From assembly GCF_000346505.1 (NCBI RefSeq), contig NZ_ANOH01000350.1, positions 1 through 38,449 of the forward strand: a DNA stretch of 38,449 nt, written 5' to 3'. The stretch's first letter is position 1. Each line of letters opens with the position of its first letter. Of this stretch, positions 1 through 38,449 are shown in pieces. The position numbers were made by a program, and so were the translations under genes. Source of the stretch: Aporhodopirellula sallentina SM41 (GTDB lineage Bacteria; Planctomycetota; Planctomycetia; Pirellulales; Pirellulaceae). Below the pieces are notes generated by a model, which saw only the letters and a program-made list of their open reading frames with translations, made no database searches and was not told the origin of the DNA.

Positions 1-17
1 ATGGGCGGCGGCGATGG

Positions 18-554
18 GTGGGTATGGGCGGCGGCATGGGAGGAGGCGGCGGCCAAGCCATGGGCGGCGGTGGCGGTATGGGCGGTGGTATGGGCGGTGG
101 GCGATGGGAGGCGGGCATGGGCGGCATGGGTGGCGGAATGGGCGGTGGCATGTTCACCGTGCCTGCCGGTCGTGTTCAAAAGGTGGCCCTCAATACCGTT
201 TGCCTCGAACACGGAAAACCCGACCCGAACCCGAAAATGAAATACGCGATCGTGCCGCTCGAACAAGTCACGAAGGACCCCGCCGTCGCACTGCTTTGCC
301 AGGCCCTCGGCAACGGCCAGGTCGCCCAGAACACCGCACAAGCCGCTGCGTGGAACCTGATGGACGGTTTGAGCTGGGAAGAGTTGGCTCGGAAGAACCG
401 CGTCGAGAGCCGCTACACCGGCAACATCCGCTTCTTCTCGCCGCTGGAACTCCGAGCCGCGATGGCCGTCGTTGCGGAAGCTCGCCGGATCGCTTCCGAA
501 GAGATGCCCGCATCGGAGAGCGAGTCGGAATCTGGCGATCACTCGACGTCCTGA
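18..554 (+). CDS. Gly/Met-rich hypothetical protein, probably 5'-truncated by the window edge
   Basis: I do not recognise this protein. The first ~45 residues are a low-complexity Met-Gly-Gly-Gly repeat. It is followed by a well-behaved domain of about 130 residues beginning MFTVPAGRVQKV and rich in helix-forming stretches (…QAAAWNLMDGLSWEELARK…, …LELRAAMAVVAEARRIASE). It ends in an acidic Ser/Glu tail. No signal peptide or membrane segment is visible in the part present. The GTG at 18 is only the first in-frame start: the same MGGG-coding repeat continues up to base 1 in other frames, so the gene almost certainly begins left of the window. Within the repeat, residues RWEAG near 100-116 break the pattern in a way that suggests compensating single-base insertions. 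A strong terminator follows 24 bases after the stop. Function unknown. Confidence 0.7.
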   Translation: MGMGGGMGGGGGQAMGGGGGMGGGMGGGRWEAGMGGMGGGMGGGMFTVPAGRVQKVALNTVCLEHGKPDPNPKMKYAIVPLEQVTKDPAVALLCQALGNGQVAQNTAQAAAWNLMDGLSWEELARKNRVESRYTGNIRFFSPLELRAAMAVVAEARRIASEEMPASESESESGDHSTS

Positions 555-577
555 TCGCAGAACATCGTTAAACCACG

Positions 578-617
578 AACGTGGCCCGTCGCCATCGAGC
601 GGCCGGCCACGTTTTTT
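578..617 (+). terminator. Rho-independent terminator after the Gly/Met-rich gene
   Basis: The arms AACGTGGCC (578-586) and GGCCACGTT (605-613) are perfectly complementary and are followed by a run of T (612-617). It lies 24 bases past the stop at 554, on the same strand. Confidence 0.85.
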
Positions 618-753
618 GTTGCGCGTCCGACCTGCCGAGGTTTGGCGGTCGGATGAATGAAACTTTCGCCCAGGATTGCGTGTTTCGGCCGCTTGTGGTG
701 CAATCGTCGGATCCGGGCTAAGCGACCGTTTCAACTCTCTCACGCACCCGCTC

Positions 754-1071
754 ATGATTCTAGTTCAAGCGATCATTCAGCCGATTCGATTGTCGACCGT
801 GCGGACCGCGTTGCAGGACGCGGGCTACCCGGAAACGATGGTCAGCGACGCGTTGGGATACGGCCGGCAAAGGGGCCAAACAGCAACTTTTCGCGGTAAC
901 GAGTACCGGATCGATTTGCTGCGAAAGGTGATCTTGGAATTGGTCGTCGATGACGATCAGGTCGACGAGGTGATCAGCATCATCCAGTCCTCCTCAAAGA
1001 CCGGCACCCAAGGCGAGATCGGAGACGGCAAAATTTTTACACTGCCGGTCGCCGAAGCCATCACGATCTAA
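754..1071 (+). CDS. P-II-like signalling protein (GlnB/GlnK family)
   Basis: A 105-residue protein closely matching the P-II fold. It starts MILVQAIIQPIRL (the family's MKxIxAIIxPxxL strand) and continues with GYGRQRGQT and the T-loop FRGNEYRIDLL. The tyrosine falls at residue 51, the uridylylation position in enterobacterial GlnB. The B-loop is present as KTGTQGEIGDGKIFTLPV. P-II trimers sense ATP/ADP and 2-oxoglutarate and control nitrogen enzymes and ammonium channels. I chose the ATG at 754 because family homology begins exactly there; an in-frame ATG at 676 would add 26 unrelated residues. Oddities: three extra residues lie in the B-loop (TG-TQGE-IGDGK instead of TG-K-IGDGK), and the protein ends at AEAITI without the usual C-terminal Arg-x-Arg that contacts ATP phosphates. 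No amtB or glnA lies beside it. It could be a divergent P-II paralogue rather than the main nitrogen regulator. Confidence 0.85.
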   Translation: MILVQAIIQPIRLSTVRTALQDAGYPETMVSDALGYGRQRGQTATFRGNEYRIDLLRKVILELVVDDDQVDEVISIIQSSSKTGTQGEIGDGKIFTLPVAEAITI

Positions 1072-1739
1072 AGCCGCGATCGACAACCCAAGAGTATTCA
1101 CGAGCGGCATCTGACGCGAAAGAGTGTCCCTACCCCCGCTCACTTTCCCCCGGGAGGTTTTAGCGAAGTGACCACCGCCTGAATGGAGAGCAAAGTTTGG
1201 CTCCGCGCTCGAAGTTGGTCGCAGATTCATTAAATCGGTTCGCTGCGACCACCTTCGGGGGCGGTCAGAACTCATTGTGATCGATCTCCCCAAGTGCGCT
1301 GACGCGACCTGGGGCTAATGGCTTGAAATCCCTCTGGGATGAACACCGACCTATGGCAATAGACAGCACTCACCCTCTTCCCCTCGCCGCCTCATTGCAG
1401 TCGCGAACGTTTGAACGCTGACACGCAATGACGCGGAGCACCGGATAGCCTCAAGCACCGACTCTCTGCGAATCTGCGATTAGCCCCGGACCAACACCAG
1501 ACACGACCTAAACGAACAAAACGCACCTGTCACTTTTTGCCGCCTCAAGCGTCATCACCTCCAACCTCCCGGAAGGAGGAACCGTGGCGTTGCTACTCAG
1601 GAAAAGGGGGCACACGCAATGTGTTCGTGCTGTGGGTGTCTTGCGGGGTCTCGGTCTTGGAAAGACCGGGCTACGTGGGTTGAGCGGCCGAAGGGCATTA
1701 GAGGAAATGCTTGCTTCGGCTTAGTGATCTTGTTTGCTT
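1072..1739. other. Intergenic region, 668 bases
   Basis: No gene is supported here. It contains one REP-like hairpin (1652-1674), annotated separately. The stretch around 1236-1266 (GCGACCACCTTCGG…) has a short match near 18926, too brief to call a repeat family with confidence. The right part is the 3' flank of the leftward DUF1559 gene, and I see no clear terminator in it. Confidence 0.5.
1652..1674 (-). repeat. REP-like hairpin, TCC-loop family, single copy
   Basis: Arms CGGTCTT (1652-1658) and AAGACCG (1662-1668) flank a three-base loop. CTAC at 1671-1674 reads GTAG on the minus strand, two bases 5' of the hairpin. The other members of the family (30844, 30918, 33662) have CCGTCTT…AAGACGG, so both arms have changed together while the loop and GTAG are kept. 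Confidence 0.75.
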
Positions 1740-3011
1740 CTAAAACTCGGCGTCGATCACTTCTTTGGACGCTTTCGTTCCCAGTTTGCCCCACAGACCG
1801 TAGGGGCTTTGTGATCCGGCGGGTAAGCCTGCGTTGGTCAGGTTGATCATCGCAACCATCGGGCTGGTTTGTGTTCCTGCTTCGATCGAATCGGTGATGA
1901 ATTTCACGGCGCCGTCACCCATCAAGACGTGGCAGCCTCCTTGGTGTCGACTGCTCGGAGGCATCAACCCGTAACGCTTGTCCGTGGTGGCTGTGGCGAC
2001 GATCGTATCGGAACTGTGGTCGTAGGCTCCTTCGCTGGTCACGCAGGCGGCCGAGTTTGGTGGGCTGATTGTCATCATGCCTGTGTAGACCGGGTTGCCG
2101 TCGGCCCATCGATAACCCCGGGCGATGCTGCCGGTCGCGATCAGCGTCACGCCGCTTTCGGCCCAGAACTGAGGCCGTGTTGAATTGACAAATGTGGCTT
2201 CACCACAGGCCGACGGATCCAGCGTCAAAGCCGCGGTCGTGCCGCTGAGGCGAGGGTTCGTGCGGATGTCGCGGTCGCCGAGGTCCGTCGTGATTTCGCC
2301 CATCATGATCGTATTGGCGAGACCGTCGAGGATGTCGCGGAACATCGCCTTCTGCCGTGGAACGAATACGCCGCGGCAGTTCGCACGTGCCATCTGATAG
2401 ACATTGGAGTCTTTCTTGTACAGCGTTCGGCTGGTCGGTCCGTCGGTCGATGAAACAATGCTATCGCCGAGGCAAACGGCGTAGTTGGTTCGGCCCGCCG
2501 ATGGCACCCCTGTGCCGGGATCGCTCGGGCAGCGGAGGGTTGGAAGCTCTTCGCTCCACGGACCATAGCTCGTGTCATCGGTGGTTCCGTTGCTGACGCC
2601 TCCGTCCGGTGAAGGACCCATCGCCGGATAGAGCGTGCCAGTGGTGCCGTTCTTGTTTGGCGCGTTGGGGTTGCTGATTTGTTCCCAGAGAGCCTGTGCT
2701 TCAACGAAAGGCAACAACCCCACTAACGCACTGAGCTCTTCGCCGTTTGCGTTGACGTTGGGCGTGTCCCATGCCGTGGCAACGCTCAGTCCGGTGCCAC
2801 CCTTTTGAATCGGAAGTTGGTTGTAGGCGGAATGGTAGTTGTGGATCCCCAATCCGATTTGTTTGAAGTTGTTACTGCAACTCATCCGGCGTGCCGCTTC
2901 CCGGGCGGCTTGAACCGCGGGGAGCAGCAGGCCGACCAAGACTCCAATGATGGCGATCACCACCAGCAACTCAACAAGGGTAAAGCCACGACGGGCGTTT
3001 CGCGTATTCAT
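1740..3011 (-). CDS. DUF1559 type-IV-pilin-like secreted protein
   Basis: A 423-residue member of the large planctomycete DUF1559 (PF07596) family. The N-terminus is a class III prepilin signal, [21 protein letters not shown]: cleavage is expected after Gly, with Glu at mature position 5, followed by a hydrophobic helix and the family block [22 protein letters not shown]. The C-terminal block [19 protein letters not shown] and the ending [22 protein letters not shown] are typical. By analogy it is processed by a prepilin peptidase and exposed outside the cytoplasmic membrane; the role of the family is not established. I preferred the ATG at 3011 over a GTG at 3020, three codons upstream. A close paralogue lies just upstream on the same strand (3444-4691) and a third at 20995. 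The near repetition of the pair suggests tandem duplication. Confidence 0.92.
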
Positions 3012-3443
3012 CGTATTCACTCACTCAGCAGAAGGACGAGAATGCCCGATACAGGATCGTCTCGGGCGTGTAGTGAGTGATAAACACCGGTACCGTATAA
3101 AGGCTCTTGCGAGTTTGTCCAACGGTCATGTGATTTCAGTACGAGGTTGCTCGAAACGACCGGCGGCGTGATTGATCGACGAGCGTCAGTGCTCAGTTTG
3201 CTCCTTCTGCTGGGGCAGATGTTGCATCGTACGAGGCAGTTGGGGCTTTGTCGTTTCCAGCGACGCGCATGAAAAAACGCTGCGGTCGCTTTTGCTGACC
3301 ACAGCGTTTTGAGTTGAGTGCCGAACGGAAGCTTGATTAGTTGGTCGGCGCTAACCGTGGTTGTGAATCAGCCACGGCGAACGTCCGACGGAACATCGAT
3401 TGATCATGCTTACCAGATCAGTTCTAGGAAACGTGAGATTCGA
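3012..3443. other. Intergenic region between the two DUF1559 paralogues, 432 bases
   Basis: No gene is seen. The region holds the promoter side of the DUF1559 gene ending at 1740 and, at 3273-3310, a terminator for the paralogue ending at 3444. The two paralogues are therefore probably separate transcription units. Confidence 0.5.
3267..3310 (-). terminator. Rho-independent terminator after the second DUF1559 gene
   Basis: AAAACGCTGCGGTC (3273-3286) pairs with GACCACAGCGTTTT (3297-3310), with one G·T pair. Read on the minus strand the hairpin is followed by TTTTTTC, as expected for a terminator of the leftward gene that stops at 3444. Confidence 0.8.
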
Positions 3444-4691
3444 TTAGAACTCGGAATCGATGACTTCCTTCGAAGCCTTCGTTCCCAACTTGCCCCACAA
3501 GCCATACGGGCTTTGCGAGCCAGACGCGAGTCCGGTGTCGCTGGTGTGGATTCGAGCGACCATCGGGCTGGTTTGCGTTCCCGCTTCAATCGAGTCAGTG
3601 ATGAACTTGACCGCGCCGTCACCCATCAGGACGTGGCATCCGCCTTGGTGGCGGCTACCGGCAGGCATCAAACCGTATCGTTTGTCTGCCGACGCGGTCG
3701 CGATGATACCGCTGCCGTCATACATGCCTTCGTCAGCGACGCAGGCGGCGCTGTTGGGTGGGCTGATGGTCATCATGCCCGAGTAGACGGGGTTGCCGTC
3801 GGCCCATCGAAAACCACGACCGATGCTGCCGGTATTGATCAACGCTACCCCGGAGGTGGCCCAGAACTGAGGCCGGGTCGCGTCGACGGTGGATGCGTCG
3901 CCGCACAGAGCTGGATTGGCAACGATTGTCGCGGTGGTTCCGATCGCGTTCGGGTTGGTGCGGATGTCACGGTCGCCCAGGTCCGTCACGATCTCGCCCA
4001 TCATGATTGTGTTGGCGAGGCCGTCGAGGATGTCACGGAATTTGGCCTTTTGCCGCGGGACGAAGACACCACGGCAGTTAGCACGAGCCATTTGTCCGGC
4101 GTTCGAGTTCTTCTTGTTGAGCGTGCTCGTGGTCGGTCCGTCGGTCGACGAAACGATGCTGTCACCGAGGCTGGCGGCGTAGTTGGTTCGTCCGGCGGCG
4201 GGAAGCCCGGTTCCCGGATCGCTCGGGCAACGCAGGAACGGTAGCTCCTCGTTCCATGGTCCGTAGTTTCCGTTGCCCGTGCCGTTGTCCGGCGTCGGCC
4301 CCATTGCCGGCCAAATGCCTGCGGAGCCGTCTTTGTTCGGCGCATTCGGGTTAGCGATTTGTTCCCACAACGCTTGGGCTTCTACGAATGGGAGCACGCC
4401 GACGAGCGCACTGAGTTCTTCGCAGTTGCCTTGCGTGTTGGACAGGTCCCAGCTTGCGTTGGGGTAAAGTCCGGTGCCCGCCTTTTGGATCGGCAGTTGG
4501 TTGTATGCCGAGTGGTAGTTGTGGATTCCGAGTCCCAACTGTTTGAAGTTATTACTGCAGCTCATCCGACGAGCGGCTTCACGTGCTGCCTGGACGGCAG
4601 GCAACAACAATCCAACGAGAACACCGATGATGGCGATCACGACTAACAGCTCGACCAAAGTGAATGCAGATCGAGTTTCCGACTTCTTCAT
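3444..4691 (-). CDS. DUF1559 type-IV-pilin-like secreted protein, paralogue 2
   Basis: A 415-residue DUF1559 protein that matches its neighbour at 1740-3011 block for block. Shared blocks include the prepilin-type start ([17 protein letters not shown]), [73 protein letters not shown], the [14 protein letters not shown] block and the [22 protein letters not shown] end. Here the residue before Phe is Ala, not the usual Gly (RSA-F rather than RRG-F). Since Gly at -1 is normally required by prepilin peptidase, this copy may be cleaved poorly or anchored uncleaved. The ATG at 4691 is chosen because it has a GAAAGAGA purine tract just upstream; an in-frame start at 4763 would place 24 unrelated residues before the signal. 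Confidence 0.92.
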
Positions 4692-5960
4692 ATTGTCTCT
4701 TTCAAAGTGTTCGTGTGACGTGAGCGTCGACAAAATGGAACCGACGACGAAACTAATAAACAAGAGACTCTAGGAATTGTCTTCCCTCAATTCTGAAATT
4801 TTGTCGAAAACGGTTCTCTAGTGCCAAGGCTGTCACCTCTACAGGGGAGTGGTTTGTGCGCGTTGGTTTATAGCGACGAGCAACCGAACTAAGGTCTTAT
4901 ATGTTGCAATATTCATAACACTCTTGAGTCCTTCATGTTTGAAGGGTTTGTTGGCTTGGGGTTCATGAGTTCTAGGCATCGCGTTCACAAGATCTCAACA
5001 TTTATCCGAGCATTGCTCCGTCGATCGACGTTCGTGGCGGGTTATCGGGCTGTTGATTTATTCGTCTAACGGGCAGCCAAAGGCGACCTGCTTGCTGCTG
5101 CACGTCGCCTACGGCTACCGGTTAAACGAAAGCAGGTTGACTCTTGAATAAATCAACAGCCCGTTATGCGCGAACCGTTGCAAACGCCAAGCTTTTCGTG
5201 CTTTTCTCGTCAAGAAGGAATGTGATTGGTTCTTGAGCTTCCCTTGGAACGATGTGGCTGAGTGGCTTTAGGGATGCACAGGGGCTGCATTAGGGCGGGG
5301 ATGTTTGTGTTCGGTTTGTAACACTTGTATCAATGCTTTATTGCCGTTGGGCGTGAGGCGTTCTTAATGGTGTATCAAGGGATGATAGGATCGCGTTGCG
5401 GACGAAGATGGTGGCCGGCGAATTGTTAAGAACTGCAACGTTCGATGAGGTGGGGGACCACCGGGGCTAAGGATTGTGGGCGTGCCTTTGCGAGTGGTGT
5501 TCGGATTGGTTCGTAAGTCATTGAGGAACGGCACTGGTCTTATAAGTGTGGCTCTTATGTGCAGGTGTTGTGGTAGCCGGGGGGGAGGAGGAACGTTTGT
5601 GACCTGCGTCCTTTTCTGTTGTTAGTGGCGTCTCGCACCCGCGGTGTTGGTTTGCTAGGGCGTGGATCTTGCCACGTGGAGGTTTGGCTCGCCGTGCCGA
5701 GTTGGTTCTCTGTTGGTTCGGTGACCCGAGTGAACGATTGCGTGGGTGTGGAGGGGGACACCCATACGACGATGGATCCTTTGAAGCGTGCCTCCGCCGC
5801 GGTGCCGGGCGATGGGTTCCCGAACGGGACGCAATGGTGTGAAATGGGGGGGAGGTAGGAGGCGTGTTGTGGTGAACAGATGGGCTGCGCCGCAACCCGA
5901 TTGCAACTTTCTTTTCCCCTGAGCGACGCCACGGGCGTTACGAAAGACGAACGGACTGCG
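4692..5960. other. Long intergenic region, 1.27 kb
   Basis: No convincing gene is present. Open frames between 5518 and 5932 overlap each other on both strands, lack family resemblance and look like chance frames. The only structured item is the palindromic element at 5046-5163. A decayed gene cannot be excluded. Confidence 0.5.
5046..5163 (-). repeat. Palindromic element B (118 bp), free-standing copy
   Basis: The ends are perfect 18-base inverted repeats (CGGGCTGTTGATTTATTC … GAATAAATCAACAGCCCG). An inner pair GGCGAC…GTCGCC is next to TAC, so on the minus strand it reads GTAG followed by a hairpin. TTAT occurs immediately outside both ends (5042-5045 and 5164-5167), a possible target duplication. 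Related copies lie inside the larger elements at 30531-30670 and 37260-37371. No coding capacity, so if mobile it is non-autonomous. Confidence 0.8.
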
Positions 5961-6722
5961 ATGAGGATACTGTTAACAAACGACGACGGAGTTTACGCGC
6001 CTGGGTTGGCCGCGTTGGGGCATCAGTTGCGACACCTCGGGGAGGTGATCGTGGTCGCCCCAGCGACGGAGCAAAGTGGGGTGGGGCATTCGATTACCTA
6101 TCTAACCCCGTTGGTGCCTAAGTCGATTCACCGCGAAGGACGCCATTGGGCGTGGGCGGTCGAAGGGTCTCCTGCCGATTGTGTGAAGCTCGCTCTTGCC
6201 GAACTCTTCGCAGATGAACCGATCGACTTGGTCGTCAGTGGGATCAACAGCGGATTGAATGCCGGGATCAATGTGTTGTATTCAGGCACTGTTGCCGCGG
6301 CGATCGAAGGTGCGTTTTTCGGAGTGACGAGTGTCGCCGTTTCTCTCGAGCATGATGAGGACGCCGATTTCGACGCGGCGGCTGTGATCGCCCGGAACGT
6401 GATCGGTCAGTTGATCCGTCACGACGAATGTGAGGGCGGTCTGTTCAATCTCAACATCCCGACCGCGGCCACGAAGACGACGAGCGAGGTGAAAGTCGTC
6501 CCGATGGGGCTGGCCCAATACGGCCGGCGATATGAAAAACGGCAGGATCCCGGCGGACGCGATTATTACTGGGCGTTGTGGACCGAACCGACCAAGGCCC
6601 CGGCGGAGATGACGGACCTAACGCAGCTTCGCGAAGGGAAGATTACGCTGACCCCGCTGCATTTCAATCTGACCCGCAACGACCTGCTAGAGAAAATGAA
6701 CGACTGGCAGATCCGGAGCTGA
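5961..6722 (+). CDS. surE: 5'/3'-nucleotidase SurE (survival protein E)
   Basis: A 253-residue protein of normal SurE length. It is a metal-dependent phosphatase that removes phosphate from nucleoside monophosphates in the cytoplasm. The start MRILLTNDDGVYAPG carries the metal-binding Asp8-Asp9 pair. EQSGVGHSITY supplies the conserved Ser loop, and VSGINSGLNAG the conserved Asn. STGT-like residues (LYSGTVAAAIEG) complete the active-site set. I chose the ATG at 5961 because SurE homology starts there; an upstream in-frame start at 5880 adds 27 unrelated residues. It stands alone with a terminator close behind. In many bacteria surE sits beside pcm or rpoS, which is not the case here. Confidence 0.95.
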   Translation: MRILLTNDDGVYAPGLAALGHQLRHLGEVIVVAPATEQSGVGHSITYLTPLVPKSIHREGRHWAWAVEGSPADCVKLALAELFADEPIDLVVSGINSGLNAGINVLYSGTVAAAIEGAFFGVTSVAVSLEHDEDADFDAAAVIARNVIGQLIRHDECEGGLFNLNIPTAATKTTSEVKVVPMGLAQYGRRYEKRQDPGGRDYYWALWTEPTKAPAEMTDLTQLREGKITLTPLHFNLTRNDLLEKMNDWQIRS

Positions 6723-6734
6723 TTCGCGGGGTGC

Positions 6735-6765
6735 AACGGCACGCGTGAGATGCCGTTTTCATTTT
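6735..6765 (+). terminator. Rho-independent terminator after surE
   Basis: AACGGCA (6735-6741) pairs with TGCCGTT (6751-6757), followed by TTCATTTTT. It lies 12 bases past the surE stop. Confidence 0.8.
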
Positions 6766-6817
6766 TGCTAAGTGGCCAGCGATTGGAGCGTTCTTAGAGC
6801 CGATGTCGCCGATGTCG

Positions 6818-6857
6818 CGAGACTTCGGTGGTCTGAATTCCGGCGAATCCAGCTACG
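6818..6857 (-). repeat. REP-like repeat D, copy 1
   Basis: Forty bases matching 19052-19091 at about 34 positions (core ACTTCGGTGG.CTGAATTC.G.CGAAT.C.GCTACG). On the minus strand it reads GTAG followed at once by CTGGATTC-GCCG-GAATTCAG, a hairpin with one mismatch, which is REP architecture. Confidence 0.75.
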
Positions 6858-6880
6858 CGTTCGTGTCGGCTCACTTTTCC

Positions 6881-6934
6881 GGTAGTGGATCTTGTCAAAG
6901 ATCCTCATGCAGCAGGATCTTTGACGAGATCCAC
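6881..6934 (+). repeat. Hairpin repeat C, copy 1
   Basis: A 21-base arm from 6885 (GTGGATCTTGTCAAAG…) pairs with 6914-6934, with one mismatch, around the loop CATGCAGC. GTAG occurs at 6882-6885, at the 5' base of the stem. A diverged copy is at 37494-37545 with the same loop. The T-run needed for a terminator is missing. Confidence 0.75.
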
Positions 6935-6964
6935 CACGGTGTTCCGGAATGCTAAGAAACTAGC

Positions 6965-7064
6965 GGTGCGTCATCGCGTCGTTTTCGGTAGGACGCGTGG
7001 ATCACCGAAAGTCTCGGCGACTTTCGCTACGCCCTTGAACCCTTCTGCTTGATCGTGACGCACC
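6965..7064 (+). repeat. MITE-like element A, short copy 1
   Basis: The ends are inverted: GGTGCGTCA (6965-6973) and TGACGCACC (7056-7064). The right half (GATCACCGAAAGTCTCGGCG… CTTGAACCC…GATCGTGACGCACC) matches the copies at 36147, 30491 and 37208, but the left stem arm is deleted. It has no coding capacity. Confidence 0.75.
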
Positions 7065-7120
7065 AATAGCACGAGTGCGCGCTTGCGGGTTGATGATTGA
7101 TCCAGATCGGTTGCTGGAGT

Positions 7121-8893
7121 CTACATCAGGAGTTCTTCTCGGAGCTTGGTTAGATACGGCAGCATGGGGCGGGGGTTGCCGTTGCTGTCGATCACGCCGG
7201 CGTGGGGCATGACGTGAGGTGCCCGGTCGGACGCGCCATCCCAGACGACTGCGTGAACGATTTGTTTGGCGAGCAGAGTTTCGATCAATGGCTTGGCGAA
7301 CTCGTGTTGCTGACGCGCCCACAACTCCGCTTGGTTGTTAATCGACGGGCTGAGTGAAACCGGGCTGGTTTGCAATCGGGCGGCCGGATCGTTTCCCGGC
7401 GCCGCGGGGATCGAGAGCTGCACGAGTAACGGAGCGTTGAGCGTTCCCCAGCGATCGATTAATTGGGCGAACTCGAGAGCTGACCGCGGATGGGTTTCGC
7501 CGTGATCGTATCCAAAGCGAAAGTTCAACCCGATGCCGGCCAGGCCCAGGCCGCTGCGCAGCAGTGCGTCCGCGAAATGGATTGGTGAAATACCGTCGGC
7601 GTGTCGGGCGAGGTATTCACCGCACGGTTGTTCGATCGACATGATGACGGGCGTCGTCGGGTCGCACCGGCGGATTGTTTGCAGCACGCCGATCGAAAAA
7701 CGCATCACCTGTTCATCGTCGAGCCGCAACGGGCCGCTGAGGTTCAACCCCGAGGCCGCGTTCCAAAGATGCACCTGGCCGCGGAATTGGTTCACGGTGG
7801 CTTCGACGAACTGAGTCATGGACGACAATAACTTTTCAAAATCGTTGTCCATTAGCGTCAGCCAATCCGGCAGCAACCCTTCGCGGTGGTCGATCACCGG
7901 GCCGCCGATCACTCGCATCCCGAGGCTGGCGCATTCGTCGAGGATTTTGGAAACCTCGGTGAAGTCGGGCGTGCCGGAGGCGTCTTCGATGTCACCCCAA
8001 CTGATGCGAACGGCGGCGGCGTTGAATGCGGGGACGATGCCGTTGTCGATCACGGACGTGGGTTCGCCAAATCCGGCGACCGCGTTGGCTAGCGTTGCGG
8101 TCGAGCCTGGTTTATTGCCGCCGGGGGCAGTTCCTCCCGATGGGATTGGCCCGGCCGGCGAGATTGGCCGTCCGGAAGAGGAACCGTTCGCAGCACAGCA
8201 GGCTTCCGGGGATACGCCGACCGCCATCATCGTGCTCAGTCGAGGTTCTCGTGACCGGCGAAACGCGAGCGATTGTGACGAGAACAGTTCGCCCAACTCG
8301 CTCGACGCTTTCTCCAAAATCGTGATCGCTCGGATCGCCGACTTGGCGGATTCCTTCTCCGCATCGAGACTCGCCGAAACGAGGCTCGCTCCGCTGTGTG
8401 GATTCACGCTCGCTGATTTCGGCTGCAGTGCGTCCAAAAAGTGTCGCGTTCCCTCGGCGAGCAGTTCTTCGAAGTGCTCGTTAAGCGAAAGGCCGCCGCG
8501 TTGCCACGTATCGGCCTGAGTTCGCACGCGATAACAGCAACCACGTGCCAGTTCGACGATCAAGCGGTGAGGTGCGTCGAGGCAGCGAAGCGAACACGTC
8601 GTCAGGACGCGGTATCCGATTCCTTCGACGGGACACGTGATCAGCAGTTTCGCCGACGTCGCGACGCTGCGGGTGAGAGTCAAACGGCCGCCCGCGTTTC
8701 CCGATTTCGCGAAACCCTCGGGCAGTTCACTCGGCGACGAAACCGGGCCACTCGCCTGCGAGTTGTCGGGGTGAAAAATGTTACGGGTTTGCCACGGCAC
8801 GCCCTCGATGCCACACAGATAGGCATCGTTCCAGCGGCATTGGTGGAAGAACTCTGCTGCCGCATCGGAAACATGGAAGTGCATTTGACCCAT
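7121..8893 (-). CDS. GH10-like (xylanase-fold) protein lacking the catalytic glutamates
   Basis: A 590-residue protein. The N-terminal ~200 residues are Cys-containing and of no family I recognise. Low-complexity Ser/Gly/Pro follows near 225-265, then a C-terminal TIM barrel resembling glycoside hydrolase family 10. Barrel landmarks are VHLWNAASGLN at W377 (aligning with GH10 WDVVNE), PLLVQLSIP near Q492 (aligning with the ITELD strand) and the ending VVWDGASDRAPHVMPHAGVIDSNGNPRPMLPYL, close to the GH10 end WGxSD…LLDxxGxPKPAY. At both glutamate positions the residue is not Glu (Gly382; Leu493 region), so classic GH10 catalysis is unlikely. No signal peptide is visible. The ATG at 8893 was chosen over a TTG at 8902. 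It may bind rather than cut a glycan. The family call is from motif memory only. Confidence 0.7.
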   Translation of the reverse strand: MGQMHFHVSDAAAEFFHQCRWNDAYLCGIEGVPWQTRNIFHPDNSQASGPVSSPSELPEGFAKSGNAGGRLTLTRSVATSAKLLITCPVEGIGYRVLTTCSLRCLDAPHRLIVELARGCCYRVRTQADTWQRGGLSLNEHFEELLAEGTRHFLDALQPKSASVNPHSGASLVSASLDAEKESAKSAIRAITILEKASSELGELFSSQSLAFRRSREPRLSTMMAVGVSPEACCAANGSSSGRPISPAGPIPSGGTAPGGNKPGSTATLANAVAGFGEPTSVIDNGIVPAFNAAAVRISWGDIEDASGTPDFTEVSKILDECASLGMRVIGGPVIDHREGLLPDWLTLMDNDFEKLLSSMTQFVEATVNQFRGQVHLWNAASGLNLSGPLRLDDEQVMRFSIGVLQTIRRCDPTTPVIMSIEQPCGEYLARHADGISPIHFADALLRSGLGLAGIGLNFRFGYDHGETHPRSALEFAQLIDRWGTLNAPLLVQLSIPAAPGNDPAARLQTSPVSLSPSINNQAELWARQQHEFAKPLIETLLAKQIVHAVVWDGASDRAPHVMPHAGVIDSNGNPRPMLPYLTKLREELLM

Positions 8894-9079
8894 GGCTGTC
8901 AAATTTCTCTGTACCGTGTGCGGGGATCGAAAAGGGTAGACAACGTGACACTATCTCACCACTGTTTGACTTTATGTTAGTCGGTTCGCTCTCGCCCTGC
9001 GAGACGGGCCACGCCTGCGGATCGTTTCAATCCCGGGCCTGATCTGTTCAAACTCGGTTCGCTGTGCCAAATTTGGGAG

Positions 9080-10093
9080 ATGAACATGCACTCCGACCCC
9101 CAGAACGCCCCGCAATCACCCGCCCCCCAGTCTGCCGCCCCCTCGTCAAGCGACGCTCTCCCTGAGCCATATCGGTTTGACGACGCCGGTGCGTTGCTGG
9201 AGACCCATCTGCCGTTTCCCCGCCGCCAGGGCAAAGTGCGCGATGTTTACGACCTCGGCGACACCCTGATGATCGTCAGTTCGGACCGGATCAGCGCGTT
9301 CGACTACATTTTGCCCTCGGGAATTCCGGGCAAAGGCGAGTTGTTGACCTCGATGAGCCGGTTTTGGTTCGATGCGATCGACTCGGGAGAAATCGGCGGC
9401 CGGCTGAGCGAATCGGGCAGTCCGTTGGCACACCATCTGATCAGTACCGACGTTCCCGAGGTGGTTGCCAATGTCGTCGATCCGACACCGCTGCAGGGAC
9501 GGATTATGGTGACACGAAAGGCCGAGGTGGTTCCGTTCGAATGCGTCGTCCGGGGCTATCTCGAGGGCAGTGGTTGGCGAGCGTACCAGCAGTCGGGAGA
9601 AATCTGCGGAGTCCGACTTCCCGAGGGCCTGCGACAGTGTGAACAGCTCGAATCGCCAATTTTCACGCCGTCGACCAAAGCCGAGGAAGGCCACGACGAA
9701 AACGTGCCGTTCGACGTGATGGTCGCAGACCTCGGCAACGAAACGGCCGAGCAACTCCGGCAGATGAGTCTGACCATCTATGAAGACGCGGCGAAGCTTG
9801 CCTCGCGTCAGGGCGTTTTGATCGCTGACACGAAATTCGAATTCGGATGGTGTGACGGTCGGTTGATTTTGATCGACGAAGTTTTGACGCCCGATAGTTC
9901 TCGTTTCTGGGCCGCGGACGAATACAAGCCCGGCCAGGCACAGCGATCGTTTGACAAGCAGTTCGTCCGCGAATGGCTGCACGCATCGGACTGGGATCGC
10001 GACAGCGTACCACCGCCGCTGCCGAAAGAGATTGTCGAGAAAACAACGGAACGTTATCGCGAAGGTGCGAAACGACTGCGCGGTGAGTGGTAA
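9080..10093 (+). CDS. purC: Phosphoribosylaminoimidazole-succinocarboxamide synthase (SAICAR synthetase)
   Basis: A 337-residue enzyme of purine biosynthesis that joins CAIR and aspartate using ATP. Family motifs are clear: QGKVRDVYDLGD (phosphate-binding start), IVSSDRISAFDYILPSGIPGKGELL, PFECVVRGYLEGSGWRAYQ, FTPSTKAEEGHDENV, and LIADTKFEFG followed by LIDEVLTPDSSRFW. The length fits the longer yeast Ade1-like form rather than the ~240-residue E. coli form. The first ~45 residues are a Pro/Ser/Ala-rich extension. GGGAG at 9075-9079 is spaced better for the ATG at 9086 than for the one at 9080, so the true start may be two codons later. The neighbouring leftward genes are unrelated, so it appears to be transcribed alone. 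Confidence 0.96.
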   Translation: MNMHSDPQNAPQSPAPQSAAPSSSDALPEPYRFDDAGALLETHLPFPRRQGKVRDVYDLGDTLMIVSSDRISAFDYILPSGIPGKGELLTSMSRFWFDAIDSGEIGGRLSESGSPLAHHLISTDVPEVVANVVDPTPLQGRIMVTRKAEVVPFECVVRGYLEGSGWRAYQQSGEICGVRLPEGLRQCEQLESPIFTPSTKAEEGHDENVPFDVMVADLGNETAEQLRQMSLTIYEDAAKLASRQGVLIADTKFEFGWCDGRLILIDEVLTPDSSRFWAADEYKPGQAQRSFDKQFVREWLHASDWDRDSVPPPLPKEIVEKTTERYREGAKRLRGEW

Positions 10094-10198
10094 CGAAACG
10101 GGCGACGTGTGATTTAGTCAGTGAATTAGGGAGTGATTCGATGCGTGGTTATTGGTTGATTCGCATCTTGAACGCACGCCGATCGGTGGTGCGAATCG

Positions 10199-11404
10199 CT
10201 ACGGCGCCGACTCGATCTTCACGCGAGTGCCTGGCTGCAATTGATCGCTCGGGTATTCGATCACACGTGCTCCTTCGTCGAGCCCATCGAGGATCTGTGT
10301 TTGCTCTTCGTTTTGCAAACCAATTTTGACCGGTGTTAACTCGGCGACGCCGTTGACGATCGCCAGCACATGCCAACGACGATCGTGTCGGAACAACGAA
10401 CTGTTCGGTACCAGCAAGGCGTTGTCGATTTCGTTGACAGTGATCTTTGCTTCGACGCGATAACCGTCGCCGAGGGCCGCGATACGTTCCAGCGGTTCGT
10501 TGAAGTCCGCAATCACGTTCACACGTTGTTCTTCGACACCGAGCGATGAGACCTTGGTGAACGCACCCGGCTCGACAACGCGAACGTTCGCACGCAGCGG
10601 CGTAGTGCCTCCCCAGTGTTCGATCGTTAACTCGGCACCGGTTTGAATCCGTACCGCATCGGTCGACAGCACATCGATCTCGATTTCGAGATTGGACGGA
10701 TCGCCCAGTTCAATCAGTGGCGTGCCGACGCCGACGACGGTCGAGCTTTCTTGCATCACGCGGAGGACACGTCCGGCAATTGGCGAGAAAATTTCGAACG
10801 GTTTTAACGACAGTTGGTCGTCGTCGGTCGAGAATTGATCCAATGCTGCCTTGGCCATCTTCACTTCGAACTTCGCGATCTCGACTTCGAATTCGGCTGT
10901 TTCGATTTCCTGTTTCGCCAACAGCCGTTCGGCTTTCGCGATGTCGTATTCTTCCCGTGAGGCGGCACGGTTGTCGGCCAGTTTCTGTGCTCGGATGAAT
11001 TTGGTTTCGCTCAGGTCAGCGTTGATCCGTGCCTGTTCGACTCGCGAGTTGGCTCGCATCAACGCCGCCTCGGCACTTTGGACCTGCGCGTTCGCTTCCG
11101 CTAAAGCACGTTTGTCCAAAATCGCCGGATCGCTCGGCAAGATCACCGCGAGGAGCGTTTTCTCGGTGAGATGATCGCCGGGATTGAGTTCGATCCGAGA
11201 CAGTCGTCCGGACACCGGAGCCGAGACGGTGTACTTCTCGCGAATGCGGGTCTTGCCGTCTTCCTGGACCGTGACACGCAGCGGACCGGTCTGCACCAAT
11301 GACGCCTGGACCGTGACCGGTTTCGGGTTGAGCGACAGCACGACGACGATCAACAACGCGATCGCGAGCGTGCCCCACAGCAGTGTCTTCAGTGAAAATC
11401 TCAT
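10199..11404 (-). CDS. HlyD/MacA-type periplasmic adaptor of an ABC exporter
   Basis: A 401-residue membrane-fusion protein. One N-terminal membrane anchor (about residues 7-25, TLLWGTLAIALLIVVVL) is followed by a biotinyl-lipoyl half (VSAPVSGRLSRIELNPGDHL). A long Ala/Glu-rich alpha-helical hairpin spans roughly 95-195. The second lipoyl half is FEIFSPIAGRVLRVMQESSTVVGVGTPLIELGD, followed by beta-barrel and membrane-proximal domains ending VKIGLQNEEQTQILDGLDEGARVIEYPSDQLQPGTRV. Such adaptors link an inner-membrane ABC transporter to an outer-membrane exit duct. It is the last gene of a leftward operon, 24 bases after the permease gene. The substrate is unknown. Confidence 0.92.
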   Translation of the reverse strand: MRFSLKTLLWGTLAIALLIVVVLSLNPKPVTVQASLVQTGPLRVTVQEDGKTRIREKYTVSAPVSGRLSRIELNPGDHLTEKTLLAVILPSDPAILDKRALAEANAQVQSAEAALMRANSRVEQARINADLSETKFIRAQKLADNRAASREEYDIAKAERLLAKQEIETAEFEVEIAKFEVKMAKAALDQFSTDDDQLSLKPFEIFSPIAGRVLRVMQESSTVVGVGTPLIELGDPSNLEIEIDVLSTDAVRIQTGAELTIEHWGGTTPLRANVRVVEPGAFTKVSSLGVEEQRVNVIADFNEPLERIAALGDGYRVEAKITVNEIDNALLVPNSSLFRHDRRWHVLAIVNGVAELTPVKIGLQNEEQTQILDGLDEGARVIEYPSDQLQPGTRVKIESAP

Positions 11405-11428
11405 CGAATTGCCAAACGTCCGTGCAAT

Positions 11429-13792
11429 TTATTCCCTCGTTTTTAAGACACCGATTAAGTCCAACTCCGTCACCCGTCGCTGCACCACCCACGCGGAAAC
11501 CGTCGTCGCCGCGATCACGACAAACGCCGCCATCACAAACGTGCCCCGTTCGATGACCAACGGAATGCGATAGTTGTCTGTATCCAATCCCGCCGTCATC
11601 AAACCGGCCAAAGCGTATCCGATCATCCATCCCAACGGGATCGCGGCGATCGTGAACGCGGCGATTTCACCGAGCAAGACGATGGAAACCTCGCCGTTGG
11701 TGAACCCAACCACACGCATGGTCGCCAGATCGCGGCTGCGTTCGGACAATGAAATCCGGGCAGTATTGTAGACCACGCCGATCGCAATCACGCCCGCAAA
11801 GACGACGATAAACGATCGCATGACCATGATGTTTTCGGCGACCGTCTTCTCAAAACTCTTCATCGCCGCGTCTTTGATCGAGACGCTGCCCACACCCGGA
11901 CGACGCTGCAACTCCGCGAAGACGGTTTCGATGCGGTTCGCGTCGACCTTCAGGAACGCTCCCGAGGCGACGTTGGATTCTTGCAACGCTTCATGCAATC
12001 GTTGCTTGTTCATGTACGCGTTGACGCCCGAATATTCCTCCACGAGGGCCGCGACTTCGATCGTCAGCGTGGGGCGTTTGTCCTCGAGGACTTCCACGAT
12101 CACAAGGTCGCCGATACGGACGCCGAGGATTTCCGCCAGTTTGGTGTTCAGCATGATTCCGAAATCGGGGACACGCACTGTTTTCTCGTCCGCGTCGAGC
12201 AACCGGAACAGGCTCGCGTCCGGTTCGACTCCCATGACTCCGACGCGGCGGGATCGGTTTTGAAAGCGAATGCGTGTCGGGATACTGCGCATCGTCTCGC
12301 TCGCCAAAACACCGTCGAGGTTTTGTACCTCGTACATGACCGATTCGGTGGCCGGTTCGACGAACGTGACGGTGAGGTCTTGTCGCTGAGCCAAGCGAAA
12401 CTGAAAGTCCATCATGTAGTTCATCGCATCGAGCGAAAAGTTGCCGACGATCATGACCGCCACCGCCATCGAGATTCCGACCACCGACAGCGATGCTTTG
12501 ATCGGACGCCGCGTGATGTTTCGGATCACCATGCGGACTTCCGGCGAGAGCGACCGGGGCGGCAACAACCGTTCGATGAGCGATGGTCGGTAGCTCGGTG
12601 GCGGTTCCGGACGCATCGCTTCGGCCGGAGGTAGCAGCACGGCCGATCGCACCGCGAGGTAAGTCCCTATCAGACTGGTCAACGTGGTCAACAGAAACGC
12701 CACGGCAACGGAGAGCCAGTCCGGGCGAAATTCCAACGAGGGGAATTTGTAGAACGCATCGTATGCGCCCACCATCGCATCACCCAACAGAAAACCGATC
12801 CCGATTCCCAACGTGGTGCCGATCATCGAAATGATCAACACCAAGTTGAAATAGTGGGCACCGATGTCGAAGTTTGAGTAACCGAACGCTTTGAGTGCGG
12901 CGATCTGTTCGCGTTGTTGGGTGATGATCCGCGAGATCGCGATGTTCAGCAGGAACGCGGCCACGCCCAAGAAGATCGCCGGCGCCCATATCGCCATCCC
13001 ACGGAGTTGTGCGAGTTCATCCGACAGGTATTGATGCGAAATCTGTTCGTCGCGGGTGTGACCTCCAACACTGCCGTAGGGTATGAGCAATCGGTCGAGC
13101 ACATCGACGGTCGTCGCAACGTGGTTGCCATATGCCAGGCGTAAACTGACGCTGTTGAATGCGCCCGCCATGTCGAACGCGGCTTCCAGGTCGTTTTCGC
13201 TGACCCAGAAGATACCGAAGCGTTTGTCATCAGGCAGGATCGTTCCCGGTTGTACTTGGATGACGTATTCGGGTGACAAGGCGATTCCGACGATCGACAA
13301 CTCTTGAACCTTCCCGTTGATGATCGCGCGAACTTGGTCGCCGGGAACAAAGCCGTGAGCGTCGGCAAAGACTTCCGACACGACGACCTCGCCGGTTCGC
13401 AGCGGATCGAGCATTCTTCCGCGAGCAATGTAAACCTGATTCAGACGGCTCTGTCCGGAATCAGGGATGCTGATCAGTCGCGCCGTCGCCGGTTCTGACA
13501 TTTCGGGAACGTCGAGCAAGACATCGTAGACCAAACGCGTGTCCACCGCCGCCACGCCTGGGATCTCTTTCAACCGAGGAATGATCGCGTCGGGGGTCCG
13601 GACGGTCGTCGAGAAAACGTCGGCGAAGAGATACTCGTCGTAGAAGCTCTGACGTGTCGCTTCGAGCGATCGGTACGCGCACATCGACATCACGAACGTG
13701 GCAACACCGGCCGTGATGACCAACCCGATCGCGGCGGCTTGGCCTCGCAACTGAATCAGATCGCGAATCAGTTTTCGGTCGAGTTTCAACAT
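11429..13792 (-). CDS. ABC transporter permease, FtsX/LolC-like with two FtsX domains
   Basis: A 787-residue integral membrane protein. It begins with a cytoplasmic stretch and TM1 (about 17-40), followed by a large periplasmic MacB-type core domain. Three TMs come next (around 265-290, 310-335 and 360-385: WAPAIFLGVAAFLLNIAI, LVLIISMIGTTLGIGIGFLLG, VAVAFLLTTLTSLIGTYLAV). A second TM-periplasmic-3TM unit ends …MAAFVVIAATTVSAWVV near the C-terminus. Eight TMs in two FtsX repeats match permeases of the DevC/LolCE type that pair with a separate ATPase. The ATPase gene is 70 bases upstream and the adaptor 24 bases downstream, so the three form one exporter. No family-specific feature reveals the cargo. 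Confidence 0.93.
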   Translation of the reverse strand: MLKLDRKLIRDLIQLRGQAAAIGLVITAGVATFVMSMCAYRSLEATRQSFYDEYLFADVFSTTVRTPDAIIPRLKEIPGVAAVDTRLVYDVLLDVPEMSEPATARLISIPDSGQSRLNQVYIARGRMLDPLRTGEVVVSEVFADAHGFVPGDQVRAIINGKVQELSIVGIALSPEYVIQVQPGTILPDDKRFGIFWVSENDLEAAFDMAGAFNSVSLRLAYGNHVATTVDVLDRLLIPYGSVGGHTRDEQISHQYLSDELAQLRGMAIWAPAIFLGVAAFLLNIAISRIITQQREQIAALKAFGYSNFDIGAHYFNLVLIISMIGTTLGIGIGFLLGDAMVGAYDAFYKFPSLEFRPDWLSVAVAFLLTTLTSLIGTYLAVRSAVLLPPAEAMRPEPPPSYRPSLIERLLPPRSLSPEVRMVIRNITRRPIKASLSVVGISMAVAVMIVGNFSLDAMNYMMDFQFRLAQRQDLTVTFVEPATESVMYEVQNLDGVLASETMRSIPTRIRFQNRSRRVGVMGVEPDASLFRLLDADEKTVRVPDFGIMLNTKLAEILGVRIGDLVIVEVLEDKRPTLTIEVAALVEEYSGVNAYMNKQRLHEALQESNVASGAFLKVDANRIETVFAELQRRPGVGSVSIKDAAMKSFEKTVAENIMVMRSFIVVFAGVIAIGVVYNTARISLSERSRDLATMRVVGFTNGEVSIVLLGEIAAFTIAAIPLGWMIGYALAGLMTAGLDTDNYRIPLVIERGTFVMAAFVVIAATTVSAWVVQRRVTELDLIGVLKTRE

Positions 13793-13862
13793 GGTCGAAA
13801 CCGATGCGTGGCCCCTTGAGGCGATTCTTGGGGAATTGGGGGACGTCGCAAAAGGCAGCGGT

Positions 13863-14582
13863 TCACCATTGCAAATCCCGTGCGGTGACCTTCGACGGGT
13901 TGTCGGTGACCGAGGCGATCTGCCCGTCTGATAGCGCGATCACTCGGTCGGCCATGTTCGCGATCGAGGCGTTGTGGGTGATGACCGCGGTCGTCGTGCC
14001 CAGCTCGCGATTGATTCTCGCGATCGCTTCGAGAACGACGATCCCTGTATGGACATCGAGTGCGCCGGTCGGTTCGTCACACAATAAGACTTTGGGGTTC
14101 TTCGCGATGGCTCTCGCGATCGCAACCCGTTGTTGCTCTCCACCGGACAATTGGGCCGGGAAATGGTTCGCCCGTTCGCGAAGCCCGACGATCTCGAGTG
14201 CGTCCATTGAGTCGAGTGGCGAGACCGCGATTTCGGTGATCAGTTCGATGTTCTCTTTGGCGGTTAGACTCGGGATCAAGTTGTAGAACTGGAAAACGAA
14301 TCCGACGTGATCGCGGCGGTATCGCGTCAGCTCCGCGTCGTCACTGGCCGTCAAATCGGTGTCGAGGTAGAGGACTTTTCCGGAAGTCGGCGTGTCCAAC
14401 CCGCCCAAAATGTTCAGTAGTGTCGATTTGCCACTACCCGACGCACCGAGGAGGACGACGAACTCTCCCTCTATTAGTTCGAGATTCACTCCCCGCAGCG
14501 CACGCACCTGAACCTCGCCCATTTGATAGGTTTTGGTCAGGTCGACGGTGCGGAATACGGTGGTTTGTGTGGACATCGGCAT
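13863..14582 (-). CDS. ABC transporter ATP-binding protein (LolD/MacB-type)
   Basis: A 239-residue ATPase, the usual length for the MacB/LolD/DevA group. Visible motifs are Walker [10 protein letters not shown] (about residues 46-54), the Q-loop [17 protein letters not shown], signature [15 protein letters not shown], Walker [13 protein letters not shown] and the switch His in AVITHN. It drives the permease encoded next in the operon. The ATG at 14582 is preferred because GAGAGG lies eight bases upstream; another ATG two codons in is possible. It is the first gene of the leftward exporter operon (ATPase, permease, adaptor), so the promoter should lie in the gap to 15158. Confidence 0.95.
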
Positions 14583-15158
14583 ACCGCCGACCTCTCATCG
14601 TGCGTGTCGGAAACGCTCCATTGTATCCGCGTAGGTGCCGCCACGGGGATGAGACTCCACGCGGACGAAACGCACGACGTTGGCAACGCATAAGACTGAT
14701 CCGTCGCAGCAACGCAAGTAAGCGGCGGGCGTTGCCACGTATTCTGTTGTCGATGTCTTTGATGGTTTGCGAAGCCTTCGTCGCAACTGCGTATCTCGTT
14801 CAGATTTGCCTGTTCCTGTTTGAGGGATCCGCTGTTTTTTCGCGCAGTAACACGGGGTTCCTGACTGTGTTTGGCGCGCTGGCATGTAGGGGAGATGCAT
14901 CGTCGTGCGCATCAATGCCGAGAACCGTCACGTTCGGAAACCGAGTTCCGAAAAAGGGGGCAAACGTTCTTAGTTGGTGCAAATTGTCGCACGTGAAGAT
15001 CGTAAGATAAAAGTGGATTGGCGGTGTTTCCTTGTATTGGTTGGGTGGTGATTGATCCCCGGCGTCCGCTAAGATGCCCGCACGTCGCAACGAGGTGCGC
15101 GAGGCCGCGACGCTCCCACCCCACTCGCCCTTTCCCACCAAGTTGTCTGACTGTGTTT
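14583..15158. other. Divergent intergenic region, 576 bases
   Basis: It lies between the leftward ABC operon and the rightward beta-helix gene and should hold both promoters. Open frames crossing it on both strands show no family resemblance and are probably chance. I see no repeat or clear hairpin. Confidence 0.45.
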
Positions 15159-18100
15159 ATGAGTCCGTTCGGCTATCTCGCATTCAACGCAAACATGACC
15201 CGTGTTCTTTGCATGCTTTCTGTCTTGGCGGCAATGGGGTGGCAGCATGCCGGGGCCGCCAATGCCGTCGAACGCGTCAAAGGTCAAAACGGCAAAGCGA
15301 CGACCTACTATGTAGACGCTGTCCGCGGAAACGATTCCTACGCGGGGACGACGATTGCGAAACCCAAAGCGACAATCAGTGCAGCGGCCGAACTCGTGCA
15401 GCCGGGCGATGTGGTCCTCGTTCGCGGCGGAACCTATCGAGAGACGGTGCGGGTGCCGCGATCGGGAACGAGCGACGCTCCGATTCGGTTCGGTGCCTAT
15501 CGCAATGAGAAGGTCATCCTCAGCGGGTGTGATCCGGTCACCGGTTGGGCGCGTTTGGGCAACGGTGACATTTGGAAGGCGAACGCGGGAACCTCGGTAT
15601 GGGAAAACGGTCGCGGGGAAACGCTCTTTGTCGGCGGTCTTCTGCGTTTCACCGCTCGGGAAAAAGGCGAATACGATCCGTTGGACCTCAGCCGGTGGGG
15701 CGTGATCGAAAAGGGAGACCTGACCACGGAAGGCTTCACCGCAAAAGATTTGACCGGCCACGGCGATGATTTCTTCAACGGCGCGAAAGTTCATTTTCAT
15801 GTCAACGATTGGACGATCGAAACGCGGCGCATCGCTGACTATGAGTCGAAGACCGGAAAAGTCACGTTCGACCGACCGACCAACGGTGTTTCTCAAAAGC
15901 AACGTTTTGGCTACATCATCGACTCTTCGATTAAGTTGATCGACGCGCCACGGGAATGGTTTCACCGCGGGGAGCAACTCTATTATCGAACCGCGGCGGG
16001 AGAGGACGCCCGAGACCTCGACATCGAAATCCGCCGCCGTGCGTATGCGTTTGACGTTCGCGATCGCAGCCACGTTGTGATCGAGAAATTCACCTTTCGC
16101 GGCGTGAGCGTGCACACCAATGACGAGTCCAACTCGAACACGTATCGCGGCAATCGTTTCTACGGCTACGACAAAGATAACGTTGGGCGTTTTCGTCTCG
16201 GCGGCAGCGACAATCTCTTTCGCGACAACGAAGTTTCGCAGACGTGGGGCAGTGCGCTGACGATCGGCCACTCACGCAATCGAATCATTAATAACTATTT
16301 TCACGATATCGGTTACACCGCGACCGCACGCGTGTTGGCGATGAGCGGCGATTCGCATTTGGTCAGTCATAACACGGTTTCGAAGTTCGCGAGGAGTTTT
16401 CTCGACGGATATCCCGACCGCAGTGAATTTGCCTACAACGTTTTCAAAGACGGCGGACGGTTGTCATGGGACACCGGTGTGTTCGACGGCGATGCCGGTC
16501 GCGGCAACGGGGGCGGGTGCATCGTTCATCACAACGTTTTCAGCCATTCGCAGCGTAAAGGCATCTACGCGGCGTTCTACGCGGGGACCGATTTGGTCAT
16601 CCATCACAATATCGTCTACGGCGTTGGCCCGAACACCGTGAGGCACGGCTATCCGAACTTTCTGAAGTATTACCACAACACGTTCATCGGACCGCCTCCG
16701 GTTCTCGACACCGACGTCAGCGACCGTGCGGTGCAAATGAGCATCAACAACAATTTGATGTTGGCGACCGAGGATTGCTTCTCTCTCGGTGTCGATTGTC
16801 GCGGGAATCACGTCTACAATGCTGGCGATTTCGTGAACCTCGCACAGAATGATTTTCGTTTGTCGGCATCGTCGTCGGCGATCGATTGCGGTGTCGTTTT
16901 ACCGGGGATCAACGACGGATACCGTGGCGACGCGCCCGACGCGGGGGCACTCGAAGCGGGAGAATCAATGTGGAAAGTCGGCCATGATTTTCGTCATCCT
17001 CCGGAACCGAAATACGAGTGGAGGAGCCTTCCGGGAACGAACATTTTTGCCAACGGCCAATTCGGTACTCCGCCTGAAATGATCCCATCCGAATCGGTGA
17101 CTTCGAAGAGCGATTCGAATTCGGAGAAATGGTTGGTTAAAGGGACACCAACCTATTTCAATGGAAACGCATGGAATCACTTCAACATCGGATTGGCCCG
17201 CTACGGCAATCACACCGTGCGTTTGCGTCCCGGCGATTCGATGCGTCGGACCTTTGGCGATCTCAAACCCAACACGACCTATACGGTCGCCGCGAACGTG
17301 AAGTTGACCGATCACCGGATGGAATGCAGTGATCCCGATGCGAAGCAGGCTTCGCTGGCTTCCGGGGAACATCGCGGAGTGAAGTACGCCCAAGGTGTTC
17401 GGCGCGGGGATTGGTTGCGATTTGACAACGTCGATTTCGGCCCGGCCGAGAAATACAACCAAATGGAGCTGGTTTTTTCGCGTCCCCCGGGCCAGAAAGC
17501 AACACAGCCGACGAAAATCGAAATCCGAGTGGGTGACCAGAAAGGCACAACGATCGGAGAGTTCGTCGCACAGGCCAACGTGCACGATAGTTGGTATTCC
17601 TCGATCGCAGACATTCCACCTCTCGTCGGCAAGCAAACCGTGTGTTTGGTCGCCGTCAGTGAGAACGCGTCCTCCTTACGTTTGGCGAACATCCGATTGC
17701 GGTCATCGGAAATTCCTGCGGAAGGACAATTGACGATCGCCGCTCGGCAGCACGGTGGGAAGGAAGCTACCCGCCGTATCGGTTCGGCCGATTGGATTCC
17801 GGGTTATGAGTCGTTGTCGTTCACAACCGGGCACCACGCGACCAGTTTTGAATTGTTGATCGAAAACAACGGATGGTACGACGCCTACCTCGACCGGCTT
17901 GCTATTTTTGAATCAACACCACGCGATCCATCCACGAGAGAAAAGTGGTACCGCGCCGCCCCTGTCGACGGCGACTTGGTCGCCAGTGACGGTGAAGTGC
18001 GTCGTGGGGTGAACGCGAACGGTTATGAATGGTGGCAGGTTTCGTTTCCACAGGTCGTGACGCCCGGGCGAATCGAGTTGTTCGGTCGCGACTCCAAACG

Positions 18101-18845
18101 GCTCGATCAACCGAGGTTGATTCGGGTCAGTTTGTGGGAACGTGATCCGGGCATTCAGGGCAAGGTTCACTGGTCGCAGTTACGGAAAACGGATGGAACG
18201 TTTTGGCGGAGAGACGGCGTGGTCATCAACGGTGGTGACATCTCCGATGACGCGGCGACCCGACTCGCCAGCGCGCCGACGCGGGTAATTCGCGTCGAAT
18301 GCATCGGCCAAAAAGGGCTCGGTGAGAAGTCTCTCGGGCTCACCCACGCCCGCGTTTTCTCAGCAACGGACAGGCCGCCGGCGAGCAACGTGGCCCAGGC
18401 GGGAATCGCGTCGCAGTCGAGCGATCACTACGTCGTCACCGGAAAAGCCGACCAAGCGATCGACGGTGATATCTTTCCAACGGCCCGCTTCACGACAACG
18501 CAATTGTCGAAATCGCCCTGGTGGCAGGTGGAGTTGAAAGAGTCGGTGCCGATCGATCAGATCCGAATCTTCAACCGCAACAGCGCGGCCGACCGGATCA
18601 GCACATTCCGCGTTTCGGTGTTTGATACCGATCCGGATCAGGGCGGCAAAGAGTTGTGGGGGCGAGAGTATTCGTACCAACGCGGTGACATCCCGTCGGC
18701 CGGATCGCTGATGATCCTCGGCCGCCACAGTGACTCGCATTGCCGCCTCGATTCCGTCCGAGGAGGCACGTTTGTCCGAGTCCAAGAATCGGGAACAGGC
18801 ATGCTTTCTCTGGTCGAGGTTCAGGTCTGGACCACCCCGCATTGA
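15159..18845 (+). CDS. Large secreted parallel beta-helix protein with C-terminal sugar-binding modules
   Basis: About 1228 residues. A signal peptide covers roughly residues 13-36 (TRVLCMLSVLAAMGWQHAGAANA). A DUF1565/pectate-lyase-like start, TYYVDAVRGNDSYAGT…PKATISAAAELVQPGDVVLVRGGTYRE, leads into a right-handed beta-helix up to about 590 (repeated short N/H-rich rungs such as NRFYGYDKDNV and NVFSHSQRKGIYAAFY). After that come a jelly-roll region (about 630-750), a CBM6-like stretch (about 780-880) and two discoidin (F5/8 type C)-like modules (about 925-1065 and 1070-1228: DQAIDGDIFPTARFTT…PWWQVELKESVPIDQIRIFNR). This architecture fits an extracellular polysaccharide lyase or hydrolase, but I cannot place it in a CAZy family. 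Start is uncertain: ATG 15159 or 15195 both give a signal peptide, while the longer frame from 15018 does not. Confidence 0.85.
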   Translation: MSPFGYLAFNANMTRVLCMLSVLAAMGWQHAGAANAVERVKGQNGKATTYYVDAVRGNDSYAGTTIAKPKATISAAAELVQPGDVVLVRGGTYRETVRVPRSGTSDAPIRFGAYRNEKVILSGCDPVTGWARLGNGDIWKANAGTSVWENGRGETLFVGGLLRFTAREKGEYDPLDLSRWGVIEKGDLTTEGFTAKDLTGHGDDFFNGAKVHFHVNDWTIETRRIADYESKTGKVTFDRPTNGVSQKQRFGYIIDSSIKLIDAPREWFHRGEQLYYRTAAGEDARDLDIEIRRRAYAFDVRDRSHVVIEKFTFRGVSVHTNDESNSNTYRGNRFYGYDKDNVGRFRLGGSDNLFRDNEVSQTWGSALTIGHSRNRIINNYFHDIGYTATARVLAMSGDSHLVSHNTVSKFARSFLDGYPDRSEFAYNVFKDGGRLSWDTGVFDGDAGRGNGGGCIVHHNVFSHSQRKGIYAAFYAGTDLVIHHNIVYGVGPNTVRHGYPNFLKYYHNTFIGPPPVLDTDVSDRAVQMSINNNLMLATEDCFSLGVDCRGNHVYNAGDFVNLAQNDFRLSASSSAIDCGVVLPGINDGYRGDAPDAGALEAGESMWKVGHDFRHPPEPKYEWRSLPGTNIFANGQFGTPPEMIPSESVTSKSDSNSEKWLVKGTPTYFNGNAWNHFNIGLARYGNHTVRLRPGDSMRRTFGDLKPNTTYTVAANVKLTDHRMECSDPDAKQASLASGEHRGVKYAQGVRRGDWLRFDNVDFGPAEKYNQMELVFSRPPGQKATQPTKIEIRVGDQKGTTIGEFVAQANVHDSWYSSIADIPPLVGKQTVCLVAVSENASSLRLANIRLRSSEIPAEGQLTIAARQHGGKEATRRIGSADWIPGYESLSFTTGHHATSFELLIENNGWYDAYLDRLAIFESTPRDPSTREKWYRAAPVDGDLVASDGEVRRGVNANGYEWWQVSFPQVVTPGRIELFGRDSKRLDQPRLIRVSLWERDPGIQGKVHWSQLRKTDGTFWRRDGVVINGGDISDDAATRLASAPTRVIRVECIGQKGLGEKSLGLTHARVFSATDRPPASNVAQAGIASQSSDHYVVTGKADQAIDGDIFPTARFTTTQLSKSPWWQVELKESVPIDQIRIFNRNSAADRISTFRVSVFDTDPDQGGKELWGREYSYQRGDIPSAGSLMILGRHSDSHCRLDSVRGGTFVRVQESGTGMLSLVEVQVWTTPH

Positions 18846-19152
18846 TTTTAGGCTTCAGACCTATCTGATTACTTCAATTTCGGCAGTCTCCCGAGGGTGT
18901 CACGGCAACCAACTTTCAAGTTCCGCGACCACCTTCGGAGGCGAATCCTCTTACTGGCAATCGTGTTCCGGTAGAGCTCGCCACGCTCGATCACCGGCTA
19001 ATTGCTTGAGACGCCTTCGGCGTGAAGAAGTGATGGTGAATCAGCAGGTCACGAAACTTCGGTGGACTGAATTCTGACGAATGCGGCTACGGGGATCGCG
19101 TACTGCCAATCGCACAATGCCTCGGCATCGGTTCGTCGTCAAACCCGTAACT
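18846..19152. other. Intergenic region between convergent genes, 307 bases
   Basis: No gene. It holds repeat D copy 2 at 19052-19091, and GCGACCACCTTCGG at about 18927 that also occurs near 1237. No T-tailed terminator is evident for either flanking gene. Confidence 0.5.
19052..19091 (-). repeat. REP-like repeat D, copy 2
   Basis: Forty bases matching 6818-6857 at about 34 positions. On the minus strand GTAG is followed by a weaker hairpin (ATTC-GTCA-GAAT). It sits 62 bases past the 3' end of rlmN. Confidence 0.75.
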
Positions 19153-20304
19153 CTATTTCGTTTTGCCGCCGCGGTTTCTTCGTAACTGGCCGCACGCGGC
19201 GTCGATCTCGTCGCCTTTACGTTGACGGAACATCACGTTCACGCCAGACGATTCCAAGATTTGTTTGAAGCGAGAGATCGATTCCTTGCTCGGCGTTTTG
19301 TAAGGCAGCCCTTCGACCGGGTTGTACGGGATGACGTTCATCATCACCGTTCGGCCTCGCAGGACGCGGGTCAGTTCGTGGGCACAGGATTCCGAATCGT
19401 TGATTCCGCCTAACAACACGTACTCAAACGTGAGCCGTCGTCCGGAACTTTGGAAGTAGCGGTCGGCTGCCGAGAGTACCGGTTCGATGCCGATCTTTTG
19501 ATTCACCGGTACCAAGCGACTGCGGAGTTCATCGTTGGGAGCATGCAGACTGACGGCGAGGTTGTAAGGGATCTTCGAGGCGGCGAGCTTGTCGATCGCC
19601 GGCGGCAGACCCACGGTGCTGATCGTGATTCGCCGGGGGCTGATGCCGAGCCCGTCGGGATTGCGGGCCACGTCGAGTGCGGCGAGCACGCCGGGCAAGT
19701 TCGCGAGCGGTTCGCCCATGCCCATCATCACGATGTGGCTGAGCCGTTCGTCGGCGGGCAAGCGGTGTTGCAGTCGCAGCATTTGTTCGAGGATTTCACC
19801 GCGTGTCAAATTGCGGTCGACTCCGTCCAGGCCGCTGGCGCAGAAAACACATCCCATCGCACAGCCGACCTGGCTGCTGACACAGATACTTCGGCGGTCA
19901 CCGTCGCGAAGCAAAACGCACTCGACCTCACCACCGTCGGCGAGCCGAACGAGAATCTTCTCGGTGCCGTCACGCGAGGTCGAGACGTGCGCTTCGGATG
20001 CCTGAAAGATGTCAAACGATTCCGCCAGCTCGGCACGCAACTTCGCAGGCAAATCCGACATTGAATCAAACGATTCGGCCCGTCCGGAATACAGCCATCG
20101 CCGGATCTGTTTGGCACGAAACGCCGGATAACCACGCTCGGAGAGCCAATCTTTCAGGGCGTCGTCGGGCAGGTTGAGCAGATGCGCTTTGCGAGGCTGA
20201 GCACCGCCTTCGTTACCGTGCTCGGCGGTTTGGTCGCTGTGCTCGGAATTTTGGTCGCTGTGCTCGGAGGTTTGATTGGACGGTAGAACGGGGAGCGAAG
20301 TCAT
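19153..20304 (-). CDS. rlmN: 23S rRNA (adenine(2503)-C(2))-methyltransferase RlmN
   Basis: A 383-residue radical-SAM enzyme that methylates C2 of A2503 in 23S rRNA (and A37 in some tRNAs). The radical-SAM cysteines are Cys148, Cys152 and Cys155 in GCAMGCVFCAS. The second catalytic cysteine of the RlmN/Cfr mechanism is Cys371 in DEIDAACGQLR. GMGEPLANLPGVLAAL (SAM-binding), ISTVGLPPAIDKLA and SLHAPNDELRSRLVPVN are all canonical. The first ~38 residues are an unusual extension containing three 7-residue repeats (T/N-SEHSDQ), encoded by 21-bp tandem repeats at 20209-20271. Family homology starts near LLNLPDDALKDWL. It is transcribed leftward with no operon partner visible. Confidence 0.96.
   Translation of the reverse strand: MTSLPVLPSNQTSEHSDQNSEHSDQTAEHGNEGGAQPRKAHLLNLPDDALKDWLSERGYPAFRAKQIRRWLYSGRAESFDSMSDLPAKLRAELAESFDIFQASEAHVSTSRDGTEKILVRLADGGEVECVLLRDGDRRSICVSSQVGCAMGCVFCASGLDGVDRNLTRGEILEQMLRLQHRLPADERLSHIVMMGMGEPLANLPGVLAALDVARNPDGLGISPRRITISTVGLPPAIDKLAASKIPYNLAVSLHAPNDELRSRLVPVNQKIGIEPVLSAADRYFQSSGRRLTFEYVLLGGINDSESCAHELTRVLRGRTVMMNVIPYNPVEGLPYKTPSKESISRFKQILESSGVNVMFRQRKGDEIDAACGQLRRNRGGKTK
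20209..20271 (-). repeat. Three 21-bp tandem repeats inside the 5' end of rlmN
   Basis: The repeats encode TSEHSDQ, NSEHSDQ and the diverged TAEHGNE. They are in frame and confined to the non-conserved N-terminal extension. Confidence 0.8.
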
Positions 20305-20518
20305 AACGGCAGAGCGGGGCAGGGCCAGTGTCGAATAGTGAATCCACTACGATACGCCCTGCCTTGTCAACGCACCAGTCAAAATGCACTTCAGATCGCC
20401 CGTTTCCCGTCTTCTCCGGTTCGAATTCACCGTACCTTTGGGCAACGAGACGTTGCAATCCGCCTGAGTTCAACCCGCGGCCACAACCGTCCACGGTTTT
20501 TACGTTGATCAGGCGGAT

Positions 20519-20541
20519 GCGTAGGTTGGCTCCTCGCCAAC
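20519..20541 (+). repeat. REP-like hairpin, GTTGGC family
   Basis: GTAG (20521-20524) is immediately followed by GTTGGC-TCCTC-GCCAAC (20525-20541), a perfect six-base stem. There is no T-run on either strand, so it does not look like a terminator. It lies just past the 3' end of the small lipoprotein gene. Confidence 0.75.
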
Positions 20542-20562
20542 GGCATTGAAGGCCCCGAAGGG

Positions 20563-20721
20563 CTATTGAACCTCATCCATGGATTCACCGGGATCGGACT
20601 GTGGATAGGTTCGTGTTTCCGGATCCGGTTGCACAACCGATGCGCCTTGATCGGCACATCCAGACAGGGTGGCGAGAGATACCAATAGGAACGAGAACAA
20701 AGACAATTTCAACAGATGCAT
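20563..20721 (-). CDS. Small lipoprotein (52 residues)
   Basis: The protein begins MHLLKLSLFSFLLVSLATLSGCADQG: a hydrophobic signal with a lipobox LSGC, so lipidation at Cys22 is expected. The mature part is only about 30 residues, acidic and Pro/Glu/Asp-rich (VVQPDPETRTYPQSDPGESMDEVQ), with no recognisable domain. A longer in-frame start at 20907 would put 62 unrelated residues before the signal, so I use the ATG at 20721. It lies downstream of the DUF1559 gene (20995-22221) on the same strand. Small lipoproteins often follow DUF1559 genes in planctomycetes, which supports the call. Function unknown. Confidence 0.7.
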   Translation of the reverse strand: MHLLKLSLFSFLLVSLATLSGCADQGASVVQPDPETRTYPQSDPGESMDEVQ

Positions 20722-20965
20722 GTTTAATCGATGGGTTACGGGGTTACAAAAAGTGATTTGTTTGAGAGAGTCGATTGGTCGAATCATGACTCTCTGGTTG
20801 ACCGGGGCTGCTAGTGGGTTGAAAGCCAGACCCGGGGGAAAAACGGAAACGCGCATGCGGCCTGCGACGTTAGGATCGTTCGCGACGGCGTTGGTCGCGG
20901 TTAGCACGGGACAACGAAAGCCAAAGGCTTAGGGTGAATCAAAACAACGAGTGTTGCAGAGACGT

Positions 20966-20999
20966 TTCTAGGTCCGGCTAGATTCTAGGTCCGGCTAGA
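20966..20999. repeat. 17-bp perfect tandem duplication at the end of the DUF1559 gene
   Basis: TTCTAGGTCCGGCTAGA occurs twice in a row (20966-20982 and 20983-20999). The second copy contains the DUF1559 stop codon. It looks like a slippage duplication or a repeat remnant. Confidence 0.8.
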
Positions 21000-22221
21000 A
21001 TTCAGAATCGATGACTTCTCGATTCGCTTTCGTGCCGAGGGCTCCCCAAAGACCGTAGGGGCTTGCGACTCCGGCGCGGGCATTGGCTACCGCGCCAGGG
21101 GTGACCACTCTCGAGGTTTGATCCCCGGCTTCGATCGAATCGGTAATGAATTTGATCGCACCATCGGCCATCAGAATATGACAGCCGCCCTGGTGTTGGC
21201 TGCTCGGCGGCAGCAGGCCTGCACTGCGTGCGACCGTTCCCACGAGGACCGGAGTGTTCGGTGGAAAGATTGTGTTGAATTGCCCGTAGACGCCTTGGCC
21301 ATTCGCCCATTTGAATCCACGACCTTCGTGACCTTCGGTGAAGACACCGGTTGCGCCCGTCGCCCAGAACTGCGGTCGGGCCGGATCTGTGTCGGCGGTG
21401 CGATAGTTACTCGGGTTATCTCGCATCCCAAACCAACCGCTGTTACCACTGCCGGCACGTCGACCAAGGGTACGCACGTTGCGATCACCGAGATCCGTTG
21501 CAATCTCACCCATCGCGATCGTGTTCGCCGTCCCATCGAGGATGTCTCGAAAACGCGTGGCGTAGTGCGGTACAAAAACACCGCGTGCACACGCCTGCAT
21601 GTTAATCGAGCGACTTTGGTTTTCTTGCAGGGCGTTCGACAGCGGGCCACGGTCCATGTTCCAGAACGTATCGCCTGTGCAGCCGACGTAGTTAGTGCGT
21701 CCCATAGCGGGCAGGCCCGTGCCGGGATCGCTCGGACAACGGAAGCCCGGGATTTCGGTCATCCAGGGGCGATAGCCGTCGTTCGGTGTGCCTTCCAAGG
21801 TGGGTGTTGGTCCCATCGAGGGCCACGGCGGTGTGCGTGCCACGGTGGGGGCGTTGAGGTCGAACACGCTCGGGTTGGAAATCTCCTCCCAAATGGCCTG
21901 TTGTTCAATGAAGGGCGTCAGGCTCACGAGAACACTCAACTGCATGAGGTTGGCGACCGTTGATTCATCGAATTGCCCATCGCCTGTGAAGCCACCGGGC
22001 ACCGTCCCATTTTGAATCATGGGCAGTTGATTGTAGGCAGAGTGATAGTTGTGAAGGGCGAGGCCGATCTGTTTAAAGTTGTTGCTGCAGCTCATCCGAC
22101 GAGCCGCTTCGCGTGCCGCTTGAACTGCGGGCAGGAGCAGCCCGACGAGCACGCCAATGATTGCGATCACGACCAATAGCTCGACCAAGGTGAATCCTTG
22201 GGACGACTTTCGAATACTCAT
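20995..22221 (-). CDS. DUF1559 type-IV-pilin-like secreted protein, paralogue 3
   Basis: A 408-residue DUF1559 protein. The prepilin signal [22 protein letters not shown] has Gly before Phe and Glu at +5, so normal prepilin-peptidase cleavage is expected. It carries the family blocks [88 protein letters not shown] and the [22 protein letters not shown] end. The middle third differs clearly from the two paralogues at 1740-4691, so it is an older copy. The start at 22221 has purine-rich GAGGAATGAGAG just upstream. The small lipoprotein gene follows on the same strand after about 270 bases. Confidence 0.92.
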
Positions 22222-22630
22222 CTCTCATTCCTCGTAATAGAAAAGTGCATGCTCTGCACCACGGCGCAGAGCGATAAGGAAACGCGGTGAATGAAACGCA
22301 AAGAGTCGTGCGGCATGCATCGAAAAAGTATCGAGCAGGCATCGTGAACACGTATGTTGCCACTGCCCGACCGAATCGACGCAGTTCATTCGCGAGAGTT
22401 CGATCACTGCTGAATTGCTGCCACACGCATCGCTGCGTCGTGTTGAGACATCATGAAGGAACCGCCGATGCCTCAAAGGACGATGGAGTTCCTATGTAAG
22501 AATGTTGACGGGGCAGTGTTTCCCCTTCAAGTCCACCAAACGGTCGACACGTGTGTCACGATCGAGCGACGAACGGGCATGGTTAGCGCATGGATCCGTT
22601 ACGTGTGCATCTGTTTCTAGTGGACGGGCA
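22222..22630. other. Intergenic region, 409 bases
   Basis: It lies between two leftward units: the 3' end of the response regulator and the upstream region of DUF1559 paralogue 3. I see no gene, no REP-like hairpin and no clear terminator in it. Confidence 0.4.
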
Positions 22631-23341
22631 CTACTCAGCCGAACGCGGTTCATCGGTATGTTTAAAAACACCTATCCGGTGTGCCTTGTCGATCGCCGCC
22701 GGAGCATTTTGCACGTCGAGTTTTTCGTACAAACGACGGATGTATGTCGCGACACTCCCGTACGAGATCCCTAACTCGTTCGCGATTTCTTTCTTGAGCA
22801 ACCCTTGGCTGAGCAGTGTCAAGATCTCGCGTTCTCTCGTCGAAAGGACAACGTCCGATTCTACCTTCTTGGGATGATTCTGAACCATCTTGAGGAGATG
22901 GGATGCGACTTCGTCGTCGAGGGATGCACCACCGTTGGCGACCGTGTGAATGCCTTCGACAATTTGTTGGATGGTTGATGATTTGAGAAGATACCCGGAT
23001 GCTCCTGATTGGATTGCTTTCTCGATGTCCGCCTCCGCATTCGACTGAGTCAGAACAATGATTTTGGCCTCAGGAACGACCGCGAGAAACTGCGTCAATG
23101 CATCGAGTCCGCTCATTCCAGGTAGGTTCAGGTCGAGCAAAATGATATGAGGGAGATCCGGCAAGTCGGCATCGCTGAGGTGACGTAGGGCGATCTCGGC
23201 GGCGCCGAACATGCTGACCAGTGTAATGGTTGGTTCGGCATTGATCGCCATCTCGACGACCCGGCGATACTTCGGATGGTCTTCGACCAGCATGACTTTG
23301 GTAACTTCGTCCACAGCTATCGCTTTTTCAGTTGATTCCAT
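22631..23341 (-). CDS. NarL/LuxR-type response regulator
   Basis: A 236-residue two-component regulator. The receiver domain spans about 14-130, with acidic Glu20-Asp21, phospho-acceptor Asp70 in LLDLNLPGMSG, the Thr of IVLTQ and the Lys of YLLKSS. A LuxR-type helix-turn-helix at about 165-225 (LSTREREILTLLSQGLLKKEIANELGISYGSVATYIRRLYEKLDV) binds DNA. Its start overlaps the 3' end of the kinase gene by 25 bases, so the two are co-transcribed, probably co-translated, and are a cognate pair. It is the last gene of the four-gene cluster. Targets are not visible; the divergent GH172 gene or the cluster itself are reasonable guesses. Confidence 0.95.
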   Translation of the reverse strand: MESTEKAIAVDEVTKVMLVEDHPKYRRVVEMAINAEPTITLVSMFGAAEIALRHLSDADLPDLPHIILLDLNLPGMSGLDALTQFLAVVPEAKIIVLTQSNAEADIEKAIQSGASGYLLKSSTIQQIVEGIHTVANGGASLDDEVASHLLKMVQNHPKKVESDVVLSTREREILTLLSQGLLKKEIANELGISYGSVATYIRRLYEKLDVQNAPAAIDKAHRIGVFKHTDEPRSAE

Positions 23342-25323
23342 TGCCTGCGTTTGAATTGCAGGTCGATTCGCGTTCCTTTTTGCGGACGGCTTTCGACGGT
23401 AACCTTGGCGCCGAGCAGTTTGGCGCGTCGCTTCAGTGAGGGAGGTGTGCCGCTGTCGCCGGCATCGTCACAACCATGTCCGTTGTCTTGAATTGTTAAG
23501 CGTACTTCACTCGGTGAGGCTTTGAGTACCGTACTGAGACAGGTTGCGCCAGAGTGGCGGATGACGTTTACCAAGCACTCTTTGTAAAACAGGAACAAAT
23601 CCGCCCGCGTTCGGGGGCGAAGTTCTTCGACAAATTCGTTTCCCTCGACACTAAATTCGTGTTCGAGTTGCACGCCGATTCTTTCAGCCGACTGTTTCAT
23701 CAGGTCCACCAAACCCGAATATAGCGAGTGGTTGCGGATACCGGAGATGTGTCTCACCGATTGAGAAGCCTCTTCCGAAACGCCTCGGATTTCTGTGAGG
23801 ATCGGATCGAGTTTCGTGCGATCCATGGCGACATCGCGAGCCAAGTCGCTCAACAGGCCGATCGTGTGAAGATCGGCGCCGACCTCATCATGCAGGTCCG
23901 CGGCGAAGCGTTCTTTCAGTCGATTGGTTTCCCGAATTCGGATCAGACGGTCGACTAGCACTGTAAAGACAATCGCAGCAAACAGCACCGCCACGAGTAT
24001 CGATGCCCATCGCAGGTTTCGACTTTGCGTGGCGTAGCGACTCTTCAACGCCGCTTGAATTCTCGGCAAGTCCGAATCCAATTCATGACGACGGGCCAAC
24101 TGCGCCATCCAGTCTCGGATTGGCATGATAGGGCCGAAGTGATTGCGGCCGTCCGTCAACGCAGCGAGCGTGCCGTCCTTTCCGCTGAACTCCATGTTCG
24201 CGGTCGGGATGATCCCGCGAGCGACGTTACGGCTGTTTTCGAAGATCGCGATTTCGGCAAAGCCGATGCAGCGATAATTGTCGCTCGCTTCGGGCGCTTT
24301 GTAGGCTCTGACGGCGGTGATGCGAACGAACCGGCAAGAATGACGGGCGAACCGACACATGACGATAGGACCGGCATCGTAGATGGATTTTTTTTCGTAT
24401 TCGTGCAGTAAAACGGCATCGGAGAAATCGCTGCGGTTGGCCCCTTCGATCACAAATTGATCCGGCATCGCGTAGTCGGAATGTTGAATCTGGGGAACAT
24501 TCTCGCTGAGGTCGGCCGCATGCAGGTGAATGCGATTGATTTGTCGTTGTTGTCCCAGATCGATCGTCAGTGCGGCTTGCGGGCCTGTCCGGAAGAAGCC
24601 CACGAACGCTTGGCTCCCGCGGCCACCGGCGGCGTCCATGAGGTAGGGCGTGAATCCGTCGATGAGCGTTTCGATCGGCGCCGATTTTCGAACACGAGTG
24701 AATGCGGTCGACGAAACCGTTGTTTCGCATCCCAACGCGACGTTTTCGAGACCGGAGAAAACCATGATCTCTGAGAGTTGAAACAGAAATCCACCGTCGA
24801 GAGCGCGAGGCGTCAACTTCGTTGCCTCGACGCGAATCCAGGATCCCGTCAACGGTTGGATCGGCAGCACGAGCGGTTCCATTCTCGGTAGCACTTCATC
24901 ACGTTCGTCGAACGAGACAACTTCCGTACCGATATCGTCACCGCCGCCCCCGACGAAGATTTTGAAGTGCAGTGGAAAACCGTCCGAGCGAACACCACCC
25001 TGTGTATCACGCCACAGAATCGGCACCAAGACGATTTGATCGATCACGTGTTCTTGATCAAATTCGATTTTTGCCCACTCGGTGAAATCCGCATGCGGAT
25101 GAATGGCGGATTCCCATCCGAGGTTCCCCACGCCGCTGCGGAACGTCATTTCCGCGAGTTGAGCTTCTTCCGAACGAATCTCGGCAAGTCTCGCTTCGAG
25201 TTGACGCAGTGGCGCGTCTTCCTGACGCGGCGGTTGGTCCGCGACCGCCGTTGTCCCCGCGAGCGGTAGCAACCAACCGATTAGGCACAACTCAACGATG
25301 CGGAACAAAACACGTGCAGTCAT
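23317..25323 (-). CDS. Sensor histidine kinase with extracytoplasmic discoidin-like sensor region
   Basis: A 668-residue NarX/DesK-type kinase. A signal peptide occupies about residues 1-28. A long periplasmic region (about 30-435) has two F5/8-type C-like beta-sandwiches, with motifs WAKIEFDQEHVIDQIVLVP, LTIDLGQQRQINRIHLHAA and CRFVRITAVRAY. One TM follows at about 440-460, then a HisKA_3 dimerisation helix with His478 in DLHDEVGADLH. The C-terminal ATPase domain has N-box Asn586 (ECLVNVIRHSG), the G-box DNGHGCDD and the GTRIDLQF end. It should autophosphorylate on His478 and pass phosphate to the regulator whose gene overlaps it by 25 bases. Discoidin-like modules usually bind glycans, so a carbohydrate ligand is an inference. 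The upstream cyclase-like gene ends 41 bases before its start. Confidence 0.9.
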   Translation of the reverse strand: MTARVLFRIVELCLIGWLLPLAGTTAVADQPPRQEDAPLRQLEARLAEIRSEEAQLAEMTFRSGVGNLGWESAIHPHADFTEWAKIEFDQEHVIDQIVLVPILWRDTQGGVRSDGFPLHFKIFVGGGGDDIGTEVVSFDERDEVLPRMEPLVLPIQPLTGSWIRVEATKLTPRALDGGFLFQLSEIMVFSGLENVALGCETTVSSTAFTRVRKSAPIETLIDGFTPYLMDAAGGRGSQAFVGFFRTGPQAALTIDLGQQRQINRIHLHAADLSENVPQIQHSDYAMPDQFVIEGANRSDFSDAVLLHEYEKKSIYDAGPIVMCRFARHSCRFVRITAVRAYKAPEASDNYRCIGFAEIAIFENSRNVARGIIPTANMEFSGKDGTLAALTDGRNHFGPIMPIRDWMAQLARRHELDSDLPRIQAALKSRYATQSRNLRWASILVAVLFAAIVFTVLVDRLIRIRETNRLKERFAADLHDEVGADLHTIGLLSDLARDVAMDRTKLDPILTEIRGVSEEASQSVRHISGIRNHSLYSGLVDLMKQSAERIGVQLEHEFSVEGNEFVEELRPRTRADLFLFYKECLVNVIRHSGATCLSTVLKASPSEVRLTIQDNGHGCDDAGDSGTPPSLKRRAKLLGAKVTVESRPQKGTRIDLQFKRRQWNQLKKR

Positions 25324-25364
25324 TACCTAACAAGAACCATTGCGCGACGAAAACGGATCACATC

Positions 25365-26627
25365 TTACTGTTCCGGAAGGCAGCGGCGGAGGGTCATGAT
25401 TGCCATCGCCGTGCCGTAAGGACGGTGATAGTTATACAGTGGGTAGTCCCACCAGCATCCGTTTTTCTCCTGCAATGGAACGATCAGGTCGGCCAACATC
25501 GCTCGGTAAGGGGCACGTTCGTCCGGCGGCAGTTCGTCGATACACATGGCGGCATAGTAATGGCCGAAGAAATAGAAATAGCCGGCCACTTGGAACCAAG
25601 ACTCGTGCGGCACGGGGCGTTTGCGTCCGATGTCGAGCCATCCGTTTCGCTCGTACAAACGGTACAGCCAATGTTTGAGCACGTTGTCGGTGACGTCGGT
25701 GTCGCCCCAAAATCGCAACGCCACGTTGCAGCATTGTGAACGTCCGAGCGAGCCGCCGGGACGATTGACTTCCCGCATCGGACGATCTTTGAGGTATTCG
25801 CCATAAAGATACGTGAAGTCAGGTTTTTGTTGACGATGGATCGCCGCAACGGCTCGCTGAACAATGTCTTCGGGAGGTTCGATACCGATCGATTTGGCGC
25901 GGTGCATCGCGACCAGGGCCGTGCCACCGACGAAACTGATCGAACTCGAGGTGGGCCGTTGGGCTTTGTAGCGTTGGTCGTAGTAACCCCAGCCGCCGTC
26001 GACCGATTCGTATCGTCGCAGCATCGCGAATTGATCTTCGATCAGCGAACGAATTTTGTCAGTCTTTTGCGGGTTGCCGGCGTGACGCTCGTAAAGATGC
26101 GAGAGTGCTTCGATCGAATAGGCATGTCCCCAAACGTTGTACATCGCGGTGCCATCGGCGCGTCGGAGTCTCGGCAAGTAATCAAACAGCCATGCTTCGG
26201 CGCGATCGATCGCTTTCTGAGCCTCGGCGTCGTCATCTGCGGCGCACTCGAGCAAAGCTGACAAACACAGCGAAGTTGTCGCGGCGCGAAACGCGTGATG
26301 AGCACCGGGAACGGGCGCGTAGATGTTCAGATCTTTCGTTCGGGTGGCCGACCCCCAAGAGCCGTTCGGGTTTTGATCGGTGACCAAAAACGCGATGCCG
26401 CTGCGAATCGATTGCGAGATCGTTTTCGCACTCGGCGAGTCCACGTCCGGCAAAACCGGCGGTTCGCTGAAGTCGAGTTTGGGCAACCGCATCCGTTGGG
26501 GCGTGTTCGCAACGACATCATCGCCGGTCGCGTGAAGGTTCACGTGCAGAGATGAGCCGGTGACGGCGATAAGGAGAATCAACCAAACGCTCGCCGGTTT
26601 GCAAAATCCGTTTGTTGCCCGGCTCAT
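25365..26627 (-). CDS. Terpenoid-cyclase/squalene-cyclase-like alpha/alpha-toroid protein, secreted
   Basis: A 420-residue protein with an N-terminal signal (VWLILLIAVTGSSLHVNLHA, about 14-33) and an alpha/alpha-toroid built of prenyltransferase/squalene-cyclase repeats. QW-like signatures are DQNPNGSWG, ESVDGGWGYYDQ and EKNGCWWDYPLYNYHRPYGTAMAIMTLRR, with helical repeats between them (ATTSLCLSALLEC, GHAYSIEALSHLYER, GYFYFFGHYYAAMCIDEL). I see no DXDD protonation motif of squalene-hopene cyclase, so cyclase activity is doubtful. Planctomycetes encode many such secreted toroids of unknown function. Its start overlaps the end of the upstream adaptor gene by four bases (ATGA), which implies translational coupling. 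Confidence 0.85.
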   Translation of the reverse strand: MSRATNGFCKPASVWLILLIAVTGSSLHVNLHATGDDVVANTPQRMRLPKLDFSEPPVLPDVDSPSAKTISQSIRSGIAFLVTDQNPNGSWGSATRTKDLNIYAPVPGAHHAFRAATTSLCLSALLECAADDDAEAQKAIDRAEAWLFDYLPRLRRADGTAMYNVWGHAYSIEALSHLYERHAGNPQKTDKIRSLIEDQFAMLRRYESVDGGWGYYDQRYKAQRPTSSSISFVGGTALVAMHRAKSIGIEPPEDIVQRAVAAIHRQQKPDFTYLYGEYLKDRPMREVNRPGGSLGRSQCCNVALRFWGDTDVTDNVLKHWLYRLYERNGWLDIGRKRPVPHESWFQVAGYFYFFGHYYAAMCIDELPPDERAPYRAMLADLIVPLQEKNGCWWDYPLYNYHRPYGTAMAIMTLRRCLPEQ

Positions 26628-27916
26628 TTCTTGCCCGCCTTCTTGTTGTCTTTCTTGGTTTTGCCCTTTTTGTTGTCGTCACTCTTGGTCGGTTCCAGTT
26701 CGACTTTGCATGTCATTCCGGGCACGATGTCGGTGTCGCCTGTTTTGCCTTGGATGCTCACAACGCATTCGATTTTGTTGGTCGCATAGGGCACCGCTGC
26801 GATGGAACGAAGTGTTACCGGAACCTTTTGATCCGGGAACGCTTTCGGAATTGCGGTTCCTTTCATTCCGGTTTGCAACTGAGCTCGTTGTTCCTCGGTG
26901 ACGGTCGCGACGATCCGCAGCGGTTGAGGTTGCACGATTGTCATCAGGATTTGGCTCGCGGAGACCTTGGAGTCTTTCTGCAGTGTGCTGGGTTTATCGC
27001 TCATCTTTCCGCGAGTGATTTTGCCGTGGTAGGCCAACCCTTCGATCGGCGAGGTCAGCACCATGGCCCGCCGTTCGGACTGCAGTTTTTTGAACTCGGC
27101 TTGTTGTTTTTCGAAGTCAGCCTTTTGTTTGCGGCGTTCGATTTCACGTTTATCGCGAGCGGATTTCAGATCATGTTTTTTCTTGGCGTAGGCGAGTTCC
27201 GCCCGCGCGAGTGTGGCTTCTTCCTGCTTCTGCTTCGCCGGGATGGTTTGGGCGATCGTGCGTTGGGTGCGTACTTCGGCGATTTCGAGATTGAACTTGG
27301 CACTTTCGACGGCCCGTTGAGCACGCTTCAATACGATCTCTTCGGATTCTTCGGTCAGGTCATCTTCCTCGTACATCTGTTGCAGCTGGTTGAGTTCTTC
27401 CTGAGCGTACTCGAGCGATTGCTTCGAACGTTCGAGTTGTTTTTCGGCGCTTCGGATCTGCTGCTCTCGGTCGACGTTGACGAAGTTGTCGTAGGCTTGT
27501 TGGGCTTCCGCTCGTGCGAGTTCGGCCGCTTGTCGATCGAGTTTCTGTTGTTCGAGAAATTGCTCGTACGCGAAATCGGCGTCGTTGAGAGTGATCTCGG
27601 CGAGTTCCAGGTCACGTTCGGCCTTGGTGATCTGTTCGTCGATGTCTTTTGTTTCGAACCAAACGATTGATGTCCCCTTTTTGACGGGGGTGCCGTGGTC
27701 GAGGATTCGTTTGATCGTGAGCGACGAAATTTGTTCGAAGCCGGCCGTGATTTCGTGTGTCTTTTTGGAATCGAAGACACCGTCGATGGTGACGACTTGG
27801 TTGGGTGTCGAAGCGTCGCCGGTGGCTTGGGTGTCGTTCTCATCAGAAAACGCTGTGGGAACGGCCAGGAGCAAAAGGGCGAGCGCGGAGAGATTGCGGA
27901 AGGGGAAGGTCGGCAT
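26624..27916 (-). CDS. Secreted HlyD-like adaptor with long coiled coil
   Basis: A 430-residue protein. A cleavable signal peptide (about 1-24) precedes a lipoyl-like half (EQISSLTIKRILDHGTPVKKGTSIVWFET). A very long Glu/Gln/Lys-rich coiled coil runs from about 95 to 285, then the second lipoyl-like half (MVLTSPIEGLAYHGKITRG…DSKVSASQILMTIVQPQPLRIVATV), a barrel domain and a Lys-rich tail (KKGKTKKDNKKAGKK). This is the layout of RND/ABC periplasmic adaptors, but no transporter gene is nearby and there is no membrane anchor apart from the signal. It is the first gene of the leftward cluster adaptor - toroid - kinase - regulator. Whether it serves a transporter encoded elsewhere or has a structural role is unknown. 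Confidence 0.85.
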   Translation of the reverse strand: MPTFPFRNLSALALLLLAVPTAFSDENDTQATGDASTPNQVVTIDGVFDSKKTHEITAGFEQISSLTIKRILDHGTPVKKGTSIVWFETKDIDEQITKAERDLELAEITLNDADFAYEQFLEQQKLDRQAAELARAEAQQAYDNFVNVDREQQIRSAEKQLERSKQSLEYAQEELNQLQQMYEEDDLTEESEEIVLKRAQRAVESAKFNLEIAEVRTQRTIAQTIPAKQKQEEATLARAELAYAKKKHDLKSARDKREIERRKQKADFEKQQAEFKKLQSERRAMVLTSPIEGLAYHGKITRGKMSDKPSTLQKDSKVSASQILMTIVQPQPLRIVATVTEEQRAQLQTGMKGTAIPKAFPDQKVPVTLRSIAAVPYATNKIECVVSIQGKTGDTDIVPGMTCKVELEPTKSDDNKKGKTKKDNKKAGKK

Positions 27917-28275
27917 TGCAGATTCTTCGAGGAAGGAGGTCAGGTGAGAGTTTCCCCATCTTGATCACTGATTCGTGCGATGTCTATCAATGTGCGCGTT
28001 GTGCAGGCATAGGTGGACGAGAGGCTCGGCGGTCTATCTTTTTAAGTGACAAACACAAACGGTGGACACGACATGGGGCGAGGACAGCAATATCCTACGC
28101 ACTAGCCTTTCAACGGACCGCTGCGTTCCATTGGCTCGGCGGTGTAGTGGGGGAGGCCCCCGGAGAATGGTTCGACCGAGGCAATTGTTGTTGCACAAAC
28201 CGTCCTAAAACTTTTTCAGTATCGCCGCGGCGTCCCCCCGCGGCGGCAGTCTCGAATTCCCACGATCGTCCCACC
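27917..28275. other. Divergent intergenic region, 359 bases, shared by the four-gene cluster and the GH172 gene
   Basis: It must contain the promoter of the leftward adaptor-toroid-kinase-regulator cluster and that of the rightward GH172 gene. A GC-rich hairpin lies at 28224-28244, about 30 bases before the GH172 start. No repeated operator-like half-sites were obvious by eye. Confidence 0.5.
28224..28244 (+). promoter_or_regulatory. GC-rich hairpin in the GH172 5' leader
   Basis: GCCGCGG (28224-28230) pairs perfectly with CCGCGGC (28238-28244) around a seven-base loop. It precedes the GH172 ATG by 31 bases and could affect translation or transcription. It could equally be chance in GC-rich DNA. 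Confidence 0.4.
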
Positions 28276-30414
28276 ATGAGAATCCTCCTTGTATCGCTGA
28301 TTGTCAGCGGAATCGTCTTCCCGTCAGCCGTCCTGGCAACCGAACCCGTTTCGATCGATTCGCTGCTGAGGGAGATGGTCGACCGTGATTCGGTTGCGAA
28401 GTTCCCCGCGAACGACTTCCGGCTGAAACAACACAGCAGTTACAACCGGACGTCGAAGAATCCTCAAGATGAAAAGGGGTGGTTTTCGAACCACGATTTC
28501 AATTCGAATGACAAGGACCGCAATTTCATTCGGATTGAAGAGAACGGCGACCAGAAAGAATGGGTGTTGATGGATCACGAAGGCCCGGGGGCACTCGTGC
28601 GGGTGTGGATGCCGTTTCTCAATCCGAAAGATCCGACGACGGATACTCGCATTCGCGTTTACCTCGATGGCGAAAGCGAACCGACGCTCGAAGGGAACAT
28701 GCTCGGGTTGTTCAATGGTTCGGGAATGTTCCCCTATCCGTTTGCTCACAAGTCGTTGCGTTCGGCGGTTTCGTTTTTTCCAATCCCGTATGCGAAGCGT
28801 TGCAAGATCACGACGACCAAGCGGCCGTTTTTCTTTCAGTTTACGTTCCGTCAGTACGATGCGAAGACTCCCGTCGAAACGTTCACGATGTCGGACTTTG
28901 AAGCCGCAAAACCGATGCTCGAAGAAGTCGGCGAATCGCTTTTGAATCCGACGCCCCCGTTGTCGCGGTCGTCCGATGATACGCCAACGCCGCAGACGCT
29001 CAACGCGACGCTCGAGGCCGGCGAGGAGAAATCGATTGACCTGCCTGCCGGTACCGCGGCCGTCCGTGCCCTGTCGGTCAAACTCGGAACGTACGAACCG
29101 TTTTCGGTCACGCGGACGGTTGTGTTGAAAATGGAGTTCGACGGGAAAGAAACCGTTTGGTGTCCCCTTGGTGATTTCTTTGGCACCGGATTGGGATTGC
29201 ATCCGTTCCAGGGATGGTATCGAACGGTCGCCGATGACGGGACGATGTCCTGCCGATGGGTGATGCCGTATCAGAAGTCCGCGAAGGTGTCGTTGGTGAA
29301 TTTGGGCGAAGCTCCGGTCGATTTCGAAATGAAGGCTACGGTCGATGATTTCAGTTGGGACGATCGCACGATGTATTTCCATGCGGCGTGGCGAGGCCAG
29401 TATCCCGTTCCCACGCGTCCGTTCTCCGATTGGAACTATGTGACGTTGAACGGCCGAGGCGTTTATGTCGGCGACACGTTAACGGTGATGAACCCGGTCG
29501 AAAAATGGTGGGGCGAGGGCGACGAGAAGATCTTCGTTGATGGGGAAGACTTCCCATCGATCTTTGGAACGGGGACGGAAGACTACTATGCGTATTCGTG
29601 GGGCGGGATGAGTACGGACTTCTACGAACACCCTTTCCATGCCCAACCCCGCAGTCATGTCTACGACAAGCACAATCGCAAATCGTCGAGCGATCGTAAC
29701 ACGCTCGGCTACAGCACTGAGACGCGCACACGGGCACTCGATACGATGCCGTTTGGTTCGTCGTTGCAACTCTATATGGAAGTCTGGTCGTGGAGCGATT
29801 GCAAAATGGGGTATGGCGTCGGTGCGTACTGGTATGCCGACGCGGACACTCGATCCAACCGGACTCCGGATCCGGAGGAGGTGTTGAACGTACCGCCGCT
29901 TCCGAAGATGCAAGCGGATGCAACCCCACAAGCCTCCGTTGATTCTTCCCACTTTGAAAACGCGATCGAGTTTGAAGACGGCGACGTTGTCAGCAAACCG
30001 TCACACGTCGAGTTGATCACGCAGTCGTTGGCGAGCTACCGGGGACGGTGGAGTGGGAAGACGCATGTTTTGATCCGGAACACTCGCAAGGGCGATGCGA
30101 TTGAGTGGACGTTTCCGGCGCCCGGTCCGATGCCGATGGATTTGTTTTTGCACGCGACACGCAGCTATGATTTCGCGGAGGTGAAACTCGCGGTCAACGG
30201 GATCTCGGTTGCAGAATCGGTCGATTTGTATTCGCCCACGCCGACACCGAGCGGCAAGATCGAACTGGGGCGTTTCTCGCCGGACAACGGTCGCTACACG
30301 GTGCGGATGGAGATCGCCGGGAAGAACGACGCGAGTTCCAAATATCGCGTTGGGATCGATTGCCTTTCGATGTCCTCGCCCGTTGAGCCGAAAACAACGA
30401 GCGTGACTAAATAG
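28276..30414 (+). CDS. DUF2961 / GH172 family secreted glycoside hydrolase
   Basis: A 712-residue protein with a signal peptide (RILLVSLIVSGIVFPSAVLA, about 2-21). The DUF2961 domain spans about 30-540, with the characteristic KEWVLMDHEGPGALVRVWM near 93 and the strongly conserved IFGTGTEDYYAYSWG, whose Glu435-Asp436 lie where the family's active site is expected. A C-terminal beta-sandwich follows (about 555-708), beginning NAIEFEDGDVV and resembling the CBM35/CBM6-type modules common in this family. Known GH172 members act on fructofuranosides and D-arabinofuranosides; the substrate here cannot be read from sequence. The start at 28276 gives the signal peptide; the frame is open further upstream (27805) but without homology. 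It diverges from the adaptor-toroid-kinase-regulator cluster. Confidence 0.92.
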   Translation: MRILLVSLIVSGIVFPSAVLATEPVSIDSLLREMVDRDSVAKFPANDFRLKQHSSYNRTSKNPQDEKGWFSNHDFNSNDKDRNFIRIEENGDQKEWVLMDHEGPGALVRVWMPFLNPKDPTTDTRIRVYLDGESEPTLEGNMLGLFNGSGMFPYPFAHKSLRSAVSFFPIPYAKRCKITTTKRPFFFQFTFRQYDAKTPVETFTMSDFEAAKPMLEEVGESLLNPTPPLSRSSDDTPTPQTLNATLEAGEEKSIDLPAGTAAVRALSVKLGTYEPFSVTRTVVLKMEFDGKETVWCPLGDFFGTGLGLHPFQGWYRTVADDGTMSCRWVMPYQKSAKVSLVNLGEAPVDFEMKATVDDFSWDDRTMYFHAAWRGQYPVPTRPFSDWNYVTLNGRGVYVGDTLTVMNPVEKWWGEGDEKIFVDGEDFPSIFGTGTEDYYAYSWGGMSTDFYEHPFHAQPRSHVYDKHNRKSSSDRNTLGYSTETRTRALDTMPFGSSLQLYMEVWSWSDCKMGYGVGAYWYADADTRSNRTPDPEEVLNVPPLPKMQADATPQASVDSSHFENAIEFEDGDVVSKPSHVELITQSLASYRGRWSGKTHVLIRNTRKGDAIEWTFPAPGPMPMDLFLHATRSYDFAEVKLAVNGISVAESVDLYSPTPTPSGKIELGRFSPDNGRYTVRMEIAGKNDASSKYRVGIDCLSMSSPVEPKTTSVTK

Positions 30415-30456
30415 GCTGAACGATTCGCGATCGAACGGAGGCGGAGGTTGAACCAC

Positions 30457-30481
30457 GTAGCAGTGCCTCTCCGAGACACTG
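30457..30481 (+). repeat. REP-like hairpin, TCC-loop family
   Basis: GTAG (30457-30460) is followed at once by CAGTG…CTC-TCC-GAG…CACTG (30461-30481), with one mismatch inside the stem. It lies 42 bases past the GH172 stop and has no T-run. Confidence 0.75.
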
Positions 30482-30490
30482 GTAGTCTAT

Positions 30491-30758
30491 GTCAGCTCAA
30501 TTTTCGGATAGCGAAACTCGCCAAGAGTTTGTCGATTTAATCAAGAGTTAACGTATTTTCGTTTAACCGGTAGCCGTAGGCGACGCTTGACGGAACACAA
30601 CCTACCCTTCGGGCACGGGTTAAACGAAAATTGAACGGTATTGCCGTTAAACGAATAAATCAACAGCCCGCCAAGAGTTTGGGGAGGGCCCGTGAATCAC
30701 CGAAAGTTTTGGCAACTTTCACTACGCCCTCTGGACGTTTGCGTTTGATCGTGGCGGG
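30491..30758 (+). repeat. MITE-like element A, copy with nested element B
   Basis: The left stem arm GCGAAACTCGCCAAGAGTTT ends at 30530, and the right part (GAATCACCGAAAGTTTTGGC…GATCGTGGCGGG) begins after element B. GCCAAGAGTTT occurs both immediately before B and after it. The terminal inverted repeats are eroded compared with the copies at 6965, 36147 and 37208. Confidence 0.7.
30531..30670 (+). repeat. Palindromic element B, copy nested in element A
   Basis: It begins GTCGATTTAATC and ends GAATAAATCAACAGCCCG, with the shared core CGTTTAACCGGTAGCCGTAG and GTTAAACG arms. The inner GGCGAC hairpin has lost its right arm in this copy, and the middle is longer than in the copies at 5046 and 37260. 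Confidence 0.75.
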
Positions 30759-30843
30759 TTGTCCGTCCCGGAGAGACGGAAGTGCGTGCACGCAATGGGG
30801 TGGGTGGTGATGCGGTGGTGGGGTTGTTTGTAGGTTGTTGGGT

Positions 30844-30868
30844 GTCCGTCTTGGAAAGACGGACCTAC
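30844..30868 (-). repeat. REP-like hairpin, TCC-loop family
   Basis: A perfect nine-base stem at 30844-30864 (core CCGTCTTGGAAAGACGG) with CTAC directly after it (30865-30868), so on the minus strand GTAG directly precedes the hairpin. Confidence 0.8.
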
Positions 30869-30875
30869 GTGACAC

Positions 30876-30942
30876 GTAGCCGTGTCTCTCCGAGACGCGG
30901 GGTGTTTGGGTGTGGATGTCCGTCTTGGAAAGACGGACCTCC
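30876..30942. repeat. BIME-like pair of inverted REP hairpins, copy 1
   Basis: GTAG (30876-30879) plus hairpin 30880-30900 (core GTCTCTCCGAGAC) on the plus strand. After a 17-base spacer comes hairpin 30918-30938 (core CCGTCTTGGAAAGACGG) followed by CTCC, that is GGAG on the minus strand. The same pair with the same spacing recurs at 33620-33686. Confidence 0.8.
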
Positions 30943-30976
30943 GTGTTGGGACCTACATGTTTTGAGAGGTTGGTTG

Positions 30977-31534
30977 ATGGCTGCGCCGCGATTGGTGGAA
31001 CCGGTGGTTCGATTCTGTGCCGTGATTTCGCGTTACGAGGAAGCTCGTCAGTGGGCGATCGAGCGATTGATTCAGCAATGGGGCGAGGCGGCCGAGGTTT
31101 GGCCTGCGGCGGACTTCACCGCGGGCGGATTCTACGACAAAGAAATGGGCACGGGGCTGACCAAAGTGCTCGTCGCGATCGAGCAGTTTGCGGATCCGGC
31201 AGGGCTCGCTCAGTGGAAAACGACAACGAACCAATGGGAACGTGAATACGCCGAGGCTGCTGGTCATGACGAACCACGGCCGCTGAACTTGGACCCCGGC
31301 TATGTCACTCAAGCCAAATTGGTGCTCGCGACGGTGAAGGATCGTGATCACCGACTCTATCTGCGAGACGGTATCTTTGCGGAAGTCACGCTGAATTACA
31401 TGCGCGGCGGATGGGTGCATCATCGATGGACGTATCCCGACTACCGGACCGAGGCGGTTGCGAAATTTGCGATGACGTGTCGCGATCGGTTGCGGGCGCA
31501 CCTCGTGCAGACCGACGGGTTTCGTCGTGTTTGA
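30977..31534 (+). CDS. DUF4416 family protein
   Basis: A 185-residue cytoplasmic protein matching DUF4416: it starts LVEPVVRFCAVISRYEEARQWAIERL and continues FTAGGFYDKEMGTGLTKVLVAIEQFADP and LNLDPGYVTQAKLVLATVKDRDHRLYLRDGIFAEVTLNY, ending WTYPDYRT…FAMTCRDRLRAHL. The blocks are well conserved across planctomycetes and delta-proteobacteria-like groups, but no biochemical role is known to me. The ATG at 30977 has GAGAGG eight bases upstream. The open frame extending left to 30782 runs through the REP repeats and is not coding. No operon partner is apparent. Confidence 0.88.
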   Translation: MAAPRLVEPVVRFCAVISRYEEARQWAIERLIQQWGEAAEVWPAADFTAGGFYDKEMGTGLTKVLVAIEQFADPAGLAQWKTTTNQWEREYAEAAGHDEPRPLNLDPGYVTQAKLVLATVKDRDHRLYLRDGIFAEVTLNYMRGGWVHHRWTYPDYRTEAVAKFAMTCRDRLRAHLVQTDGFRRV

Positions 31535-31918
31535 TGCGAATGGTATTGACCATTTTGGATGAAAATTCGATGAGTGAATTTCGTGCCGAGATCGATGGGG
31601 TGGTGGCGTGAACCAATGTCGGATGGCGAAATGTGCGACAATCTGGACGCTGAGCATCAGGGGGGCGTTTTTGCCGGTACGGTCGCTTAGTGGCCGAGGC
31701 CCGGCGATTTGGCGTAGCTACCTTTCATTGGCTGCGTTGGTTCTGCACAATCTGGCGTGTCGCTCCGATAAAGGGAACTGAAGCTCGTTGCGACCTTTTT
31801 CTGTTGTGGATCGTCGATCCTCATCATGCCAAATGGCCATCGGTCATTCACCCATCTGTTTCGTCTACGGCCGGAGCGGGTGTCTTGTCAGCATCCTCGT
31901 TAAAACAGCCTTGTCACT
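31535..31918. other. Intergenic region, 384 bases
   Basis: I see no gene, repeat family or clear terminator. It should contain the promoter of the transporter gene starting at 31919. Confidence 0.4.
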
Positions 31919-33565
31919 GTGAATCCAGTCACTTTTTCTATTTTGGCCATTGTCGGTGTTGCCGTCGGTGGTTTGGTCATCGGTGGTATTCGCGTCCGCA
32001 AAATCGGTCTCGGTTCGGCGGGCGTGATGTTTGTCGGAATTTTGGCCGGACACTGGGGGGCGACTCTCGATCACGACGTCGCTGAATTCGCAAAAGAGTT
32101 CGGATTGGTTCTGTTCGTGTTCACGATCGGATTGCAGCTCGGACCCGGGATTGTGCAATTGTGGAAGGACCAAGGTCTCGTGCTCAACGGCCTCGCGGTC
32201 GGTGTGGTCGTGATGGGTGTGTTGTTGGTGTTAATGTTTCATTCCATCATCGACTTGCCCGCCTTGGCGGCCGGTGGTTTGTTCAGTGGGGCGACAACCA
32301 ATACGCCTTCGTTGGGGGCGGCACAGCAGGCGGCCGCGACGGTAGCGGAAGAGGGAACCGATTTCGGGATGCTCGCATCGGCCTACGCGGTTGCGTATCC
32401 GGGAGGCATTCTGGGAATCATCGCGACGATGTTGATCATGAAATCGATGTTCAAAATCGACATGGACGCGGAGGCAAAATCAGCCGCCAGCCAAAGTGGC
32501 GATCAATTCGAGCCGATCGTCCGGCGGTGTATCGAGGTCGATAACAAACACTTGTCGGAACGAAAGTTCGGCGACATTCCCGGTGTCGAGGAAACCGGCG
32601 TTCGCGTTTCGCGGATCAAACGAGGTGATTCACTGACGGTGGATCCCGCGACGGATCAAACAGTGTTGCATGCCGGTGACGTGATTTTGGTCGTGGGCAC
32701 CGAAGCGGGCTTGGACCGGTTCGAGCCGCTGATCGGGAAGCCGTCTGATTTTGATTTGATGGAGTATTCGAGCAACGCGTGTCATCGCCGGATCGTGGTC
32801 ACCGACCCAGAGGTGATCAACAAGACGCTGCGTGATTTGTCTCTCGATTTGATATACAACGCAACGATTACCCGAATCATCCGCTCGGGCGTGGAGATGC
32901 CTGGTCGTGGTTCGAGCCGACTGCAGTACGGTGACGTGCTGCACGTGGTCAGCGACGAGGAGTCGCTCGATCGGGTCGCCAAGTTGCTCGGCAACTCGCT
33001 CAAGGCGATCAACGAAACCCAGTTTGCACCCGTGTTTTTGGGGATTTTTGTCGGTGTGGTCGTCGGTATGATTCCGATCTCGATCCCGGGTGTGCCCTTT
33101 CCGGTCAAACTCGGGCTCGCCGGCGGTCCATTGATCGCCGCGATCGTGTTTAGCTTGCTCGGAAAAGTCGGCAAGTTTGTCTGGCACATTCCGTTTTCTG
33201 CGAACCTAGCGTTGCGAGAACTCGGCATCATCATGTTCCTCGCCAGTGCCGGGTTGTCTGCGGGCAAGACGTTCTTCAGCGTCGCGTTGACGTCGCAGGG
33301 CTTGCTCTGGATGTTGGCTGGTTTGGTGATCACGATGGTGCCGCTGTTGATCGTCGGTTTGGTCGGACGATTGGTGTTCAAAGTGAATTTCTTGACACTT
33401 TGCGGCGTGATCGCGGGCAGCATGACGGACCCGCCGGCACTCGCGTTCGCGAACACACTGAGCGACTCTTCGGCTTGTGCGACCGGCTACGCGGCGGTCT
33501 ATCCGCTGACGATGGTGATGCGAATCGTAGCAGCCCAGACGATCATTTACATCTTGTTTGCCTGA
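31919..33565 (+). CDS. AspT/YidE-type putative transporter with two TrkA-C domains
   Basis: A 548-residue membrane protein of the aspartate:alanine exchanger (AAE) family, near the ~550-residue norm. About five or six TMs occupy residues 1-175 (FSILAIVGVAVGGLVIGGI, FGLVLFVFTIGLQLGPG, GLFSGATTNTPSLGAAQQA, YAVAYPGGILGIIATMLIM). Two cytoplasmic TrkA-C/RCK_C domains follow (about 205-285 and 290-370: TVLHAGDVILVVGTEAGLDRF and LQYGDVLHVVSDEESLDRV). A second set of TMs ends GSMTDPPALAFANTLSDSSACATGYAAVYPLTMVMRIV, repeating the first half's conserved loop. Known members exchange aspartate and alanine; YidE substrates are unknown, so I leave the substrate open. The start is GTG at 31919, with no good ribosome site and no nearby ATG. 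Confidence 0.9.
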   Translation: MNPVTFSILAIVGVAVGGLVIGGIRVRKIGLGSAGVMFVGILAGHWGATLDHDVAEFAKEFGLVLFVFTIGLQLGPGIVQLWKDQGLVLNGLAVGVVVMGVLLVLMFHSIIDLPALAAGGLFSGATTNTPSLGAAQQAAATVAEEGTDFGMLASAYAVAYPGGILGIIATMLIMKSMFKIDMDAEAKSAASQSGDQFEPIVRRCIEVDNKHLSERKFGDIPGVEETGVRVSRIKRGDSLTVDPATDQTVLHAGDVILVVGTEAGLDRFEPLIGKPSDFDLMEYSSNACHRRIVVTDPEVINKTLRDLSLDLIYNATITRIIRSGVEMPGRGSSRLQYGDVLHVVSDEESLDRVAKLLGNSLKAINETQFAPVFLGIFVGVVVGMIPISIPGVPFPVKLGLAGGPLIAAIVFSLLGKVGKFVWHIPFSANLALRELGIIMFLASAGLSAGKTFFSVALTSQGLLWMLAGLVITMVPLLIVGLVGRLVFKVNFLTLCGVIAGSMTDPPALAFANTLSDSSACATGYAAVYPLTMVMRIVAAQTIIYILFA

Positions 33566-33619
33566 TACGCGTCGTTTGGGTTCCGGCCGCGGGTTGGCGG
33601 TGATGTATTGACGTGTCAC

Positions 33620-33686
33620 GTAGCCGAGTCTCTCCGAGACGCGGAGTGATTGGTTGTGGATGTCCGTCTTGGAAAGACGGACCTAC
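33620..33686. repeat. BIME-like pair of inverted REP hairpins, copy 2
   Basis: GTAG (33620-33623) plus hairpin 33624-33644 (core GTCTCTCCGAGAC), a 17-base spacer ending TGTGGAT, then hairpin 33662-33682 (core CCGTCTTGGAAAGACGG) and CTAC (33683-33686). It is nearly the same as 30876-30942. CACGTAG and CTACGTG close the whole unit as outer inverted repeats. Confidence 0.85.
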
Positions 33687-33695
33687 GTGGCGCAC

Positions 33696-33728
33696 AAAAA
33701 AAAGCCCGCTGTGGGAGCAGCGGGCTTT
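33696..33728 (-). terminator. Rho-independent terminator of the DUF1573 gene
   Basis: AAAGCCCGCTG (33701-33711) pairs perfectly with CAGCGGGCTTT (33718-33728). On the minus strand the stem is followed by a run of eight T (33696-33703). It lies 26 bases past the DUF1573 stop. Confidence 0.9.
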
Positions 33729-33753
33729 GAATCGATAGTGGTTGGGTGATCGC

Positions 33754-34782
33754 TTAGCGGGCGACGACGACTTGGTCGCTGATCACGTCGGCGGTCAAGA
33801 TTGCTTTCGCGGTGACCGGTTTTTCGCCAGCGGTGTGGATCGTCAGGGCCGAACGCTGGGCGCCTTGGGCTCCGTTCGGAGTCAGCTTCACGCTGATGAC
33901 GTGGATCTTCTTCTCTGCACCGTTGTTGTCGAACTCAACGTTCCATCCTGGGCATTCGATCGATGCGATGGAGAACGGTTCGCGGCCGGTGATCACCAAA
34001 CGCTGTACCAGCTCTTGATCCGGTTTGACCGTTCCGAACGCGATCGACTTCGGCGAGATGTTCAGCGAAGTGACCACGTTGCCCGAAACACGCAGTGGCA
34101 CGCGAGGCATGCCGCGGTCGTTCGTTTGCACGATGACTTCGTCTTGGAACAAACCAGCCGGTGCGTCTTCACGAACCGCGATTGTCAGTTCGTAGGTTGC
34201 TTTGCCGGGGCCGCGTTCGATTTGTTGGAATTTTGGAATCAACCAAGGTTGGTTCGCACGGATATCCATGACTTTCCAATCGCTACGTCCGGCGTAGTAG
34301 ATTTTGGTTCCGCCCGTTTTGGTTTCACCTTGGTTGATCGTGCCGAACTCGACACTGCCTGGGTGAAAGACCATGTCGCTGCGGATGTATCCTTCGACCT
34401 TCAACTGCACTTCGCTGTAGAACGGTTGGTCGATGATCACGGTCAGCGTTGCCCCTTTCTTGCCGCGGAAAGTTGGCGTGTTGAAACGAGCCAACAGATA
34501 GCCTTCGCCGCCGGCGGGGATGTAATTGGACGAGAGAATTGGCGTCGTGCAACCGCAGCTCGCGCGAACTTGGCGGATGTGCATGTCACGTCCGGTCGTG
34601 TTGCGGATCGGGAATTTGAATTCCGTTTTGGATGCGACCGCGACCGTGCCAAAGTTATGGCTCTTGATCGGGAAAACGCTGTCGGTCCAATTCGCATGAA
34701 CTGAGCTAGCGGAAAACAAAGCGGCAGCCGGCACGCACGCGAGTGAAACGAAGCACGCCAAGAGAGTATTCAGTCGAGCCAT
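33754..34782 (-). CDS. DUF1573 family secreted protein
   Basis: A 342-residue protein with a signal peptide (about 1-30, LLACFVSLACVPAAALFSASSVHA). A DUF1573 Ig-like domain contains HNFGTVAVASKTEFKFPIRNTTG and the conserved Cys76-Gly-Cys78 (RASCGCTTPILSS). Two further beta-sandwich repeats follow, one with VEFGTINQGETKTGGTKI and one with SIAFGTVKPDQELVQRLVI. It is presumably exported to the cell envelope; its role is unknown. The ATG at 34782 is supported by the best Shine-Dalgarno in the window, GGAGGAG, which lies within a 16-base inverted repeat. A longer in-frame start at 35094 would add 104 residues with no homology. A strong terminator follows. Confidence 0.9.
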   Translation of the reverse strand: MARLNTLLACFVSLACVPAAALFSASSVHANWTDSVFPIKSHNFGTVAVASKTEFKFPIRNTTGRDMHIRQVRASCGCTTPILSSNYIPAGGEGYLLARFNTPTFRGKKGATLTVIIDQPFYSEVQLKVEGYIRSDMVFHPGSVEFGTINQGETKTGGTKIYYAGRSDWKVMDIRANQPWLIPKFQQIERGPGKATYELTIAVREDAPAGLFQDEVIVQTNDRGMPRVPLRVSGNVVTSLNISPKSIAFGTVKPDQELVQRLVITGREPFSIASIECPGWNVEFDNNGAEKKIHVISVKLTPNGAQGAQRSALTIHTAGEKPVTAKAILTADVISDQVVVAR

Positions 34783-35105
34783 CAGGTCTCCTCCAGGAGA
34801 CGGGGGTACGAGTTCGGGGCAGTCGCGCAGGGCCACCAATTCGGTAGCAGGCAACTGGTTACAGTCAATAGTACAGTTGGTTATACGTTGGGCAAGGTAG
34901 CCCGGGGGGTAATTACGTAAATCTCGTAGATTCTTTGGTTTCTCAAAGCGTCTGATAGTTACTAATGAGGTTTTGAGGGTTCGAGCGGACATACAAAAAT
35001 GATCTGGTGATCGGATCGTGCGGATTGTTAGGTTTGAAGTGTCCATCGAGACGATTTGCGTCCAACGCCTCGTGCCCCATAGCTCGTGACCCATAGACCG
35101 ATACG
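34783..35105. other. Divergent intergenic region, 323 bases
   Basis: It separates the DUF1573 gene and the heptosyltransferase gene and should hold both promoters. Apart from the Shine-Dalgarno hairpin at 34786-34801 I see no repeat or gene in it. Confidence 0.45.
34786..34801 (-). promoter_or_regulatory. Shine-Dalgarno of DUF1573 gene inside an inverted repeat
   Basis: Arms GTCTCC (34786-34791) and GGAGAC (34796-34801) can pair around four bases. On the minus strand the ribosome site GGAGGAGA is part of this structure, a few bases upstream of the ATG at 34782. Pairing would hide the site, so translation may depend on opening the hairpin. Confidence 0.55.
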
Positions 35106-36146
35106 ATGCCCGATACTGAGCCCCGATTGGATTCTCCGCGCATCCTGATTTCTCGGATGAGCGCGATCGGCGACGCGATATTGACTTTGCCGGTCGCCTG
35201 TTGTCTGCGGGACCATTTTCCCGATGCGTATATCGGTTGGGTGATCGAGAAGAAGTCCGCGCCGATGGTCCGTGGCCACCAAGACATCGACAGCGTGATC
35301 GAACTCGAACGCGGCTGGTTCACTTCCCCCAAAGCGATTCGCCAAGCCCGAGCGACGCTGCGCGAGCATCGGTTCGATATCTCGATCGATTGCCAAGGCA
35401 ACACCAAGTCAGCTCTGGCGGGAAAACTCGCCGGTGCGAAACAGCGAATCGGGTTCGCCGGCAAGCATGCGATGGAACTGAGTCGGTTCTTCAACAACGA
35501 AAAAGTCACGCCGGTTTTCCATCACGTCACCGACCGATCGCTCGAATTGCTGACTCCGTTGGGAATTCACCATCCGAACGTCCGCTGGAACCTGCCGCTC
35601 GATTCGGAAGAACGACGTTGGGCGATGAGCTATCGTCACTCGATTCGCTCCTCGCGGGTCGCGATTTTGAACCCCGGCGGGACCTGGCCGTCGAAGCTGT
35701 GGGAGGCGGATCGGTTTGCCTCGACCGCTCGCTACCTCGCCGATCGTTATGGTTATCACAGCGTGGTCGTGTGGGGATCGTTCGAAGAACGTTTGATGGC
35801 CGAAGAAATCGTGGAATTGTCCAACGAAACGGCGACGCTCGCCCCTGACACCAGTTTGACGTCGTTGGCGGCGCTGATTGAAACAGGGGACCTGTTTATT
35901 AGCGGCGATACCGGACCGCTTCACATGGCCGTCGCCTTGGGAACGCGAACGATTGGGCTGTACGGCGCGACGCGACCTGGCGACAGCGGCCCGTACAACC
36001 AAGTGGCACTTCAATTGCAGTACGAATCAGGCAGCCGTCGTCACCGACGAAATGCCGACAACCGAGCCATGCGTGCAATCGGAGTCGAACACGTGTGTGC
36101 CGTCATCGATGAAATGCACACGGATTCGATCGCACGAGCGGCCTAG
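35106..36146 (+). CDS. Glycosyltransferase family 9 (LPS heptosyltransferase-like)
   Basis: A 346-residue GT9 enzyme of the ADP-heptose:LPS heptosyltransferase group, of normal length. N-terminal Rossmann half: ILISRMSAIGDAILTLPVACCLRDHFP (the family's R-x-S-xxGD loop), then DISIDCQGNTKSALAGKLAGAKQRIGF. C-terminal half: VAILNPGGTWPSKLWEADRFA and LFISGDTGPLHMAVALGTRTIGLYGATRPGDSGPY, the nucleotide-sugar-binding motifs. It should add a heptose or similar sugar to lipid A core in the cytoplasm-facing membrane leaflet. The ATG at 35106 fits homology. Its stop codon TAG lies inside the left terminal repeat of element A (36144 onward), so the last codons may have been changed by insertion of that element. 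Confidence 0.9.
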   Translation: MPDTEPRLDSPRILISRMSAIGDAILTLPVACCLRDHFPDAYIGWVIEKKSAPMVRGHQDIDSVIELERGWFTSPKAIRQARATLREHRFDISIDCQGNTKSALAGKLAGAKQRIGFAGKHAMELSRFFNNEKVTPVFHHVTDRSLELLTPLGIHHPNVRWNLPLDSEERRWAMSYRHSIRSSRVAILNPGGTWPSKLWEADRFASTARYLADRYGYHSVVVWGSFEERLMAEEIVELSNETATLAPDTSLTSLAALIETGDLFISGDTGPLHMAVALGTRTIGLYGATRPGDSGPYNQVALQLQYESGSRRHRRNADNRAMRAIGVEHVCAVIDEMHTDSIARAA

Positions 36147-36272
36147 TGGTGCGTCAATGGCAGGTTTTTGGGTAGCGAAGCTCGCCAAGAGTTTCGGAGG
36201 ACTCGTGGATCACCGGAAGTCTTGGCGACTTTCGCCACGGCCTGGAACCCTCATTCAGGATCGTGACGCACA
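36147..36272 (+). repeat. MITE-like element A, copy 2 (uninterrupted)
   Basis: Terminal inverted repeats TGGTGCGTCA (36147-36156) and TGACGCACA (36264-36272). Including the preceding CTAG, the left end matches CTAGTGGTGCGTCA of the copy at 37208. Two 23-base arms (36175-36197 and 36213-36235) are imperfect inverted repeats that can form a hairpin. This is the cleanest full-length copy without element B. Confidence 0.8.
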
Positions 36273-36364
36273 ACTCGTTAAATCTTCGAACCGGATCGCT
36301 GAGCAAATCAGCAGCACGTCTGGGGAATCGTTAGGATGTCGGCGGTTACGCATTTTCGCATCCT

Positions 36365-37006
36365 TTGTGTTCTGAACCGGTTGCCGTTCTGTTGAAACGA
36401 TCACGTACCCCATCGACTCATCGGTCGCCACGAAACAAATCTGCCGGCCCAGCGAATGTCTCCACAAAGGGCCCGGTTTCCACAAAAGGCTCTGTTTCCT
36501 TAAAAGACAACGTTTCCACAAAAGGCAATATTCCCGGTCTGGAACACGTCCCCGGTCAGATGCGATGGGTCGATCGCACGACGAATTTGTTGGATGCGAA
36601 ATTTCGCGTGCCGGGAACGCGAATCCGTTTCGGATTGGATTTCCTGCTCGGCCTCGTCCCGGGAGCGGGTGACGCGGTCAGCCTGGCGATGTCCGGCGTT
36701 CTGATTGCAACGATGGCAAAGCACGGCGCGAGCCCACTGCTGGTTGTGCGAATGCTAGCCAATGTCGTGATCGACGCGATCGTCGGCAGCGTCCCGTTGG
36801 CGGGCAACGTCTTCGACCTCTTCTTTCGAGCCAACAGCCGCAACCTGCGATTGATGCGAGAGCATTACCAGGAAGGAAAACACCGCGGAAGAGTCTGGCC
36901 GTTGTTGCTGGCCATCGTTGTCGTTCTCGTCGCGGTGCTCGCGGGCATCTTCGTGTTGATCGCGATGTTGGTCGACGCGGTTCTGGGATGGGCGGGCGCG
37001 GCCTAG
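36365..37006 (+). CDS. DUF4112 family membrane protein
   Basis: The homologous core (about residues 66-175) starts MRWVDRTTNLLDAKFRVPGTRIRFGLDFLLGLVPGAGDAVSLA and continues VRMLANVVIDAIVGSVPLAGNVFDLFFRANSRNLRLMREHY, which is DUF4112. A C-terminal TM follows (LLLAIVVVLVAVLAGIFVLIAML). The full open frame of 213 residues begins with TTG at 36365 and has no ATG or GTG start before the core. Its N-terminal segment includes four 6-residue repeats (VSTKGx) encoded by 18-bp tandem repeats. The true start could be that TTG, the TTG near 36386, or the ATG at 36560, which would give a 148-residue protein close to the core. Function unknown. Confidence 0.75.
   Translation: MCSEPVAVLLKRSRTPSTHRSPRNKSAGPANVSTKGPVSTKGSVSLKDNVSTKGNIPGLEHVPGQMRWVDRTTNLLDAKFRVPGTRIRFGLDFLLGLVPGAGDAVSLAMSGVLIATMAKHGASPLLVVRMLANVVIDAIVGSVPLAGNVFDLFFRANSRNLRLMREHYQEGKHRGRVWPLLLAIVVVLVAVLAGIFVLIAMLVDAVLGWAGAA
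36458..36529 (+). repeat. Four 18-bp tandem repeats in the 5' part of the DUF4112 frame
   Basis: Units are GTCTCCACAAAGGGCCCG, GTTTCCACAAAAGGCTCT, GTTTCCTTAAAAGACAAC and GTTTCCACAAAAGGCAAT. They encode VSTKGP, VSTKGS, VSLKDN and VSTKGN in frame. Confidence 0.85.
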
Positions 37007-37207
37007 GTCGGTCACCCCGGCAACACGAATGGGAGTGAAACCGGGAGGCGTCGGTTTTGGGACACTTGGGGAATGTGCCTGCGTGGTCTCGCGGCTCGGA
37101 ATCGTTGATCGAAAACCAACCAACCGAACAGAAACGCAAAACGCGGTCGAGTTCAGATGAACTCCACCGCGCGGCGTGATTCGTTGAGTGAGCGTCTCGG
37201 GGTTTCT

Positions 37208-37465
37208 CTAGTGGTGCGTCAATGCCTCGTTTTCGGTTAGCGAAACTCGCCAACGGTTTGTCGATTTATTCAAGAGTCAACCTGTTTTCGTTTAACCGGT
37301 AGCCGTAGGCGACGTGCAGTCGCAAGCAGGTCGCCTTTGACTGACCGTTAAACGAATAAATCAACAGCCCGCCGAGAGTTTCGGGAGGGCTGGTGAATCA
37401 CCGAAAGTCTTGGCGACTTTCGCGACGCGCTTGAACCCTCATTCTTGATCGTGACAGGCCACTAG
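37208..37465 (+). repeat. MITE-like element A, copy 4 with nested element B
   Basis: The best-preserved outer ends: CTAGTGGTGCGTCA at 37208-37221 and TGACAGGCCACTAG at 37452-37465. The left stem arm is GCGAAACTCGCCAACGGTTT, and the right half is GAATCACCGAAAGTCTTGGC…CTTGAACCCTCATTCTTGATC. Element B sits between them at the same place as in the copy at 30491. Confidence 0.8.
37260..37371 (+). repeat. Palindromic element B, copy 3, nested in element A
   Basis: It begins GTCGATTTATTC and ends GAATAAATCAACAGCCCG. Internally it has CGTTTAACCGGTAGCC and GTTAAACG, and an inner GTAG followed by GGCGAC…GTCGCC. Inverted relative to the free-standing copy at 5046-5163. Confidence 0.8.
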
Positions 37466-37493
37466 TCGTTTTGTTCTGCTTTCTCTTCGGGAA

Positions 37494-37545
37494 GTGGATC
37501 TTGCTGGAGACCCTCACGCAGCAGGGTCTCTCACAAGACCGCTGC
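37494..37545 (+). repeat. Hairpin repeat C, copy 2
   Basis: Matches 6885-6934 in layout. The loop is CACGCAGC and the inner stem AGACCCT/AGGGTCT has changed on both arms relative to copy 1 (AGATCCT/AGGATCT). The outer stem is less perfect. It lies 28 bases from element A, just as copy 1 lies 30 bases from element A at 6965, and 33 bases past the Tyr-rich gene's 3' end. Confidence 0.7.
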
Positions 37546-37577
37546 CGCTTACCCGGAAAACCTGCTGCGTCGGACAA

Positions 37578-38045
37578 CTACGGGGTGTCGACGGCCGCGT
37601 TGACTTTCGGCAGGTCTTTCAGTTCAGGTTTGGCCATCGCGACGCCGTCGGTTGATTCGGGGATCGGTGGCATTTCGGACGGTTTCGGGAAAGCGGACTC
37701 AGGAATCGCTTCCAAATCGCCCTTTTGGTCTGCCGGTTTCAGCATCGAGTAGCCGGCTTCCTGCAGATCGTAGCGGCCCCAGTAAACGCGGCGGACCGGG
37801 TTGTAGTAGTAAACGTAGCGAGGTCGCGATGGGTAGTGGATGCAGTAGTGGTGGTGGTACGTCGGAACGGAGACGACCGGGCGATAGCGATAGGTCGTGT
37901 AGTAATACGTCCGGGTCGGGTGATAGTTCCACGACGAATACGTTTGGCGGTAACCACCTGCTTCGGCGGTCGTGGCACTGTTGAAGGCGAAGATCGACGC
38001 GGCGATCAGGCAGAATTGGCAGATGCGTTTGGCGAAGCGTGACAT
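37578..38045 (-). CDS. Secreted Tyr/His-rich hypothetical protein
   Basis: A 155-residue protein with a clear signal peptide (about 1-29, FCLIAASIFAFNSATTAEA). The next ~65 residues are extraordinarily rich in Tyr, Arg, His and Pro (RTYYYTTYRYRPVVSVPTYHHHYC, RPRYVYYYNPVRRVYW). The C-terminal third is acidic and Pro-rich (ESAFPKPSEMPPIPES). I recognise no family. The composition suggests a cell-surface or cell-wall component that could be oxidatively cross-linked, or a metal-binding protein, but this is inference. The ATG at 38045 is the first in frame. It is transcribed leftward towards hairpin C copy 2, which might help end the transcript although no T-run follows. Confidence 0.7.
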   Translation of the reverse strand: MSRFAKRICQFCLIAASIFAFNSATTAEAGGYRQTYSSWNYHPTRTYYYTTYRYRPVVSVPTYHHHYCIHYPSRPRYVYYYNPVRRVYWGRYDLQEAGYSMLKPADQKGDLEAIPESAFPKPSEMPPIPESTDGVAMAKPELKDLPKVNAAVDTP

Positions 38046-38449
38046 GAGCAGAGCTCTCCAAGGAAAAGGGGCGATGCCGGTGATGGCAGGTTTGATTCAT
38101 ACTTTGCGGCGATGACTTGCCGCCCACATTTTATCTATGCGGATTGGCGGGGGGCACCGGACACCACACCAAAATTAATTTGGGGTTTTCTGGTTTTCGA
38201 TGCGGTTTTCACGCGGCGGCTGGATTTTGCAGAAAGAGGATCTGGCCCGAGCGTCCACCGGTTTCGCGAGAGCATTTAGAAATCCGGCGTGTCCGATCCC
38301 TGCAGCTGGAATCGCCAGCATTCAGGCCCCCGAAGTCTGCCAACGATGGCCGCGTCGTTTTGAGAAACGTTCCAGCCCGGGATTCTGCGTTTCGCAGGCA
38401 AACAAGGGCTGCGGGGGGAGGAAGCGAAGCCGGGAGGGGGCGAGTCGAA
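38046..38449. other. Right-edge intergenic region, 404 bases
   Basis: Upstream region of the Tyr-rich gene. No gene or repeat family member is recognised. The small inverted repeat TGCG…CGCA near 38385 is too short to interpret. Confidence 0.35.

Follow-up and report, generated by a model that had tools for sequence, protein, structure and literature searches.

A HlyD-like adaptor with a long helical hairpin and a probably exported alpha/alpha-toroid protein, encoded side by side in the genome of Aporhodopirellula sallentina SM41, look from sequence comparisons like a fixed partnership, forming a conserved unit across Planctomycetota and some Verrucomicrobiota. The sensor kinase and response regulator encoded next to them look like a separate module of a paralogous kinase family, and they probably control the nearby gene of a sugar-degrading enzyme, GH172. 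The chances are about even that the four genes are two independent modules standing side by side, hairpin-toroid and kinase-regulator. Most likely, the adaptor-toroid pair is a hairpin-scaffolded envelope enzyme or receptor, with a presumed contact and a presumed function.

All four genes are located on the minus strand of the window, the whole analyzed stretch of 38,449 nucleotides. The adaptor gene (positions 26624–27916, ORF of 430 aa) encodes HlyD-like beta domains around a helical hairpin (HlyD_3, E-value 1.5e-7). It is followed by the toroid gene (25365–26627, 420 aa), whose product has a squalene-cyclase-like fold without the DXDD motif (SQHop_cyclase_C, 1.1e-12), the gene for a sensor histidine kinase with a discoidin-type sensor (23317–25323, 668 aa; HisKA_3, 1.5e-7), and the gene for a NarL-type response regulator (22631–23341, 236 aa; Response_reg, 1.9e-19, and GerE, 5.3e-15). 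The adaptor and toroid genes overlap by 4 bases, the toroid and kinase genes are separated by 41 bases (25324–25364, minus strand), and the kinase and regulator genes overlap by 25 bases. These minus-strand ORFs agree with the order and gaps (-4, +41, and -25) described in the earlier note, and its family labels agree with the Pfam matches, the discoidin label through the kinase family. The other neighbors of the pair are a DUF1559 pilin-like gene after the regulator (20995–22221, minus strand; PF07596, 9.9e-63) and a divergent GH172 (DUF2961) gene (28276–30414, plus strand; 9.6e-71; start codon read from the sequence), and no transporter gene was found nearby. A scan of window positions 22400–28500 for sigma-70 promoters found 0 sites versus 2.1 expected.

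A search for the toroid in 60 relatives, a number that includes the window genome, gave a match in 31; a search of genome contigs gave 32 loci. With the window, and after removal of the duplicates L065 and L066, the locus set comprised 61 loci, some of which share one assembly (e.g., L052 and L059). At 56 of them the adaptor gene was directly upstream of the toroid gene on the same strand. The five exceptions were L058, cut by a contig end, L060, with the order adaptor, toroid, toroid, L062, with the order adaptor, ABC ATPase, permease, toroid, and L081 and L093, where no adaptor was found near the toroid. Forty more toroid loci were hand-picked from the matches in the phylum Planctomycetota, and at 38 the hairpin gene was directly upstream of the first toroid gene; at L158 it was two genes up and at L189 there was none. 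The genomes G058, G139, and G146 contain both hairpin and toroid on different contigs, which explains the lack of an adjoining hairpin at L081 and L189. Tandem toroids were present at some loci, and one row type had the order hairpin-toroid-hairpin-toroid. The order hairpin, toroid, toroid was found in one uncultured Akkermansia genome (L060/L220), as well as at L215 and L216. No hairpin-toroid fusions were found among the ORFs scanned. In Verrucomicrobiota (17 loci by clustering), the gene before the pair encodes an uncharacterized family of about 240 aa, and the one member scanned had no Pfam match. This family was considered as a third gene of the pair and rejected as a local feature, since it was not seen beside the pair in Planctomycetota loci.

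The two families also occur together at the level of whole genomes. A profile of the tip region (A4), built from 13 sequences, matched 30 of the 60 relatives, once per genome, covering all toroid-containing genomes except G045, where the toroid match had 28% identity. Both families were present in 30 relatives, the toroid only in 1, the hairpin only in 0, and neither in 29. Among 294 Planctomycetota genomes, with a toroid cut-off of E ≤1e-50, both were found in 124, the toroid only in 6, and neither in 163, while the remaining genome had a hairpin with a weaker toroid. The tip profile matched 125 of these genomes, each of which also contains a toroid with an E-value of at most 1e-20; expressed per toroid genome, it was found in 124 of 130 at 1e-50 and in 125 of 149 at 1e-20. 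The Fisher values (5e-16 for the 60 relatives and 2e-74 for the 294 genomes) are a guide only, because the counts ignore phylogeny and related genomes are not independent. In neither set was a tip-profile match found in a genome without a toroid match. At the looser cut-off of 1e-20, 24 of the 149 genomes had no hairpin match, and at least one of them is a profile miss, namely G198, where the hairpin is present by position (L182). The toroid profile matched 199 of the 294 Planctomycetota genomes at E ≤1e-8, the weakest of which may be other cyclase-like proteins, and 13 of 194 Verrucomicrobiota genomes at 1e-15. The proposal that adaptor and toroid belong together is supported by both gene order and co-occurrence.

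The AlphaFold2 model of the adaptor (mean pLDDT 81.4, pTM 0.53) contains two helices of about 94 residues each (90–184 and 190–283) connected by a turn at 185–189. Together with the HlyD_3 match, it gives the window protein the beta-barrel/lipoyl domains and hairpin of a periplasmic adaptor. Its putative export signal was read by eye, and hydropathy averaged over 19 residues nowhere reached the cut-off of 1.6. Conservation is highest at the hairpin tip, residues 173–198 (27323–27400, minus strand). In 96 hairpin proteins, R198 was present in 96, Y182 in 95, L178 in 94, E174 in 93, and Q177 in 92. The mean share of the top residue was 0.65 in the tip columns 165–200 versus 0.40 and 0.42 in the stems, values that include a bias toward tip conservation because the proteins were collected with profiles covering the tip.

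According to PMC3391258, TolC binding requires the motif R-x3-L-x6-S. With the register set by spacing at the tip, the hairpin family has Q177 (92/96), M181 (85/96), and T188 (64/96) at these positions; the residue in place of the arginine is Q in 92 proteins, E in 3, G in 1, and R in 0, so that the RLS/RLT tip motif is absent from the family. The other adaptor encoded in the window (10199–11404) has R-L-S at its tip. The HlyD beta domain is absent in 15 of the 96 hairpin proteins, with profile scores of at most 2.0 versus at least 30.2 in the others, and a Pfam scan of four of these 15 gave no match at 0.01. The toroids paired with them form one clade (support 100), which a single loss or a single gain would be enough to explain. 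A simple lipobox pattern matches nine of the 13 hairpin proteins shorter than 330 aa, with two or three doubtful cases, and two of the other four look lipobox-like by eye.

The absence of the RLS arginine from all 96 proteins, the 15 members without a beta domain, and the finding of the hairpin tip only in genomes with a toroid match argue against an ordinary efflux adaptor. In that reading, the adaptor would serve an ABC or RND transporter encoded at a distance, together with a channel in the outer membrane, and the toroid would be the periplasmic substrate-binding or gating subunit of the pump. Such a role would suit the HlyD architecture of the window protein and its profile matches to MacA (best 5.1e-18). 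It would also suit the gene row shared by L062 and L158, where an ABC ATPase and a MacB-like permease are encoded between hairpin and toroid, and the ABC ATPase-like genes located further off at, e.g., L068, L090, L157, and L185. We consider a pump role unlikely, and it is the strongest rival because of this ABC-containing lineage and because transporter labeling at the mapped loci was limited to linked ABC types similar to the ones in the window or L062.

The toroid has a signal-like N-terminus (hydropathy 1.65 at residue 13), and its AlphaFold2 model (mean pLDDT 83.0, pTM 0.83) shows 12 helices after the signal stretch, arranged as an alpha/alpha toroid. Ten of the 52 positions examined were invariant in 106 of 106 toroid domains: Q85, W166, G212, F232, Y275, R296, H341, Y350, Y358, and D394. 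R296 (codon 25740–25742, minus strand) is at the start of an inner helix, while H341 (25605–25607, minus strand) and D394 (25446–25448, minus strand) are in loops of the mouth, which was assigned from helix order with loop limits set by hand. With these limits, 37 of the 66 positions conserved at ≥95% fell among the 122 of the mouth loops, 17 among the 50 in the first halves of the inner helices, and 1 among the 29 of the back loops. The invariant mouth residues suggest that the toroid binds a ligand or performs catalysis.

Three observations suggest that the partner of the tip is the toroid: the two families co-occur, the tip is conserved beyond the rest of the hairpin protein and retained without the HlyD domain, and the TolC motif is lacking. 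In the proposed mechanism, the HlyD-like protein would serve as a scaffold in the periplasm, its long helical hairpin holding out a conserved acidic tip. The TolC-binding motif of this tip would have been exchanged for a toroid-specific one, and the toroid, an exported alpha/alpha-barrel protein, would dock on it. The toroid mouth, with the invariant R296, H341, D394, and tyrosines, could then bind or convert an envelope ligand. We infer the tip-toroid contact, the enzyme or receptor function, and the independence from a transporter. More specifically, we tentatively propose that Planctomycetota and some Verrucomicrobiota, among them Akkermansia, have a new kind of envelope machine, in which an adaptor hairpin freed from transport would hold an exported toroid enzyme by its tip and which in one clade would consist of a bare hairpin, often a likely lipoprotein, and a toroid; this full picture is possible rather than probable.

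Docking without chemistry is also conceivable, the toroid mouth being a socket for the acidic hairpin tip and the pair a structural brace of the envelope without enzyme activity. Such a socket agrees with the conservation of the tip, which exceeds that of the rest of the hairpin protein, and with the charges: every one of the 95 pairs has an acidic tip (-3 to -11), and the mouth averages +2.4 (range -16 to +11). However, the correlation of tip and mouth charges is mixed (rho -0.38 in 95 pairs, -0.59 in 39 phylum loci, and +0.14 in 56 near loci), and the invariant aromatic residues and the R-H-D set of the mouth look like more than docking; the correlation of tip charge with that of the rest of the toroid was rho +0.45. 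A purely structural brace thus seems rather improbable.

The best Foldseek match of the toroid was a squalene-hopene cyclase (8pak, E-value 4.3e-7), followed by AprG, GH76, and sugar epimerases, and sugar enzymes such as GH76 and the epimerases were within about two orders of magnitude of the best E-value. Since the matches are so mixed, the chemistry of the toroid is not fixed by its fold. A terpene or hopanoid cyclase working in the envelope is suggested by the best profile and fold matches, both to squalene-hopene cyclases. In addition, according to PMC7671984, 'terpene cyclase/mutase' genes of A. muciniphila are slightly upregulated with ox-bile, and their tie to the toroid family is putative. 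The SQHop_cyclase_C score of the toroid (48.1) is above the broad Pfam cut-off of 26.1, but the scores are far below the NCBIfam cyclase cut-offs (41 versus 322.7 for TIGR01787 and 36.9 versus 431.1 for TIGR01507). As the earlier note had stated, the window toroid has no DXDD motif: D.DD is absent in 58 of 61 toroids, and three related toroids have the letters at residue 163 or 168 in their own numbering. The genome encodes a separate ORF with the sequence DADD and a better SQHop_cyclase_C match (3.3e-25). With the signal-like N-terminus and the closeness of sugar enzymes in the Foldseek search, this makes a cyclase function very unlikely. The idea that the toroid is a zinc-binding beta subunit of a protein prenyltransferase was rejected, since no matching Asp-Cys-His set was seen in the alignment (C300 was present in 94 of 106), and weak matches of the toroid profile to viral glycoproteins in PDB were taken as chance.

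The kinase and regulator have the domains of a two-component system, including the acceptor histidine, ATPase domain, receiver aspartate, and helix-turn-helix, and the claim that the two are a pair is supported. The kinase contains a hydrophobic segment around residues 439–457 and an HDE box at 478, and its HATPase_c score (24.7 bits) is just under the cut-off of 26.4; the regulator contains LLDL at residue 68. The F5/8 (discoidin) matches of the window kinase are below the Pfam cut-offs (E-values 0.0024 and 0.0072). At E ≤0.01, F5_F8_type_C was found in 11 of 16 members of the kinase family (best 2e-18) and HATPase_c in 13. Orthologues with about 70% identity are present in G001, G003, and G009, and a match at 1e-40 was found in 7 of 60 genomes. 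Four further members of the family, one of which is partial, are encoded in the window genome, with identities of 27 to 45%.

Sixteen other loci of the kinase family were mapped, with five genes on each side. A regulator gene follows the kinase at 13 of them, and a DUF1559 gene is near at 8; no adaptor or toroid was found within this range. The eight kinase-neighbor proteins scanned included one each of GH115, alpha-L-fucosidase, dienelactone hydrolase/acetyl xylan esterase, PSCyt/PSD1, DUF1559, and a weak TPR match, and two right-handed beta-helix proteins. Relatives of some of these neighbors recur at other kinase loci, and several loci have no labeled enzyme. The discoidin sensor of the kinase probably sees a glycan.

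The kinase and regulator genes follow the toroid at 4 of the 61 loci, all in near relatives: the window, L032 (R. rubra, G003), L033 (A. aestuarii, G009), and L064/L120 (G001). The conserved order of the four families in related planctomycete genomes, proposed as a check in the earlier note, was therefore confined to these loci. In both G025 and R. maiorica, whose toroid has 87% identity over residues 284–420, an opposite-strand gene and no kinase gene follows the toroid. In a toroid tree built by a quick method, G025 is within the five-row clade of the four-gene carriers (support 100). In the three relatives, the toroid-kinase gap measures 162, 295, and 366 bases, the first counted to an early start codon, and contains a conserved promoter-like block consisting of GTCCACCGTTTGTGTTT followed by TTGACTT-N-TGCAAT. 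This block is missing from the 41-base gap of the window, where read-through into the kinase gene is possible. The block of the relatives is the sequence form of a separate transcript start between toroid and kinase, which the earlier note had named as speaking against a single unit. A single sensory module in which a ligand captured by adaptor and toroid is handed on to the discoidin kinase, as that note had suggested, is consistent with the common strand, the short gap in the window, the order kept in four genomes, and the common element between GH172 and adaptor in three, but is highly improbable given its restriction to 4 of 61 loci, the promoter-like block, the 16 kinase loci without toroid or adaptor, and the toroids of G025 and R. 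maiorica without a following kinase.

The GH172 gene is a possible target of the kinase-regulator pair. An exact copy of GTCCACCGTTTGTGTTT is present between the GH172 and adaptor genes (28051–28067, minus strand) as a candidate regulator site, located about 210 bases from where GH172 starts and 135 from the start of the adaptor gene; 0.15 matches with up to three mismatches are expected in the window by chance. Because this 17-mer was derived from the three kinase sites, independent evidence comes only from the copies on the GH172 side. Five exact copies were found in six genomes, three of which are the source kinase sites (G001, G003, and G009). The GH172-side copy is present in all four genomes, exact in G000 and G009, with one mismatch in G001 and two in G003. 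With up to two mismatches, these four genomes contain 13 sites, 7 at kinase or GH172 places and 6 elsewhere, whereas the reversed control gave 3. Three sites were found in G011 and none in G025. GH172 itself was found at 1e-60 in 11 of 40 relatives.

Since the element is common to the upstream sides of kinase and GH172, control of GH172 by the kinase-regulator pair, and in relatives also of the pair's own genes, is plausible from sequence. The regulator would drive GH172 and, in relatives, the kinase-regulator genes themselves through GTCCACCGTTTGTGTTT; we infer both its binding to the element and glycan sensing by the kinase. The earlier suggestion of control over the divergent GH172 gene thus stood as plausible, and joint action of adaptor and toroid with the sensor was not supported. 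The GH172-side copies point away from GH172 in all four genomes and are between GH172 and adaptor in three, which leaves room for control of the adaptor. In the single case of G009, GH172 is several genes off the adaptor, and the element is within about 0.4 kb of GH172 with none near the adaptor. No exact copy of the 15-mer core was found near other adaptors among the loci compared.

A literature search, with subscription papers and preprints outside its scope, found no description of the hairpin-toroid pair. The pair joins two protein types, usually annotated as efflux adaptor and terpene cyclase, in one testable partnership, and it occurs in phyla with a poorly understood envelope and in a medically interesting gut genus. 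If the proposal is true, adaptor hairpins can have roles other than TolC docking, and some toroids annotated as hopanoid genes need a new reading, possibly including those in the A. muciniphila bile work (PMC7671984). The element common to GH172 and kinase defines a candidate regulon for the planctomycete discoidin-kinase family.

Like periplasmic adaptors of the HlyD/MacA/AcrA family, the window protein has beta domains, a long helical hairpin, and HlyD_3 and MacA matches. Unlike them, the window pair has no directly adjoining transporter gene, the RLS arginine is mostly replaced by glutamine, the hairpin family co-occurs with a toroid, and one clade lacks the HlyD beta domain. The toroid shares the alpha/alpha toroid, QW-like loops, and sequence and fold similarity with class II terpene cyclases such as squalene-hopene cyclase, but differs in the signal-like N-terminus, the absence of DXDD, other mouth residues, and the hairpin partner. 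The L062/L158 lineage resembles MacAB-type tripartite ABC pumps in having an ABC ATPase and a MacB-like permease in the same row, whereas no other mapped locus has that arrangement. The hybrid HTCS of Bacteroidetes are two-component regulators of polysaccharide loci. The kinase described here resembles them in its periplasmic sensor domains and in the polysaccharide enzymes beside some of its loci, but kinase and NarL-type regulator are separate proteins, and the sensor is of the discoidin type.

Membrane anchoring of the toroid, the squalene-cyclase-like alpha/alpha protein, is possible in some lineages, since the toroids of loci L218 (4951-6081) and L219 (533-1672) have N-termini that, judged by eye, resemble lipoprotein signals.

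Locus L157 contained the pair of hairpin (HlyD-like adaptor) and toroid genes twice in succession, its hairpin proteins being short. A hairpin gene with two toroid genes in tandem was found in L220 (uncultured Akkermansia), L215, and L216. The "terpene cyclase/mutase" genes of A. muciniphila, some with consecutive tags, are listed as hopanoid-related (PMC7671984). A protein of 868-905 aa adjoined the pair in L168, L172, and L176; the toroid search profile matched two halves of these proteins, set apart, and PDZ domains were present in that of L168, the single one of the three scanned. In Verrucomicrobiota loci L043-L057, L059-L061, L063, and L215-L217, the hairpin gene was directly preceded by an uncharacterized gene, whose product is mostly of about 225-280 aa; a Pfam scan of one member of this family gave no match.

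The genome of the congener G011, which lacks the toroid, contained near copies of the 17-base element, the candidate regulator site, at C1:448795, C1:469434, and C21:31207.

Among the mapped loci, only L062 (2098-6930) and L158 had the hairpin and toroid genes in one row with genes for an ABC ATPase and a MacB-like permease between them. The window itself encodes, at 10199-14582, a second HlyD-like adaptor together with putative ABC permease and ATPase genes, labeled from sequence. The hairpin of this separate adaptor has the ordinary spacing of R-L-S, the TolC-binding tip motif of efflux adaptors.
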